Source: Devosia aquimaris
GTDB taxonomy: Bacteria > Pseudomonadota > Alphaproteobacteria > Rhizobiales > Devosiaceae
Length of the DNA stretch: 64,000 nucleotides
Assembly: GCF_020169335.1 (NCBI RefSeq)
Contig: NZ_JAIEZN010000001.1
Location: 1,257,426-1,321,425 of the forward strand
Reading direction: 5' to 3'
In this document: positions 1 through 64,000 of the stretch, piece after piece
How positions within the stretch are numbered: position 1 is the stretch's first letter
How the letters are laid out: every line of letters starts with the position of its first letter
Program-made: the position numbers and the translations under genes
The notes under the pieces: model-generated
What the model saw: the letters and a program-made list of their open reading frames with translations, nothing else
Told to the model about the DNA's origin: nothing
Database searches by the model: none

Positions 1-115
1 AACTGACCGACACGCCGCAATTGTCGACGGTCAGCGGATAGCTGGTCTCGGCTAATGCGGCTGTGCTCGTCAACGCGGCGAGAGCAAGGGCTAAAAGGGC
101 ACGGGAGGCGCGCAT
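1..115 (-). CDS. Periplasmic substrate-binding protein of an ABC transporter (N-terminal fragment)
   Basis: Only the first 38 codons lie in the window; the gene runs off the left edge. Reading the minus strand from ATG at 115 gives a basic start (MRASR), a hydrophobic Ala/Leu core and an Ala-Leu-Ala cleavage region, a textbook Sec signal peptide. The mature part begins ETSYPLTVDNCGVSVS. That opening resembles the mature start of the binding protein encoded at 3905 (FPVTVKSCNREVTF), so it is most likely a metallophore/cobalamin-type (FecB/BtuF) binding protein. The start codon lies 4 bases after the cofE stop, so it is co-transcribed with fgd and cofE. In that context it may bind the F420 precursor F420-0; this is inference, since the body of the protein is outside the window. 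Confidence 0.75.
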   Translation of the reverse strand, partial: MRASRALLALALAALTSTAALAETSYPLTVDNCGVSVS

Positions 116-119
116 GGAA

Positions 120-956
120 TCAATCCTGATGCTGGGCTTGGGGTGGGGAAACGGCCGGCGCATCGTCGCGCCTCTCTGCCTGGGCGGCGGCATAGCCCAG
201 GCGATAGGCCTCGGCGGAGCCAAAGCGGAACATGTCATCTTCCACCGAGCGCACCAGCGTGCGGGCGCCGGGCGCGTCGATATCGACCACCAGCCGGTCC
301 AGCCCGCGCACAATGGCGACCGGAATGCCGCTGGCCTTGCCCTTGACCAGGTCTGCGGCGCCAGCCAGCTCATCGGCCAGCACGGTTATGGTCACCTGCA
401 GCGGCCTGCCATTGGCATCGACGCCGCCGCGCATGTCGTCGGTGACGATGACACCGGCAGCGCCGATCGCCACATCGGTCTGCCCGACGCGCCAGGGGCG
501 CCCGAAGGTGTCGGTGATGATGATGCCCAGTCGCAGGCCGAGCGCGTCCCGCAGGCCGGCGCAGAGCTGGCGCGCGGAGAGATCGGGATCCTCAGGCAGG
601 CGCAGCGCCACGCCGTCGGGCACATTGGAGGTATCGATGCCGGCGGCAGCCATCACCAGGCCCTGGCGGGTCTCGACGATCTGCGTCACGCCACCCGGAT
701 GCACGCGCTCGGCCACCACGCGCACGGTATCAAGCGCAATGGCCTTATCCCGATCGGCAACCGGCACCTGGCGTCCCTCGGCCTTGGAGACAATCTTGCT
801 GGTGACCACCAGAATATCGCCGTCGCGCAAGGCGCTCTCGGCATCCTCAAGCGCCTGACGCGCCACAGCATCGGCAATCATCGAGACCAGATCATCGCCG
901 GCCGCGATTTCGGGCAGTCCGGTCAGGCCCCAGACGGAAAAGCGTGGCAAACTCAT
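120..956 (-). CDS. cofE: Coenzyme F420-0:L-glutamate ligase
   Basis: Adds L-glutamate residues to F420-0 using GTP, the last step of coenzyme F420 synthesis. The 278-residue length fits the single-domain CofE found in archaea and some bacteria, without the C-terminal nitroreductase-like domain of mycobacterial FbiB. Visible family motifs are [17 protein letters not shown] near residues 46-62, and [18 protein letters not shown], the GTP/metal site region, in the middle. I take ATG at 956 rather than the TTG two codons upstream; a weak GGA precedes it. It lies 53 bases after fgd and 4 bases before a binding-protein gene on the same strand. The last 20 or so residues are polar and probably disordered. 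Confidence 0.9.
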
Positions 957-1009
957 TGGCAATCGTCCGTGCGTGGCTGGCAGATGGGGCAGGGGGCCTG
1001 TTCCCGGCG

Positions 1010-2005
1010 CTAGAGCGCCTTGAGGCGCGGCAGGATATCGCGCGCGTAAAGCTGGAGGAACCGGCTCTGGTCATCACCGGGCGCATGGAACACCAGGTGA
1101 TCAAAGCCATAATCGATATAGGTCTTGATCGCGGCGACATGCTCGTCCGGGTCGCTCGAGACAATCCAGCGCTTGGCAATGCGCTCGATGGGCAGCGCCG
1201 CAGCCAGCCGTTCCATTTCCTCGGGATCTTCCACCGAGTGCTTTTCCTCGGCCGACAGCGACAGCGCCGCCCAGCCGCGGGTGTTGTTCAGCGCCACTTC
1301 CGGATCAGGATCGTAGGAGACTTTCACTTCGATCATGCGCTCGAACGGCTTGTCCGCCAGCGGGGATTCCTGCCGGCCCAGCGCCACATTGGGCAGCAGC
1401 TGGTCGACATAGAGCTCGGCGCCCTTGCCGGACGTGCAGATGAAGCCGTCGCCGGCGCGACCGGCATATTTGGCATTGAGCGGCCCGCCGGCCGCCAGAT
1501 AGATCGGCACCATCTCGTCGGGCTTGTCATAGATGGTTGCGTTCTGCGTCTTGTAGAACTCGCCCTCGAAGCTGACGCGATCCTCGCTCCACAGCTGGCG
1601 GATCAGCGCCACGGCCTCGCGCAGCCGCGCCGACCGCTCCTTGAGTTCGGGCCAGACCATGCCTGTGGACGGCACTTCATTGAGTGATTCACCCGTACCG
1701 ACGCCCAGTATCACGCGATTGGGGAACATGGCGCCCAACGTGCCGAAGGCATGCGCAACAACCGATGGATGTAACCGAAAGGTCGGCGTCAGAACCGAGG
1801 TGCCCAGCACGACGCGCTCGGTGCGCGCCAGCACGGCAGCCATCCAGGACGGCGCAAATGGCGCATGGCCATCGGTGTGCTTCCAGGGCTGGAAATGGTC
1901 GCTGACGAAGACCGAGTCAAAGCCAGCTTGTTCAGCTTCGACGGCAAAATTGAGCAGTTTGGTGGGCGCGAACTGTTCCGCCGACGCCTTGTATCCGAAG
2001 CGCAT
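1010..2005 (-). CDS. fgd: F420-dependent glucose-6-phosphate dehydrogenase (luciferase-like family)
   Basis: Oxidises glucose-6-phosphate to 6-phosphogluconolactone while reducing F420. The protein (331 residues) follows mycobacterial Fgd1 closely as I remember it: [11 protein letters not shown] at the start, SDHFQPW with the catalytic His at residue 37, [20 protein letters not shown] with the catalytic Glu at residue 106 (His40 and Glu109 in M. tuberculosis Fgd1, the same offset of 3), TSGKG and [14 protein letters not shown]. This places it in true Fgd rather than a generic luciferase-like monooxygenase. The open frame extends to 2092, but GGAGG at 2012-2016 with 6-base spacing and the family N-terminus choose ATG at 2005. 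It is the first gene of the fgd-cofE-binding protein unit, with an operator-like palindrome 34 bases upstream. Confidence 0.92.
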
Positions 2006-2038
2006 TGCCATCCTCCATGCCCATGCCGACAACAATAC

Positions 2039-2056
2039 TTTGACCAATTGGTCAAA
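2039..2056. promoter_or_regulatory. Perfect 18-bp palindrome, probable repressor operator of fgd-cofE
   Basis: TTTGACCAATTGGTCAAA is an exact inverted repeat with no central spacer. It lies 34 bases upstream of the fgd start, where a promoter or transcription start is expected. Its length and symmetry suit a dimeric helix-turn-helix repressor of the TetR, MarR or GntR type; no such regulator gene is visible in the window. I cannot fix the -10 and -35 boxes with certainty. Confidence 0.6.
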
Positions 2057-2779
2057 ATTGTCCATCGGATTCTTGCACACCGTGCCGGACAAGAATCCCC
2101 AGGCTCAGGGTGGTCATCTGGACAGCGCGGCGCAACCGCAATGATGTCCCGTAGGACAATAGGTCGGACAGATTGCAGGCGCATGGCATTGGCCGCACGT
2201 TGCGTACAGAGGCGACGCCTTTTGCGGGCACGCTGACTGGTGGGTGCTGAAAAGCCAGACGGCCATCGCAGCGATCAGACGTCTGCCAGCGGCGCACAAT
2301 GCTGCGGCACGACGTCGAGCTTGCAATCCGCACGCTGCGCGGCATCGAGCGTGGCGTCTGCCAACGGCACAGCTCTGGTGTCTGGCCGGGCGCCGTACTG
2401 CACGACTGAAGTGGACGACAACGGGCCGGAGGACGAACAACGGACTTGCCAGGGGCATTTTGCACAGCAAGATGCGGAAAACCGCATTCGGCACGTTCAA
2501 AAGGCCGCTCAACCGCCAAACCTCAGCAAATCAGCCGCTTTCCCATCCACAAAAGTTCCATAATATATATTATGCGAATTACAGATAGCGGCTTGTGTTG
2601 GACTATTCGCTGCTGTGTTTGCCCTCCCTCGATCTACCTGTGCTGCCTGGCGCTGCAAACGCCAACACGTTGGCAAGCGGCAATTCCCCAGACGCAGGTC
2701 TATCCGGAGCTCCCCCCAACCACGCGCCTGATCCGCCATTGACACGACTCTGTCCGCTGCGCTTTATCACTCGCGTTGA
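2057..2779. other. Gene-free stretch between the fgd operon and the cobalamin riboswitch
   Basis: About 720 bases with no convincing gene. Open frames exist on both strands (for example 2114-2512 minus and 2240-2563 plus), but their products are rich in Arg, Cys, Ala and Ser with no recognisable motif or good ribosome binding site. The stretch from about 2540 to 2590 is clearly richer in A and T than the surroundings and holds a 16-bp palindrome. It may be the remains of a lost gene or a long regulatory region. Confidence 0.5.
2559..2574. promoter_or_regulatory. AT-rich 16-bp palindrome
   Basis: CATAATATATATTATG is an exact palindrome within a locally AT-rich patch. Such sites often serve as operators for GntR-type or metal-responsive repressors. 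The nearest downstream start is the cobalamin transporter more than 500 bases away behind a riboswitch, so its target is unclear. Confidence 0.35.
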
Positions 2780-2966
2780 AGGTTCCTCGGCGGTCGATTG
2801 CCAACGGGGATTAAAAGGGAACACGGTGCGACGTACCCATCAGGGCGCAAAACCGTGGCTGCCCCCGCAACTGTAAGCGGTGAGCTCTTCCAGGACACCA
2901 CTGGCCTTTATGGGCTGGGAAGGTTGGAAGCGCTGCGACCCGCGAGCCAGGAGACCTGCCATCGAC
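2780..2966 (+). promoter_or_regulatory. Cobalamin (adenosylcobalamin-type) riboswitch
   Basis: Conserved landmarks occur in the correct order: GGGAACACGGTGCGA near 2817-2831, GGCTGCCCCCGCAACTGTAA (the B12 box core) near 2857-2876, the CCACTGG...TGGGCTGGGAAGG region, and GCGAGCCAGGAGACCTGCC ending at 2960. GTCGAT (2793-2798) can pair with ATCGAC (2961-2966) as a closing stem. It lies upstream of the ATPase-binding protein-permease genes and would lower their expression when cobalamin is plentiful. The outer limits are approximate. Confidence 0.95.
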
Positions 2967-3006
2967 ATCCATGAAACCCGGCCGGGGTGTGCCGAGGGGA
3001 ACAACG

Positions 3007-3120
3007 ATGGCGCTCGACGACCACCACATCGCAGCATTCTGCCTGATCGGTTCTTTCGCACCGCCCTGCCCATTGGCGGAGCCACGCGATGGATCTGGCG
3101 CGACGACTCGTCGGCGATAA
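3007..3120 (+). CDS. Possible 37-residue leader peptide or gene remnant
   Basis: An ATG at 3007 follows a GAGGGG ribosome binding site at good distance, just after the riboswitch, and reads 37 codons to TAA, overlapping the ATPase start at 3089 in another frame. The peptide begins MALDDHHIAAFCLIGS and has no family I recognise. The frame could couple translation to the ATPase gene, or be the remnant of a metal-binding ORF, or be chance. Confidence 0.25.
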   Translation: MALDDHHIAAFCLIGSFAPPCPLAEPRDGSGATTRRR

Positions 3121-3895
3121 TCCGGCCCGACTGACTGTCGACAGGCTGAGCTGGGGCCCGAGGGGCCACCAGCCGATCATTGCCGACCTAAATTTCGTTG
3201 TCGAGCCCGGTGCCATGCTGGCCGTGATCGGCCCCAATGGCGCCGGAAAATCCAGCCTTTTGCGCTGCCTCTATCGCTATCATCGCCCCACGATGGGCCG
3301 CGTGCTGCTCGATGGCGCTGATATCTGGGAGACCCAGCCCAGGGCCCTCGCCCGCCGCGTCGCCACCGTATTGCAGGAATCGGCGTCCGACTTTGGGCTC
3401 AGCGTCGCCGAGATCGTCGAGCTTGGCCTGACGCCGCATCAGCAGCGCTTTGGCGCCCCGGCCTACGAGCCCGTTGAGGATGCGCTGGCGCTGATGCAAC
3501 TTACCACACTGGCGCCTCGCGATTTTGCCTCGCTCTCCGGCGGCGAAAAGCAGCGCGTGATGATTGCCCGGGCACTGGTGCAGAAGCCCGACCTGCTGAT
3601 CCTCGACGAACCCACCAACCATCTCGACATCCGCCACCAACTCGATGTGCTGGCGCTGCTCGCCGCATTGCCGACAACGGTGGTGGTGTCGCTGCATGAC
3701 CTTGCGCTGGCCGCCGCCCATGCCGATCGCGTGCTGCTGCTTGATCAGGGCCGCCAGGCCCAGTTCGGCGCGCCACTCGATGTGCTGACACCCCGGGCGA
3801 TCCGCCAAACCTTTGCCGTCGAGACCGCCGTCGACAGCCATCCGGCCACCGGCCGGCCCCGCTTTTCCTTTCACCGCGATAATTCAGAGATTTAG
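3089..3895 (+). CDS. ABC transporter ATP-binding protein, cobalamin/iron-complex type
   Basis: Energy-coupling ATPase (268 residues) for import of a corrinoid or related chelate, acting on the cytoplasmic face of the permease encoded at 4904. Walker A is GPNGAGKSS at residues 48-56, the ABC signature LSGGEKQR at 149-156, Walker B LLILDEP at 169-175 and the switch His at 203 (SLHD), so all catalytic parts are present. It is the FepC/BtuD subfamily by sequence style. The ATG at 3089 has GGAG about 8 bases upstream. It is the first full gene after the cobalamin riboswitch and ends 9 bases before the binding-protein start. Cobalamin as substrate is inferred from the riboswitch. Confidence 0.9.
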   Translation: MDLARRLVGDNPARLTVDRLSWGPRGHQPIIADLNFVVEPGAMLAVIGPNGAGKSSLLRCLYRYHRPTMGRVLLDGADIWETQPRALARRVATVLQESASDFGLSVAEIVELGLTPHQQRFGAPAYEPVEDALALMQLTTLAPRDFASLSGGEKQRVMIARALVQKPDLLILDEPTNHLDIRHQLDVLALLAALPTTVVVSLHDLALAAAHADRVLLLDQGRQAQFGAPLDVLTPRAIRQTFAVETAVDSHPATGRPRFSFHRDNSEI

Positions 3896-3904
3896 GAGAT
3901 TTTG

Positions 3905-4864
3905 ATGCGCGTTTTGCCCCTTTTGATGGCCTCTGCCCTTTTGGCCTGCGCCCTGCCCGTACCGCTGACCATGGCTTCTGGCTTTCCCGTGACGGTGAAG
4001 AGCTGTAACCGCGAGGTGACCTTTGACGCGGCACCCCAGCGCGCCATCTCCAACGACGTCAACCTCACCGAGATGATGCTGGCCCTGGGCCTGACCGACC
4101 ATATGGCGGGCTACACCGGTGTGTCGGACTGGAAAACCCTGGACGAGCGGCTGCGCCAGGGTGTCGCCGCCCTGCCCGAGCTGTCGCCGGATTATCCCAG
4201 CAAGGAAGTCCTGCTCGGCGCCGATGCCGATTTCTACTTTGCTGGCTGGAACTACGGCATGAAGGTCGGGGGCGAAGTGACGCCAGAGACGCTCGCACCC
4301 TTCGGCATCGCCGTCTATGAGCTGACCGAGAGCTGCATCCACATCATGGACAAGCCCAAGGCATCCATGGACGATCTCTATGCCGATCTGCGGAACCTCG
4401 GCCGCATCTTCGGCGTGGCCGAAAAGGCCGAGACCCTCGTGTCCGGCTATCGCCAGGAACTGGCCAATTTCACTGCCACGCTCGACACCAGCGGCACGCC
4501 GCCAGCGGTCTTTGTCTATGACTCCGGCGAAGACAAGCCCTTCACTGCCGGACGCTTTGGCATTCCCACGGCGCTGATCGAGGCCGCCGGCGGCCGCAAT
4601 ATCATGGACGATGTGCCATCGAGCTGGGTCAGCATCGGCTGGGAGCCGGTCATCGAGCGCAATCCCGACGTCATCGTCATCGTCAACTATGGCGATGTCA
4701 CAGCCGATCAGAAGATCGATTTCCTCAAGTCCAACCCGGCCTTCTCGGCCATTCCCGCCGTGGTCAACGACCGCTTCGTCGTGCTCGACTATGTCGAGGC
4801 GACGCCCGGTCCACGCAATATCGAGGCCATCAAGCGCCTTGCCGCCGCTTTCCATCCGGCCTGA
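3905..4864 (+). CDS. Periplasmic cobalamin/iron-complex-type substrate-binding protein
   Basis: A 319-residue BtuF/FecB-like (TroA fold) protein. Residues 1 to about 24 form a signal peptide; LLAC inside it could act as a lipoprotein signal, but the fit is poor. The mature protein starts FPVTVKSCNREVTF and holds NDVNLTEMMLALGLTD, the usual first lobe, and VIVNYGD and VLDYVEATPGPRNIEA in the second lobe. Start is ATG at 3905, with AGGAG at 3894-3898; a TTG just upstream is not needed. Control by the upstream riboswitch points to cobalamin or a corrinoid precursor. Similar N-terminal wording in the cut gene at 1-115 suggests a paralogue. Confidence 0.88.
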   Translation: MRVLPLLMASALLACALPVPLTMASGFPVTVKSCNREVTFDAAPQRAISNDVNLTEMMLALGLTDHMAGYTGVSDWKTLDERLRQGVAALPELSPDYPSKEVLLGADADFYFAGWNYGMKVGGEVTPETLAPFGIAVYELTESCIHIMDKPKASMDDLYADLRNLGRIFGVAEKAETLVSGYRQELANFTATLDTSGTPPAVFVYDSGEDKPFTAGRFGIPTALIEAAGGRNIMDDVPSSWVSIGWEPVIERNPDVIVIVNYGDVTADQKIDFLKSNPAFSAIPAVVNDRFVVLDYVEATPGPRNIEAIKRLAAAFHPA

Positions 4865-4873
4865 CGGAGATCA

Positions 4874-4894
4874 GGGCCGGCTTCGCGCCGGCCC
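4874..4894 (+). other. Strong RNA hairpin between binding-protein and permease genes
   Basis: GGGCCGGC and GCCGGCCC form an 8-bp perfect stem around the loop TTCGC. No T-run follows, so it is probably not a full terminator. Hairpins in this place often protect the upstream message and raise the amount of binding protein over the membrane parts. That role is inferred. Confidence 0.5.
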
Positions 4895-4903
4895 GCCACA
4901 CCA

Positions 4904-5965
4904 ATGTCGCACAAGCACCTCGTCGACGGGCCACGCCACGCCCTGATCCACAACCTGCCGCTCGCCATTGCCGGCTTGCTGCTTCTGCTGTTGCTGGTCG
5001 CCATGCTGGCGATCAGCGTCGGTGCCATTGCCATTCCGCCCGACATGGTCTGGCGCGTGGTGGCCAGCCATGTGTTTCCCGGCAGCATCACGCCGGACTG
5101 GTCGGCCGGCCGCGACAATATCGTCTGGGAGGTGCGCCTGCCCCGTGTCCTGCTGGGCGCCACGGTCGGCGCGAGCCTCGCCGTCGTTGGCGCCGCGCTG
5201 CAGTCAGTGACGCGCAATCCGCTTGCCGACCCGCATCTGCTGGGCGTGTCCTCGGGCGCGGCGCTGGGCGCCATTCTGGTGCTGCTGCACACCGGCATGT
5301 TCCTCGGCCTTGTCACCGTGCCGCTGTTCGCCTTTGGCGGCGCGCTGCTCAGCACCGCTCTCGTGGTCGGGGTTGCCAATTTCGCCGGTGCCACCAATGC
5401 CAGCCGCCTCGTGCTGACCGGGGTAGCCATTTCCTTTGTCATCACCTCACTGGGGAGCCTCGCCATCTTCCTGGGCGATCCGCGTGCGGCCCATACGGTG
5501 ATCTTCTGGATGCTGGGCGGCCTGGGCCTGGCGCAATGGGCGCAACTGCCCTACCCGCTCGCCGCCCTTCTTCTGTGCGGCACGGTTCTGCTGGTCAATG
5601 CGCGCAATCTCAATGCCATGACGCTGGGCGATGAAAGCGCCACTACGCTTGGTCTGCCCGCCGGGCGCTTCCGGTTGTTGATTTTTGTCGTCTGCGCCCT
5701 GCTCACCGGCGCAGCCGTGGCCTTTTCCGGCGTCATTTCCTTTGTCGGGCTGATGATCCCGCATCTGGTGCGCCTGGCCATCGGCGGCGACTATCGGCGC
5801 GTGCTGCCGCTCTCGGCACTGGTCGGCGCCATCTTCCTGGTGCTGGCTGACATGGTGGCGCGGGTCATCATCCCGCCGCAGGACCTGCCCATTGGCGTTA
5901 TCACCGGTCTCGTCGGCGGCGTGTTCTTCATCGCGCTGATGCGTCGCAATGGCCGGCTGGGCTAG
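4904..5965 (+). CDS. ABC transporter permease of the FecCD/BtuC family
   Basis: Integral inner-membrane subunit (353 residues), likely about ten transmembrane helices starting near residue 17 (LPLAIAGLLLLLLLVAMLAI). Family signatures include RLPRVLLGATVGASLAVVG, GAALQSVTRNPLADPHLLGV, FVGLMIPHLVRLAIG near residue 280 and a C-terminal PIGVITGLVGGVFFI. It completes a three-gene importer with the genes at 3089 and 3905 under one cobalamin riboswitch. No strong ribosome binding site precedes ATG at 4904, but the N-terminus fits the family. Confidence 0.9.
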   Translation: MSHKHLVDGPRHALIHNLPLAIAGLLLLLLLVAMLAISVGAIAIPPDMVWRVVASHVFPGSITPDWSAGRDNIVWEVRLPRVLLGATVGASLAVVGAALQSVTRNPLADPHLLGVSSGAALGAILVLLHTGMFLGLVTVPLFAFGGALLSTALVVGVANFAGATNASRLVLTGVAISFVITSLGSLAIFLGDPRAAHTVIFWMLGGLGLAQWAQLPYPLAALLLCGTVLLVNARNLNAMTLGDESATTLGLPAGRFRLLIFVVCALLTGAAVAFSGVISFVGLMIPHLVRLAIGGDYRRVLPLSALVGAIFLVLADMVARVIIPPQDLPIGVITGLVGGVFFIALMRRNGRLG

Positions 5966-5999
5966 GGCCCCACGCCGGCCAACCGCCCCTGCCCTAGCC
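5960..5999. terminator. Inverted repeat across two convergent stop codons
   Basis: GGCTAGGGC (5960-5968) and GCCCTAGCC (5991-5999) are exact reverse complements, with 22 bases between them. Each arm contains the TAG stop of one of the two converging genes. It could act as a bidirectional terminator; no T-run is present, so factor-dependent ending is also possible. Confidence 0.4.
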
Positions 6000-6761
6000 A
6001 GCGCTGTCGCCGACATCCGGTGCAGGCGCAGTCGCGCCACCAAACTGGGCCAACAACCGGCTCAGCAGCGCCGCGCTAAACTCAGCGCTGCTCACGCGCG
6101 CCCGCATGGCCTCTGGCGTCTCCGGCTCAGGGACAGGCTCGGCAGGCATGCCGGCGTCAGGACTGCGGGCGGCCCCCTCCTTCGCGATCTGGATCATTTC
6201 CCTTTCCGCGTCGGTCATGTCCTCTTCGGCAATCTGCTTGATGGGCATGGCCGTCATGCCCGACGTGTCCAGCCGCTGCGCCACCAAGATATCATCCTTG
6301 GTGATGGCGTTGCGATCAGCCCCTTCCCGGAACATCACCGCGATATTGGGTAGTGCCCCATTGTCGAGATAGTTGGCCTGATTCATCACCTTGTCGGCTT
6401 CGATCTCCTCGCGGTTCAGCACCCCATTGCCGTCCACATCGACCCGGGCGAAATAGGCGTCCTTGGCCTGTTGCGCCAGTTCGGCCCGCGCCGCAGGGCT
6501 CATCGCCTTGTTATCCTGAACCGTCAGAAGCTGGCCGATGACATCGCTCGACAGCAGCTTGCCGGGCCATTCCTCAAGGCTGAGCGCGCCATCCTTGTCG
6601 GCATCCTGAGCTGCCATGACCTGCTCAAGCTTGCCCTTCTGCCCCACCTGATCGAGCAGCTCGGACATTTCCGCGCCGGACACCTTTGCGTCCCGGTCCT
6701 TGTCCGCCAAAGCGAACAGCCGGTTGAGCAATGTTCCGCCAACACTACTGATCTCCGTCAT
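5994..6761 (-). CDS. EF-hand domain protein
   Basis: A 255-residue soluble protein with three good calcium-binding loops of 12 residues: 20-31 (DKDRDAKVSGAE), 53-64 (DADKDGALSLEE) and 108-119 (DVDGNGVLNREE). All have acidic residues at positions 1 and 3 and Glu at 12. The C-terminal third is rich in Pro, Ala and Glu and likely flexible. No signal peptide is seen with the chosen start, so it may be cytoplasmic, which is less common for bacterial EF-hand proteins. The frame extends upstream to 6881, but the ATG at 6761 has a GAGG site and a better start. Function unknown; a calcium sensor or buffer role is only a guess. Confidence 0.85.
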   Translation of the reverse strand: MTEISSVGGTLLNRLFALADKDRDAKVSGAEMSELLDQVGQKGKLEQVMAAQDADKDGALSLEEWPGKLLSSDVIGQLLTVQDNKAMSPAARAELAQQAKDAYFARVDVDGNGVLNREEIEADKVMNQANYLDNGALPNIAVMFREGADRNAITKDDILVAQRLDTSGMTAMPIKQIAEEDMTDAEREMIQIAKEGAARSPDAGMPAEPVPEPETPEAMRARVSSAEFSAALLSRLLAQFGGATAPAPDVGDSAG

Positions 6762-6969
6762 CCTCTGCCCTCGAATGTTGATTGCTGAGAGGGATTTAGC
6801 AATTCTCGTGCCACATGCGCAGGGCGGGATTTCCGGGCTTTTGCCCGCTCTTGTGCTGCAGCCAATGCTGCCTGTGGGCAAGATTTGCCCGACAGACCCG
6901 GCAACAATGGCGACTCTGCCTTTGCCGGCGCGCTAGGCTTGGGCAGTGATTCCAACCCGTGAGCCCGCC

Positions 6970-7779
6970 ATGCAGCCCTCCCGCGACCTGTCCCGCCTCA
7001 TCGAGATCATGGCGGCGCTGCGCAATCCGGTCGGCGGCTGCCCCTGGGACCTCGAGCAGGACTTCGCCAGCATCCGCCACTACACCATTGAGGAGGCCTA
7101 TGAGGTCGCCGACGCCATCGAGCGCGAGGATTTTGATGATCTGCGCGAGGAACTGGGCGACCTGCTGCTGCAGCCCATCTATCACGCCCAGATGGCCAGC
7201 GAGGCCGGCTATTTCGACATTGGCGATGTCATAGAGGCCATCACCGAAAAGCTCATCCGCCGCCATCCCCATGTGTTCGGCGAGGAAGCCGCGCGCAATG
7301 CCACAATGGCCAAGGGCCAGTGGGAAGCCATCAAGGTGCAGGAACGCGCCGCCAAGGCCGCGCGCAAGGGCGACAGCACACCCTCATTGCTCGACGACGT
7401 TCCCCAGGTGCTGCCCGCCCTCGCCCGGGCGGAAAAGCTGACCAAGCGCGCCGCCAAGGTCGGCTTTGACTGGCCGGACCTCGCTGCCGTGCGCGCCAAG
7501 GTCGAGGAAGAACTGGCTGAAGTGGCCGAGGCCGAGGCCGGTGGCAACGCCGCCGCCGTGCATGAGGAAATCGGCGACCTGCTGTTCGCCGTGGCCAATC
7601 TGGCGCGCAAGGCAGGCGTCGACGCCGAGGGCGCGCTGCGCGACGCCAATCTCAAGTTCACCCGGCGCTTCCACCATGTCGAGGCCCGCTGCCGCGAGGA
7701 TGGGCTGGATCCCGCGACGGCTGGCTTGGAGCGGCTGGATGGCTATTGGAACGAGATCCGCGCGGCCGACAAGGCCTGA
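6970..7779 (+). CDS. mazG: Nucleoside triphosphate pyrophosphohydrolase MazG
   Basis: Hydrolyses (d)NTPs to monophosphates and pyrophosphate as a house-cleaning enzyme. The 269-residue protein has the two tandem MazG domains of the E. coli type. In the first, CPWDLEQDFASI leads into EEAYE (41-45) and EELGDLL (60-66), which supply the magnesium-binding acidic residues. The second repeats the pattern as EEELAEVAEA and HEEIGDLLFAV. I prefer ATG at 6970 to the upstream GTG at 6946 because the family begins close to this Met. Confidence 0.93.
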   Translation: MQPSRDLSRLIEIMAALRNPVGGCPWDLEQDFASIRHYTIEEAYEVADAIEREDFDDLREELGDLLLQPIYHAQMASEAGYFDIGDVIEAITEKLIRRHPHVFGEEAARNATMAKGQWEAIKVQERAAKAARKGDSTPSLLDDVPQVLPALARAEKLTKRAAKVGFDWPDLAAVRAKVEEELAEVAEAEAGGNAAAVHEEIGDLLFAVANLARKAGVDAEGALRDANLKFTRRFHHVEARCREDGLDPATAGLERLDGYWNEIRAADKA

Positions 7780-7790
7780 CAGCATTGCAC

Positions 7791-7818
7791 GCCTGAGTGG
7801 CCGAAGGGTCATTCAGGC
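7791..7818 (+). terminator. Hairpin after mazG
   Basis: GCCTGAGTGGCC and GGTCATTCAGGC form a 12-bp stem with two G-T wobble pairs and a GAAG loop, just past the mazG stop. An A-rich tract follows but no T-run, so strength as an intrinsic terminator is doubtful. Confidence 0.4.
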
Positions 7819-7929
7819 TGAGTCAAAAATGGCGGCTTTCGAACACCGGACCGTACGTTTGGGCACCTGAGGATCGGCAGCGCAGAAAACCGTCATTTTG
7901 CAGACCAGCATCAACGGCCTGGCGGCCGC

Positions 7930-9303
7930 TCAGGCGTCCGAGCCTTCGATGCGGCCGTTGAAGCGTTCGAGGAACGCCGTTTTGTGCCGTGGCTCGATGC
8001 GCACCACAAAGCCGGTGCCCGTCTCTGTGGGCTCGTCACGCGAGATCACCTCGGCATGCGAATGCAGCCAGCCGATATCAGCCCCGGCGCTATGCGGCAC
8101 ATGCACGTGATAGGTGCGGCTCTTTTCGCCCAGCGCGGTTTCGATGGCCAGCAGCAGGGCATCGATCCCCTGCCCCGTCACCGCCGAAACCGGCACGGTC
8201 GCCGCGACCTTGCCCGCCGGAGCAATGCCGGCCAGGCGGTCGTCCAGATCCAGTTCGGGCTGGCCGAGCAGGTCGATCTTGTTCCAAACCTCGATGATCG
8301 GCGTGGTCTCGGCCGAAACGCCCAGATCACCCAGCACCTTGAGCACGTCATGCGCCTGGGCCAGGTGGTCAGGATTGGCCACGTCGCGGGCATGCAGGAT
8401 CACATCGGCGTCCAGCACCTCTTCCAGCGTCGCCCGGAAGGCCGCGACCAGGTCGGTCGGCAGGTCGGCGACAAAGCCCACAGTGTCGCTGATCATGATC
8501 TCGCGGCCATGCGGCAGCTCGAGCTTGCGCACGGTGGTGTCGAGCGTGGCGAACAGCAGATCCTTGGCGAACACCTCAGCCTTGGTCAGAGCGTTGAACA
8601 GGCTCGACTTGCCGGCATTGGTATAGCCCACCAGGGCGACGATGGGCGTGCCGGTCCGCTGCTGGCGCTGCTGCGCGCGGGTCTTCTTGACCTTGTCGAG
8701 CCGGTCTTCGAGCAGCACGATCCGGTCCATGATCTGTCGGCGGTCGCTTTCGATCTGCGTTTCGCCGGGACCACCCATGAAGCCGCTGCCGCCGCTGCCG
8801 CGCTGGCGTTCAAGGTGGGTCCAGGAGCGGACGAGCCGCCCCTTCTGATAGTTGAGATGCGCCAGCTCGACCTGCAGCACGCCTTCGCGGGTTGCCGCGC
8901 GGTCGCCGAAGATTTCCAGGATCAGCCCGGTGCGATCGAGCACCTTGGCCCCGGTCTCGGTTTCCAGATTGCGCTGCTGGATGGCGGTCAGCTGCGCGTC
9001 GACAAGCAGCAGGTCGACCTTGTCGGCCTTGACCTTGCCCTTGAGCGTCTCGGCATGGCCGCCACCGATGAAGGTGGCCGGCTTGATCTCGCGCACCTTC
9101 ACCACATCGACAAAGGCGATATCGAGGCCGATGGCATTGGCTAGACCGACGAATTCGTCGCGACGCGCCTCGATTGCATGCCCGGAGACATGGCCGCGCA
9201 CATCGGGCACGACGACGCCGGCCCGATACGGATGGGCTTGCTGGTCGATGAACGGCTTGCGGCCGCCCGGCTGGACGGCCTCGTCGTCGTCGAATTCACT
9301 CAT
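7930..9303 (-). CDS. hflX: Ribosome-associated GTPase HflX
   Basis: A 457-residue GTPase that splits stalled ribosomes under stress. It has the N-terminal HflX domain (FIGGGHAETLKGKV near 78-92), the linker motif GGPGETQIESDRR at 177-189, then the G domain with G1 GYTNAGKSS (226-234), G3 DTVGF (273-277) and G4 NKID. The gene starts 6 bases after hfq ends and is the last of the ntr-hfq-hflX run, an order that is standard in alphaproteobacteria. The first 20 residues are acidic and probably unstructured. Confidence 0.95.
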   Translation of the reverse strand: MSEFDDDEAVQPGGRKPFIDQQAHPYRAGVVVPDVRGHVSGHAIEARRDEFVGLANAIGLDIAFVDVVKVREIKPATFIGGGHAETLKGKVKADKVDLLLVDAQLTAIQQRNLETETGAKVLDRTGLILEIFGDRAATREGVLQVELAHLNYQKGRLVRSWTHLERQRGSGGSGFMGGPGETQIESDRRQIMDRIVLLEDRLDKVKKTRAQQRQQRTGTPIVALVGYTNAGKSSLFNALTKAEVFAKDLLFATLDTTVRKLELPHGREIMISDTVGFVADLPTDLVAAFRATLEEVLDADVILHARDVANPDHLAQAHDVLKVLGDLGVSAETTPIIEVWNKIDLLGQPELDLDDRLAGIAPAGKVAATVPVSAVTGQGIDALLLAIETALGEKSRTYHVHVPHSAGADIGWLHSHAEVISRDEPTETGTGFVVRIEPRHKTAFLERFNGRIEGSDA

Positions 9304-9309
9304 ATGGTG

Positions 9310-9561
9310 TCAGTCGCTATCGTGGTTCTGTTCGGGATCGAACAGCTGGATCGGCGCGCCAGGCATGATGGTCGAAATGGCGTGCTTGTAGACCAGCTGC
9401 GATTGCGCATCGCGGCGCAGCAGCAGGCAGAAATTGTCGAACCAGGTGATGACGCCCTGCAGCTTGACGCCGTTCACGAGAAAGATCGTGACCGGAACCT
9501 TCTGCTTGCGGACATGGTTGAGGAAGGAATCCTGGAGATTTTGCTGCTTTTCGCTGGGCAT
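9310..9561 (-). CDS. hfq: RNA chaperone Hfq
   Basis: An 83-residue Sm-like protein that forms hexamers and pairs small RNAs with mRNAs. Sm1 is contained in residues 20-50 ([18 protein letters not shown]) and Sm2 has the YKHAIST motif that builds the proximal RNA-binding pore. The frame is open to 9738, but ATG at 9561 with GAGG six bases before it matches the family start [15 protein letters not shown]. The short acidic tail (EQNHDSD) is typical of the alphaproteobacterial form. Confidence 0.97.
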
Positions 9562-9747
9562 TTTTGGCCTCGTTATTGCGGCATTGCTTTTCGCTGCCGG
9601 GCTGCGCTCGCCTGCCAGTCGGCGCCGAACCTGCCGCACAGACCGCGCCGATGTGATTTGTTCACAATTAAGACTATTGCACAGTTCGTTTTTCGTGCCT
9701 ACCCGAAGCAGCCGCAGGGCTGCCCCGTTTTTTCGCATGGGATCAGA

Positions 9748-11130
9748 TCACAATCCCAGCGACTTGATCTTGCGATGCAGGGCGCTGCGCTCCATGCCCA
9801 CGAACTCTGCGGTTTTCGAGATATTGCCGCCAAAGCGCTCGATCTGCGCGAGCAGATACTGTCGCTCGAACACCTCGCGGGCCTCGCGCAGCGGCAGGCT
9901 CATCAGGTGAGCGGAAGCATCGGTATCGCCTACCGTCGGCAGCACCTCGCCAATGTCGGACGGCAGCATGGTGGCCGTGATCAACCCATCTTCGGGCTGC
10001 TGGTCCTTCATCAGGATCATCAGCCGCTCGATGGAATTGCGCAGCTGGCGGGCATTACCCGGCCATTCCTGCGCCTGCAGCACCGCCATGGCGTCATCGC
10101 CCACCACCAGGCGCTGCAGATTATGCATCCGCGCCACCTGTTCGATGAAGACATTAACCAGCGGCGGCACGTCCTCGCGGCGTTCCTTGAGCGGGGTCAG
10201 CGGCAGCGGCACAATGGAGAGCCGGTGGAAGAGATCGGACCGGAACTCCCCCGATTCCACCTGCGCGGCTACATTCTGCGAACTGGACGCGATGATGCGC
10301 ACGTCGATCGGCACGGCCTGCGTGCCACCGACGCGGTTGAAGCGGTTTTCCACCAGCGTGCGCAGCAGCAGCGCCTGCGTTTGCTGCGGCAGCGTCGTCA
10401 CTTCCGACAGGTAGAGCGTGCCGCCATGCGCCTTCTCCAGCGCGCCGACCTCAACCTTGAGGATGCCGTTCTTCTCGCGGGCCTCGCGGCCAAACAGCAC
10501 CACCGGCACTTCTTCGGGGGCGTAAAGCGAGGCATTGATCTCCACGAACGGCGATTCAACGCGCGGACTGCGCTGGTGGATTAGCCGTGCCACCAGGCCC
10601 TTGCCCGCGCCCGACGGGCCGGAGATGAAGATGCGCGAATTGGTCGGCGCCGACTTCTCGATAATGCCACGCACCGCCTGCAAGGCCGGTGACGTGCCGA
10701 CCATGTCGGCGCTCTTGGTCGCCGAGCGTTCCTTGAGCTCGGCCACTTCGGTGCGCAGGCGCGTGGCTTCCATGGCGCGCTGGGTGATGTGCAGCAGCCG
10801 GTCAATCTTGAACGGCTTTTCGATGTAGTCATAGGCGCCGCGGCGAATGGCCGAGACGGCCGTCTCGACATTGCCATGGCCCGAGATCATCACCACCGGC
10901 ATGTCCGGGTGCTGGCTCTGGAACACATCGAGGAGCTGCAGCCCGTCCAGCCGCGAGCCCTGCATCCAGATGTCGAGGAACACCAGGCTGGGCCGCCGCC
11001 GCGCAATTTCGTTCAGCCCGCTGTCGGCGTCATGCGCCTGGCGCGCCTCATAGCCTTCATCCTCCAGGATGCCGGCGATCAGGTCGCGGATATCGTCTTC
11101 ATCGTCGATGATCAGAATGTCGAGTGCCAT
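9748..11130 (-). CDS. ntrX: Nitrogen-regulation response regulator NtrX
   Basis: Partner of the kinase NtrY. The 460-residue protein has a receiver domain (phospho-acceptor Asp53 in FLDIWM, Lys105 in EKPF), an AAA+ domain (Walker A GPSGAGKG at 171-178) and a Fis-type DNA-binding helix-turn-helix at the C-terminus (NISKTAEFVGMERSALHRKI). The GAFTGA loop needed to contact sigma-54 is absent, as in other alphaproteobacterial NtrX. More unusual, the Walker B motif reads GTLYLSEV, with Ser242 where Asp is expected, so ATP hydrolysis may be lost. The start codon shares one base with the ntrY stop (TAATG), implying coupled translation. Confidence 0.93.
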   Translation of the reverse strand: MALDILIIDDEDDIRDLIAGILEDEGYEARQAHDADSGLNEIARRRPSLVFLDIWMQGSRLDGLQLLDVFQSQHPDMPVVMISGHGNVETAVSAIRRGAYDYIEKPFKIDRLLHITQRAMEATRLRTEVAELKERSATKSADMVGTSPALQAVRGIIEKSAPTNSRIFISGPSGAGKGLVARLIHQRSPRVESPFVEINASLYAPEEVPVVLFGREAREKNGILKVEVGALEKAHGGTLYLSEVTTLPQQTQALLLRTLVENRFNRVGGTQAVPIDVRIIASSSQNVAAQVESGEFRSDLFHRLSIVPLPLTPLKERREDVPPLVNVFIEQVARMHNLQRLVVGDDAMAVLQAQEWPGNARQLRNSIERLMILMKDQQPEDGLITATMLPSDIGEVLPTVGDTDASAHLMSLPLREAREVFERQYLLAQIERFGGNISKTAEFVGMERSALHRKIKSLGL

Positions 11131-13466
11131 TAGTTATGAACCGCCGCTGTGTTGAGCGGCTCCTCCTGTTGGGCGGTGGTGGTAGCGGCCTGAGCTGCCT
11201 CCCCTGCCTCTGCTGTCTTGGTCGGCGATTGCAACGGCAATGTGAAGGTCACACAGGCGCCGATGCGGCCGGTGGGATCGGGCTCGGCGTCGACCAGCTC
11301 GACGATGCCGCCGTGCTGCTCGATAATCTTGGCCACAATGGCCAGACCAAGGCCGGTCCCCTTCTCGCGGGTGGTCATATAGGGTTCGAGCAGGCGCTGG
11401 CGATTGTCCTTGGGCCAACCCTTGCCGTTGTCGGACACCGAAATGCGCGCATGATTGCCTTCGATGTGCCCCTCCACCCTTATGGTGGGCACAATGCCCT
11501 CGGCGCGGTCCACGGTCTCGAAGGCTTCAACCGCGTTCTTGATGAGATTGGTGAGGGACTGCGAGATCAGCCGGCTGTCGAACCAGGCAATGATCGGCTC
11601 ATCGGGCAGCAGGGTGTCGATGGTGATCTCCGGCAGGCGCACGCTCTCGAGGAACACCGCCTGACGCACGGTATCTGACAGGTCCGCAATGTCGGGCGCC
11701 GCCTCGGGCATGCGCGCGAAGGCAGAGAACTCATCGACCATGCGGCCGATGTCGCCCACCTGGCGCACGATGGTGTTGATACATTTATCGAAAACCTCGC
11801 GGTCGTCTTCCAGCTTGGATCCATAGCGGCGGCGTAGCCGCTCGGCCGAAAGCTGGATAGGCGTCAGCGGGTTCTTGATTTCATGGGCGATGCGGCGCGC
11901 CACATCGGCCCAGGCGCTGGTGCGCTGCGCAGACTCGAGATCGGTGATGTCGTCGAAGGTCAGCACATAGCCCTTTGATTCCGTGATCGACCCTTCACGG
12001 GTCAGCTGCACCTGATAGGTGCGCCGGTCGGCTTCATTGCCCAGCTCGATCTGGTCGCGCACCTGGCCCCGGCGGGCCGAGCGGGCGCGTTCGAGAATGG
12101 GCGCCAGCTGCGGCATGACCACCTCGATCCGCTCGCCCATCAGGGCGATTTCGTCGCGCCCCAGCATTTCGCAGGCCCGCGCATTGGCCAGGGTGACCGT
12201 GCCGAACGGATCAAGCCCGATAATGCCAGCCGACACGCCTTCCACCACGGCTTCGGTGAACTGGCGCCGCTTCTCATTCATCTCATTGGCGGCCAAAAGC
12301 GCTTCACGTTGCGTCTTAAGCTGGCGCGTCATCGTATTGAAAACATTCGATAGATCGCGCAGGTCGCCGCTGCCTTCACGCACCGGCACCTGCACATCCA
12401 GATCGCCGCCGCTGACCCGGGTCGAGGCGATCATCAGGTTACGGATCGGGTCGACGAAGCGGTTGGCCAGGGCAATGCCGATCCACAGCGCGGCCAGCAG
12501 CAGCACCACGGCCAGGCCCACATACATGATGGTGAAGGTGATCTGGAACACCAGCCGGTTGGAGGCGTATTGCCGGTATTCGGTGATGTTCTCGTCAGTC
12601 AGCCGCATATATTCGAGCACTTCGGCTTCCACCGGGCGCGCCACGAACAGATAGGTGTCGTCATAGCCGCGCAGCTTGATCACCGAGCCCACCAGGTTCA
12701 CCCGGCCCGGCGCGATTTCGGCCGGGATGCCCTCCACCAGCCCCTCGGTTATCCCATCGGGCAGGCGCGGATAGGCCCCCTGCACCGCAATCTGCGCCCG
12801 CATCAGCGTCTCGCCATTGGCATTGACCAGCGAGGTGAAGGGCAGCGAGCGGGTGACCGCCAGGGCCGTCAGAATGCCCTGGAAGCGCTCTCGGTCGCTG
12901 TCATAGGTCGGCCGCGCCTGCTCCAGTTCCGTGGCAACCCAGATGACGTCGTCGCGCAGCACCTGTGAGTGTTCCAGCAGATAGGAGCGCGCGACCAGGC
13001 GCGAGCTTTCCACCATGGCGCGGGTGCGCTCGGAGAACCATTGGTCCAGGCCCTGGTTGAGGGCGATCGTGGCCACCACGGCCACGATGGCCGCCGGAAT
13101 GGCCGCCACCAGGGCAAACATGGTCACCATGCGGATCTGCATGCCGGCGCCAGCCTGCTTGTTCACGCGGGCGCGGATCAGCAGCGTCGCCTCGGTCAGC
13201 ACCAGGGCGATCACCAGCAGGACGAGGATGCCGGTGACAATCCAGATCACCGTCCAGACCGTGGTGGACGGCTCGATATTGGTGGTGCCCGACAGAATCA
13301 GGAACGAGATCGACGACAGGATCACCGCCGCGACCACGACCACCAGACCCAACACGCGCAACGGACCAGTCCCGCTGGGGCCGAGTCGCGCGGCGCGCGA
13401 CGGCCTGGAGGCGGGTTCAGCCCGATCTGCCGGCTTGGCCCCTTCGATCAACGCGGTTTCAGTCAT
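11130..13466 (-). CDS. ntrY: Nitrogen-regulation sensor histidine kinase NtrY
   Basis: Membrane kinase of about 778 residues. Transmembrane helices occur near residues 38-60, 75-97 and 120-145, then a periplasmic domain and another helix near 325. These are followed by HAMP, PAS (ITESKG...FDDITDLE), the HisKA box HEIKNPLTPIQLSAERL with the phospho-acceptor His, and the ATPase boxes NLIKNAVEAF, SDNGKGWP and GTGLGLAI. It would phosphorylate NtrX. The start is uncertain between ATG at 13466 and GTG at 13487; neither has a strong ribosome binding site. It lies 280 bases downstream of ntrC, so ntrYX probably has its own promoter. Confidence 0.93.
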   Translation of the reverse strand: MTETALIEGAKPADRAEPASRPSRAARLGPSGTGPLRVLGLVVVVAAVILSSISFLILSGTTNIEPSTTVWTVIWIVTGILVLLVIALVLTEATLLIRARVNKQAGAGMQIRMVTMFALVAAIPAAIVAVVATIALNQGLDQWFSERTRAMVESSRLVARSYLLEHSQVLRDDVIWVATELEQARPTYDSDRERFQGILTALAVTRSLPFTSLVNANGETLMRAQIAVQGAYPRLPDGITEGLVEGIPAEIAPGRVNLVGSVIKLRGYDDTYLFVARPVEAEVLEYMRLTDENITEYRQYASNRLVFQITFTIMYVGLAVVLLLAALWIGIALANRFVDPIRNLMIASTRVSGGDLDVQVPVREGSGDLRDLSNVFNTMTRQLKTQREALLAANEMNEKRRQFTEAVVEGVSAGIIGLDPFGTVTLANARACEMLGRDEIALMGERIEVVMPQLAPILERARSARRGQVRDQIELGNEADRRTYQVQLTREGSITESKGYVLTFDDITDLESAQRTSAWADVARRIAHEIKNPLTPIQLSAERLRRRYGSKLEDDREVFDKCINTIVRQVGDIGRMVDEFSAFARMPEAAPDIADLSDTVRQAVFLESVRLPEITIDTLLPDEPIIAWFDSRLISQSLTNLIKNAVEAFETVDRAEGIVPTIRVEGHIEGNHARISVSDNGKGWPKDNRQRLLEPYMTTREKGTGLGLAIVAKIIEQHGGIVELVDAEPDPTGRIGACVTFTLPLQSPTKTAEAGEAAQAATTTAQQEEPLNTAAVHN

Positions 13467-13560
13467 TAGCGGCCCGGGCCACTCCACTTTCGAGCAACAA
13501 GGGCTGGAACCTGCCGCAATTCCGGCAACCCTTCAAGACAATTGTTGCCAAAATGTGACA

Positions 13561-13616
13561 CTAACGATCGGCGCACCGCGCCAAATCGCGCCGGTGGCGC
13601 GATTTGAGATCGTTAG
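13561..13616. repeat. Nested inverted repeat between ntrC and ntrY
   Basis: An outer 9-bp pair, CTAACGATC (13561-13569) with GATCGTTAG (13608-13616), encloses an inner 11-bp pair, CAAATCGCGCC (13582-13592) with GGCGCGATTTG (13596-13606), around a 3-base loop. In the minus-strand transcript it follows ntrC and precedes ntrY, so it may end or process the ntrBC message. Confidence 0.6.
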
Positions 13617-13617
13617 G

Positions 13618-13720
13618 CCCGAAGAGCTGCGCTCGAAGGGCAGCACGGCGGCCATGCCACAAAGACACGCCAGCGGCGTGTTTTCAGGCGATCAGACCCG
13701 TAGAGCTACGCTCGAAGGGC
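13618..13720. repeat. Pair of direct 24-bp repeats in the ntrC-ntrY gap
   Basis: Positions 13618-13641 and 13697-13720 match at 22 of 24 bases; both contain AGAGCT and end CGCTCGAAGGGC. They are 79 bases apart start to start. No gene is seen in the gap 13467-13748 apart from this structure and the nested inverted repeat. They may be binding sites or copies of a dispersed repeat. Confidence 0.55.
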
Positions 13721-13748
13721 CCCGACAAGCCGCGAGGGCGATCCAGCC

Positions 13749-15190
<1,442 letters not shown>

Positions 15191-15194
<4 letters not shown>

Positions 15195-16327
15195 GGTGCC
15201 GTTTCCTCTTCTTGGATGGCTTGGAAAGCCCCGCTCGCAACGGGGAGCAAAATACGGAAGCGCGTGCGGCCGGGGCGGCTGTCGCAATCGATCACCCCGC
15301 CATGGTCACCCACGATCTTGGCCACCAGCGCCAGCCCGAGGCCGGACCCATTCTGCTTGGTGGTGACAAAGGGGTCGAACAGGAACGGCAGGATGTCGGG
15401 CGGCACGCCCGGGCCATTGTCCTCGATGACGATCTCGAGCGGCAGCGAAATGCGCTCGGAGACACCGGTCACGCTGATGCGGATGCCGGGCCGGAAGGCC
15501 GTCGAGAACTTGATTTCAGGTTTCTGTGTTCTTTCAAGGGCTTCCGAGGCGTTCTTCACCAAGTTCAAGATCACCTGGATGAGTTGGTCGCGGTTGCCAT
15601 AGACCGGCGGCAGCGAGGGGTCATATTCCTCCGAGAAGGTGACGCCGCGCGCCACGCCATTGCGGGCCAGCAGCTTCACCCGGTCCAGGATCACATGGAT
15701 ATTGATCGGCTCGCGCTCCATCGGGCGCTCGTCGCCGAACACTTCCACCCGGTCGAGCAGATGCACGATGCGGTCCGTCTCTTCGCGGATCAGCCGCGCC
15801 AGCGGGATCTCGTCACTGCTGACGGTCTGCTCCAGCAGTTGCGCTGCGCCACGGATGCCCGAGAGAGGGTTCTTGATCTCATGGGCCAGCATGGAGGCCA
15901 GGCCCGTCACCGAGCGCGCCGCGCCGCGTGACACCATCTGCCGGTCGATCTTGTCGGCCATGGTGCGTTCCTGGATCAGCAGGGCCACCTGCCCCTGGCT
16001 GTCAGACAGCGGGCTGGCGAAGACGTCGGCCACCCGTTCGTCACCAAAGCGCGAGGAACCGACGCGCACGCGATATTCGGTCATCGGCGCCTGCCGCAGC
16101 ACCACGGTTTCAACGAGGCTTATGATGGGCGAACCAAAGGCGATGAGATCGTCCAGCCGCTGGCGGGTCAATACGCTCAGCGAGGCGCCAAAGAAGGCCT
16201 CGGCGGCATAGTTCACGAACACGATCTGGCGGTCTTCGCGGCAGACGATGATCGGCTGCGGCAGAGCCTGGATAATGGCGGTGGTCGATGCCGGCGCCAG
16301 CGCGGTCTTTGCCTGTTCAGATGTCAT
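15191..16327 (-). CDS. ntrB: Nitrogen-regulation sensor histidine kinase NtrB
   Basis: A soluble 378-residue kinase/phosphatase that controls NtrC according to the nitrogen signal carried by PII. It has an N-terminal PAS domain, the HisKA box [20 protein letters not shown] with His149, and ATPase boxes [19 protein letters not shown] and [12 protein letters not shown]. Its start overlaps the dusB stop and its stop overlaps the ntrC start, both as ATGA, so dusB-ntrB-ntrC is one tightly coupled unit. Confidence 0.95.
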
Positions 16328-17331
16328 GCCGCCACCTTGTAGTCGCCCGAGAACACGGTGCCGATCAGCGCCATGACCTCCTGGGGTGTTTCCGAATTGA
16401 GCAATACGGTGCGCATCGGCTTGTCGAGGGCAATGCCCGCCGCATCGACATACCAGCCCAGATGCTTGCGGGCGGCGCGCAGGCCAACGGCCACGCCATA
16501 TTCGCTCAGCATGTCCTCATAGTGCTCGCGCACCAGGGCCACGAGCTCTGCACCCTCAGGCGCCGCCTGCGGTGCCCTGCCATCGAGCCCGGCGCCGATC
16601 TGGCCTACCAGCCAGGGCTGCCCCTGCGCGCCACGCCCCAGCATCACGGCGGCGGCGCCAGACTGCGCCAGCGCGGTCCTTGCCGCAGCGAGGTCGACAA
16701 TATCGCCATTGACCACCACCGGCACGTCCACGGCCTCGACCACGGCGCGCACCAGCTCCCAGCGGGCGCTGCCCTTGTAGAACTGCTGCCGGGTGCGGCC
16801 ATGCACGGTAATCATCTGTACCCCGGCGTCGACGGCCCGCCGCGCCATGTCGGCGGCATTGAGACTGTCATCGTCCCAGCCGAGCCGCATCTTGACCGTC
16901 ACCGGCAGCGGCGTCGCCTTGACCACGGCCTCGACCAGCGTCATGGCATGGTCAGGCACGCGCATCAGCGCAGACCCGGAATAGCCATTGGTCACCCGCT
17001 TGGCCGGGCAGCCGAAATTGATGTCGATGATATCGGCGCCCGCGTCATGCACGATCCGCGCCCCGCGCGCCATCCATTCGGCCTCGCAGCCGGCCAGTTG
17101 CACCATATGCGGCAGGCGTCCCGGTCGCCCCAGCTTGCGGGCCATTTCGTGATTGCCGACAGCCAGCGCATTGCTGGCAATCATCTCTGACACCACCATG
17201 CCCGCGCCAAAGCGCTCGGCCTGCTTGCGAAACGGCCGGTCGGTGATCCCGGCCATTGGCGCGAGAAAAGCACTATTGCCAACGAAGTGGCTCCCGATGC
17301 TCAACTTGCAGGCACCTACCGACACAAACAT
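16324..17331 (-). CDS. dusB: tRNA-dihydrouridine synthase
   Basis: FMN- and NADPH-dependent reduction of uridine in tRNA. The TIM-barrel protein (about 335 residues) starts with the FMN-binding LAPMAGITDRPFR, carries the catalytic Cys in NFGCPAKRV, and has GSALMR, KMRLGWDD and HGRTRQQFYKG, all standard. It is first in the dusB-ntrB-ntrC operon, an arrangement common in alphaproteobacteria and similar to dusB-fis in enterics. The exact start is uncertain: ATG at 17331 is used, but a GTG two codons later has better spacing from a GGGG. Confidence 0.93.
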   Translation of the reverse strand: MFVSVGACKLSIGSHFVGNSAFLAPMAGITDRPFRKQAERFGAGMVVSEMIASNALAVGNHEMARKLGRPGRLPHMVQLAGCEAEWMARGARIVHDAGADIIDINFGCPAKRVTNGYSGSALMRVPDHAMTLVEAVVKATPLPVTVKMRLGWDDDSLNAADMARRAVDAGVQMITVHGRTRQQFYKGSARWELVRAVVEAVDVPVVVNGDIVDLAAARTALAQSGAAAVMLGRGAQGQPWLVGQIGAGLDGRAPQAAPEGAELVALVREHYEDMLSEYGVAVGLRAARKHLGWYVDAAGIALDKPMRTVLLNSETPQEVMALIGTVFSGDYKVAA

Positions 17332-17503
17332 GCCCCAGAAATGGTCAATCCTAAAAATATGCCTGCACAATAGTCAAAACCGCTGCCGGTGCAATCCCTT
17401 ATCTGGTGACAATCCCGCGCGGGCAGCCCTGCCCTTGCCGCATGACTTGGGCAGCGCTAGACCACGATGACATGACGGTTTCACGTCCGAGTTTGCTTCG
17501 TCC

Positions 17504-18697
17504 ATGCGTCAAAAATCCATTGCCGTCATCATCGTCGCCGCCGGTAAGGGCGAGCGCGCCAGCACCGATGGCAGCCCCGATCCAAAGCAGTATCGCCTCC
17601 TGGCGGGCAAGCCCATGCTGGCCCATACCGTGGCCGCCTTCCAGGCGCTGCCACAGGTCACCACCATCCTCACGGTCATCCATGCCGACCATCAGGCGCG
17701 CTATGCCGCCCTGGGGCTGGACGATCCACGCCTCTTGCCGCCGGTGATCGGCGGCGACAGCCGCCAGGCCTCGGTACTCGAAGGGCTCAAGGCCCTGGCG
17801 CCGATGCGGCCAGACCGCGTGCTGATCCACGACGCCGCGCGGCCCTTCGCCAGCCCGCAACTGATTGGCGACGTCATCGCCCTGCTCGATCAATATGACG
17901 GCGCCCTGCCCGCTCTGCCGGTCACCGACACCATCAAGCGAACGCTCGATGGTCGCCATGTCGCCACCACCGAGGACCGCAACCAGCTTGCCGCCGCCCA
18001 GACACCCCAGGGCTTCCGCTTCGGTCAGATCTTCTCGGCCCATATGCGCGCCGGCACCGTGCGCCGCCAGTTTACCGACGATGCCGAAATCGCCGAATGG
18101 GCCGGCCTACGTGTCGCCATGACCATGGGCGATCCCGACAATATCAAGCTCACGTTCAGTCCGGACTTTGCCCGCGCCGAACGCATCCTGTCCGGAGACA
18201 GTCTCATGGAAACCCGCATCGGCACCGGCTTTGACGTGCATGCCTTCGTGCCTGGCGATCACGTCTGGCTGGGTGGCGTGCGCATTCCCTATCACCATGC
18301 CCTCAATGGCCACTCCGATTCCGACGTGGCCCTGCATGCCCTGACCGATGCGCTCTATGGCAGCATCGGCGCCGGGGACATCGGCGTCCACTTCCCGCCG
18401 TCCGACATGCAGTGGAAAGGCGCGGCCTCAACCATCTTTCTCAAGCATGCCGGTGATTTGATCGGCCAGGCGGGGGGGCGCATCGTCAATCTGGACGTGA
18501 CAATCGTCTGCGAAGGGCCGAAAGTCAGTCCACATGTCGCGGCCATGCGCGCGGTCATCGCCGAGACACTCAACATCGCGCCAGCAAGGATCGCGATCAA
18601 GGCAACGACAAGCGAGAAGCTCGGGTTTACCGGGCGGGAGGAAGGTATCGTGGCAATGGCAAGTGCAAGCGTAGAAGTGCCGAGGGTGGAGTCATGA
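17504..18697 (+). CDS. ispDF: Bifunctional IspD/IspF of the MEP isoprenoid pathway
   Basis: A 397-residue fusion of two non-consecutive pathway enzymes. Residues 1 to about 234 are 2-C-methyl-D-erythritol 4-phosphate cytidylyltransferase (VIIVAAGKGERAS at 8-20; HDAARPF; AAAQTPQGF). From Met235 (METRIGTGFDVHAF) onward it is 2-C-methyl-D-erythritol 2,4-cyclodiphosphate synthase, with metal ligands in DVHAF and the HSDSDVALHALTDAL motif. Fusion is usual in alphaproteobacteria. It is divergent from dusB and overlaps pncC by ATGA. Confidence 0.96.
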   Translation: MRQKSIAVIIVAAGKGERASTDGSPDPKQYRLLAGKPMLAHTVAAFQALPQVTTILTVIHADHQARYAALGLDDPRLLPPVIGGDSRQASVLEGLKALAPMRPDRVLIHDAARPFASPQLIGDVIALLDQYDGALPALPVTDTIKRTLDGRHVATTEDRNQLAAAQTPQGFRFGQIFSAHMRAGTVRRQFTDDAEIAEWAGLRVAMTMGDPDNIKLTFSPDFARAERILSGDSLMETRIGTGFDVHAFVPGDHVWLGGVRIPYHHALNGHSDSDVALHALTDALYGSIGAGDIGVHFPPSDMQWKGAASTIFLKHAGDLIGQAGGRIVNLDVTIVCEGPKVSPHVAAMRAVIAETLNIAPARIAIKATTSEKLGFTGREEGIVAMASASVEVPRVES

Positions 18698-19203
18698 TCG
18701 CCAAACCCGCAGCAAAAGCCACCGACAAGGCGCGGCAGGTCATCGACCTGCTCACCGAGGTCAATCGCAACATCGTCACCGCCGAGAGCTGCACCGGCGG
18801 CATGATCGCTGCCGCGCTCACCGACGTGCCCGGCTCGTCCTCGGCCTTCTATGGCGGTTTCATCACCTATGCCGACACCGCCAAGTCGCGCATGATCCAT
18901 GTGCAGGCCCGGCTGATCCGCGACTATGGTGCGGTCAGCAACCAGGTCGCCCGCGCCATGGCCGATGGCGCCCGCAACACCGCCCATGCCGACTATGCCG
19001 TGGCGGTCACCGGCATCGCCGGCCCCGATGGCGGCTCGGAGAAAAAACCTGTGGGCCTGGTCTATGTCGCGGTGTCGTCCGAACTGGCCACCGTCGTCAT
19101 CGAGCATCGCTTTGGCGACCTCGGCCGCGACGCCATCCGCGCCGCCAGCGTCGAGGCCGCGCTCGATCTGGTCATCGAAGTGCTCAAGGGCAGCAAGGCC
19201 TGA
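18694..19203 (+). CDS. pncC: Nicotinamide-nucleotide amidase (CinA C-terminal domain protein)
   Basis: A 169-residue stand-alone CinA C-terminal domain that deamidates nicotinamide mononucleotide for NAD recycling. Typical motifs are TAESCTGGMIAAALTDVPGSS (residues 31-51 region), YGGFITY and VTGIAGPDGGSEKKPVG. It starts within the ispDF stop codon and so is translationally coupled. The neighbours give no functional hint beyond co-expression. Confidence 0.93.
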   Translation: MIAKPAAKATDKARQVIDLLTEVNRNIVTAESCTGGMIAAALTDVPGSSSAFYGGFITYADTAKSRMIHVQARLIRDYGAVSNQVARAMADGARNTAHADYAVAVTGIAGPDGGSEKKPVGLVYVAVSSELATVVIEHRFGDLGRDAIRAASVEAALDLVIEVLKGSKA

Positions 19204-19275
19204 ACGCATCTGTCGGCCCCCGTCGACGCCTGCCGGCGGGGCCCGGCCCCTGCCCTTGTGCCAGCCGCTGGGCGG

Positions 19276-19641
19276 CTAGGCGCCGACCAGCACGAACACA
19301 TTGCCGTCCGGCGCCAGCATCACCGCCACATGACCGGATTCGGTGGCAAAGGGTTCGCGGATCCAGCTGACGCCGGGCATCTTGCTGATCTCAGCGAAAC
19401 TGGCGCGCACATCATCGACCGCCAGCTCGATCTCGGTGAAATTGACGTCGGGATTATCGCTCAGCACCAGCTCGGAACTGGCCGCATCGGCGAATTTGAG
19501 CCCGAGCAACGTCCAGACGGCCCCATTGGGCAGGCTGCGCTCAATGATCCAGCTGCGCCGCAGCCCCAACGACACATAGAAGGCCTCGGACGCAGCCACG
19601 TCCTTGGTCGGGATACAGACACATTCAAGTTTGCGGATCAT
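19276..19641 (-). CDS. VOC-family (glyoxalase/bleomycin resistance fold) protein
   Basis: A 121-residue single-module protein with two beta-alpha-beta-beta-beta repeats: CVCIPTKDVAASEAFYVSLGL at the start and a second half ending GHVAVMLAPDGNVFVLVG. A ribosome binding site GAGGGC precedes ATG at 19641. Substrate and reaction cannot be read from sequence. It is the last minus-strand gene before the convergent pncC. Confidence 0.85.
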   Translation of the reverse strand: MIRKLECVCIPTKDVAASEAFYVSLGLRRSWIIERSLPNGAVWTLLGLKFADAASSELVLSDNPDVNFTEIELAVDDVRASFAEISKMPGVSWIREPFATESGHVAVMLAPDGNVFVLVGA

Positions 19642-19711
19642 TCTGCCCTCGATTCCATCGAGAACATATCAGGAACAATCCTGAACCAAAAGACCGATCC
19701 GTCAGCCGCCG

Positions 19712-20155
19712 CTAGGCGCCGAAGCGCCGGTCGGCCTCGTCGGCAAAGGCCTGCATGATCTCGTCCTGCTTGGCGGCAAAGGCCGGCTCGGCAATGGCGG
19801 CGATGAACGGGTTGGAGATCTTGAAGTCGATCTCGAAGCGCACCCGCGTGCCCATGCCCTCCGCCTCGAAGCGCCAGAGACTATCGAGATAGGCAAACGG
19901 ACCATCGACTGCCTTGGCGGCGATGGTCAGCGCGTTGGGGTCACTCGTCACCCGGCTGGTGTAGGCCTGGGTGATTGGTCCGAAATAGAGCGTCATCGTT
20001 GCCAGCTTCACCCGTCCGTCGCGCGAGGCCGGGTCATCGCGGACCACCATGGCCTTGCAGTTGGGCACGAAGCGCGGATAGTCCGCCAAGTCGTCGACGA
20101 TTTCGAACATGCGCTGGGGCAGATGCGGCACATGCCGCTCGAAGAATCGATTCAT
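19712..20155 (-). CDS. START-fold protein of the RatA/COQ10 family
   Basis: A 147-residue protein beginning MNRFFERHVPHLPQRMFEIVDDLADYPRFVP (family-typical opening), with a central FGPITQAYTSRV and a long C-terminal helix. Relatives include COQ10, which binds ubiquinone for respiration, and RatA, reported to block ribosome subunit joining. In alphaproteobacteria it nearly always follows lipA, as here (57 bases after it), which favours a respiratory or quinone role over a toxin. Confidence 0.9.
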   Translation of the reverse strand: MNRFFERHVPHLPQRMFEIVDDLADYPRFVPNCKAMVVRDDPASRDGRVKLATMTLYFGPITQAYTSRVTSDPNALTIAAKAVDGPFAYLDSLWRFEAEGMGTRVRFEIDFKISNPFIAAIAEPAFAAKQDEIMQAFADEADRRFGA

Positions 20156-20212
20156 GGTCTCAGGCTTCTGGCTTTCTTCCGTCCGGCGGCAGCTTGCCCC
20201 TCAGCACAATGC

Positions 20213-21166
20213 CTAGTGACCGAGCTTGGCCATGCGCGCCGCCTTGAGGGCCGCAAAATCCTCGCCGGCATGATGCGACGAGCGCGTCAGCGGGCTCGAC
20301 GACACCAGCGAGAAGCCCTTGGCCGTCGCTACGGTGGCATAGGACTTGAACTCTTCCGGCGTCACGAAGCGGATCAGCGGCGTGTGCTTCTTGGTCGGCT
20401 GCAGATACTGCCCGATGGTCAGGAAATCGACGTCCGCGGTGCGCAGATCGTCCATCAGCGCCAGCACTTCGTTCCGCTCCTCGCCCAGCCCGACCATGAT
20501 GCCCGACTTGGTGAACATGGTGGGGTCCAGCTCCTTGACCCGCTGCAGCAGGCGGATCGAGTGGAAATAGCGGGCACCCGGCCGCACCTTGAGATAGTTC
20601 GACGGCACGGTTTCGAGGTTGTGGTTGAACACATCCGGCTTGGCCGCGACAACGATCTCCAGCGCGCCTTCCTTGCGCAGGAAGTCCGGCGTCAGGATTT
20701 CGATGGTGGTCTTGGGGTTCTGCGCCCTTATGGCCAGGATCACATCGGCGAAATGCTGCGCCCCGCCATCGGCCAGGTCATCGCGGTCCACCGAGGTGAT
20801 CACCACATGCTCGAGGCCGAGTTGCTGGACGGCACGGGCGACCTTTTCCGGCTCGGCCGGATCGAGCGGGCCAGGCATGCCGGTCCGCACGTTGCAGAAG
20901 GCGCAGGCGCGGGTGCAGATCTCGCCCATGATCATCATGGTCGCGTGCTTCTTGCTCCAGCACTCCCCGATATTGGGGCAGCCGGCCTCTTCGCACACCG
21001 TCACCAGACCGTTCTGGCGCACGATCTCCTGGGTTTCCTTGTACACCGGCGAGCCCGGTGCCTTGACCCGGATCCAGTCGGGCTTGCGCAACACCACGCT
21101 CTCCGGCCGGTTCACCTTTTCGGGGTGCCGGGGCCGGGATGCTGCTGTGTCGATCAGTGTGACCAC
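20213..21166 (-). CDS. lipA: Lipoyl synthase
   Basis: Radical SAM enzyme that inserts two sulfurs into octanoyl groups on lipoyl domains, needed by the PDH subunits encoded nearby. Cys58, Cys63 and Cys69 ([12 protein letters not shown]) bind the auxiliary cluster, and Cys84, Cys88 and Cys91 (CTRACAFC) the radical SAM cluster. The C-terminal [15 protein letters not shown] includes the conserved RSS serine. The start is GTG at 21166, giving [17 protein letters not shown] as in related species, with AGGA upstream; the frame is open to 21184. Confidence 0.96.
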
Positions 21167-21234
21167 TTGCTTCCTGCCTTCCACGCTTGGCGTGACATAT
21201 CGCCCGGCAGAGCCGGACCTTCAAGGGGCGCCCG

Positions 21235-21492
21235 CTAGCGCGCGATGACCCGGGCCACCGCGATCACCACAATGGCGCCGATGGTGGCGGTGATGATCTG
21301 GCTCACCAGCACGTTGCCGATCGGCAGCGAGATATTGAGCGCCGACAGCAGCCAGCCGCCGACAAAGGCGCCGATCACGCCAACGATCAGATTGCGCAGC
21401 AGACCGCCGCCGCCCAGGATCAGCCCGGCCAGCCAGCCGGCGACCAGCCCGATACCGAGAAAAATCAGCAATTCCTGCATTCCAACACTCAT
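21235..21492 (-). CDS. GlsB/YeaQ/YmgE family small membrane protein
   Basis: An 85-residue protein with three hydrophobic helices and the Gly-rich patterns GLVAGWLAGLILGGGG and GVIGAFVGGWLL that define the transglycosylase-associated (YeaQ/YmgE) family. AAGGAG seven bases before ATG at 21492 fixes the start; the longer frame to 21534 is not needed. Function in the family is poorly known, often linked with stress. Confidence 0.9.
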   Translation of the reverse strand: MSVGMQELLIFLGIGLVAGWLAGLILGGGGLLRNLIVGVIGAFVGGWLLSALNISLPIGNVLVSQIITATIGAIVVIAVARVIAR

Positions 21493-21738
21493 GGTCCGTC
21501 TCCTTGGCCTGGGTTTGCGATCCGGTCGGCTCATGCCGCCCGAGCGGCCGGATCAACCCGGCCGACTTGTCCACATACCCATGCAGCCAACTGTGGGAAC
21601 ATTGGGGAAAACCACCGGCAACCCCCAGGCTGCATCAGGTTTTTGCTCAGGGGGCGCAGCCCGTCCCCTGTGGAGATCTTGGGGATAGCCTGTGGAAAAG
21701 CTGTGCACGGGCTGTGCACAACCGTCCTCTGGGCCGTC

Positions 21739-23178
21739 CTAGATATTCAGCGCGCGGCCATAGGCGTCCAGCACGCTTTCCTTCATCGTCTCGCTGAGCG
21801 TGGGATGCGGGAAAATCGTGTGGATCAGTTCCTCCTCGGTGGTCTCAAGGTTCATGGCCACCACAAAGCCCTGGATCAGCTCGGTCACCTCGGCGCCCAC
21901 CATGTGCGCGCCCAGCAGCTCGCCGGTCTTGGCGTCGAAGATGGTCTTGACCAGACCGTCGGGTTCGCCCAACGCAATGGCCTTGCCATTGCCCACGAAG
22001 GGGAAGCGCCCCACCTTGATCTCGCGCCCGGCTTCCTTGGCCTTGGCCTCGGTAAGGCCGACGCTGGCCACCTGCGGCTCGCAATAGGTGCAGCCGGGGA
22101 CCTTGGTCTTGTCAAGCCCGTGCACCTTCATGCCGGCGATCTTCTCGACGGTGATGACAGCCTCGTGCTCGGCCTTGTGCGCCAGCATCGGCGGGCCGGC
22201 GACGTCGCCGATAGCCCAGATGCCGTCCACGCTGGTCTTGCCATAGCTATCGATGACAATGGCGCCGCGCTCGGTCTTGACCCCAACGGTCTCAAGGCCC
22301 AGCCCTTCGATATTGCACTGCACGCCCACGGCCGAGATCAGCTTGTCGCCCGAAATCTGCTGCTTGCTGCCATCCTTGAGCACCACATGGGCGGTCACGC
22401 CTGCGGCGGTCTTTTCGACCTTTTCCACCTTGGTGTCGGTCAGGATCTTGATGCCGCGCTTTTCCAGCCGCTTGCGGGCCAGCGCCGAGATCTCGGCGTC
22501 TTCCACCGGCATGATCTGCGGCAACAGCTCGATGATGGTCACCTCGGCGCCCATGGAGCGGTAGAACGAGGCGAATTCGACGCCGATTGCGCCCGAACCC
22601 ATCACCACCAGGCTCTTGGGCATGGCAGCCGGCTTCATCGCCTCGAAATAGGTCCAGATCTTGTCGCCATCCGGCTCGATGCCGGGCAGCACGCGCGGGC
22701 GCGCGCCGGTGGCGATGATGATGTTCTTGGCCTTGTAGGTACCTTCGCCCAGGGCATTCTTGGGCGGCGGCACCTGCGGCTGCTGGATGGTCTTCTTGGT
22801 CGGCGCGACCTTGACCTCGCCGGGCTTGGTGATGACCGCCTCGCCCCAGATGATGTCGACCTTGTTCTTCTTCATCAGGAATTGGACGCCATTGTTCATC
22901 TGCGCCGCGATGGCGCGGCTGCGCTTGACCACGCCGTCGATGTCGAAGCCGAACTTGTCCGCCGTCAGGCCATAGTCCTTGGCATGGCTCATGTGGCCAT
23001 AGATTTCGGCCGAGCGCAGCAGTGCCTTGGTCGGGATGCAGCCCCAGTTCGAGCAGATGCCCGCCATGTGCTCGCGCTCGATAATGCCCACCTTCATGCC
23101 CAGCTGCGCGCCGCGGATGGCGGCAACATAGCCGCCGGGGCCGGCGCCGATGACGAGAAGATCATATTGGTCAGCCAT
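21739..23178 (-). CDS. lpdA: Dihydrolipoyl dehydrogenase (E3 of pyruvate dehydrogenase)
   Basis: A 479-residue flavoprotein that reoxidises dihydrolipoamide and reduces NAD. It shows the FAD-binding GAGPGG (11-16), redox-active Cys42 and Cys47 (ICSNWGCIPTKALL), an NAD-binding GSGAIGVEFASFY, and the C-terminal catalytic HPHPTLSE. GGAGG five bases before ATG at 23178 is a strong ribosome binding site. It lies 30 bases downstream of the SGNH hydrolase at the end of the PDH operon. A Pro-rich, Lys-rich insert near residues 125-145 is as in PDH-type E3 of related bacteria. Confidence 0.96.
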   Translation of the reverse strand: MADQYDLLVIGAGPGGYVAAIRGAQLGMKVGIIEREHMAGICSNWGCIPTKALLRSAEIYGHMSHAKDYGLTADKFGFDIDGVVKRSRAIAAQMNNGVQFLMKKNKVDIIWGEAVITKPGEVKVAPTKKTIQQPQVPPPKNALGEGTYKAKNIIIATGARPRVLPGIEPDGDKIWTYFEAMKPAAMPKSLVVMGSGAIGVEFASFYRSMGAEVTIIELLPQIMPVEDAEISALARKRLEKRGIKILTDTKVEKVEKTAAGVTAHVVLKDGSKQQISGDKLISAVGVQCNIEGLGLETVGVKTERGAIVIDSYGKTSVDGIWAIGDVAGPPMLAHKAEHEAVITVEKIAGMKVHGLDKTKVPGCTYCEPQVASVGLTEAKAKEAGREIKVGRFPFVGNGKAIALGEPDGLVKTIFDAKTGELLGAHMVGAEVTELIQGFVVAMNLETTEEELIHTIFPHPTLSETMKESVLDAYGRALNI

Positions 23179-23208
23179 TTGGGCCTCCAGAAAGTCTATG
23201 GAGCCGGC

Positions 23209-23856
23209 CTAGATTGCCAGCATGGATTTGACGACCGGCACGAGCCCCTCGCCGATCGCGCGTGTATTGGCGGCGTCCAGGTGGACACCGTCCTGCGGGT
23301 CCGCCTTGGCCACGGTCGCGGCATCAAAGAACCCGGTGTTCCACTCCTGCGCCCGTCGGGCATAGTGGGCGGCAAACTGGCTGGACTGTTCCAGCCCATG
23401 CGCCAGCCCGCCGAAATGGCCCATCATGTCGGCATTGTCGCTGTCACAGAGCAAAGGCGGCGCGACAAGGACGATCTCGGGCGCCGGTTCATTGCGTCCG
23501 GCGGCATGGCCACGGATGATCTGCACCAGCCGGCGCATGCCGAACGAGGCCTCGAGCGCCGAGCCACAGATGGCCGGCTTGAGGTCATTGGTGCCCAGCA
23601 TGATGATGACCATGTCGAGCGGCCCGTGGCTTTCGAGCAGCGTCGGCAGGATGCGCGCGCCATTGCGGTCGGCATTGGCATACCAGTCGTCCGACACCGT
23701 CGTGCGACCGCCAAGACCCTCGGCAATCACCCGCGCCTTGCCGCCCAGGCCCTTTTCCAGCGCCGTCGGCCAGCGATCCTCATAGGCATGGCGCGCCCCA
23801 CCCGACGGATTGGCTCCGAAGGTGAGGCTGTCGCCGTAAGCGAGAATGGTCTTCAT
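23209..23856 (-). CDS. SGNH/GDSL-type hydrolase (arylesterase-like)
   Basis: A 215-residue esterase-fold protein. The nucleophile is Ser10 in GDSL (8-11), block III is GTND (88-91), and the Asp-His pair is in DGVHLD (189-194), so the active site looks complete. No signal peptide is seen; it should be cytoplasmic. It sits between pdhC (13 bases upstream) and lpd (30 bases downstream) on the same strand, an odd place for an esterase. Natural substrate unknown. Confidence 0.9.
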   Translation of the reverse strand: MKTILAYGDSLTFGANPSGGARHAYEDRWPTALEKGLGGKARVIAEGLGGRTTVSDDWYANADRNGARILPTLLESHGPLDMVIIMLGTNDLKPAICGSALEASFGMRRLVQIIRGHAAGRNEPAPEIVLVAPPLLCDSDNADMMGHFGGLAHGLEQSSQFAAHYARRAQEWNTGFFDAATVAKADPQDGVHLDAANTRAIGEGLVPVVKSMLAI

Positions 23857-23869
23857 GGCGCCCTGCCCC

Positions 23870-25270
23870 TTAGGCCAGCATCATCACGGGATTTTCGATC
23901 AGGCCCTTGAACACACCCAGCAGCTCTGCGCCGAGCGCACCATCGACGGCACGGTGATCGCAGCTCAGCGTCACGGTCATGAACTGGCCGATCTTGATCT
24001 GCCCGTTCTCGGGATAGACGCGCTCTTCGCCCGCACCCACGGCCAGGATCGTGCCATGCGGCGGGTTGATGACGGCGGCAAAGTGCTTGATGCCGAACAT
24101 GCCCAGATTGCTGACCGAGGAGGCGCCGCCCTGATATTCATGCGGGGCGAGCTTCTTGGACTTGGCGCGTGTGGCCAGATCCTTCACCTCGTCGGAAATC
24201 TCGCGCAGGCTCTTGGTGTCACAGCTCTTGACCACCGGCGTGAACAGCCCACCAGGCACCGAGACGGCCACGGCCACGTCGCTGCGCTTGTGATAGAGAA
24301 TGCTGTCACCAGCCCAGGTGGCATTGGCCAGCGGCACCCGCTGCAGCGCCACCGCCCAGGCCTTCATGATGAAATCATTGACCGAGAGCTTGTAGGCCGG
24401 CTTGCCATCCTTGCCCTTGGGCGCAGACGCATTGATCTGCTCGCGGGCGGCCATCAGCGCATCGATCTGGCAATCGAGTGTCAGGTAGAAATGCGGCACC
24501 GTCTGCTTGGACTCGGTCAGGCGCGCGGCCACCACCTTGCGCATGCCGTCATTGGGCACGAGCTCGTAGCTGCCTTCTTCGAACAGCGCCAGAACCTGGG
24601 CCTTGCTCATGCCACCAGCCATGGCAGCACCAGCGGGCGCAGCCGAAGCACCGGCGGCAGGGGCAGACGCCTTGAGCGGCGTCTTGCCGGACTTGGCGGC
24701 TTCCACGTCGGCCTTGATCACGCGGCCCTTGGGGCCGGAGCCGGAAATGGCGGCGACATCAATGCCGGCGTCCTTGGCCATACGGCGTGCCAGTGGCGAA
24801 GCGAATACCTTGTCACCGCCCGACTTGGCCGGCGCAGGTGCCGCAGCCGGTGCGCTCGAACCCGAATTGCTGTTGCTGGCGGGCGCGGGGTCCGCCTTTG
24901 CCGTGGGCGCGGTTTGCGTTGCCGCATTGGCTTCCTTGACGGCCCCGGCGTCAGCCTTGGGCGCTTCCGCCTTTGGCGCCTCGGCTTTCGCCTCAGCCTT
25001 GGGTGCGGACATGTCGCCGGCGCTCTCGCCATCCTGCAGCAGGACCGCGATCACGGCATTGACCTTCACATTCTCGGTGCCTTCGGCAACCACGATCTTG
25101 CCGATCTTGCCTTCGTCCACGGCCTCGACTTCCATCGTGGCCTTGTCGGTCTCGATCTCGGCAATCACGTCACCGGAGGAGACGCTGTCGCCTTCCTTGA
25201 CGTGCCATTTGGCGAGCTTGCCCTCTTCCATCGTCGGAGAGAGCGCCGGCATGGTGATATCGATTGGCAT
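23870..25270 (-). CDS. pdhC: Dihydrolipoamide acetyltransferase (E2 of pyruvate dehydrogenase)
   Basis: A 466-residue E2 with one lipoyl domain at residues 1-78 (Lys43 in [11 protein letters not shown] carries lipoate), an Ala/Pro-rich linker, a peripheral subunit-binding domain ([19 protein letters not shown]) and the catalytic core ending with DHRAVDG (438-444, His439). The linker around residues 85-150 is made of [10 protein letters not shown]-like repeats. The start lies 11 bases after the pdhB stop. Confidence 0.96.
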
Positions 25271-25281
25271 CCCGGTTCTCC

Positions 25282-26664
25282 TTACGAGCGATAGGTCACG
25301 GCATTGACCGCCGCGATCACTTCATCAACGTTGGGCAGCGCCAGCTTTTCAAGGTTGGCGGCATAGGGCATGGGCACATCCTTGCCGGTCACGCGCATCA
25401 CCGGCGCATCGAGATAGTCGAAGGCCTGTTCCATCACGCGGGCGGACAGTTCCGAACCGATGCCGCCCTGCGGCCAGCCCTCTTCCACCGTCACCAGGCG
25501 CCCGGTCTTCTTGACCGAGGCGATCACGGTGTCGCTGTCGAGCGGGCGCAGCGTACGCAGGTCGATCAGTTCCACGTCAACGCCGGCAGCAACCAGCTTC
25601 TCGGTAGCCTGGGTGGCGTAGCGCATACCCATCGAGAACGACACGATGGTGACATCAGCGCCCTTGCGCGCAATGCGCGCCTTGCCGATCGGCAGCACGA
25701 AATCGTCCACCTTGGGAACAAGGCCGGTCGAGCCATAGAGAATTTCGTTCTCGAGGAACACAACCGGATTGGGCGAGCGGATGGCAGCCTTGAGCAGGCC
25801 CTTGGCGTCGGCTGCGCTATAGGGCGCGATGACGGTCAGGCCCGGCACATGGCTGTACCATGCCGAATAGTCCTGGCTGTGCTGGGCACCCACGCGGGCG
25901 GCCGCGCCATTGGGGCCGCGGAACACCATGGGCGCCGTAACCTGGCCACCGGACATATAGAGCTGCTTGGCCGCCGAGTTGATGATCTGGTCGATCGCCT
26001 GCATGGCAAAGTTCCATGTCATGAACTCCACGATCGGCTTGAGGCCGGCAAAGGCCGCGCCAACGGCCAGGCCGGCAAAGCCATGCTCGGTGATCGGCGT
26101 ATCAATGATGCGCTCGGGGCCGAATTCCTGCAGCAGGTTCTGGGTGATCTTGTAGGCGCCCTGATATTCGGCAACCTCCTCGCCCATCACGAAGACGTCC
26201 TTGTCGCGGCGCAGTTCCTCGGCCATGGCCTCGTTCAGCGCCTGGCGCACGGTCATCTCGACCATTTCGACGCCCTCAGGCAGGTCCGGATCGTCCTGCG
26301 CGACAAACTTGGGCGCCTCGGCAGCCGCCGGCGCCTTGGCCTCGGCGGGCGCGCTGGCAGCAGCAGCAGGCGCCGCGCTCTCGCTGGCTTCAGCCGGCTG
26401 CGGCTTGCTCTCGCCGGCGCTTTCGCCTTCGGCCAGCACCAGGGCGATGGGTGTGTTGACCTTCACCCCCTCGGTGCCTTCCTCGACCAGGATTTCCTTG
26501 ACCACGCCGCTATCGACCGATTCCACTTCCATGGTGGCCTTGTCGGTCTCGATCTCGGCCAGCACATCGCCGGGCGACACGGTGTCCCCGACCTTGACCA
26601 GCCATTTGCTCAGCTTGCCCTCTTCCATCGTGGGCGACAGCGCGGGCATCAGGATTTGGGGCAT
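25282..26664 (-). CDS. pdhB: Pyruvate dehydrogenase E1 beta subunit with N-terminal lipoyl domain
   Basis: A 460-residue protein. Residues 1 to about 78 form a lipoyl domain (Lys42 in [11 protein letters not shown]), followed by an Ala-rich linker and the E1 beta pyrimidine and C-terminal domains ([43 protein letters not shown]). The extra lipoyl domain is known in several alphaproteobacteria. The frame is open to 26769, but GGAG seven bases before ATG at 26664, and a start nearly identical to that of pdhC, settle the choice. Confidence 0.95.
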
Positions 26665-26665
26665 A

Positions 26666-27067
26666 TCAGCTCTCCAGAAGTGTAGCGCCGGGCATGCTGG
26701 CCACGCGGCGAAGGTCAGTATTGAAGGCAATCTTGTTGGCATCGGCCAGTGGCATGAGGATGACGCCATCCAGGCTTGCGACGGGCTGCTCGCCCTCGCT
26801 CTGGCTGACCATCCAGCCGCTGAGCATCACGCCCAGCAGCACCAGCACCACAAAGGCAATCGTGGCGCGCTTGTAGATCTGCAGGTTTGTCGCCGCCGCC
26901 GGTCCGGCCTTGGCATCGAGCTTGGCGAACTTCCACCAGCCCAGCACCATGAACGGACCGACTTCGGCACTGGCCGGCGCCAGTCGGATGACCGCCCGCG
27001 CCTGCGTGATCGCGACGACCAGCGACAGGATGGCAAAGACGGCAATCACGCCCAGCAGCACGGTCAT
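26666..27067 (-). CDS. Unknown two-helix membrane protein inside the PDH operon
   Basis: A 133-residue protein that I do not recognise. It has an N-terminal transmembrane helix (about residues 2-21), a polar segment with a [13 protein letters not shown] patch, a second helix (about 68-88) and a C-terminal soluble tail of about 45 residues. Its stop lies one base from the pdhB start and its own start is 11 bases after pdhA, so it is expressed with the E1 subunits. It might place the complex at the membrane or be unrelated; nothing in the sequence decides. Confidence 0.8.
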
Positions 27068-27078
27068 GGACAGGCCCC

Positions 27079-28098
27079 TCAGGCGCTGATGGTGATGTCG
27101 GTCCAGAGCTCTTTGGGATCGGGCTCGGCATCATTGGTGGCAAAGTCAGCCGCCTCGGTGACGATGGCCCGGATCTCGTTCTCGATCGCCTTGAGCGATT
27201 CCTCGCTCTGGGCACCCGATTCCAGCAGCCGCGCCTTGACCTGCTCGATCGGGTCGCGCTCCTGGCGATACTTGGTCACTTCGTCCTTGGAGCGATACTT
27301 CGCCGGGTCGGACATCGAGTGGCCGCGATAGCGATAGGTCAGCATCTCGAGGATATAGGGGCCCTTGCCCGAGCGGGCATGCTCGATGGCGCGCTGGGCA
27401 GCATCATAGACCATGCGCACGTCCATGCCGTCGACCTGCTCGCCCGGAATATCGAACGAGGCACCGCGCATGGAGAAATCGGTCGTCGCGGCAGCGCGCT
27501 CGATCGAGGTGCCCATGGCATATTTGTTGTTTTCGATGATGAACACGACCGGCAGCTTCCACAGCTTGGCCATGTTGAAGCTCTCGTAGACCTGGCCCTG
27601 GTTGGCCGCGCCGTCGCCGAAATAGGCCAGGCTCACCGAGCCGTCGCCCTTGTACTTCGAAGCGAAGGCTAGCCCGGTGCCCAGCGAAACCTGCGCACCC
27701 ACGATGCCGTTGCCGCCATAGAAGCGGTGTTCATTGGAGAACATGTGCATCGAGCCGCCCTTGCCGCGGCTGAGCCCGCCCTGGCGACCGGTCAGCTCGG
27801 CCATCACACCCTTGGGATCCAGGCCCATCACCAGCATGTGGCCGTGGTCACGATAGCCGGTGATCTGGGCATCCTTGCCCTTCTCGGAGGCCATGGTGAC
27901 ACCCGTCACCACCGCTTCCTGGCCGATATAGAGGTGGCAGAAGCCGCCGATCAGGCCCATGCCATACATCTGGCCAGCCTTTTCTTCGAAACGCCGGATC
28001 AGCAGCATTTCGCGATAGGCTTCGAGCTCCTGCTCAGGGCTGAACTGGGGGATATTGGATTGCGTCTTGGCCTTGGTGGCCACAGCCTTACGCGCCAT
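27079..28098 (-). CDS. pdhA: Pyruvate dehydrogenase E1 alpha subunit
   Basis: Thiamine-diphosphate-dependent decarboxylase subunit (339 residues). The TPP/magnesium motif runs from GDGAANQGQVYESF to IENNKYAMGTS, about 30 residues, and the phosphorylation-loop-like region YRYRGHSMSDPAKYRS is present. Start is ATG at 28098 with GGAG eight bases upstream; the frame continues to 28149 but that part is probably leader. First gene of the pdhA-unknown-pdhB-pdhC-SGNH-lpd run, with a promoter-like sequence at 28158-28187. Confidence 0.95.
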   Translation of the reverse strand: MARKAVATKAKTQSNIPQFSPEQELEAYREMLLIRRFEEKAGQMYGMGLIGGFCHLYIGQEAVVTGVTMASEKGKDAQITGYRDHGHMLVMGLDPKGVMAELTGRQGGLSRGKGGSMHMFSNEHRFYGGNGIVGAQVSLGTGLAFASKYKGDGSVSLAYFGDGAANQGQVYESFNMAKLWKLPVVFIIENNKYAMGTSIERAAATTDFSMRGASFDIPGEQVDGMDVRMVYDAAQRAIEHARSGKGPYILEMLTYRYRGHSMSDPAKYRSKDEVTKYRQERDPIEQVKARLLESGAQSEESLKAIENEIRAIVTEAADFATNDAEPDPKELWTDITISA

Positions 28099-28157
28099 AG
28101 AGAACGCTCCGCATCGGAATGGAATTGCCGCTAGTGCCAACATGGCCACATATCGAC

Positions 28158-28187
28158 ACTATAGCGCAAGCAAACGCAGCAAAGCAA
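28158..28187 (-). promoter_or_regulatory. Candidate sigma-70-type promoter of the PDH operon
   Basis: On the minus strand TTGCTT (28187-28182) and TATAGT (28163-28158) are separated by 18 bases, a good match to -35 and -10 boxes. The expected start of transcription near 28150 leaves a 5' leader of about 50 bases before pdhA. Confidence 0.5.
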
Positions 28188-28213
28188 TGCCACAGCTCAG
28201 CGCAAAATACGCG

Positions 28214-28612
28214 CTAGAGAATTGAATCTGCAGCGATAATTGCGTTTAACTGATCTGCGGCTAATTCGTTGAATTTACCGGAAAGTGGTTGACCGGTACT
28301 CGGATCGACCATGACCAGCATGTCGTCGGCATTGGCCATGTTGAGCAGCGCCCTGGCACGCTCGGTGACGATATCCGGATCGAGCCGCCGCGGGTCCATC
28401 AGCGTCGCACGGTGGCGATAGGCATCGATCTCGGCCTGCAGCGCCGCCGACTTGGCCTTGAGCTGGTCGATATCCAGCATGATCTGCGTCCGACTCTCGA
28501 TGCCAAACTGTCCACCGATGGCGGAAAAGCCCAGATAGCCCTGGAAACCCAGCAGGGCAACGGTCAGAGCCAGGGGACGCCAGAGCGCAGGTCGTTTGAG
28601 ACGGGTGGGCAT
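28214..28612 (-). CDS. Septum formation initiator (FtsB/DivIC-like) protein
   Basis: A 132-residue bitopic membrane protein with a short basic N-terminus, one transmembrane helix near residues 13-31, then a coiled coil (LDIDQLKAKSAALQAEIDAYRHR) and a polar tail with RLDPDIVTERARALLNMA. This is the DivIC/FtsB layout of divisome proteins, which form a complex with FtsL and FtsQ. Its position just upstream of the PDH operon is common in Hyphomicrobiales. Confidence 0.88.
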   Translation of the reverse strand: MPTRLKRPALWRPLALTVALLGFQGYLGFSAIGGQFGIESRTQIMLDIDQLKAKSAALQAEIDAYRHRATLMDPRRLDPDIVTERARALLNMANADDMLVMVDPSTGQPLSGKFNELAADQLNAIIAADSIL

Positions 28613-28709
28613 GGAGCAACCGGATTAGGATAGCCAACTATGCCATTGCACTGCTTAACGCGGCGTTGCGATCCCGGCTGGCGCCGCCTGTTCGATCACG
28701 CTGTCATCG

Positions 28710-28877
28710 CTACAGAAATTGCCGGACCAGCAGGAACAGTCCCACACCGATGGCGATGAACACCAGCCAGCTGGCGATGGCCAGCAGCACGATGATGGGC
28801 AGCCGCAGCCCGGTGAGCCAATCCAGGCGAGGCCTTGGATCGAAGCGTACACTCAGTTCTTTGATCAGCCTGTCCAC
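28710..28877 (-). CDS. Predicted 55-residue single-helix membrane protein
   Basis: A GTG at 28877 opens a 55-codon frame ending TAG at 28710. The product starts MDRLIKELSVRFDPRPRLDW and then is strongly hydrophobic (LPIIVLLAIASWLVFIAIG and on), ending VRQFL. An in-frame stop lies 4 codons upstream of the GTG, and no good ribosome binding site is seen, which lowers confidence. The long, clean hydrophobic helix with a charged N-terminal part is unlike the shadow frames around it. The rest of the gap 28613-29060 shows nothing I can name. Confidence 0.4.
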   Translation of the reverse strand: MDRLIKELSVRFDPRPRLDWLTGLRLPIIVLLAIASWLVFIAIGVGLFLLVRQFL

Positions 28878-29060
28878 TGCAGCACATCAACTCGGACCAC
28901 TCCGTCAGAATCTTAAGCGCCTGGCCAGGTCTGATTGCAATGAAAAAATCCGCAGGCGCACTTATTTCTGGGGGCGTTGAAAAGCCCGACATGAACCGCC
29001 CGGCACATGCGCGGAAAGCGGGACCGCGCATGCGTAATCTGTGCAGAAATGACCCGACGA

Positions 29061-31346
29061 TCAGCCTTCGCTGCCCACGGCCTCGGCGGCGGCAATGGCC
29101 GCCATGTTGACGATACCGCGGCTGGTCGTGGAGGGCGCAAGGATATGCGCTGGTGCCCGCGGCCCCATCAGGATCGGCCCCACCGAAAGGGCATTGTTCA
29201 TTTCCTTGAGCAGCGTCATCGACAGGTTCGCCGCGTCCAGATTCGGGAAAATCAACAGATTGGCTTCCCCGCTCAGCGGCGAGTCGGGCACATAGCGCTC
29301 GCGCAGCATCTGGTTGAGCGCCAGATCGCCCTGCATTTCGCCTTCGACGATCATCTCGGGCGCCACCGACTTGAGCCGCTTGTAGACCTCGCGCATTTTG
29401 TAGGCGCTGTCGCCATCGCGCGAGCCGAGGTTGGAATAGCTCAGCAGCGCCACCTTGGCCTCGATATTGAAGCGCTTGAGGCTGTCGCGCGCCTTGAGCG
29501 TGATGCCCACGATCTCGTCGGGTGTCGGGTCGATGTTCACATAGGTGTCGGCCAGGAAGAAGGCGCCGCGCGGCATGATCAGCATCGACAGCGCCGACAC
29601 GTCCGTGACGCCATCCTGAAGCCCGATGATCGAGCGGATGTCGCGTACATGCTTGATGAAGCGACCCTGCAAGCCGCAGATCAGCGCATCGGCCTCGCCG
29701 CGCTTGACGGCCAGGGCGCCGATGACCGTGGTATTGGTGCGCACCACCTGCCGGGCGGTATCGGGCGTCACGCCGTCGCGGCCCACCAGCGAGTGGAACA
29801 GGCTGACATAGTCGCGGTAGCGCGGATCATCGTCCGGATTGATCACCTCGAAGTCCCGGCCCGGCGTCAGGCTCAGGCCGAAGCGCTCGATGCGCGATTC
29901 GATCACCGACGGGCGGCCGATGAGGATTGGCCGCGCGATCTTTTCTTCCAGCAGCACCTGGGTGGCGCGCAGAACGCGTTCGTCCTCGCCATCGGCAAAG
30001 GCGATGCGCTTGTTCTGCCCCTGCGCCCGATCGATGATCGGCTTCATGACCAGGCCAGAGCGGAAGACGAAGCGGTTGAGGCTATCGAGATAGGCCGCCC
30101 AGTCGGTGATCGGGTTCTTGGCGACGCCTGATTCCATGGCGGCGCGCGCCACGGCCGGTGCAATGCGCAGGATCAGCCGCTGGTCAAACGGATTGGGAAT
30201 GATGTGGTCGGGCCCATAGACCGCCGGCGCGCCCGAGGGCGACACTTCCAGCCCTGGCTCATGCGCCAGCTTGGCAATGGCCCGCACGGCCGCCAGCTTC
30301 ATCTCTTCGTTGATCGTGGTCGCGCCCACGTCGAGCGCGCCCCGGAAGATGAAGGGGAAGCAAAGCACGTTGTTGACCTGGTTGGGGAAGTCCGACCGGC
30401 CCGTGCACACCATGGCGTCCGGGCGGGTGGCCTTGGCCACCTCCGGCATGATTTCGGGATTGGGGTTGGCCAGCGCCAGGATCAGCGGCTTGGGCGCCAT
30501 CTTGGTCAGCATTTCCGGCTTCAGAGCGCCGGCTGCAGACAGGCCCAGGAAAATATCGGCGCCCTCGATCACCTCGGCCAGCGTGGTCGCGTCGCTTTCG
30601 CGGCGGAACTGGCCGCGCCATTTGTCGTTGACGTCATTGCGCTTGTGCGTGACCAGGCCATCCTTGTCGGCCACCCAGATGTTTTCGTGTTTCGCGCCAA
30701 GTGCCACCAGCACGTTGAGGCAGGCAATGGCTGCGGCCCCTGCCCCCGACGCACAGATCTTGACGTCCTCGATGCGCTTGCCCTTGAGTTCCAGCCCATT
30801 GAGAACAGCGGCACCCACGATGATCGCCGTGCCGTGCTGGTCGTCGTGGAACACCGGAATGGGCATGCGCTCGCGCAGCGCTTCCTCGATCTCGAAACAG
30901 TCCGGAGCCCGGATGTCTTCCAGGTTGATGCCGCCAAAGGTCGGCCACAGTGGCGCCACGGCATCGATGAACTTCTGCGGATTGATCTCGTCGATCTCCA
31001 GATCGAACACATCGATGCCCGCGAACTTCTTGAACAGGACGGCCTTGCCCTCCATCACCGGCTTGGAGGCCAGGGCGCCGATATTGCCCAGGCCCAGCAC
31101 GGCGGTGCCATTGGAGATCACAGCAACCAGGTTCTGGCGCGAGGTATAGCGGGCTACGGCGTCCGGATTGGCAGCGATTTCCTCACAGGGCGCAGCAACG
31201 CCCGGCGAATAGGCCAGCGCCAGGTCGCGCTGATTGCCGAGCGGCTTGGTCGGCTGGATCTCGAGCTTGCCGGGCTTGGGGAACTCGTGGAAATGCAGCG
31301 CCGCTTCGCGCAGGGCCTTCCGCTGTTCGTTGATGTCGCTGGACAC
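29061..31346 (-). CDS. maeB: NADP-type malic enzyme with phosphotransacetylase-like C-terminal domain
   Basis: A 761-residue MaeB. The N-terminal 430 residues are the malic enzyme ([37 protein letters not shown] with the NAD(P)-binding fold), converting malate to pyruvate and CO2. The C-terminal 330 residues resemble phosphate acetyltransferase and probably bind acetyl-CoA as an allosteric signal, as known for this class. The start is GTG at 31346 with AGGAGG five bases before; the frame extends 8 codons further. Single gene on the minus strand. Confidence 0.95.
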
Positions 31347-31472
31347 TTCAGCCTCCTCTCCCGGCTGCACTCAACACTGTGCATTTCACGTACGGGACCG
31401 CGTTCGTGCCACCATTTCCGGGCAATGAAAAGGGTCAAATCCCCCGGGGGCTTGCAACTAAAGTCGCAATGC

Positions 31473-33104
31473 TCACGCGGCGCTCGCCACCACGGCCTCA
31501 ATTCGCTGGCGCGGGGCCTGCGTGGCATGCAGCGCGACGGCCAGTTCACGGAAGGCATCGACCTTGAGCGCGGGGGCGAAGATGTAGCCCTGGGCCTGCA
31601 GCACGCCGCGGGCACGCAGATAGATGGCCTGTGCTTCGGTCTCGACCCCTTCGGCCACGATCTCGCAATCGAGGTCCTTGGCCATAGCGATCAGCCCGTC
31701 CAGCACCGGCACCTGAGTGGTCTCGGGCTTGATCATGTCCACGAAGATGCGGTCGATCTTGATGATGTCGATGCCCAGCGTGCCGAGATAGGCCAGGTTG
31801 GAGTGGCCGGTACCGGCATCGTCCATGGCCAGGCGCGAGCCAAGGGCATGCAACCCGGCGATGACACTGTTGGCCACGGCCGAATTGCCCACGGGGTGCC
31901 GCTCGGTGATCTCGAACACCAGCTGGCGATAGGAGATGGCGGAATTGCCGAAGATGGCCTGGACGTCTTCCACGATGCTGTCGTCGCGGAAATGCCCCTC
32001 GAACAGATTGATGGCCACCTTCATGTCCGGCATCATCGTGCACAGGTCGCCCAGATCGGCCTTGACCTGCTGCATCATCGACAGCGTCATCGGAATGGCC
32101 AGGCCCGTCACTTCCGCATAGTCGATGAAGGCGCCGGGCGGCACGATCTTGCCGTTCTTCTTTTCCCAGCGGGCCAGCACTTCGCAGCCGACCAGCGCGC
32201 CGGTGCGCAGATTGATCACCGGCTGATAATAGGGCTTGATCTCGCCACGGGCGATGGCGCGTTCCAGATCGAACGCCGGCACCCGCGAGCGCCGCACATA
32301 GTGCAGCGCCAGCACCAGGAAGGCGGCGCTCATCAGGCACGCCACGATGGTGAAGCTCACATCCAGATCGGCGAAGCCCGCCCGCACGATGGCAAAGGGC
32401 ACCGCGTACTCAACCTTGACCGGGAGGGCACCGGCAAAGCTGTCTGCAGAAATGAAATCGGCGTCGATTTCGCGCCGGTCAAAGGCGCCCGGGTCACCCA
32501 GGGTCAGGATCGGCGTCCCATTGGTCAGGCTCACCCTCACCATGGCACCGGCATCAAGCCCCTGCTCCATCGTCGCCGTGTTCTGGCTCATCACCGGCAG
32601 GAAGGCCGACACGCGCCGCGTTTCGCCAAACGCCTGCGTCAGCTTGAGCACCGGCATGGTCATGTCTGCATATTTCACGACCGTCAGCGATTCCGTCCGG
32701 CCCGGAACCGGCAGGCTCTCAGACAGTGGCGAATATTGCACCGTCCGCCCGAAAGCGTCGCAATACTGGACGCCATCGGCATTCTCAACGAGCACCTGCT
32801 TCATATTGAGACTGGATTCGATGGCCACCTGGACATTGGCCACAAAGGTCGGCGTACACAGCGACGGACTATCCGCCAGGACCTGGCGCAGCGACGACAT
32901 GGCGTCGGTCGATGCAGCATCAATCTGTGAAGAAATCGCCGCTACATATTGAGAAGCATCGATTTTCTCTCGCATGCGCACATAGGCATCGAGCAAAAAG
33001 TCCACACTCAAGATCGGCACGAACGCCAGGATGGCGCCGAGCAGCATCAGGATATGGGAGTATCGGGACTTCAACTTTGCGAATCCGAATGGGCGACAAC
33101 ACAC
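31473..33104 (-). CDS. Membrane cyclic-di-GMP phosphodiesterase with CSS-motif sensor and EAL domain
   Basis: A 543-residue protein starting at GTG 33104. A transmembrane helix near residues 16-38 and another near 245-268 enclose a periplasmic domain with Cys pairs (around SLCTP and QYCDAF) that fits the CSS-motif sensor. The cytoplasmic EAL domain covers about 275-530. Here EAL reads EVL (CEVLARW), and INLF, EITER, DDAGTGHSNLAYL and IKIDRIF are present, so most metal ligands remain and activity is plausible. The sensor class is thought to respond to periplasmic redox state. No linked partner gene. Confidence 0.88.
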   Translation of the reverse strand: MCCRPFGFAKLKSRYSHILMLLGAILAFVPILSVDFLLDAYVRMREKIDASQYVAAISSQIDAASTDAMSSLRQVLADSPSLCTPTFVANVQVAIESSLNMKQVLVENADGVQYCDAFGRTVQYSPLSESLPVPGRTESLTVVKYADMTMPVLKLTQAFGETRRVSAFLPVMSQNTATMEQGLDAGAMVRVSLTNGTPILTLGDPGAFDRREIDADFISADSFAGALPVKVEYAVPFAIVRAGFADLDVSFTIVACLMSAAFLVLALHYVRRSRVPAFDLERAIARGEIKPYYQPVINLRTGALVGCEVLARWEKKNGKIVPPGAFIDYAEVTGLAIPMTLSMMQQVKADLGDLCTMMPDMKVAINLFEGHFRDDSIVEDVQAIFGNSAISYRQLVFEITERHPVGNSAVANSVIAGLHALGSRLAMDDAGTGHSNLAYLGTLGIDIIKIDRIFVDMIKPETTQVPVLDGLIAMAKDLDCEIVAEGVETEAQAIYLRARGVLQAQGYIFAPALKVDAFRELAVALHATQAPRQRIEAVVASAA

Positions 33105-33171
33105 CTATCGGTATCAATCAGCATTTAACGGATCATTAATGCTGGTTAACCCTCATAAACCACTCCCCCGG

Positions 33172-33209
33172 CCAAAGGAAAAGGCGGCCACCGATGAGGT
33201 GACCGCCTT
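33172..33209 (-). terminator. Intrinsic terminator of aspS
   Basis: AAGGCGGCCACC (33181-33192) and GGTGACCGCCTT (33198-33209) make a 12-bp stem with one mismatch and a GATGA loop. On the minus strand the hairpin runs into TTTTCCTTT, just past the aspS stop. Confidence 0.7.
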
Positions 33210-33241
33210 GTGTAGAAGTCCTTGACCCGCCTGGAGGCGGA

Positions 33242-35035
33242 CTATTTGTCCTGCACGTTCAGCCGGATGCTGAGCTCGCGCAGCTGCTTGGCCGAAGCCG
33301 GGCTGGGCGCGCCCATCAGCAGGTCTTCGGCCTGCTGGTTCATCGGGAAGGCCGTGATCTCGCGCAGGTTCTGCACGCCACACAGCAGCATCACGATGCG
33401 ATCCACGCCGAATGCGGCGCCGCCATGCGGCGGGGCGCCATACTGGAACGCGCGGTAGAGACCACCGAACTGCTCCTCGACCTCGGCGCGGCTCTTGCCG
33501 GTCAGCTCGAACGCCTTGACCATGGTGTCGGGCAGCTGGTTACGGATCGAGCCGGAAGCGATCTCATAGCCATTGCAGACCGCATCATACTGATAGGCCT
33601 TGATGGTCAGCGGGTCCTGGCTGTTGAGCGCGTCGATCCCGCCCTGCGGCATGGAGAAGGGGTTGTGCGCAAAGTCCACGCGCTTTTCCTCTTCGCTCCA
33701 CTCGTAGAACGGAAAGTCCACGATCCAGCACAGGGCAAACTGCTCAGTGTCCACCAGGCCGAGATCGGTACCGGCCTTGGTGCGAGCCTCGCCGGCGAAC
33801 TTGTAGAACTTCTCGGGGCGACCGCAGACAAAGAACACGGCGTCGCCGTCATCGAGGCCCAGCTGGGCCTTGAGGGCCGCCGTACGCTCCTCGCCGATGT
33901 TCTTGGCGATGGGGCCACTGCCCTGCCCGTCCTTGAAGAAGATATAGCCCAGGCCCGGCTGGCCCTCGCCCTGCGCCCAGGCGTTCATGCGGTCGCAGAA
34001 CGCGCGACCGATCGGCTCGGCGCCGGCCTTGTTCTTGGCCGGAATCGCCCAGACTTCCACCTTGGCATCGGCCTCGATCTGGCTGGCAAACACCTTGAAG
34101 CCCGAACCGGCAAAATGCTCGGTCACGGCCTGCATCTCGATGGGGTTGCGCAGGTCCGGCTTGTCCGAGCCATACTTGCGGATGGCCGTGTCATAGGGAA
34201 TGCGCGGCCACTCCTTGGTTACGCGCTTGCCATCGGCGAACTGCTCGAAGATGCCGGTGATGATTGGCGTCATCGTGTTCCAGATGTCTTCCTGCGTCAC
34301 AAAGCTCATTTCCAGGTCAAGCTGGTAGAACTCGCCCGGCAGGCGATCGGCACGCGGGTCTTCGTCGCGGAAACACGGCGCGATCTGGAAATAGCGGTCA
34401 AAGCCAGCCACCATCAGCAGCTGCTTGTACTGCTGCGGCGCCTGCGGCAGCGCGAAGAACTTGCCGGGATGAATACGGCTCGGCACCAGGAAGTCGCGCG
34501 CGCCTTCCGGCGAAGACGCCGTCAGGATCGGGGTGGAGTATTCGGCAAAGCCGGCCTCGCCCATGCGCTGGCGCATTGCGCCGATGATCTTGGTCCGCTT
34601 GACGATATTGGCATGCAGCTTTTCGCGGCGCAGGTCGACGAAGCGATAGGTCAGGCGCACGTCCTCGGGATATTCCTGGTCGCCGAACACCGGCAGCGGC
34701 AATTCCTTGGCCGCCGACAGCACTTCGATCTCGCGGATGAACACCTCAATGGCACCGGTGCTCAGGTTCGGGTTCACGGCAGCGGCGTCGCGCAGCTTCA
34801 CCTCGCCATCGATGCGGATCACCCATTCCGAGCGCACCTTCTCCACCGCCGAAAAGGCCGGCGAATCGGGATCGACCACCACCTGGGTGAGGCCGTAATG
34901 GTCGCGCAGATCGATAAACAGCAGCCCGCCATGGTCACGGATACGATGAACCCACCCGCTCAGGCGGACGGTCTGGCCGGCCTCCTTGGCGGTCAGTGCC
35001 CCGCAGGTGTGCGAGCGGTAGCGATGTTCGGTCAT
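33242..35035 (-). CDS. aspS: Aspartyl-tRNA synthetase
   Basis: Class II synthetase of 597 residues with the bacterial layout: N-terminal OB-fold anticodon-binding domain ([23 protein letters not shown] region), motif 2 ([10 protein letters not shown]), the bacterial insertion domain, and motif 3 ([10 protein letters not shown]). ATG at 35035 gives [12 protein letters not shown], the standard start; the frame continues upstream to 35083. With GatCAB in the same window, a non-discriminating enzyme that also charges tRNA-Asn is likely but not proven. Confidence 0.96.
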
Positions 35036-35234
35036 GTCAAAAGCTCTGAAAAAAGGCCGGAATCTTGGGCCGGAAAAGCGCACGCGAGGCCAAGATTGTC
35101 AAGGTGAAGCCGGCACGGGACCCGATCGGCGCGCGCCAGCGGCTAAGCCATATACAATACAGGGAAATCCGTTCTGGAGTGCACCGAACGCACCTGCTAG
35201 GAACAATCGTGACTATTTTGAGACGGACAGACGC

Positions 35235-36404
35235 ATGGACCTCATCGTTTCCACAGACGTGCTCGCCCAATTCTGCGAACGCGCGGCCAAATTCGATTTT
35301 GTCACGGTGGATACGGAATTCCTGCGGGAGACCACCTATTGGCCCAAGCTCTGTCTGATCCAGGTCGCCACCGACGACGAGGCCGTGCTGATCGATCCGC
35401 TGGTCCCCGGCTTTGATCTCACCCCCTTCTACGACCTCCTGGCCAATCCCGACGTGGTCAAGGTGTTCCACGCCGCCCGGCAGGACATCGAGATTTTCGT
35501 CAAGGCCACGGGCAAGGTGCCGGCCAATATCTTCGACACCCAGATTGCCGCCAGCGTCTGCGGCTTCGGCGACAGCGTGTCCTACGACAATCTGGTGCGC
35601 TCGATTACCGGCGTCGAACTCGACAAGTCCAGCCGCTTCACCGACTGGTCGGCGCGCCCGCTCACCGAGAAGCAGCGCCTCTACGCCATCGCCGACGTGA
35701 CCCATCTGCGCGACATCTATCGCGAACTGCGCAAGCAGGTTGCCGCGACCCGTCGCGGCGATTGGGTGGAAGACGAGCTGACCGTCCTGCGCAGCATCGA
35801 CACCTACATCGTCCAGCCCGACAAGGCCTGGGAACGGCTCAAGATGAAGATCAATCGCCCGCGCGACCTGGCCGCCCTCAAGGCGCTGGCTGCCTGGCGC
35901 GAACAGCGCGCGCAGGACACCGACCAGCCCCGCAGCCGCATCATCAAGGATGATGTGCTGTCCGAACTGGCCGTGCAGCGCCCGCTGACCCCCGATGCCT
36001 TCGAAAAGCTGCGGGCCGTGCCGCGCGGTTTTGGCCGCAGCAGTGCCGCCGCCGAGATCATCGGCCTGCTCAAGCAGGTCGAGAGCCTCACCAAGGCAGA
36101 ACTGCCCTCCATGCCCGAGCGGTACCGCGGCCCATCGCCAAAGGGTGCCGTGGGTGACCTGATCCGCGTTCTGTTGAAGTCCGTCGCCGAGGAACATGGC
36201 GTCGCCGCCCGGATCCTGGCCACCTCCGACGACATCGATGCCCTGGTGCTGGATGACGAAGCCGACGTGCCGGCCCTGCATGGCTGGCGGCGCAAGCTGT
36301 TCGGCGACAAGGCCCTGGCCATCAAGCACGGGCGCATTGGCCTGGCCGCCACCCGCAAGGGCATCGTGCAGTTCGAGGTCAAGCTACCCGAAGCCGCCGA
36401 ATAG
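35235..36404 (+). CDS. rnd: Ribonuclease D
   Basis: A 389-residue 3'-5' exoribonuclease of the DEDD family involved in tRNA 3' maturation. VTVDTEFLRE holds the first Asp-Glu pair, VKVFHAARQDIEIF the next Asp, and YAIADVTHLRDIY the last Tyr/Asp block; HRDC-type helices follow near residues 210-290. The frame is open from 35034, but the family start MDLIVSTDVLAQFC points to ATG at 35235. Divergent from aspS. Confidence 0.94.
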   Translation: MDLIVSTDVLAQFCERAAKFDFVTVDTEFLRETTYWPKLCLIQVATDDEAVLIDPLVPGFDLTPFYDLLANPDVVKVFHAARQDIEIFVKATGKVPANIFDTQIAASVCGFGDSVSYDNLVRSITGVELDKSSRFTDWSARPLTEKQRLYAIADVTHLRDIYRELRKQVAATRRGDWVEDELTVLRSIDTYIVQPDKAWERLKMKINRPRDLAALKALAAWREQRAQDTDQPRSRIIKDDVLSELAVQRPLTPDAFEKLRAVPRGFGRSSAAAEIIGLLKQVESLTKAELPSMPERYRGPSPKGAVGDLIRVLLKSVAEEHGVAARILATSDDIDALVLDDEADVPALHGWRRKLFGDKALAIKHGRIGLAATRKGIVQFEVKLPEAAE

Positions 36405-36410
36405 GCGGCT

Positions 36411-36434
36411 CCGGGCACCCCCTCGGGGTTGCCG
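36411..36434. terminator. GC hairpin between convergent rnd and ppx
   Basis: CCGG...CCCC and GGGG...CCGG can pair around a CTC loop with a 3-base internal mismatch. No T-run. Placed between the stops of the two converging genes. Confidence 0.3.
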
Positions 36435-36454
36435 GGCATACCCTGGGGTTTGCG

Positions 36455-37990
36455 CTAGGCCACTACGATTTCGGCGGATTTGAAGCCGGCCACGCCAGCC
36501 AGGCTGTCGAAGCGATTCTGCAGATGCTCACCATTGAGAAAGGTGAGATCGGCCGGCAGCACCAGCTTGATCGTGCCGCCATCCAGCTCGAAGCGGATGC
36601 GTGGCAGGATTCCCGGCATGGCCGCCGTCATCGGATAGGCGACGCGGAACAGCGCCCCCAGCAGCCGCGCCCGCTCGGTCTGCGCCGGTGTGCCCAGGTC
36701 AACCAGCGCTGCCGCCGTCTTGCTCTTGAGCCCGTCGTAGCGAATGGCAATGGTCTGCGCCAGGAAGGTGCGGGCGGGATGGTCGATGCCGCTGAGCGAG
36801 CCATAGGCGATCGAATCCACGCTCTGCGCGCCGCGATAGTCCGGATGCGCCCGCCAGCCGATATCCGACAGCAGGCACGCCACCAGCCGCAGCCGACCCT
36901 GCTCATCGCTCTCCGCGATGCCGCTGGCTTCGAGAAACTGGCTGGTAAAGCCGATCAGGTCGCCGGCATGTGCCGGGGAGCGCGACCGCAACACCGAAAG
37001 CTCCTCGGCCCCCTGGATCAGCGGATCGATGGATTGCTCGCGCGCATCCAGCATGCCGTAGAGATAGCCCTCGCGCACCCCGAGTGCCGAGAACACCACA
37101 TCCCTGAATTGCCCGGCCTTGAGCACCTCGGCCATCACCGCCGCGCCGAACGGCACCAATTCGCGACGAGACGAGCTGGCATGAGCCGAACCCGGGTAGG
37201 ATTTGAGCGAGCCCGCCGCGACGATTTCGTTGCAGAAGGCGATCATGTCCTCTGCAGGCACCACATAGTGCTGCACCATGTGCAGCGGGTATTTCGTCAT
37301 CACCTGGTGGATTTTCGCCAGCGAACGCCAGGTGCCACCGATGGCGGCAAATGATGCGCCCTTGGCCAGGTCCTTGAGCGAGGTTCCCGCCAGCCGTTCG
37401 CGCACCATGGCCGCGGCCCGTTCGGCAGAACCGCCGCTATCGTCCTGCAGGCGGATGACGCCCAGCTCGAACGAACATCCGTCGGTGTCGGCGCCATTGG
37501 TGATCCGCGAGAGCTCGAGGCTGCCGCCGCCGAGGTCTCCGACGAAGCCGGAAAAGCCCAATATGCCCGCCACGGCGCCCAGCGCGGCGTAGTGCGCTTC
37601 CTGCTCGCCGGTGAGCACCTGCACCTTGCTGCCCATCACCGATTCCACGGCGCCGACGAATTCTTCGCGGTTGGCGGCATCGCGCACGGCCGACGTTGCC
37701 AGCACGAATACCTTGCCCACCCGCATCATGCGGCACACCAGGGCAAATCGCTTGATGGCGTTGAGTGCCTGGGCCACGTTGGCGTCAGCCAGCCGGCCCG
37801 TCTGCCCCACGCCGCGCCCGAGGGCGCAGGCGGATTTTTCGTTGTAGAGCGGGGTCAGCGCGCGGGCATGCCGCTCATAGACCACCAGACGCACCGAGTT
37901 GGACCCGATATCAAGCACGGCCACGGGCTTGGCGCCCTTGATGCGGCCCTGCGCCGTCGGATCGGCATCGACGCCCCAGAATTTATTCAA
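36455..37990 (-). CDS. ppx: Exopolyphosphatase (Ppx/GppA family)
   Basis: A 511-residue ASKHA-fold phosphatase that degrades polyphosphate or pppGpp. The phosphate-binding loops are AVLDIGSNSVRLVVYE near residue 24 and GDLGGGSLELSR near 150; conserved LATSAVRDAANRE and GEQEAHYAALG lie between. The C-terminal half has the HD-like domain of long Ppx forms (LSDIGWRAHPDYRG). Start at 37990 is two bases past the ppk stop, so the two opposing activities of polyphosphate synthesis and breakdown are co-transcribed. Confidence 0.94.
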   Translation of the reverse strand: MNKFWGVDADPTAQGRIKGAKPVAVLDIGSNSVRLVVYERHARALTPLYNEKSACALGRGVGQTGRLADANVAQALNAIKRFALVCRMMRVGKVFVLATSAVRDAANREEFVGAVESVMGSKVQVLTGEQEAHYAALGAVAGILGFSGFVGDLGGGSLELSRITNGADTDGCSFELGVIRLQDDSGGSAERAAAMVRERLAGTSLKDLAKGASFAAIGGTWRSLAKIHQVMTKYPLHMVQHYVVPAEDMIAFCNEIVAAGSLKSYPGSAHASSSRRELVPFGAAVMAEVLKAGQFRDVVFSALGVREGYLYGMLDAREQSIDPLIQGAEELSVLRSRSPAHAGDLIGFTSQFLEASGIAESDEQGRLRLVACLLSDIGWRAHPDYRGAQSVDSIAYGSLSGIDHPARTFLAQTIAIRYDGLKSKTAAALVDLGTPAQTERARLLGALFRVAYPMTAAMPGILPRIRFELDGGTIKLVLPADLTFLNGEHLQNRFDSLAGVAGFKSAEIVVA

Positions 37991-37992
37991 CC

Positions 37993-40158
37993 CTAGCCCT
38001 CGTCCGCTTCGACCAACCCGGCGCTGCCGCGACCGGACAGCGAGGGATTGGTCATGAAGTAGTCATGCGCGTTGAAGGGCTCTTCGCCCTCCGCCGCGCG
38101 GATACGGTGTGAGCTGCCGTCCGGCAACACTTCCCAGCTCTGCTGGTTGTCACGCAGATAGGCAACCAGAATCCGATCCAGGATCTGCTTATGCACGGTG
38201 TTGTTGAGAATGGGCACCATCACCTCGACGCGGCCGTCCAGGTTCCGGCCCATCAGGTCGGCTGAGGAAATATAGACCTTGGCGCGTCGGTTGGGCATGG
38301 CCTCGCCATTGCCAAAGCAATAGATGCGGCTGTGCTCGAGGAACCGGCCGACGACCGACTTCACCCGAATATTGTCCGAGAAGCCGGGGATGCCGGGGCG
38401 CAGGCAGCAGATGCCCCGCACGATCAGATCCACCTTCACGCCCGCCTGGCTGGCGTCATAGAGCGCATCGATGATCAGCGGATCGACCAGCGAGTTCATC
38501 TTGAGCAGGATGCTGGCCGGCTGCCCGTTGCGGGCAAATTCCACCTCGCGGGCAATATCGTCGATCAGCGTCTGCCGCAGGTTCACTGGCGAGACCGCGA
38601 TGGTTTCGAGCTCGGTCGGTCGTGCATAACCGGTGATGAAGTTGAACACCCGCGCCACGTCGCGCGTGATCGCCGGATCGATCGTGAAATAGCTCAGGTC
38701 GGTATAAATCTTGGCGGTGATCGGGTGATAATTGCCCGTGCCGATATGGCAGTAGCTGACCAGCTTGCCCTTTTCGCGCCGCACCACCTGGCTGAGCTTG
38801 GCATGGGTCTTGAGCTCGATGAAGCCGAACACCACCTGCGCACCGGCCCGTTCCAGGTCGCGCGCCCAGCGGATATTGGCCTCTTCGTCGAAGCGCGCCT
38901 TGAGCTCGACCAGGCAGGTCACCGACTTGCCGGCCTCCGCCGCCAGCACCAGCGCCTTGATGATCGGGCTATCGGCCGACGTGCGATAGAGCGTCTGCTT
39001 GATGGCCACGACGTCGGGGTCGCGTGCCGCCTGCATCAAGAACTGCGCCACCACGTCAAAGCTCTCGAACGGGTGGTGCACCAGGATGTCCTTGGCGCGA
39101 ATGGCGGCGAAGCTGTCGCCATTGTAGTCGCGAATCCGCTCTGGGAACCGGGCATGATAGGGCGTGAACTTGAGGTCCGGGCGGTCGACTTCGCAGACCT
39201 TGCTGGCGTCCGCCAGCCCGAGGAAGCCATGCACCTCGAAGACTTCCGACTCCTTGACGCCGAGCTGTTCACCGATCTGCCGCTTGAGGGCGCGCGGCAT
39301 GGAGCTCTCGATCTCGAGACGGATCACCTGGCCGCGCCGCCGCTGCCGCAAGGCACTTTCAAACTCCACCACCAGGTCGGCCGCTTCGTCGTCGATTTCG
39401 ATTTCGCTGTCGCGGATCACGCGGAAGGCGCCCGAGCCGACCACTTCGTGGCCGGGAAACATCTTGTGGAAGAACAGCTTGACCAGCGTATCGATGGTCA
39501 CCACCTCGCTGCGCCCCTCTGACACCAGCGAGCTCGGCAGGTGGATGAAGCGATCGAGATTGCCCGGAATGCGCACCAGCGCGGTCAGGTGCAGGTCCGA
39601 GTCCGGCCGCTTGAGCTCAAAGGCCAGCGCCAGGCCCAGATTGGGAATGAAGGGGAAGGGATGCGCCGGGTCCACGGCGATTGGCGTCAGCACCGGGAAG
39701 ATTTCCTCGCGGAACAGCTTCTGCAGGTAGTTCACCTGGTCCGGCGTCAGATCATCCTGCTCATGGATCACCACATTCTGCGCAAACAGCTCCTCGCGCA
39801 GGTCCTGCCAGTGATCCTGCTGTTCAAGCTGCAGATGCTGGGCCAGGGTCGCTATCTCGTCCAACTGTTCGGCCGGGCTGAGACCGTCAGCGCTCTGCTT
39901 GGTCATGCCGGCGCGCAACTGGCCCTTGAGCCCGGCCACGCGCACCATGAAGAACTCATCGAGATTGTTCGCCGAGATCGAGACGAAACGGAGGCGCTCC
40001 AGCAGCGGATGGTTGGCGTTTCCCGCCTCTTCCAGAACGCGCATGTTGAACTGCAGCCAGCTCACCTCGCGGTTGACGAACCGCGCTGGGCTCGCGCGCA
40101 GGGCTTCGGTATCGGGAACCGCTGCGTCGCCTTCGGAGAACTCGCTCATGTCATTCAT
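37993..40158 (-). CDS. ppk: Polyphosphate kinase 1
   Basis: About 721 residues with the four PPK1 domains. The N-terminal domain begins [19 protein letters not shown], and the autophosphorylated His is in [29 protein letters not shown] and the C-terminal [18 protein letters not shown] are diagnostic. ATG at 40158 lies 8 bases inside the hdaA coding sequence, so translation of the two is linked; the open frame extends to 40236. Confidence 0.95.
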
Positions 40159-40897
40159 CGTCTTGACTATCCCACTCCTGTTCGTCGTCCGTCTCCCCGC
40201 GGTCGCGTCGGCGACGATCAAGGGCCTGTGCAGCAATGCTGCGGGTCACGGCGGTCCCCTTCTCCAGCGCCAGCCGGTCCATAAGGTCGGCGAGCAGCAC
40301 GGCCTCTTCCGACGAGCGCTCCATGCGCGCCACCAGATAGGCGATGATCTTGGGGTCCACGGCGACCTGACGGTCGCCGAACAACTTCACGAACATCTGT
40401 GACAATTGGATGTCGTCCGTCATCTCCAGGGTAAAGGCCGTGGCGCGCCGCACGCGCGACACCACATCCTGTGTCGACAGCGGCCATTGCGCAACCTCTT
40501 CCCGCGCGGTCAGCAGGATCGGCCGGCGATCACGCAGGGATTGGTTGAGCAGGTGGAACAGCCCGGTCTCGTCATAGCCCAGGCGGTCCGCATCCTCCAC
40601 GATCAGCGGCTGGTTCCCGCCGGCCATGGCCAGCGTTTCCAAGGCATCGATCCCGGCGTAGGCCGCTCCGGCGCGGTCTGCAAAGATGCGCGACAGATGC
40701 GATTTCCCTGCCTTAGCGGGGCCCAGCAGCAGGGTCAGCGGCTCGGACCAGTGCGGAAACGCCATGATGCGCGCATGCGCCAGCCGGTTGCCGTCGCCCA
40801 CCAGGAAGTCGGCTTCCCCCTGTGCGGGCGTATGCTGCAGGTCCAGCGCCAGCTGTCGCGCTGTATCGCCCGGTTCAGGGCGTGCCGGCAGGGTCAT
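40151..40897 (-). CDS. hdaA: DnaA regulatory inactivator HdaA (DnaA-like AAA+ protein)
   Basis: A 248-residue DnaA/Hda homologue without a DNA-binding domain. QLALDL at residues 15-20 is a beta-clamp binding motif. The P-loop is [10 protein letters not shown] and the Walker B-like box LIVEDADRL. In alphaproteobacteria HdaA stimulates ATP hydrolysis on DnaA after initiation, so DNA is copied once per cycle. ATG at 40897 overlaps the end of the upstream permease by 23 bases; the frame is open further but in the permease's shadow. Confidence 0.9.
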
Positions 40898-42044
40898 TGG
40901 CAGTGCTTGCATCGGTGAGGGCGGGCACCTCGCCATTGATGCCCAGATAGAGCGTGCTCGCCTTGTACTTGCCGATGCCATAGCGCACCAGCACGCCCAC
41001 GATGGCGGCCAGCGGCACGGCCAGCAACAGGCCGACAAAGCCGAACAACGCCCCGAACGCCAGCAGCGCAAACATCAGCCACACCGGATTGATGTTGATG
41101 CTCGATCCCACCAGCTTGGGATAGAGCACATTGCCCTCGATGAACTGCCAGCCCAGAAAGATCGCCGCGACAGCCACCACCATCCAGTAGTTGGGCCAGA
41201 ACTGCACGATGGCAATGCCGATCGACAGCGAGAAACCAAAGGCAAAGCCCACGAAGGGCACAAAGCTCAGCAGCCCGCTGATCAGCCCGACGGCGAGACC
41301 GAAGTTGAGCCCGATGAGGCTGAGCGCGGTGGCATAGAAGATCGCGTCGATCACCAGCACACCGCCCTGCCCGCGGATCACCCCGGCCATGGATTTGTCG
41401 ATGTCGCTGAGAATACGGTTGATCTCGTGCTTGTGGTCGCGTGGCAGCAGGCCCTGCAGGCCCCGCACCATGCCCTCCCAGTCGAGCAGCAGGTAAAAGG
41501 CGACCACCGGGGTCACAAGCGTGACGCCGATCACGGCAGCGCCCGTATAGCCGATATTGACCAGCTCGGCCGGCAACGTGGCGATAAAGCCCAGCGCCTG
41601 GCGCGTCAGCTCGGTAATCGAGGTCTGGAACTGCGCGGCGCGCTCCGGCCCCAGCCATTCGTTGATTTGTGGCGACCATTCGGTCACCAGCCCCTGCAGC
41701 GAGGTCACATAACCCGGCAGGCGCTGGATCAGGCCGATGATCTGCTGCCCCACCAGCGGCAGGAACATCAGGAACACGCCCACAAAGATGGTGATCACCG
41801 CCAGCAGGACCACCGCCGTGGCCCATCCCCGGTTGAAATGCCAGCGCTGCAACTGGTTGACGAGCGGATTGAGCAGATAGGCCAGGGCCGCGCCCACCAC
41901 GAAGGGCAGCAGGATGCCGCGGAACAGCCAAAGCAGCACGATCATGACCACGAGGAACGCGATCCAGATCAGCACTTGATTTCTCAGGGTCATGGTGCCG
42001 GGCAGCCCTTGCGCATGTGGGGTGGAGAAGCTATCAGGCCGCAT
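40875..42044 (-). CDS. AI-2E family transporter (PerM/TqsA-like)
   Basis: A membrane protein of about 389 residues with eight predicted helices: two pairs at the N-terminus (LIWIAFLVVMIVLLWLFRGIL; VVLLAVITIFVGVFLMFLPLV), a long soluble segment, then the family's C-terminal core (GLISGLLSFVPFVGFAFG, LGWQFIEGNVLYPKLVG, NPVWLMFALLAFGALFGFVG). Substrate cannot be predicted; relatives export quorum signals or act as Na/H antiporters. Start is uncertain; ATG 42044 has GGAG nine bases upstream. This gene regularly precedes hdaA in alphaproteobacteria. Confidence 0.9.
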   Translation of the reverse strand: MRPDSFSTPHAQGLPGTMTLRNQVLIWIAFLVVMIVLLWLFRGILLPFVVGAALAYLLNPLVNQLQRWHFNRGWATAVVLLAVITIFVGVFLMFLPLVGQQIIGLIQRLPGYVTSLQGLVTEWSPQINEWLGPERAAQFQTSITELTRQALGFIATLPAELVNIGYTGAAVIGVTLVTPVVAFYLLLDWEGMVRGLQGLLPRDHKHEINRILSDIDKSMAGVIRGQGGVLVIDAIFYATALSLIGLNFGLAVGLISGLLSFVPFVGFAFGFSLSIGIAIVQFWPNYWMVVAVAAIFLGWQFIEGNVLYPKLVGSSININPVWLMFALLAFGALFGFVGLLLAVPLAAIVGVLVRYGIGKYKASTLYLGINGEVPALTDASTANDPAGTP

Positions 42045-42127
42045 AGCTTCCGGCTCCGGAATTGGCAACCGCCTTGGTCGACCGGTGTCAGCTTTCCGCA
42101 CGCTTTCCCCATGATGGTCCGAGGCCC

Positions 42128-43204
42128 ATGTCCGATCCGAAAAACCTGACATCAAATGGTCTGTCATACAAGCAGGCCGGAGTCGACATCGATGCTGGCA
42201 ATGCGCTGGTCGAAGCGATCAAACCTGCCGTGCGCTCCACGCGCCGCTCGGGCGCCGATGGCGAGATCGGCGGCTTTGGCGGCCTGTTCGATCTCAAGGC
42301 AGCCGGCTTCACCGATCCCGTGCTCGTCGCGGCCAACGACGGCGTCGGCACCAAGCTCAAGATCGCCATCGATACCGGCAATCACGGCACCATCGGGCAG
42401 GACCTGGTGGCCATGTGCGTCAACGACATCATCGTCCAGGGCGCCGAGCCGCTGTTCTTCCTCGACTACTTCGCCACCGGCAAGCTCGACGTCGCCCAGG
42501 GCACGGCCATCGTTACCGGCATCGCCGATGGCTGCCGCCTCGCCGGCTGCGCCCTGATCGGCGGCGAAACCGCCGAGATGCCGGGCATGTACCACGGCAA
42601 TGACTATGACCTGGCCGGCTTTGCCGTCGGCGCTGCCGAGCGCGGCACCCTGCTGCCCCGCGCCGATATCGCCGCCGGCGACACGCTGGTGGCCATCGCC
42701 TCCTCGGGCGTCCATTCCAATGGCTATTCGCTGGTCCGCAAGATCGTCGAGGTCTCGGGCCTGGCATGGGACGCCGATGCGCCCTTCGCCCCCGGCACGG
42801 CGCTCTCGGAAGCCCTCCTTACCCCCACCCGCATCTATGTGAAGCCGCTGCTCGCCGCCCTCAAGGCGGGCCTGGCCATCAAGGCGCTGGCCCATATCAC
42901 CGGCGGCGGCTTCATCGACAATATTCCTCGCGTGCTGCCCGACCATCTGGCCGCGCATGTGAACCTGCCGGCCATCACCGTGCCCAAGGTCTTCGGCTGG
43001 CTGTCGCGCACCGGCGGCATCGTTGAGCATGAGATGCTACGCACCTTCAACTGCGGCGTCGGCATGCTGGTCGCCGTGGCGCCCGAAGACGCCCAGGCCC
43101 TCGTCGACCAGCTCAACGCCGCCGGCGAAATCGCCTCCATCGTCGGCAATCTGACAGAGCGCAGCGGCGAACCGGTGACCTTCGAGGGAAGCCTGGCGCT
43201 CTGA
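42128..43204 (+). CDS. purM: Phosphoribosylformylglycinamidine cyclo-ligase
   Basis: Fifth step of purine synthesis, making aminoimidazole ribotide with ATP. The 358-residue protein has [13 protein letters not shown], the family-specific GIGGFGG-like patch ([10 protein letters not shown]), [34 protein letters not shown] and [15 protein letters not shown] three bases before ATG at 42128 supports the start. Divergent from the permease gene and upstream of a small kinase and purN. Confidence 0.96.
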
Positions 43205-43205
43205 T

Positions 43206-43679
43206 ATGCGCAACCCGGGCCGGCTGATCATCATCTGCGGCCTGCCCGGCACGGGCAAGTCCACGCTCGCGGCACAACTGGCAAACGAGCACGGGGGCAT
43301 CATCTATGCCCCTGACGAGTGGATGGACGCCCTCGGCATCGACCTCTGGGACACTGCGGCCCGCGACAGCATAGAGGCGCTGCAGTGGTTGCAGGCGCAG
43401 CACGTCCTGCGCCTCGGCGGCGTCGCCATCATTGAATGGGGTACCTGGGCCCGGGCAGAGCGGGACCGGCTTCGCGAGGGCGCGCGTGCCCTCGGCGCAC
43501 GAGCCGAACTGCACTTTCTCGATGCCGCGCCGGAAATCCTCTACCAGCGGACCTCGGCCCGCGGCCGCGAGAACCCGCCGCTCACCCTGGACGAGCTGCG
43601 CCGCTACGCCGACGCCATCGAGCGTCCGACGGCCGAAGAACTCGCTTTGTTCGATCCCTCCCTGGAGCCCAAGTCATGA
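43206..43679 (+). CDS. Small P-loop kinase-like protein between purM and purN
   Basis: A 157-residue AAA/Zeta-type nucleotide kinase-like protein. Walker A is GLPGTGKST at 12-20; APDEWMDALGIDLWD and VAIIEWGTWARAERDRLR follow, as in chloramphenicol-phosphotransferase-like and related kinases; ARGREN is a possible lid. It begins one base after the purM stop and overlaps purN by ATGA, so it is made with purine enzymes. The substrate is unknown; the position invites a nucleotide or cofactor role, but that is inference. Confidence 0.85.
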   Translation: MRNPGRLIIICGLPGTGKSTLAAQLANEHGGIIYAPDEWMDALGIDLWDTAARDSIEALQWLQAQHVLRLGGVAIIEWGTWARAERDRLREGARALGARAELHFLDAAPEILYQRTSARGRENPPLTLDELRRYADAIERPTAEELALFDPSLEPKS

Positions 43680-44263
43680 CCCGCAAGCGCGTCGGCATTC
43701 TCATTTCCGGTCGCGGCTCCAACATGCGGGCGCTGATCGACGCCGCCAAGGCGCCAGACTATCCCGCCGAGATCGTCGGCGTGCTGTCCAATCGTGCCGC
43801 CGCCGAGGGCCTCACCATCGCCGCCAGCCATGGCATCGCCACCGCCTCCCTGGCCCAGAGCAAGTTCCTCACAAGGGACATGTTCGAAGATGTCATGACC
43901 CAGATGCTGGAAAGCTGGGACGTCGACATCGTCTGCCTTGCCGGCTTCATGCGCATCCTGGGCGATGACTTCGTCAATCACTGGGCCGGGCGGATGATCA
44001 ACATCCATCCCTCGCTGCTGCCGCTCTATAAAGGCCTGCACACCCATGAGCGCGCCCTGGCCGACGGCGCCACCACCCATGGCTGCACCGTCCACTTTGT
44101 TACCCCCGGCCTCGACGAAGGCGCGCCGATCCTGCAGGCCGAAGTGCCTGTGCTCCCCGGCGACACCCCCGACACTCTCGCCGCCCGCGTGCTGGTCGAA
44201 GAGCACCGCATCTATCCCGAAGCCCTGCGCCTCCTCGCCTCCGGGGCCATCAGCGCCCCCTGA
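43676..44263 (+). CDS. purN: Phosphoribosylglycinamide formyltransferase
   Basis: Transfers formyl from 10-formyltetrahydrofolate to GAR, third step of purine synthesis. The 195-residue protein shows ILISGRGSNMRALI, LAGFMRILGDDFV, the catalytic NIHPSLLPLYKG and TVHFVTPGLDEGAPILQ with the active Asp. ATG at 43676 overlaps the kinase stop and has GGAG about 9 bases upstream; the long open frame upstream is a shadow of the kinase. Confidence 0.96.
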   Translation: MTRKRVGILISGRGSNMRALIDAAKAPDYPAEIVGVLSNRAAAEGLTIAASHGIATASLAQSKFLTRDMFEDVMTQMLESWDVDIVCLAGFMRILGDDFVNHWAGRMINIHPSLLPLYKGLHTHERALADGATTHGCTVHFVTPGLDEGAPILQAEVPVLPGDTPDTLAARVLVEEHRIYPEALRLLASGAISAP

Positions 44264-44285
44264 TCGATCCCCGCGACACCCATCA

Positions 44286-44317
44286 CCGGTTTTGATCGAT
44301 CCCATCGTCAAAATCGG
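44286..44317 (+). terminator. Hairpin after purN
   Basis: CCGGTTTTGATCGAT and ATCGTCAAAATCGG pair with one mismatch and one bulge, CCC in the loop. The sequence that follows is moderately T-rich (TTCGATCTTTGTT), so weak intrinsic termination is plausible. Confidence 0.4.
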
Positions 44318-44367
44318 TTCGATCTTTGTTCCGCTACGGCGTAGCGTCCGCGGACAAGGAGATTCTG

Positions 44368-45258
44368 ATGGTTCGTCGCGACTGGTTCTGGATAATTCTG
44401 CTGGGCGCCATATGGGGCTGCTCCTTTATCTTCAACGCCGTGCTCATCCGCGAGATCGGCCCGCTCTGGGTCACCTCCTTCCGCGTCGGCATCGGCGCGC
44501 TCGGCTGCTGGTTCGCCATGCTGATCCTGCGCAAGCCTGTCCCGCGAGATCCCATGCTCTGGTTCAAGCTGGGTGCGCTGGGCGTTCTGGCCTACGCCAT
44601 CCCCTTTGCCCTGTTCCCCCTCGCCCAGGCCAATCTGGCCAGCGGCGTAGCCGCCATCATCAATGCACTGACGCCGATCATGACGGTCATCGTCAGCCAT
44701 TTCTGGATCGGCGGCGAGAAAGCCTCGCGGGTCAAGTCTGCCGGGGTCGTCGTCGGCTTCGTCGGCGCTGCAATCCTGGCCTCACCCGCCCTGATGGACG
44801 GTGGCGATTCCCATCTCTGGGCCATCGGCGCCTGCCTCCTGGCCACCTTGTGCTACGCGCTTTCGCTCAATATCACCCGCAGCTTCAAGGCGGTGGAGCC
44901 GACCGCGCTGGCCGCCATCGCCCTCACCGGCGCCGCTATCGTCTCGATTCCGGTCGCCTTTTTCACCGAGGGCGCGCCGGTGCTGCAGCGCCCCGAGACC
45001 TGGGCCGCCGCTATCGCCATCGGCCTGGTTTCGACGGCCTTCACCTTCCAGATCATGTATCGCATCCTGCCGCGCGTCGGCCCGACCAACTTTGCCACCA
45101 CCACCTTCATTGCCCCGATCTCGGCGATCATCCTGGGCGTGGTGGTGCTCAAGGAGAGCGTGCTGCCCATCCAGATCCTGGGCATGCTGGTGATCTTCAC
45201 CGGTCTGTTGCTGATCGATGGCCGCATCAGCCGACTCTGGCAGCGCGTCGCCGCCTGA
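44368..45258 (+). CDS. EamA/DMT-superfamily transporter
   Basis: A 296-residue inner-membrane protein with ten predicted helices arranged as two EamA repeats (first about 5-135, second about 150-290). LGAIWGCSFIFNAVLIREIGP at the start and PISAIILGVVVLKESV near the end are typical of the drug/metabolite exporter family. AAGGAG six bases before ATG at 44368 fixes the start. Substrate unknown. It converges with gatB across a terminator. Confidence 0.92.
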   Translation: MVRRDWFWIILLGAIWGCSFIFNAVLIREIGPLWVTSFRVGIGALGCWFAMLILRKPVPRDPMLWFKLGALGVLAYAIPFALFPLAQANLASGVAAIINALTPIMTVIVSHFWIGGEKASRVKSAGVVVGFVGAAILASPALMDGGDSHLWAIGACLLATLCYALSLNITRSFKAVEPTALAAIALTGAAIVSIPVAFFTEGAPVLQRPETWAAAIAIGLVSTAFTFQIMYRILPRVGPTNFATTTFIAPISAIILGVVVLKESVLPIQILGMLVIFTGLLLIDGRISRLWQRVAA

Positions 45259-45271
45259 CCAGCCGACACGC

Positions 45272-45309
45272 AAGAAAAAACCGGCCGGTGCCCGCGCACC
45301 GACCGGTTT
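45272..45309 (-). terminator. Intrinsic terminator of gatB
   Basis: AAACCGGCCGGTGC (45278-45291) and GCACCGACCGGTTT (45296-45309) form a 14-bp stem with a single mismatch and 4-base loop. On the minus strand the stem is followed by TTTTTTCTTG, a classic T-run, 22 bases past the gatB stop. The hairpin could also serve the converging EamA gene. Confidence 0.85.
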
Positions 45310-45330
45310 GGTCCATTCAGACAATCGGAC

Positions 45331-46830
45331 CTATTCGAGGCCGAGCTTTTTCTTCATCAGCTCGTTGAGCGCCTGCGGATTGGCCTTGCCGCCCGAGGCC
45401 TTCATCGCCTGGCCGACAAACCAGCCGATCATGGTCGGCTTGGCGATGACCTTGGCCACCTGGTCGGGATTGGCGGCGATGATCTCGTCCACGATCGCCT
45501 CGATGGCGCCCATGTCGGTCACCTGCTTCATGCCGCGGGCTTCCACGATCTCCGCCGGCACGCCCTCGGGCTCTTCGCTGATGATGATGGCCAGGAGATC
45601 CTTGGCGCCCTTGGACGAGATGGTCCCGGCTGCCACCAGGTCGACGATTCCCGCGATCTGCGCCGGCTTGAGATGGGTTTCCCAGATGGCCAGGCCCTGG
45701 CTATTGGCAAAGGCCGCCACGTCGGCGTTCAGCATATTGGCCACGGCCTTGCCGTCGCGTGCGCTGCCACCGAAATTGACCACGGCCTCGAAATAGTCCG
45801 CCGTCTCGCGATCCAGCGTCAGCACCATCGCGTCATAGGGCGTCACGCCGAAATCCCGAATGAAGCGCGCGGTCTTCTCGTCCGGCAGCTCGGGCAGATT
45901 GTCAGCCAGCATGGCGACGAAGGCATCGTCGAACTCGAGCGGCAGCAGATCGGGATCGGGGAAATAGCGATAGTCCTGCGCATCTTCCTTCGACCGCATC
46001 GACCGCGTCTCGCCCAGCTTGGGGTCATAGAGCCGGGTCTCCTGCTCCACCACGCCGCCATCCTCGAGAATGTCGATCTGCCGGCGGGCTTCGAATTCAA
46101 TGGCCTGGCCGGCAAAGCGGATCGAGTTGACGTTCTTGATCTCGCAGCGCGTACCGAACTCGCCGCCCGGGCGGCGCACCGAGACGTTGACGTCGGCGCG
46201 CATGGAACCCTGCTCCATGTTGCCGTCGCAGGTGCCGAGGTACCGCAGGATCGAGCGCAGCTTGGAGAGATAGGCCTTGGCCTCGTCCGACGAGCGCATG
46301 TCGGGCTTGGAGACGATCTCCATCAGCGCCACGCCGGCGCGGTTGAGATCGACAAAGCTCATGTTGGGGTGCTGGTCATGCAGCAGCTTGCCGGCGTCCG
46401 TTTCCAGATGCACGCGCTCGATGCCGATCTCGACTTGGTCGCCATTGACGTCGAGCGCCACAACGCCCTCGCCGACGATGGGGTCCTTGTACTGGGAAAT
46501 CTGATAGCCCGGCGGCTGGTCGGGATAGAAATAGTTCTTGCGGTCAAACACGCTGCGCTTGTTGATCTTGGCCTTGAGGCCCAGACCGGTGCGCACAGCC
46601 TGGCGCACGCATTCCTCGTTGATCACGGGCAGCATGCCGGGCATGCCGGCGTCCACGAACGACACGTTGGAATTGGGGGCATTGCCGAACTGCGTCGACG
46701 CGCCCGAGAACAGCTTGCTCTCGGACGTCACCTGCGCATGCACTTCCATGCCGATGATCACTTCCCAGTCGCCGGTCGATCCGGCAATGAAGCTCTTGGG
46801 GTTGGGCGTGCGCGTGTCGATAAGGGTCAA
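45331..46830 (-). CDS. gatB: Aspartyl/glutamyl-tRNA amidotransferase subunit B
   Basis: The 499-residue tRNA-binding, kinase-bearing subunit of GatCAB, which converts misacylated Asp-tRNA-Asn or Glu-tRNA-Gln. [12 protein letters not shown], the [17 protein letters not shown] block, [16 protein letters not shown] and [20 protein letters not shown] are diagnostic, with helical and YqeY-like tails at the C-terminus. I choose a TTG start at 46830 ([17 protein letters not shown], as in rhizobia), with AGGA eight bases upstream. The partner gatA and gatC genes lie about 2-5 kb away on the same strand. Confidence 0.95.
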
Positions 46831-46936
46831 TTGAGACGTCCTGAGGCGAGGCAAAGCGATGCCAAACGCATATTGCCTTGGGCCTGCGGTTGCAATTGCT
46901 TTGCGCACTACGGGGCGCAAACAGCCCCTGCCCGGC

Positions 46937-47446
46937 TCAGTCCTCGTCGATCTCGCCGGTGAACGGCAGCAAGCGCTTTTCCAGGTGCACGCTCATGAAG
47001 GCCTCGTGGGCCGCATTGCCATCCTGGCGCAGCGCCAGGATCTGGTAGCCCTGCTTTTCATAGAAGCGCACGGCCGGCACATTGTCCGCCGGGGTTTCGA
47101 GATAGACGCGCTCGGCGCCTTCCAGCTCGAGCAGCGATTCCATGCGCCGCAGCAGCATCGAGCCCAGCCCCATGCGCTGCATTTCCGGCGCGACGAAGAG
47201 ATAGGGAATATAGGCCCGCCGCGCCGCCCGCGAGCACCAGCCGGCCGCCACGCCGCCCACTTCGACCACAATGATGCGGTTGAGCGTCTGCGACACCACC
47301 TGGCCCAGGCGGGACTGTTCGGCGGCTTTCAGGCCCGGAAGTGGCGTCAGCAGCGGATAGATGCCGTGTTCCCAGGCGCGATAGGCGATGTCTGCCAGGT
47401 GCGGCATGTCATCGGTCACCGCCTTGCGTATGCTGACACCTGCCAT
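46937..47446 (-). CDS. GNAT-family N-acetyltransferase
   Basis: A 169-residue acetyltransferase with the acetyl-CoA loop [17 protein letters not shown] and a C-terminal [16 protein letters not shown] with CTTACG spacing sets ATG at 47446. It lies 14 bases downstream of the chorismate mutase gene and 106 bases before gatB, possibly one transcript. Substrate unknown. Confidence 0.9.
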
Positions 47447-47460
47447 CGTAAGCCTCCGGG

Positions 47461-47784
47461 CTAGCCGCGTCGCCGTGCGGCGATGATGCCCTTCTCGTAG
47501 TTGATGTTCCAGTCGATCAGGGTCCGCCACACAAGTTCGGCCTGATCCTCGTCAAGATCAAGGGCCAAACTGCGTTCACGGACCCGGGCGATCACTGCCT
47601 CGATGCGCGCCGGGTCGCGTGCCTCATGCGGATCGGTCTTGATCTCGGCCATGCGGGTCACATAGGCGTGCCGCTCCGCAAACAGGGTCAGCAACGCCTG
47701 GTCGACGCGGTCGATCTCGGCGCGGACATCGTCCTTGGTCTGGCATTCGGCAGGCAGTTTTGCAGCGGTCACAGCACTATCCAC
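47461..47784 (-). CDS. Chorismate mutase (AroQ class)
   Basis: A 107-residue all-helical protein: DDVRAEIDRVDQALLTLFAERHAYVTRMAEIK opens with the Arg and Asp residues of AroQ active sites, and ARIEAVIARVRERS holds another conserved Arg. It converts chorismate to prephenate for phenylalanine and tyrosine; some homologues act as isochorismate-pyruvate lyase (PchB), which cannot be excluded. Confidence 0.88.
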   Translation of the reverse strand: MDSAVTAAKLPAECQTKDDVRAEIDRVDQALLTLFAERHAYVTRMAEIKTDPHEARDPARIEAVIARVRERSLALDLDEDQAELVWRTLIDWNINYEKGIIAARRRG

Positions 47785-48020
47785 TCAATTGGCTCTGTTG
47801 CTGGTTTGCACCGAGTTCGGCGCGAATTCAACCGCCCGCCTTGCGCAATTCGTCCAGTCGGCGCTATCAAGCAGCCATGTGTAAGCAGTCTGAAACCGCC
47901 CGAAGCCCCGTCCAACTGCGACGGGGCATTGATGAACCAGCCTGACGCCGTGCGCGATGCCGGTGACGGGCCTTGTTTGTCCGCGGCCCATTTGGGGCCG
48001 CCATCAGGCTTCAGACTTCC

Positions 48021-48278
48021 ATGGATATTTCCCGAGACGAACAGCGGGTGCTGCATGCCCTCGCACAGGGCGGCTGTATCGCCCTCATCCGCAATGACGA
48101 CGGCAAGGTCACCGGCCTTGAATTCTTCAACCGCGACGGCTGGCTGAGCAGCGGCTGCAGCCTGCTGCTGTTCCGCAAGCTCAAGGCCAAAAAGGCGATC
48201 AAATCGTCGGGCGGAAAGCCCTACCGCATCACGCGGCGTGGGCTGGAGCTGGTGCGCAGCGAGTATGACAACCGCTAG
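48021..48278 (+). CDS. yjhX: YjhX/UPF0386 family protein
   Basis: An 85-residue protein that fits the YjhX family as I recall it: MDISRDEQRVLHALAQGG, FFNRDGWLSSGCSLLLFRKL, and GKPYRITRRGLELVR with a terminal DNR. E. coli YjhX has been listed as a candidate toxin; the fold is likely a winged helix. The open frame begins at 47973, but ATG at 48021 is the family start. It is a stand-alone gene followed by a hairpin; no antitoxin neighbour is visible. Confidence 0.85.
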   Translation: MDISRDEQRVLHALAQGGCIALIRNDDGKVTGLEFFNRDGWLSSGCSLLLFRKLKAKKAIKSSGGKPYRITRRGLELVRSEYDNR

Positions 48279-48292
48279 TCGAACATAAAGGC

Positions 48293-48327
48293 GCCGTCAC
48301 TGCCGGGCCGGTCCCCGCAGTGACGGC
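48293..48327 (+). terminator. Hairpin after yjhX
   Basis: GCCGTCACTGC (48293-48303) and GCAGTGACGGC (48317-48327) make a perfect 11-bp stem with a 13-base loop, 14 bases past the stop. No T-run follows. Confidence 0.5.
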
Positions 48328-48368
48328 CCTGCCGTTTCACCGCTGGGGGATTCTCGGCTCGATCCCTT

Positions 48369-48405
48369 CCCTCCCCCTTGAGGGGAGGGACCGAGGGAGG
48401 GGGTC
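48369..48405. repeat. C/G-rich intergenic hairpin repeat, copy 1
   Basis: CCCTCCCC and GGGGAGGG form a stem with loop CTTGA, followed by a second run of GGGAGGGGGTC. Almost the same sequence is found at 57441-57477. Confidence 0.7.
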
Positions 48406-48489
48406 CATCAGTGGCCATCAGCACCAACCCCACCCTCTACGCAAAGAGCAGAGGATGATCGAACCGCATCAATTCGAATTCAAAACGGC

Positions 48490-48807
48490 CTAGTGCCGCG
48501 TCACTTCGCTGAGGGCTGCCGCGATATGTTCCCATTCGCTGGCAACGCTGGCCGTCGCACGCTTCTTGCCGGCGCGGCGATACCAATAGTCGGCATTGCC
48601 CATGTCGGCTTCGATCCAGTGCATCAGCGCATGCACCCAGTCAAAGGCCTGCACGCCTTCCATGGCCTGAACGATCACATGCGCCTGTTCCCACTCGGGG
48701 CCCACACGCAGGCCACCCTTCTTGAGCCACCACAGAGCCTGCAGCGGCTTGCTCATGTCCTTGGGCGGCTCGGACCAGTCCAGGGTGGTGAAGATATCAG
48801 TGGCCAT
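48490..48807 (-). CDS. Conserved-looking hypothetical protein
   Basis: A 105-residue acidic protein I do not recognise. It opens MATDIFTTLDWSEPPKD and is rich in Trp (LQALWWLKKGGL, HWIEAD, YWYRRAGKK), with predicted helices throughout and no membrane segment. The frame remains open to 48882; ATG at 48807 has a weak AGAGA upstream and is the better choice. Separate from its neighbours. Confidence 0.7.
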   Translation of the reverse strand: MATDIFTTLDWSEPPKDMSKPLQALWWLKKGGLRVGPEWEQAHVIVQAMEGVQAFDWVHALMHWIEADMGNADYWYRRAGKKRATASVASEWEHIAAALSEVTRH

Positions 48808-49015
48808 GGGAGTTTCTCTTGTCTGCCCGGACGCCGGACGTGGCGGCGTCACCACCAATTTCAGTTTTCGCATTTCGGCCAAATAAGGCGGATCAGCGGG
48901 CGGATCAAGTGGCGCAAGCGGTTTGAGTAAACTCCGGCACCCTTGGCCGTCCCTGGTCCCTCACAGCTGCCGTGAAGGACCCGGTGCGTCGGCGCCGTCA
49001 CTATTTTGGCGCCGC

Positions 49016-50503
49016 TTACCACCAGCGCTTGGGCGAAAAATCCATGTCCGCGCTCTTTTCGATCACACGGGCGGCGGCAAACAGCGTCTCTTCGTCAAAC
49101 GGCTTGCCGATCAGCTGCAGGCCCAGCGGCAGGCCCTTGCCATCCTTGCCGGCGGGCACGGCAATGCCCGGCAGGCCGGCCATGTTGACCGTGACGGTGA
49201 ATACGTCCTGCAGATACATCGCCACCGGATCGGCAGCCAGCGTCTCGTCGCCAATGCCGAAGGCGGCCGAGGGCGTCGCCGGGGTCAGGATGGCGTCGAC
49301 GCCGCCGTGGAAGGCGTCTTCGAAATCCTTCTTGATCAGCGTGCGCACCTTCTGGGCCTTGACGTAATAGGCGTCAAAGTAACCGGCAGACAGCACGTAT
49401 GTGCCGATCATGATGCGGCGCTTCACCTCCCGGCCGAAACCGGCGGCGCGGGTGAGTTCATACATGTCGGTAATATCCTGCCCGCTGACGCGCAGGCCGA
49501 ACTTGACGCCGTCATAGCGCGCCAGGTTCGACGAGGCCTCGGCCGGCGCCACGATATAATAGGCCGGCAGGGCATATTTGGTGTGCGGCAGGGAGATGTC
49601 CTTGATCACCGCGCCTTCGGCCTTGAGCCACTCCAGGCCCTGGGTCCACAGCTTTTCGATCTCGCCCGGCATGCCGTCCATGCGGTATTCGCGCGGCACG
49701 CCGATGGTCAGGCCCTTGACGCCGCGTTCCACGGCCGCCGCAAAGTCCGGCACCGCCATATCGACGCTGGTCGAATCCTTGGGGTCAAAGCCGCTCATCG
49801 AGGTCATCAGCAGCGCGGCGTCTTCCACCGTGCGGGCAATCGGGCCGGCCTGATCGAGCGAGGAGGCAAAGGCCACCACGCCCCAGCGCGAGCAGCGGCC
49901 ATAGGTCGGCTTGATGCCAACCGTGCCGGTCAGCGCCGCCGGCTGGCGGATCGAGCCGCCGGTGTCGGTCGCGGTCGCGCCGGCGCAGAGCCAGGCCGCC
50001 ACGGCCGCAGCCGAACCGCCCGAGGAGCCACCGGGCACCAGATTGGCATTGCTGCCCTCGGCCTTGAACGGGCTGATCACCGGGCCGTAATAGCTGGTCT
50101 CGTTGGAAGAGCCCATGGCGAATTCGTCCATGTTCAGCTTGCCCAGCATCACCGCGCCATCGCGCCAGAGATTGGCCGTCACGGTCGATTCATATTCGGG
50201 CTTGAACCCATCCAGAATATGGCTGGCCGCCTGGGTGTGGACGCCCTTGGTGCTGAACAGGTCCTTGATCCCGAGCGGAATGCCTTCGAGCGGACCAGCC
50301 TGCCCCTTGGCCAGCCGCGCGTCGCTGTCCTTGGCCATGTCCATGGCCTGCTCTGGAGTCACCGCCACATAGGCGTTGATCGCCGGATTGGCGGCCTCGA
50401 TCGCGCCAAGATAGGCCCCGGTCAGTTCGCTTGCGGTAAAGCTCTTGTCGGTCAGCCCCTTGCGGGCGGCGGCCAGGCTCAGTTTGGTCAGGTCAGTCAA
50501 CAC
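49016..50503 (-). CDS. gatA: Aspartyl/glutamyl-tRNA amidotransferase subunit A
   Basis: The 495-residue glutaminase subunit, releasing ammonia from glutamine for GatB. It is an amidase-signature enzyme with Lys80 (GIKDLF), the Ser159/Ser160 region in [14 protein letters not shown] and nucleophile Ser183 ([12 protein letters not shown]), the full Ser-cisSer-Lys triad. The start is GTG at 50503, which overlaps the preceding gene by 11 bases. Two unrelated genes separate it from gatC. Confidence 0.96.
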
Positions 50504-50957
50504 GGATCTCGCTCAGATTGTCGCAGCGGGTATAAAGGGTCACGCCGGGGTTGCCGGTCGGCTCCGCCCCGTCAACGGGTCGGGACATGGCCATCATGGC
50601 GTCATAGGTGGAAACCAACTGAATGGTCTTGGCATCATAGGGGCTGATCGAGAACGTGTCAGGATAAACCTCGCCCGGTGCCTGGCAGATGGCGTCCACG
50701 AACAGCATGTTGTTGTTGGGCCGCGACTTGATCTCATAGAGGTCGCAGGTGAATTCCATCGAGTGGATGCCGTCCTTGAACGACAGCACCAGGAAATCGG
50801 TATCCATGAAGGCGTCCACGCCCTTTTTCTCGAGCGCCTCACACGCGGCCGGATCGCTCACATAGAGCTTGGACTGGTCGATCGGCAGATCGTCCTGCGC
50901 CACGACCGCCAGCGGAAAGCCAGCCAGGCAGACTGCACATGCCAAAAGGGCCTTCAT
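50493..50957 (-). CDS. Unknown secreted protein between gatC and gatA
   Basis: A 154-residue protein with a clear signal peptide ([21 protein letters not shown]), so it is periplasmic. The mature part has four Cys (ACEAL, FTCDLYE, AICQAP, TRCDNL), which could form two disulfides, and no known motif. It starts in the stop codon of the acetyltransferase (ATGA) and its end overlaps gatA. I do not recognise a family. Confidence 0.8.
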
Positions 50958-51442
50958 TCCGCCGGCTCCACGCCAACCGTGAGGGGCATCTCGAAAAACG
51001 CCGACCACTGGCTCTCGGGATAATCGAGGAACGGCCCGCGCGGCACAAAGCCGCTGCGCGTATAGAGGCGGTGGGCCTCCGGCATGTCCGCCGCGGCGCC
51101 GGTCTCGAGCATCAGCACGCTCAGCCCCTTGCTGCGCGCCAGCGCCACGATGGCATCGAGCAGCGCCGAGCCCACCCGCTGCCCGCGCACCGCCGGCAGG
51201 GTGAACATGCGCTTGACCTCGCCCATGGTCTCCGAATGCACCTTGAGCGCACCAATGCCCAGCGCCTGGCCGCTCTCGTCGCGCGCCACGAACACGCTGG
51301 TGTCGGCGCCCGCCATCTGTTCGACCGTCAGCTTGAACTGGAACTCGGGCGGCGACAGCGGCTGCAGATGCGCATTGAGCGCCGCAACCAGCGTCCGCAC
51401 ATCGTCCTGCAGCGGCGTCTCGATGGCGACGCTGACTGCCAT
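50954..51442 (-). CDS. GNAT-family N-acetyltransferase between gatC and gatA
   Basis: A 162-residue protein with the acetyl-CoA binding loop LPAVRGQRVGSALLDAIV and a C-terminal AHRLYTRSGFVPRGPF. It starts one base into the gatC stop (TAATG) and overlaps the next gene by ATGA, so all four genes from gatC to gatA are translated in tight series. Substrate unknown. Confidence 0.9.
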   Translation of the reverse strand: MAVSVAIETPLQDDVRTLVAALNAHLQPLSPPEFQFKLTVEQMAGADTSVFVARDESGQALGIGALKVHSETMGEVKRMFTLPAVRGQRVGSALLDAIVALARSKGLSVLMLETGAAADMPEAHRLYTRSGFVPRGPFLDYPESQWSAFFEMPLTVGVEPAE

Positions 51443-51729
51443 TATTCGACCACCTTGGGCACCATGAAGAAATTGTCTTCCGCCAGCGGCGCATTGGCGA
51501 CGATCTGCTCGGGATAGCCGCCATCGCTCACCACGTCGTCGCGACGGCGCAGCACCATCGGGCTCACCGAGGTCATCGGCTCGACGCCCGTCACATCCAC
51601 CTCGGACAGCTGCTCGATGAAGCCCAGGATGGAGTTGATCTCGGACTGGTAGCCCGCCACTTCATGCTCTTCGATGCGGATACGCGCCAGGCGCCCGATG
51701 CGCTTTACGGTGGTGGCGTCGACGGACAT
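51442..51729 (-). CDS. gatC: Aspartyl/glutamyl-tRNA amidotransferase subunit C
   Basis: A 95-residue subunit needed for GatA folding and for holding GatA and GatB together. [17 protein letters not shown] and the C-terminal [22 protein letters not shown]...FFMVPKVVE are standard. First gene of the gatC-GNAT-secreted protein-gatA operon. Confidence 0.96.
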
Positions 51730-51840
51730 GGGTCACTCCAGAAAATACGGCCTGTTGGCGCGTTATTAGCAACGGCCCGACCAAAAAGACAATGAAAATG
51801 CCTGATGCACGCCATCACCACATGCGTTCACGCGTGCGGC

Positions 51841-52374
51841 TCAGGCTTCGAGTGCCAGCCCGGCCTCGAGCGCCACCAGCCCCGTGCCATCCAGCCCCGC
51901 GCGCAGCCCGTCAATGGCGGTATCCACCGCCGATTCGTCGCCACCCAGCATCACCAGCCGCGGCGCCCGCGTGGCGAGCAGCGCCTGCCCCCGTGCCAAC
52001 AGCCCTGCCCCGTCGCCAAACAGCGCCACCACGGCCCCATCGGCCCAGCGCCCCATCACCGGCATCTCGCCCGCCACCAGCAGCAGCGGCGCCTCGCCCA
52101 TGGCGTCGATCACCAGCGCGCCCGGCCCGGCCGACCAGATCATCACATCGGGCAGGCCTTCGCCCTCATCCAGCAGCCGCACCGGCTTGCGCGGCTTGAA
52201 CGCAGCAGCGTCGATAGTCTCGAGCTCCGCGCCAAAGTCAGCCACCACCTGGTCGGCCCCAGCCACCAGCTCGGCCGCATCGATTCCCGCGGGCGCCCCG
52301 GCGGCATCCACCACCACAATGGCCCCGCCAATGTGAATGCGCACCGTCGTGCCGCCAAACCAGGTCAGTTTCAT
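51841..52374 (-). CDS. Metallo-beta-lactamase-like protein lacking metal ligands
   Basis: A 177-residue protein that begins MKLTWFGGTTVRIHIGGAIVVVD, like UlaG-type hydrolases of the metallo-beta-lactamase fold, but with Gly in place of the usual His in WFGH and no HxHxDH motif. It is therefore probably not a zinc hydrolase. AGGA nine bases upstream supports ATG at 52374. Divergent from ruvX; its stop is 111 bases from gatC's start. Function unknown. Confidence 0.7.
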   Translation of the reverse strand: MKLTWFGGTTVRIHIGGAIVVVDAAGAPAGIDAAELVAGADQVVADFGAELETIDAAAFKPRKPVRLLDEGEGLPDVMIWSAGPGALVIDAMGEAPLLLVAGEMPVMGRWADGAVVALFGDGAGLLARGQALLATRAPRLVMLGGDESAVDTAIDGLRAGLDGTGLVALEAGLALEA

Positions 52375-52446
52375 GCCGCGCTTTCCTGTCGCCAAATTGG
52401 CCCGCACCCTATAGGACCAAGCCATCATGGCAAGCGAGCCCCCCGC

Positions 52447-52920
52447 ATGACTGACGCAGACAATCCAGAGTTCGCCAATCCGCTGGCCGCCATTCCGCCC
52501 AGCGGCCGTATCATGGGGCTGGACCTGGGCACCAAGACCATTGGCGTCGCCGTCTCGGATGGCATGCGCTATTCGGCCACCCCGCTCGAAACCATCAAGC
52601 GCACCAAGTTCACCGCCGACGCCATCCGGCTCGACCAGCTCATCGCCGAAAACGCCATCGTCGCCATCATCCTGGGCCTGCCGCTCAATATGGATGGCAG
52701 CGAAGGCCCGCGCGTGCAGTCCACCCGCGCCTTTGCCCGGAGCCTCGCGCAGCGCATCACCCTGCCCATCGCCTTTTGGGACGAGCGCCTTTCCACCAGC
52801 GCCGTCACCCGCATGATGATCGATGCCGATATGCGCCGCGACCGCCGCGCCGAAGTGGTCGACAAGCTCGCCGCCAGCTACATCCTGCAGGGTGCGCTCG
52901 ACCGGCTCCGCCCGCGTTAG
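52447..52920 (+). CDS. ruvX: Putative Holliday junction resolvase / rRNA-processing nuclease
   Basis: A 157-residue YqgF/RuvX protein of the RNase H fold: IMGLDLGTKTIGVAVSDGM carries the first catalytic Asp, IILGLPLNMDGSEGPR the second motif, and FWDERLSTSAVTRMM the Asp-Glu pair. E. coli YqgF processes the 5' end of 16S rRNA. ATG at 52447 is the chosen start; the long frame running from 51805 is antisense shadow of the upstream gene. Confidence 0.94.
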   Translation: MTDADNPEFANPLAAIPPSGRIMGLDLGTKTIGVAVSDGMRYSATPLETIKRTKFTADAIRLDQLIAENAIVAIILGLPLNMDGSEGPRVQSTRAFARSLAQRITLPIAFWDERLSTSAVTRMMIDADMRRDRRAEVVDKLAASYILQGALDRLRPR

Positions 52921-53021
52921 CCCGGCTTCGGGAAGCGATAGCTGTATGAAAATCGCGCGCCCTCTTGCCCCTGTGGTCCCCCTCCGCTAGACCGCAGCAA
53001 ATCGATAGGGAATGGGAGCGC

Positions 53022-54011
53022 ATGGCCCAAGCTCGCGCCAGCACAGCCTCGAATTCGCCCGCCGGCACTTCCGGCGATTATCCCCCGTTCAATCAGCGCC
53101 ATCTGCTCTCGATTGCCGATCTCCAGCAGCATGAGATCATCGATCTGCTCGATCGCGCCGCGGCCATGGTGCCCATCTCCCGCCAGGAGCGGAAGACGCA
53201 CCCGACCCTGACGGGCAAGACGCAGATCAACCTGTTCTTTGAGCCCTCCACCCGCACCCAGGCCTCTTTCGAGATCGCCGGCAAGCGGCTGGGCGCGCTG
53301 GTGATGAACATGTCGGTCAAGACCAGCTCGGTCAGTAAGGGCGAGACACTGGTCGACACCGCCGCCACGCTCAACGCCATGCGCCCCGACGTCATCGTCG
53401 TGCGCCATTCGGCCGCCGGCGCGGTCGAACTGCTGAGCCAGAAAGTCGGTTGCGCGGTGATCAATGCCGGCGACGGCGCCCATGAGCATCCCACCCAGGC
53501 CCTGCTCGATGCCCTCACCATCCGCAATCACAAGGGCCGCATTGCCGGCCTCACCGTCGCCATCTGCGGCGACATCGGCAATTCCCGCGTCGTGCGCTCG
53601 AACCTGCTTCTGCTCGGCGCGCTCAACGTGCGCACCCGCGTCATCGCCCCGCGCAACCTGCTGCCCGCCGGCATCGAAAACCTCGCCACCGAGGTCTTCA
53701 CTGACATGCGCGAAGGCCTCAAGGACGCTGACGTGGTCATGATGCTGCGCCTGCAGCACGAGCGCGCCAACGGCCGCATGATCCCCTCGATCCGCGAATA
53801 TTACCACTTCTATGGCCTGGACGCCGAAAAGCTCAGCTACGCCAAGCCCGACGCCATCGTCATGCACCCCGGCCCGATGAACCGCGGCGTCGAGATCGAC
53901 CCCGCCATTGCCGACGGTCCCGCCTCGGTCATCACCGACCAGGTGGAGATGGGCGTCGCCGTGCGCATGGCCGTGCTCGATGCGCTGCTGCCGGCGAGGA
54001 ACGAGCCATGA
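53022..54011 (+). CDS. pyrB: Aspartate carbamoyltransferase catalytic subunit
   Basis: Second step of pyrimidine synthesis. The 329-residue enzyme shows the carbamoyl-phosphate loop [13 protein letters not shown], then [20 protein letters not shown], and [16 protein letters not shown] just before ATG at 53022 fits a start. It overlaps the next gene, pyrC, by ATGA; in this class PyrB often needs the neighbouring dihydroorotase-like protein for assembly. Confidence 0.96.
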
Positions 54012-55315
54012 GCGCCGCCATGACCACCACTGCAACGCTGATTGAAAACGCCCGCATCCTTGATCCCGCCACCGGCACCGATCATGCCGGCGCCGTGCTG
54101 ATCGAGAACGGCGTCATCGCCGAGGTTGCCATCGGCAAGCCCATCGGCGTGCCCGACCACGTCGAGGTCATCAATGCCCGCGGTCTGGCGCTGGCGCCGG
54201 GCCTGATCGACATGCGCGTCTTCACCGGCGAGCCCGGCAAGGAATATCGCGAAACTCTGGCCTCGGCCGGCGAGGCCGCCGCTGCCGGCGGCGTCACCAG
54301 CTTCGTCATGATGCCCGACACCACCCCTGTGGTCGACGACAGCGCCCTGGTCGATTTCCTCATTCGCCGCGCCAAGGCAACGTCCAAGGTCAATGTCCTG
54401 CCTGCTGGGGCCATCACCAAGGGTCTCGGCGGCAAGGAGATGACCGAATTTGGCTTGCTTCGCGAAGCCGGCGTCGTCTGCCTGACCGATGGCCGCCACG
54501 CCATCCAGTCGACAAGCCTGTTGCGTACCGCCATGAGCTATGCCGCCAACTACGGCATGACCTTTGTGCATCACTTGCGCGATGCCGATCTCGCCGGCGA
54601 CGGCGTGATGAACGAGGGGCTGTTTGCCACCATCCTGGGCCTGCGCGGCCAGCCGCGCGAAGCCGAGACCATTCCGCTGGCGCGCGACCTGCAGCTGGCC
54701 GGTCTCACGGGTGTCAAATACCATGCCGCCCAGGTCTCCTGCGCCGCCTCCATTGAGCTTTTGGCTGCCGCCAAGAAACGTAACAACTCTGTTACGGCAG
54801 GCGTTTCCATCAATAACCTCGCGCTCAACGAGAACGACGTCGGCCGCTACCGCACCTTCTTCAAGCTCTCCACGCCCCTGCGCAGCGAGGATGATCGCCA
54901 GGCGGTCATCGAGGGCCTGCGCAACGGCACCATCGACACCATCCATTCCGACCACGATCCGCAGGACACCGAGGTCAAGCGCCAGCCTTTCGCCGAAGCC
55001 TCCGATGGCGCCATTGGCCTCGAGACCCTGCTGCCCGCCGCGCTGCGCCTTGTCCATTCCGGCGAGGTCGATCTGCTCACCGTCCTGCGCGCCATGACCA
55101 GCCGCCCGGCCGAGATCCTCGGCCTGCCCTCCGGCCGCATCGCCGTGGGCGCCCCGGCCGACCTGATCCTGATTGATCTCGACTATCCCTGGCAGGTCGA
55201 CGTCCGCCAGCTCCGCTCCCGCTCGCGCAACACCTGCTTCGAAGGCGCCCGCCTCGCCGGCAAGGTCATCCGCACCATCGTCGGTGGCGCCACGGTGTTC
55301 GAGCATATCGACTGA
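54008..55315 (+). CDS. pyrC: Dihydroorotase-like protein (PyrC, HxH motif replaced)
   Basis: A 435-residue amidohydrolase-superfamily protein fused by overlap to pyrB. The usual metal-binding DxHxH motif after the first strand is replaced: [15 protein letters not shown] at residues 66-80 has Met-Arg-Val-Phe. [10 protein letters not shown] and [12 protein letters not shown] preserve later His and Asp positions. It may be the noncatalytic or altered-metal form that partners PyrB in rhizobia and pseudomonads; another dihydroorotase may exist elsewhere. Confidence 0.85.
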
Positions 55316-55317
55316 GC

Positions 55318-55340
55318 ATTGCCCGGCTCTTCCGGGCAAT
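55318..55340. repeat. Intergenic palindromic repeat, short form, copy A
   Basis: ATTGCCCGG and CCGGGCAAT form a 9-bp stem around CTCTT, two bases after the pyrC stop. It may double as a transcription end signal. It shares its core with the composite repeats at 57291, 57511, 62516 and 62716. Confidence 0.75.
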
Positions 55341-55385
55341 CCAAACGCCGCGCCGATTGCCTGGTGCGCTCATCTTGCCCCCGTC

Positions 55386-55408
55386 ATTGCCCGGCTTCTC
55401 CGGGCAAT
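55386..55408. repeat. Intergenic palindromic repeat, short form, copy B
   Basis: Same 9-bp arms as copy A, with loop CTTCT, in the pyrC-plsY gap. The bases after it (CCATG) match the other copies. Confidence 0.75.
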
Positions 55409-55535
55409 CCATGTCCGCGCCAGCGCCATCTGCGGGCCGCCTACGCACTCACCCCAGTCGCCCCCTCCAGCACACCCCTTGCCGCCACTGGCCCGCGCGG
55501 GGTATTTCTGCCCGCAGGCCCGCAAAGGAATCCCC

Positions 55536-56144
55536 ATGCCCCCTGACGCTCTTCCCCTGCTCTATGCGCTCGTGCTGGGCTATCTGTTCGGCTCCATTCC
55601 CTTTGGCCTGCTGCTGACCCGCGCCGCCGGCCTGGGCGACATTCGCGCCATCGGCTCGGGCAATATCGGCGCCACCAATGTGCTGCGCACCGGCAACCGC
55701 TGGCTGGCCGCAGGCACCCTGGTCCTCGATGCCGCCAAGGCCGCCCTGCCCGTGCTGATCGCCCGTAGCCTCTGGGGTGACGATGCCGCCATGCTGGCCG
55801 CCATCGGCGCCTTCCTTGGCCACTGCTTCCCGGTCTGGCTGGGCTTCAAGGGCGGCAAGGGCGTCGCCGTCATGATCGGCTCGCTCCTGGCGCTGAGCTG
55901 GCCGGTTGGCCTCATTTTCTGCGCCGTCTGGCTGCTGATCGCCTTCGCCCGCAAATTCTCCTCGCTGGCTGCGCTCACCGCCGCCGCCACCGCGCCGATC
56001 TTTGCCTATGTGGTGGTCAGCGAACGCCTCGCCGGCGCCGTGGCGCTCATGGCGCTGCTGCTGTTCTTCCAGCACCGCGAAAACATCCTGCGCCTTATCC
56101 GGGGCACCGAACCCCGGATCGGCGGCAGCAAGAAGGCGTCCTGA
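55536..56144 (+). CDS. plsY: Glycerol-3-phosphate acyltransferase PlsY
   Basis: A 202-residue inner-membrane enzyme with five helices that moves acyl groups from acyl-phosphate to glycerol-3-phosphate, the first step of phospholipid synthesis. The three active-site loops are [31 protein letters not shown] and the C-terminal [22 protein letters not shown] five bases before ATG at 55536 sets the start. plsY and dprA are adjacent with a 3-base gap. Confidence 0.95.
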
Positions 56145-56147
56145 TCC

Positions 56148-57269
56148 TTGCGGGGGGCGCCGGGTGCCAAGGGCCTCAGCCCTGCCCAGCGCCTCGCCTG
56201 GTTGCGGCTGATCCGCACCGAAAACGTCGGCCCCGCCACTTTCCGCCAATTGCTCAACCGCTTCGGCTCCGCCGAGGCGGCGCTCGACGCCCTGCCCGAC
56301 ATCGCCCGCCGCGCCGGCCGCCCGGTCCACGTGTTCACCCAGACCGAGGCCGAAGACGAACTGGCCGGCCTCAGCCGCTATGGCGCGCGGCTGGTCACCA
56401 GCGCCGATCCCGACTATCCGCCGCTGCTCCCTTTTATTGCCGCCGCCCCGCCCGTCCTGACCATTGCCGGCGGCGACAATCGCGACTGGCAGCGCACCGT
56501 GGGCCTGGTCGGCGCCCGCAATGCCTCTTCGGCCGGGGTCAAGATGACCCGCCTGTTGGCCGCCGACCTCGGCGCCGCCGGCTATACCGTCATCTCCGGC
56601 CTTGCCCGCGGCATTGACGCCGCCGCCCACAAGGCCAGCCTCGATACCGGCACCATCGCCGTCCTCGCCGGTGGGCTCGACCGCATCTATCCCTCAGAGA
56701 ACATCCCCCTGGCCCATGCGATTCTCGATGCCGGTGGCGCCCTGCTCACCGAAATGCCGCTGGGCTGGGAGCCGCGTGCCCGCGATTTTCCCCGCCGCAA
56801 CCGGCTGGTGTCGGGTTTGTCTCTGGGGATTGTCGTCGTCGAGGCCGCCCAGCGCAGCGGCTCGCTGATCACAGCGCGCTTGGCGCTGGAGCAGGATCGC
56901 GATGTCTTTGCCGTCCCCGGCTCGCCACTCGATCCCCGCGCCGAAGGCGGCAATGCCCTGATCAAGCAGGGCGCCCATCTGGTCACTTCCGCCGCCGACA
57001 TCATCACGGTGCTCGGCGCCGCCGATCCCGCGCGCACCGCGCTCTTTGACCACGACTGGACCCCGGCCCTCACGCCCGAGCTGCCGCCGCCGTCGCCCGA
57101 CGACAAATCCCGGCTGCTCGTCGCCCTCAGCGCCACGCCGGTCGCGGTGGACGACCTGGTCGCCCAATCCGGCCTGCCCGCTGCCAATATCCAGATGCTG
57201 CTGCTCGAACTCGATCTGGCCGGCCAGATCGAATGGTCCAGCGGCCAGCTGGTCGCGCTGCGCTACTAG
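56148..57269 (+). CDS. dprA: DNA-processing protein DprA
   Basis: A 373-residue protein that loads RecA on incoming single-stranded DNA in transformation. It has a short SAM-like helical part (AQRLAWLRLIRTENVGPATFRQ), the Rossmann-like core with LVGARNASSAGVKMTR, SGLARGIDAAAHKASL and AGGLDRIYP, and a C-terminal winged-helix (DML1) domain (SPDDKSRLLVALSATPVAVDDL). Start uncertain; TTG at 56148 is the most upstream possible and has no clear ribosome binding site. Confidence 0.93.
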   Translation: MRGAPGAKGLSPAQRLAWLRLIRTENVGPATFRQLLNRFGSAEAALDALPDIARRAGRPVHVFTQTEAEDELAGLSRYGARLVTSADPDYPPLLPFIAAAPPVLTIAGGDNRDWQRTVGLVGARNASSAGVKMTRLLAADLGAAGYTVISGLARGIDAAAHKASLDTGTIAVLAGGLDRIYPSENIPLAHAILDAGGALLTEMPLGWEPRARDFPRRNRLVSGLSLGIVVVEAAQRSGSLITARLALEQDRDVFAVPGSPLDPRAEGGNALIKQGAHLVTSAADIITVLGAADPARTALFDHDWTPALTPELPPPSPDDKSRLLVALSATPVAVDDLVAQSGLPAANIQMLLLELDLAGQIEWSSGQLVALRY

Positions 57270-57290
57270 CGCACTCGCCGTCCCCATCCC

Positions 57291-57370
57291 CGTCATTGCC
57301 CGGCCCGTCCGGACAATCTACACCGGCCCGCAACTGGATCACCCGGACAAGCCGGGTGATGACGGCGTTC
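57291..57370. repeat. Composite intergenic palindrome, copy C
   Basis: Left arm CGTCATTGCCCGGCCCGTCC and right arm GGATCACCCGGACAAGCCGGGTGATGAC are imperfect complements about 80 bases end to end. Right after dprA. The gap 57270-57677 holds only this, a second copy (57511) and two C/G-rich hairpins. Confidence 0.75.
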
Positions 57371-57440
57371 GGAGGTCAGACGCCTCGACTCACTGCGCAA
57401 CGGGCCTCTCCCCATTCCCGAACCAGCGGATCCATCGTCT

Positions 57441-57477
57441 CCCTCCCCCTTGAGGGGAGGGATCAAGGGAGGGGGTC
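57441..57477. repeat. C/G-rich intergenic hairpin repeat, copy 2
   Basis: CCCTCCCC and GGGGAGGG pair around CTTGA, with a further GGGAGGGGGTC, nearly identical to 48369-48405. Confidence 0.7.
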
Positions 57478-57510
57478 GACAGGTTCGAGGACCAACTGTC
57501 CCCATCGCAC

Positions 57511-57590
57511 CGTCATTGCCCGGCTTGTCCGGGCAATCCACCACTGGCCCCGCAACTGGATCACCCGGACAAGCCGGGAGATGACGACGG
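57511..57590. repeat. Composite intergenic palindrome, copy D
   Basis: CGTCATTGCCCGGCTTGTCC at the left and CACCCGGACAAGCCGGGAGA at the right, joined by about 30 less conserved bases. Closest to the consensus of the family. Confidence 0.8.
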
Positions 57591-57623
57591 CTTGCGCACG
57601 ATCTCGCCCCAGCCGCCGCGCAC

Positions 57624-57673
57624 CTCCTCCCCCTCCAGGGGGAGGTCGGGTGGGGGCCGCCCCCCCACCCCAG
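57624..57673. repeat. C/G-rich intergenic hairpin repeat, copy 3
   Basis: CTCCCCCT-CCAGGGGGAG followed by GGGTGGGGG and its complement CCCCCACCC make two adjacent hairpins, ending at the stop of the aldo/keto reductase gene. Confidence 0.65.
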
Positions 57674-57677
57674 CTCT

Positions 57678-58709
57678 CTACCGCCCGCCGCCGATATTGC
57701 GGTTGCGCTGGCCGATACCGCCTTCGCCATAGGGATAGTCGCTCATCTCCGGCTTGCTGACCGCGCTCAGCGCCGCCAGCTCTTCCGACGTCAGCACCAG
57801 CCCGGCGGCACCCAGATTGTCCTTGAGCTGGTCGGTCGTGCGCGCGCCCAGGATCACCGAGGTCACCGCCGGCTGCGCCGCCACCCAGGCCAGCGCCACC
57901 TGGGCCATGCTGGCGCCGCGCGCCTTGGCCAGGTCTTCCACCGCCCCAATCACCTCCCAGGTGCGCAGGTCGCTGTTGCGCTTCTCAAACGCCTCCATGC
58001 CGCGCTTGGGGTTTTCGCCCAGACGCGTGGCCCCAGTCGGCATCTGATCGCGCTTGTATTTCCCGCTCAGCCAGCCGCCGCCCAGCGGCGACCAGGGCAA
58101 CAGGCCGATTTGGGCGTCCTGCGCCGCCGGCACGATCTCGTGCTCGATGTCGCGCACCAGCAGATTGTATTGCGGCTGCAGCGTCACCGGCGGCGCAAAG
58201 CCGGCCATCTTGGCGGTCCACACCGCCTTGGTCATCTGCCAGCCCAGGAAGTTGGAGAAGCCATAATAGGCAATCTTGCCGTTACGGATGGCATCATCGA
58301 GGAAGCGCAGCGTCTCCTCGATGGGCGTCAGCGCGTCCCAGGCGTGCATCTGGTAGAGATCGATATGCTCGACGGCCAGGCGCTTGAGCGAAGCGTCCAG
58401 CGCCTCATTGAGATTCTTGCGAGACAGGCCAAGGTGGTTCGGCCCCTGCCCCATGGGAAAGCGGCCCTTGGTGGTGATCACCAGGTCGCGCAGGATCCCC
58501 GGCTTGCTCTTGAGCCAGCGACCCACGATCTCCTCGGAGACCCCGGCGCTATAGACATTGGCCGTATCGATGAAATTGCCGCCCGCCGCCACATAGGCGT
58601 CCATCAGCGCGAATGACGTGGCCTCGTCCGATTCCGCGCCAAAGGTCATGGTGCCCAGGCAATAGTTCGAAACGACGGTGCCGCTGTTACCCAGCATGCG
58701 ATAGTCCAT
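57678..58709 (-). CDS. Aldo/keto reductase
   Basis: A 343-residue TIM-barrel NADPH reductase. The tetrad residues are in DTANVYSAGVSEE (Asp, Tyr), ITTKGRF (Lys) and YQMHAWD (His). The C-terminal part SVILGARTTDQLKDNLGA binds the cofactor phosphate. Start at ATG 58709 (MDYRMLGNSGTVVS) with AGGAG upstream; an ATG three codons earlier is possible. The frame runs far upstream to 59030 but overlaps topA and is not needed. Substrate unknown. Confidence 0.92.
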   Translation of the reverse strand: MDYRMLGNSGTVVSNYCLGTMTFGAESDEATSFALMDAYVAAGGNFIDTANVYSAGVSEEIVGRWLKSKPGILRDLVITTKGRFPMGQGPNHLGLSRKNLNEALDASLKRLAVEHIDLYQMHAWDALTPIEETLRFLDDAIRNGKIAYYGFSNFLGWQMTKAVWTAKMAGFAPPVTLQPQYNLLVRDIEHEIVPAAQDAQIGLLPWSPLGGGWLSGKYKRDQMPTGATRLGENPKRGMEAFEKRNSDLRTWEVIGAVEDLAKARGASMAQVALAWVAAQPAVTSVILGARTTDQLKDNLGAAGLVLTSEELAALSAVSKPEMSDYPYGEGGIGQRNRNIGGGR

Positions 58710-58913
58710 AGCAATCATCTCCTCGTGATCGGCCCGACAGGCAATCGGCGACCGCGCCAGGGAGCGCGGGACAGATTGAGCACGATTGCACTGTGATTGG
58801 GTGGGGCGCAGAACGGCGCCGGAACCAAGTCTGCACCCGTCCCGTCTTGTATGCAAGTTTTCTCTCCCCTTCGGGGAGGCGGCGCCCGGCTGCATCGGCG
58901 CGCTGGGAGGCCG

Positions 58914-58942
58914 TTGACACTTTGTTCCGGCTTCACCATGTT
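58914..58942 (+). promoter_or_regulatory. Candidate promoter of topA
   Basis: TTGACA (58914-58919), 17 bases, then CATGTT (58937-58942). The -35 is perfect; the -10 is weak. topA starts 38 bases further. Between it and the reductase gene lies a short CTCCCC-TTC-GGGGAG hairpin at 58864-58878. Confidence 0.4.
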
Positions 58943-58980
58943 GCGCCACTTCCAACAAAGCGGTTGCGGACAGGTATTCC

Positions 58981-61686
58981 ATGAAGGTCGTCGTCGTTGA
59001 AAGTCCGGCTAAAGCCAAGACAATCAACAAATATCTCGGGTCGGACTACGAAGTCCTGGCCTCCTTCGGCCATGTCCGCGATCTGCCCGCCAAGGATGGC
59101 TCGGTCCGGCCGGACGAAGATTTCGCCATGTCCTGGGAAGTCGACACGGCGTCCAAAAAGCGCGTTGCCGACATTGCCGCCGCCCTCAAGGGCGCTGACG
59201 AACTGATCCTGGCAACTGACCCGGATCGCGAAGGCGAGGCCATTTCCTGGCACGTGCTCGATGTGCTGCGCCAGAAGAAGGCCATCAAGAAGGACATGAC
59301 GGTCCGCCGCGTGCTCTTCAACGCCATCACCAAGGACGCCATCCTGGCGGCCATGCAAGTGCCGCGCGAAATCGACATGCCGCTGGTCGATGCCTATCTG
59401 GCCCGCCGCGCCCTCGATTATCTCGTCGGCTTCACCCTCTCGCCCATTCTCTGGCGCAAGCTGCCCGGCTCCCGCTCGGCTGGCCGCGTCCAGTCCGTGG
59501 CGCTGCGCCTGGTGTCCGACCGCGAATCCGAGATCGAGAAGTTCAAGCCCGACGAATATTGGTCGGTCGAGGCCAAGCTCAGCCAGTCGGGCAAGAGCTT
59601 CCTCGCCCGTCTTCTCTCGGTCGATGGCAAGAAGACAGACAAGCTCGCCATCAAGACCGGCGAGAACGCTGCCGAGCTCAAAAAGCTCATCGAATCCGGC
59701 CAGTTCAACGTCTCGGCGGTCGAAAAGAAGCCGACCAAGCGCAATCCCTATGCGCCCTTCACCACCTCTAGCCTGCAGCAGGATGCCTCTTCGCGCCTGG
59801 GCCTGAGCCCCAATCGCACCATGCAGATCGCCCAGCGCCTCTACGAAGACGGCCTGATCACCTATATGCGAACCGACGCCGTGCAGATGGCCCCCGAGGG
59901 CATTGCCATGGCTCGCTCGGTGATCGGCAAGTATTTCGGCGAGGAATATCTCCCCGAAAAGGCGCGCATCTACCAGACCAAGGCCAAGAACGCCCAGGAA
60001 GCGCACGAGGCCATCCGCCCCACCGACATGTTCAAGCGCCCCGAGCAGCTTTCGCTCGATGCCGACCAGGCCAAGCTCTACGGCCTGATCTGGCGCCGGA
60101 CCCTGGCCAGCCAGATGAAATCGGCCGAGATCGACCGCACCACGGTCGACATCGCCGTCAACGTCCCCGGCCGCGCCGTCGAACTGCGCGCCATCGGCTC
60201 GGTTGTCACCTTCCCCGGCTTCCTCAAGCTCTATGGCGTCGAGGCCAAGTCCGACGAGCCCGATGACGAGGATGAGGACACCCGCGAGCTTCCCCCGCTG
60301 GCCGTGGGCGACAAGCCCGCGCTCGAAGCGGTCGACATCGAGCAGCATTTCACCCAGCCGCCGTCCCGCTATACCGAGGCGAGCCTGATCAAGAAGATGG
60401 AAGAGCTCGGCATTGGCCGGCCGTCCACCTATGCGGCCACGCTCACCACGCTCAAGGACCGCGACTATGTCCGGCTCGAGGGCAAGGCGCTGCATCCCGA
60501 GGATCGCGGCCGCATCGTCACGGCGTTCCTCGAAAACTTCTTCACCCGCTATGTCGAATATGGCTTCACGGCGGGCCTCGAAGAACAGCTCGACGAGATT
60601 TCCGCCGGCACGCTCGACTACAAGCAGGTGCTGCGTGACTTCTGGAAGGATTTCACCGCCGCCACCGATGAGATCAAGGATCTGCGCGTCTCCGAGGTGC
60701 TCGATACCCTCAACGACGCCCTGGCCAGCCGCATCTTCCCGCCGCGGGAAGACGGCTCCGATCCGCGCCGCTGCCCCACCTGCGGCACCGGCCAGCTCTC
60801 GCTCAAGCTGGGCAAGTTCGGCGCCTTCATCGGCTGCTCGAACTATCCCGAGTGCAAGCACACCATGCAGCTCTCCGACGCCGCCTCCGGCCAGGCGCCG
60901 GAAGCGGCAGCCGGTGACGGCGTGCTCGGCGCCGATCCGGAGAGCGGCGAGGACGTGTTCCTCAAGTCCGGCCGCTTTGGCCCCTATGTGCAGCTCGGCG
61001 ATGGCAAGGAAGCCAAGCGCAGCTCCATCCCCAAGGGTTGGGACGCGGCCAATCTGACGCTGGAATCCGCGCTCAAGCTCTTGTCACTGCCGCGCGAAGT
61101 GGGCCTGCATCCGGAAACCGGCCTGCCCATCTCGGCCGGTCTGGGCCGCTATGGCCCCTTCATCCTGCACGATGGCAAATATGCCAACCTGCCCGATGTC
61201 GAGGAGGTCTTCACCGTCGGCCTCAACCGTGCGGTCGATCTGCTCGCGCAAAAGGCCGCTGGCGGCTTCAAGCGCGGCGGCGGTGCTGCCGTTGCCGCCA
61301 TCCAGACCTTCGAGCACGACAATGGCCCCATCACCGTGCGCGCCGGACGCTATGGTCCCTATGTCAACCAGGGCAAGATCAACGCCACCATCCCCAAGGA
61401 TGTGCAGCCCGAGGCCGTGACTCTCGACCAGGCCGTCGCCTGGATCGCCGCCCGCGCCGAAGCCACCGGCGCCAAGGTCAAGAAGGCCCCGGCCAAGAAG
61501 GCTGCGGCCAAGAAGGCTGCGGCCAAAAAGCCGGCTGCAAAGACCGCAGCCGCCAAGACCACGGCTGACAAGACCACGGCTGACAAGACCACGGCTGCCA
61601 AGAAACCTGCCGCAGCCAAAAAGGCCACTGCGGCCAAGAAGCCTGCCACAAAGAAGATCGTCGCCGACGAAGACGTGCCCTTCTAG
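58981..61686 (+). CDS. topA: DNA topoisomerase I
   Basis: Relaxes negative supercoils. The 901-residue type IA enzyme opens with the Toprim domain (MKVVVVESPAKAKTINKYLG; TDPDREGEAISWH), and the strand-cutting Tyr295 sits in ITYMRTDA. A zinc-ribbon (CPTCGTGQLSLKLGKFGAFIGCSNYPEC) follows near residue 598, then repeated GRFGPYVQ/GRYGPF-type modules. The last 70 residues are Lys/Ala-rich repeats (AKKAAAKKAAAKK), a histone-H1-like basic tail that probably binds DNA. Confidence 0.96.
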   Translation: MKVVVVESPAKAKTINKYLGSDYEVLASFGHVRDLPAKDGSVRPDEDFAMSWEVDTASKKRVADIAAALKGADELILATDPDREGEAISWHVLDVLRQKKAIKKDMTVRRVLFNAITKDAILAAMQVPREIDMPLVDAYLARRALDYLVGFTLSPILWRKLPGSRSAGRVQSVALRLVSDRESEIEKFKPDEYWSVEAKLSQSGKSFLARLLSVDGKKTDKLAIKTGENAAELKKLIESGQFNVSAVEKKPTKRNPYAPFTTSSLQQDASSRLGLSPNRTMQIAQRLYEDGLITYMRTDAVQMAPEGIAMARSVIGKYFGEEYLPEKARIYQTKAKNAQEAHEAIRPTDMFKRPEQLSLDADQAKLYGLIWRRTLASQMKSAEIDRTTVDIAVNVPGRAVELRAIGSVVTFPGFLKLYGVEAKSDEPDDEDEDTRELPPLAVGDKPALEAVDIEQHFTQPPSRYTEASLIKKMEELGIGRPSTYAATLTTLKDRDYVRLEGKALHPEDRGRIVTAFLENFFTRYVEYGFTAGLEEQLDEISAGTLDYKQVLRDFWKDFTAATDEIKDLRVSEVLDTLNDALASRIFPPREDGSDPRRCPTCGTGQLSLKLGKFGAFIGCSNYPECKHTMQLSDAASGQAPEAAAGDGVLGADPESGEDVFLKSGRFGPYVQLGDGKEAKRSSIPKGWDAANLTLESALKLLSLPREVGLHPETGLPISAGLGRYGPFILHDGKYANLPDVEEVFTVGLNRAVDLLAQKAAGGFKRGGGAAVAAIQTFEHDNGPITVRAGRYGPYVNQGKINATIPKDVQPEAVTLDQAVAWIAARAEATGAKVKKAPAKKAAAKKAAAKKPAAKTAAAKTTADKTTADKTTAAKKPAAAKKATAAKKPATKKIVADEDVPF
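61555..61599 (+). repeat. Three tandem 15-bp repeats in the topA tail
   Basis: Unit AAGACCACGGCTGAC occurs at 61555, 61570 and (with one change) 61585, coding KTTAD, KTTAD, KTTAA. The near identity of DNA suggests recent slippage expansion. Confidence 0.85.
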
Positions 61687-61700
61687 GCGACCTGGACGTT

Positions 61701-61725
61701 CGGGCAGCGCCCCTGGCGCTGCCCG
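61701..61725 (+). terminator. Hairpin after topA
   Basis: CGGGCAGCGCC and GGCGCTGCCCG form a perfect 11-bp stem with a CCT loop, 14 bases past the topA stop. No T-run follows (CAAACATT). Confidence 0.55.
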
Positions 61726-61784
61726 CAAACATTCGCCTTGCCCGCCGCAAGAAACGGGATAAGCCTCCGCTCCGGGAGGCTCAC

Positions 61785-62492
61785 ATGCGTCGATTTCTGA
61801 TAACCGGTCTGGCCGTGCTGGCCAGCACGCTGGGTGCCGCGGCCGGCAAGCTGCTTGAGCCGGCGCTCACCGTACCCCCGTCGCACGGCGATCACCCCCG
61901 CGTGGCGCTGACGCTCGATGCCTGCATGGGCGACATCGACCATCGCATCCTCGACGTGCTGGTCACCCAGCAGATCCCCACCACCATTTTCGCCACCGCG
62001 CGCTGGCTCAGGAACAATCCCGAGACCATCGCCGTGCTCGTGGCCCATCCCGATCTCTTCGACATCGAGGATCATGGCCGCAACCATGTGCCGGCCGTCA
62101 CCGGCAGCGAAAAGCCCTATGGCATCACCCCCGCCGGCACGCTGGCTGCCGTCGATGACGAAGTGCTGGGCGGCGCCGAGGCGATCCTGGCCAATTTCGG
62201 CCGCCAGCCCACCTGGTTCCGCGGCGCCACCGCGCTCTACACGCCTGACGCCATCGCAGAGATCACCCATCTGGACTATCGCGTCGCCGGCTTTTCGCTC
62301 AATGCCGATTTCGGCGCCTCGGCCTCGGCGGAAACCGCCCGGAGCCGCATCGCCTCAGCCAGGGACGGCGATGTCATCATCGCCCATATCAACCAGCCCG
62401 GCCGCCCGGCCGGCGCCGGCATCGCCAAGGGCCTGCTGGAGCTGCACACCAAGGGCTACGAGTTTGTCCGCCTGGGCGATCTCGCGCCCTGA
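61785..62492 (+). CDS. Polysaccharide deacetylase (NodB-like), exported
   Basis: A 235-residue protein with a signal peptide (MRRFLITGLAVLASTLGAAA). The NodB fold motifs are LTLDACMGDID, where Asp45 is the likely metal/catalytic residue, and HGRNH with metal ligands His97 and His101. WFRGAT and VIIAHINQPGRPAG match the later motifs (the latter with a catalytic His). Probably removes acetyl or related groups from cell-wall or envelope glycans in the periplasm. Confidence 0.85.
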   Translation: MRRFLITGLAVLASTLGAAAGKLLEPALTVPPSHGDHPRVALTLDACMGDIDHRILDVLVTQQIPTTIFATARWLRNNPETIAVLVAHPDLFDIEDHGRNHVPAVTGSEKPYGITPAGTLAAVDDEVLGGAEAILANFGRQPTWFRGATALYTPDAIAEITHLDYRVAGFSLNADFGASASAETARSRIASARDGDVIIAHINQPGRPAGAGIAKGLLELHTKGYEFVRLGDLAP

Positions 62493-62515
62493 GCGCAGGC
62501 CCGCCCCACACCCAC

Positions 62516-62596
62516 CGTCATTGCCCGGCCTGTCCGGGCAATCCACATCCGGACCATCACACTGGATCGCCCGGACAAGCCGAGTGATGACGACGG
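62516..62596. repeat. Composite intergenic palindrome, copy E
   Basis: CGTCATTGCCCGGCCTGTCC and GGATCGCCCGGACAAGCCGAG are imperfect complements, placed 24 bases after the deacetylase gene. The whole gap 62493-62872 is made of repeats: this, copy F and two C/G-rich hairpins. Confidence 0.75.
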
Positions 62597-62630
62597 CGGG
62601 GTAAAGCACCCTCCCCACGCACCGAGGCCC

Positions 62631-62679
62631 ACCTCGCCCCTGAGGGGAGAGGTCGGCGCGCAGCGCCGGGTGAGGGGTT
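62631..62679. repeat. C/G-rich intergenic hairpin repeat, copy 4
   Basis: ACCTCGCCCC-TGA-GGGGAGAGGT is a hairpin, followed by GGCGC-GCA-GCGCC and GGGTGAGGGG. A diverged member of the family at 48369 and 57441. Confidence 0.6.
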
Positions 62680-62715
62680 CAGCTTCTCGGCTCCGTCCCA
62701 CCATCCGCCCACACC

Positions 62716-62793
62716 CGTCATTGCCCGGCTCGTCCGGGCAATCCACCACCGACCATCACACTGGATCACCCGGACAAGCCGGGTGATGACGGC
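62716..62793. repeat. Composite intergenic palindrome, copy F
   Basis: CGTCATTGCCCGGCTCGTCC and GGATCACCCGGACAAGCCGG, close to copy D. Two full copies in a 380-base gap suggests local duplication. Confidence 0.75.
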
Positions 62794-62826
62794 GTTTTGG
62801 GCCCCGACTATGTCCATTTCACCGGG

Positions 62827-62865
62827 CGCCCCTCCCACTTCAGGGGGAGGCTGGGTGGGGGTGCC
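62827..62865. repeat. C/G-rich intergenic hairpin repeat, copy 5
   Basis: CCCCTCCCACTTCAGGGGGAGG followed by GGGTGGGGG and GCCACCGCCCC. Ends at the dipeptidase stop, as copy 3 does at the reductase stop. Confidence 0.6.
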
Positions 62866-62872
62866 ACCGCCC

Positions 62873-63916
62873 CTAGCCGATCGCCCGCTCGATCATGCTT
62901 AGCCAATTGCCATAGGCGATCTTGCTGACCAGCGCTTCGCCATAGCCCTTGTCCAACAAGGCCTGCAGCAGCTTGGGAACGCCGGTGACGTCCTTCATCG
63001 GCGCGGGCAGCATGGCCCCGTCGAAATCACTGCCCAGCGCCACGCCATCCTCGCCCAGCGCCTCGACCAGCGCATCGACATGGCGCACCACAACCTCCAT
63101 CTCGGTGTCGACACGCCATTGTCCGTCCGGCCGCAGGAAGCCGGTGGCGTAGTTGACGCCCGCGATGCCCTTGCTTTCGGCAATCGCCTTGAGCTGCCAG
63201 TCCACCAGATTGCGCGAGCTGGCGCAGATGGCATGCACATTGGAGTGCGTCGCCACCAGCGGCTTGTCGCTGACTGCCGCCACATCGCGGAACCCGGCGG
63301 CATTGATATGGCTGAGATCGATCATGATCCCCCGTGCATTGCATTCGCGCACCAGCGCCTTGCCGGCATCGCTCAGCCCCGGCCCGATCTCGGCATCGGA
63401 GGGAAAGCGGAACGGCACGCCGGTGGCAAAGGCGTTGGCCCGGCTCCAAACCAGCCCGATCGAGCGCAATCCGGCGGCATAGAGCACCTCCAGGGCGTTG
63501 AACTCGGTGTCGATGGCCTCGGCCCCCTCGATATGCATCACCGCCGCCAGCAGGCCCCGCGCATTGGCCGAGCGCACCTCTGCCGCCGTCCGGCACACCG
63601 CCAGCGCCCCGGCCCGCTCCAGTCGCAGCAGAATGGCGCTCATGCCAAAGGTCGACTGCTGCGCATCGGTTACTGCCAGCTCGGGTGGCAAATTGCCGGT
63701 GCTGTAGTTGGGCGACGCCACCACGGCATCGAGCCCGGCCTTGAGCGGCGGCGGAAACATCGCGAAGAACCCACCCGCCATCCCGGCCGCCTTGGCCCGC
63801 GGCAGGTCGATATCGCCCTTGGGCAGGCCCTCGACAAACAGCGCCGTCCGATCCCCCTCCGCCTCCAGCAGCTTGAGCAGGGTGTCGTTGTGGCCGTCAA
63901 AAAAGGGAATGGTCAT
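62873..63916 (-). CDS. Membrane dipeptidase-like metallopeptidase (family M19)
   Basis: A 347-residue zinc dipeptidase. Zinc ligands are His9 and Asp11 (FFDGHNDTLL), the bridging Glu in MHIEGAEAID, and His in IDLSHIN and VATHSN; GSDFDGA carries the last active-site Asp. No signal peptide, so cytoplasmic. The start overlaps the stop of the gene to its right by ATGA. Substrate unknown; the family cleaves dipeptides and D-amino-acid-containing dipeptides. Confidence 0.93.
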   Translation of the reverse strand: MTIPFFDGHNDTLLKLLEAEGDRTALFVEGLPKGDIDLPRAKAAGMAGGFFAMFPPPLKAGLDAVVASPNYSTGNLPPELAVTDAQQSTFGMSAILLRLERAGALAVCRTAAEVRSANARGLLAAVMHIEGAEAIDTEFNALEVLYAAGLRSIGLVWSRANAFATGVPFRFPSDAEIGPGLSDAGKALVRECNARGIMIDLSHINAAGFRDVAAVSDKPLVATHSNVHAICASSRNLVDWQLKAIAESKGIAGVNYATGFLRPDGQWRVDTEMEVVVRHVDALVEALGEDGVALGSDFDGAMLPAPMKDVTGVPKLLQALLDKGYGEALVSKIAYGNWLSMIERAIG

Positions 63917-64000
63917 CGGGAATCGCTTTCAACGCTGAAGCCCCGATACAATCCCCTCACCACGGCCACCTCAAGGCCTGTGCGCACGGCGCCCTCATGC
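63913..64000 (-). CDS. C-terminal end of an upstream gene, cut by the window edge
   Basis: On the minus strand an open frame enters from the right edge and ends at TGA (63915-63913), overlapping the dipeptidase ATG. The last 28 residues read HEGAVRTGLEVAVVRGLYRG and on to VESDSR. The overlap is the usual operon pattern, which supports it as real. Too little is present to name a family. Confidence 0.5.
   Translation of the reverse strand, partial: HEGAVRTGLEVAVVRGLYRGFSVESDSR

Follow-up and report, generated by a model that had tools for sequence, protein, structure and literature searches.

A membrane protein gene carried between the genes for the two pyruvate dehydrogenase E1 subunits in Devosia and other Hyphomicrobiales

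The window analyzed here, a 64,000-nucleotide stretch from the 3.81-Mb assembly of Devosia aquimaris, carries a pyruvate dehydrogenase operon on its minus strand. The identities of pdhA (E1 alpha; 27079..28098, with its start inferred at MARKAV), pdhB (E1 beta with an N-terminal lipoyl domain; 25282..26664) and pdhC (E2 acetyltransferase; 23870..25270) are certain, with pdhA scoring 500 bits against TIGR03182 (cut-off 394) and pdhB 811 bits against NF008854 (cut-off 454). A gene for a DivIC-like septum formation initiator (28214..28612, minus strand) is the upstream neighbor of pdhA, as it is in most Devosia loci examined, and a GDSL-family hydrolase gene (23209-23856, minus strand) is found between pdhC and lpd. 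The feature of interest is an ATG-initiated open reading frame on the same strand (26666..27067, here called X), which encodes a 133-residue two-helix membrane protein and was described in a first-pass annotation as wedged between pdhA and pdhB. Its frame, strand and spacing were all reproduced: in the window sequence X is separated by 11 bp from pdhA, whose stop ends at 27079, and by 1 bp from pdhB, whose ATG is at 26664. The accompanying statement that pdhA and pdhB are normally adjacent also holds, as HMM matches to the two genes lie <200 bp apart in 112 of 119 Hyphomicrobiales genomes outside the Devosia family that carry both on one contig and strand (partial pdhB matches left out). The closest fetched relative of the window locus, that of Devosia sp. 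FKR38 (G115), encodes an X protein that is 74% identical and a PdhA that is 99% identical.

With respect to the coding status of X, its core is under purifying selection and it is a real protein gene. Residues 1-88 have a median dN/dS of 0.18, the remainder of the protein (from about residue 89) one of 0.39 and pdhA one of 0.06, such that the core value is three times that of pdhA. Moreover, values below 1 were obtained for the core in 64/64 pairs and for the C-terminal extension in 58/64; these pairs (dS 0.15-0.6) overlap and are thus not independent. That X might be a chance or mis-called reading frame fits with its lack of a Pfam or NCBIfam match, yet 56 of 70 Devosia junctions keep the frame and its residues, and homologues occur in two further families. 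Together with the uniform dN/dS of the core, which rules it out, this renders such an origin negligibly probable.

In terms of architecture, the core of X is predicted to be a helical hairpin. AlphaFold2 places a first helix at residues 2-29 (26981..27064, minus strand) and a second at residues 56-90 (26798..26902, minus strand), the latter containing a conserved Y-K-R-A motif. The two long helices expected from the initial description are predicted, with low confidence in the window protein (mean pLDDT 60.8, low-confidence tail); the model of an Aestuariivirga homologue has the same first helix and the same hairpin at a mean pLDDT of 77.5. The intervening loop (residues 30-55; 26903..26980, minus strand) carries a conserved G-x-W-x-F ... 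G pattern in alignments A1, A2 and A4. The net charge of residues 23-66 has a median of +3 over 52 ORFs (range 0 to +6), and since net positive loops face the cytoplasm under the positive-inside rule, the loop is probably cytoplasmic. The cytoplasm is also where pyruvate dehydrogenase is located. The remainder of the protein is a C-terminal extension with little predicted structure (residues 91-133; 26669..26797, minus strand), which is present in most Devosia and short or missing in homologues from other genera. Two hydrophobic helices and a G-x-W-x-F ... Y-x-R-A loop pattern characterize the family that occupies this slot, with the pattern far less pronounced in f19, the third family described below, and in two individual loci (L072 and L092).

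Comparison with known families and structures returned little. The window protein matched no family in Pfam (E<=1), NCBIfam (run on this protein only) or PHROG, no PDB sequence at E<=1, and, when its hairpin model was searched with Foldseek, nothing at E<=0.001 (best 3.3). Scattered matches among the 33 members of alignment A7 (best E 0.0013 in Pfam and 0.005 in PHROG) fell in many unrelated families and were taken as hydrophobic-helix noise. The titles and abstract beginnings of the literature matches listed make no mention of a pdh operon of bacteria that encodes a membrane protein, and as far as these parts of those matches go the family is undescribed.

The distribution of X within Devosia is broad and incomplete. 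An initial search of 101 genomes matched X in 47 of the 61 that belong to the same genus (own included) and in 0/40 from other families of the order. At the level of individual loci, 71 of 75 Devosia junctions were fetched (G017, G037, G040 and G041 were left out for want of a full-length pdhB match) and 70 of these were resolved, the junction of G048 stopping at a contig edge. X was present in 56 of the 70, where presence denotes an open core of >=85 codons (55 have pdhA on the same contig; the other, L014, is on a contig that begins inside X); frame and spacing recur in these same 56. It was broken in one and absent from 13. The broken copy (L016) belongs to a same-genus genome (G053) of 2.0 Mb that is 98% complete and is perhaps that of a reduced symbiont. 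Three Devosia genomes (L019, L021 and L053) have an extra 129-residue ORF between pdhA and X, and the one that was scanned has no Pfam match. In another Devosia locus (L070) X is shortened to 86 residues and is followed by a 284-residue alpha/beta hydrolase (PF12695) and then pdhB.

At the 13 junctions that lack the gene, pdhA and pdhB are still side by side, 63-99 bp apart. When each gap, minus its last 14 nt, was compared with the 3' end of intact X, ten of the 13 matched better than all 100 shuffles; L044 was borderline, L033 and L039 showed nothing, and 0/8 control gaps from other genera beat all shuffles. At least ten of these absences are consequently losses. On a quickly built pdhA tree, parsimony gave nine changes within the genus and 14 in all, counts that do not separate gain from loss. 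Six of the loci without the gene have one common junction sequence and yet are scattered on that tree, which suggests fewer events than parsimony does, and we therefore trust as a lower bound only the four junction types distinguished by eye. In one locus of this group (L041, G025), the assembled pdhB loses its reading frame about 110 residues from the start. No column of a PdhA alignment splits carriers of X from non-carriers. A tendency toward longer terminal pdhA branches in Devosia lacking the gene (median 0.090 versus 0.058, Mann-Whitney p 0.0015) was set aside, being uncorrected for phylogeny or sampling. Because X is absent from 13 and broken in one of 70 resolved Devosia junctions, with pdhA and pdhB remaining side by side, it is not required for the complex; it is dispensable, and an indispensable role is excluded. 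The first-pass annotation had asked whether the gene order is conserved in Devosia-like genomes and had named absence from close relatives, or another location in them, without effect as what would count against its proposal. Conservation is indeed seen at 56 of 70 junctions, and the adverse observation applies in part, at the other 14.

Beyond Devosia, X belongs to a Hyphomicrobiales family that resides mostly in the pdhA-pdhB slot. Within other genera of the Devosia family, 39 junctions were fetched from 61 genomes, and seven contain a shorter ORF of 93-111 residues that was counted as homologous whereas 32 do not; one of the seven (L092) was missed by the profile search and counted on an hhalign value of 86.7%. 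That profile search found no second match better than E 0.02 in any genome. A 90-residue hydrophobic slot ORF in two genomes of that family (L079 and L091; gap 671-674 bp) was rejected as X at an hhalign value of 0.3%. A sample of 397 genomes from the order yielded one strong match outside the Devosia family (G373, E 5.7e-18), and it too occupies the pdhA-pdhB slot. Six marginal matches (E 0.0018-0.0087) were not counted, one of which (G233) is in the slot and broken. At most 13 candidates were scored per genome in this and the class-level search, so the order search may have missed weak members. A 99-residue ORF with two transmembrane helices in the slot of G210 was not assigned to the family (hhalign 10.5% and 1.7%). 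Slot occupants unrelated to X in other families include a 165-residue DUF1877 protein (L132) and a 228-residue ORF without a Pfam match (L127).

In the family to which G373 belongs, matches were found in 8 of 69 genomes, 8/8 of them in the slot, with no match by profile search in the other 61. Two of these matches have identical counterparts in Taklimakanibacter lacteus and Aestuariivirga sp. YIM B02566, which makes this second family probably Aestuariivirgaceae. A third family (f19) gave matches in 7 of 12 genomes, 7/7 in the slot with one broken, and no profile match in the remaining five. Since the query profile of that search already contained one f19 sequence, homology was tested apart, with hhalign values of 97.3% against A4 and 94.5% against profile A2; a single f19 sequence by itself gave 55.1% against A2. 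Every confident member in the three families thus sits between pdhA and pdhB. A plasmid collection gave no match to X at E<=0.01.

The same placement emerged from a scan of 84,980 species genomes with a motif taken from X only. In all 34 loci recovered, pdhB is the next gene downstream; 32 show the full pdhA-X-pdhB arrangement and two are cut by contig ends. Most are titled Devosia, with Taklimakanibacter and Aestuariivirga among them. The scan pattern demands G-x-W-x-F ... G ... YKRA and matched 55 of the 156 loci collected with and without X, so family members lacking the pattern are missed, and the invariance of G, W, F and YKRA in alignments A6, A7 and A9 arises by construction.

A possible distant relative was encountered outside this setting. 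The class-level search of 385 genomes detected, at E 8.5e-7, a two-helix membrane protein beside glmM/thiD in a family (f118) of another alphaproteobacterial order, with an hhalign probability of 93.6% against A4 but of 20.8% against A11, the profile of the third family. Of 61 genomes from the f118 family, 6 have relatives of this protein, and their 3.2-kb loci contain no pdhA or pdhB. Among these loci (L155 and L200-L205), the gene is beside glmM/thiD in L155 and L200 and near thiD in L201. Another match from the class search (G929, E 2.3e-4) was dropped, as by our reading it falls within a longer TolQ/ExbB-like frame.

The 3' end of X contains a second conserved feature, at the nucleotide level. 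Its last ~45 nt read approximately TTCGCCGYGTGGC-N(3-8)-GCCCGGCG, followed by 10-13 nt, GGAGAG and the pdhB ATG. In the window, the conserved block is TTCGCCGCGTGGCCAGCATGCCCGGCG (26686..26712, minus strand), which lies upstream of pdhB and could form an 8-bp hairpin, and the probable pdhB Shine-Dalgarno sequence (CTGGAGAG; 26670..26677, minus strand) falls inside the last codons of X. The elements GGC, GCCCGGC and GGAGAG are invariant in 52/52 distinct junction sequences, whereas the first part of the block is less fixed (CGCCG in 42/52). These 52 rows derive from 69 genus junctions with both genes, of which eight were left out as identical duplicates and nine were excluded beforehand because the block was missing or partial or the junction was different (L024, L026, L033, L039, L041, L044, L046, L070 and L071). 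The invariant parts are also kept in 9 of the 13 Devosia loci that lack the gene, where the frame is lost. Codon usage shows a corresponding bias: the proline codon of the tail Pro-Gly is CCC in 49/49 ORFs that have this dipeptide (3/52 do not), compared with 27-31% elsewhere and 6/23 at the conserved loop proline of the same ORF set; in the ORF body, CCG accounts for 54% and CCC for 27% of proline codons. The ORFs are related, so these counts are not independent.

At the possible hairpin, pairing is retained in 96.2% of cells as compared with 30.5-44.3% when the pattern is slid, and the exact pattern occurs twice in the organism's own genome. None of the eight pairs changed on both sides (0/8), folding energy differed from that of shuffles by less than one standard deviation in 6/7 sequences (the seventh had a z of -2.1), and Rfam gave no match at E<=0.1 across 26000-28700 of the window. 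A structured cis-regulatory RNA was not accepted as proven, covariation being absent and folding energy ordinary, and for this reason our claim is limited to a conserved block in which a hairpin is possible. The block and the Shine-Dalgarno sequence together (26669-26712, minus strand) form a candidate leader element for pdhB. Both the block and the ribosome-binding site of pdhB overlap the 3' end of X in most Devosia, and a second, separate role at the DNA level is, as judged from sequence, the better supported part of our interpretation.

With respect to function, we tentatively favor, at somewhat short of an even chance, X as an optional inner-membrane accessory of E1 that acts as a tether or modulator, a reading closely rivalled by one in which X is a passenger of the operon. 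As an accessory, X would be the Devosia member of a family of helical-hairpin inner-membrane proteins of roughly 90-100 residues, which has probably occupied the pdhA-pdhB slot since a time before the split of at least three Hyphomicrobiales families. Expression from one operon would produce X in step with E1-alpha and E1-beta, and its conserved, basic and aromatic cytoplasmic loop would touch E1 from the inner membrane and in this way either keep some of the pyruvate dehydrogenase complex close to the membrane or modulate it. The age, the topology, the contact with E1 and the tethering or tuning are all inferred, and the anchoring or regulating role first proposed for X is accordingly described as possible. 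A link to E1 is favored by the slot position over three families, the selection on the core, the basic loop and the hairpin model of the Aestuariivirga homologue, and specifically by the 34 motif-scan loci and the 15/15 second- and third-family matches in the slot (one broken). Weighing against the accessory role, X is absent or broken in 14/70 Devosia and absent from 32/39 junctions in other genera of the family, and it is unmatched in 61/69 and 5/12 genomes of the second and third families, an absence from many relatives which indicates that E1 works without it. Also counting against this role are the threefold higher dN/dS of the core relative to pdhA, the possible relative beside glmM/thiD in another order and the lack of any PdhA column that splits carriers from non-carriers. 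Hence, of the proposed connection to the complex, the positional association stands, with homologues of three families in the slot and 34/34 motif loci directly upstream of pdhB, while any requirement for X does not.

These same absences favor the passenger reading when combined with the fact that conserved operons hold their member genes together by default. X would then be a small protein of the envelope whose task has nothing to do with pyruvate dehydrogenase and which uses the expression of the pdh operon, staying in place only through a single entry and vertical inheritance. We regard this as a serious contender that nonetheless falls appreciably below an even chance. It accounts well for the loss of X while pdhA and pdhB remain side by side, for the slot also taking unrelated genes (the 129-residue ORF of three Devosia, the alpha/beta hydrolase, the DUF1877 protein and the 228-residue ORF) and for a possible relative in another order away from pdh, but if X worked independently its gene might be expected to have moved elsewhere now and then, and all confident homologues in three families are in the slot. 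A further reading, in which X is mainly a cis element whose translation, together with the 3' block, sets the ratio of E1-alpha to E1-beta while the protein matters little, appears improbable. The location of the pdhB Shine-Dalgarno sequence in the last codons of X, the uniform CCC of the tail proline and the invariance of GGC, GCCCGGC and GGAGAG, including at 9/13 loci without the gene, are consistent with it. However, a core dN/dS of 0.18 and the conserved helices demand a protein, homologues of the two other families have no extension and end 15-30 bp before pdhB, the block is unseen or partial in the nine junctions left out of the alignment, and the possible hairpin has no covariation and an ordinary energy. 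The accessory role and the leader element could also hold jointly, with the hairpin family tethering E1 to the inner membrane and being made in step with it, and with the 3' end of X doubling in Devosia as a leader element of pdhB; this composite is unlikely as a whole.

The pyruvate dehydrogenase complex of bacteria is generally regarded as soluble. The retention of a membrane protein between the E1 genes in three families, together with its loss from many relatives, is in effect a natural experiment: species that have X can be set against species that lack it to see whether the enzyme differs in membrane association, activity or regulation. The position of X between the two E1 genes in these families hints at a link to the enzyme for a gene that is not essential and whose loss is seen in many relatives. 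Quite apart from the protein, the conserved stretch over the start of pdhB may help to control the balance between the E1 subunits, an idea that can be tested directly.

Relative to known systems, the Devosia window shares with the alphaproteobacterial pdh operon (divIC-pdhA-pdhB-pdhC-lpd; TIGR03182, NF008854) its genes, their order and the N-terminal lipoyl domain of pdhB, and differs in adding a membrane-protein gene between pdhA and pdhB. The f118 protein resembles X in its two-helix layout and in a K-R-A-F motif before helix 2, and is unlike it in lying outside any pdh operon. Cytochrome b561 has haem-ligating histidines in its helices, and weak matches to Ni_hydr_CYTB (PF01292) were seen in 7/33 A7 members (best E 0.0032), as expected of hydrophobic helices; membership of X in this group was rejected, because the 133-residue window protein has zero histidine and so no histidine haem ligands. 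As for what X might work like, a parallel is OAD_gamma (PF04277), the small membrane subunit of oxaloacetate decarboxylase, which is encoded with its enzyme and serves the membrane part of that enzyme. X was rejected as a member of this family, with only 2/33 A7 members touching the model (best E 0.0071) and with two predicted helices in X, and the likeness is that of a small membrane protein encoded together with a metabolic enzyme.
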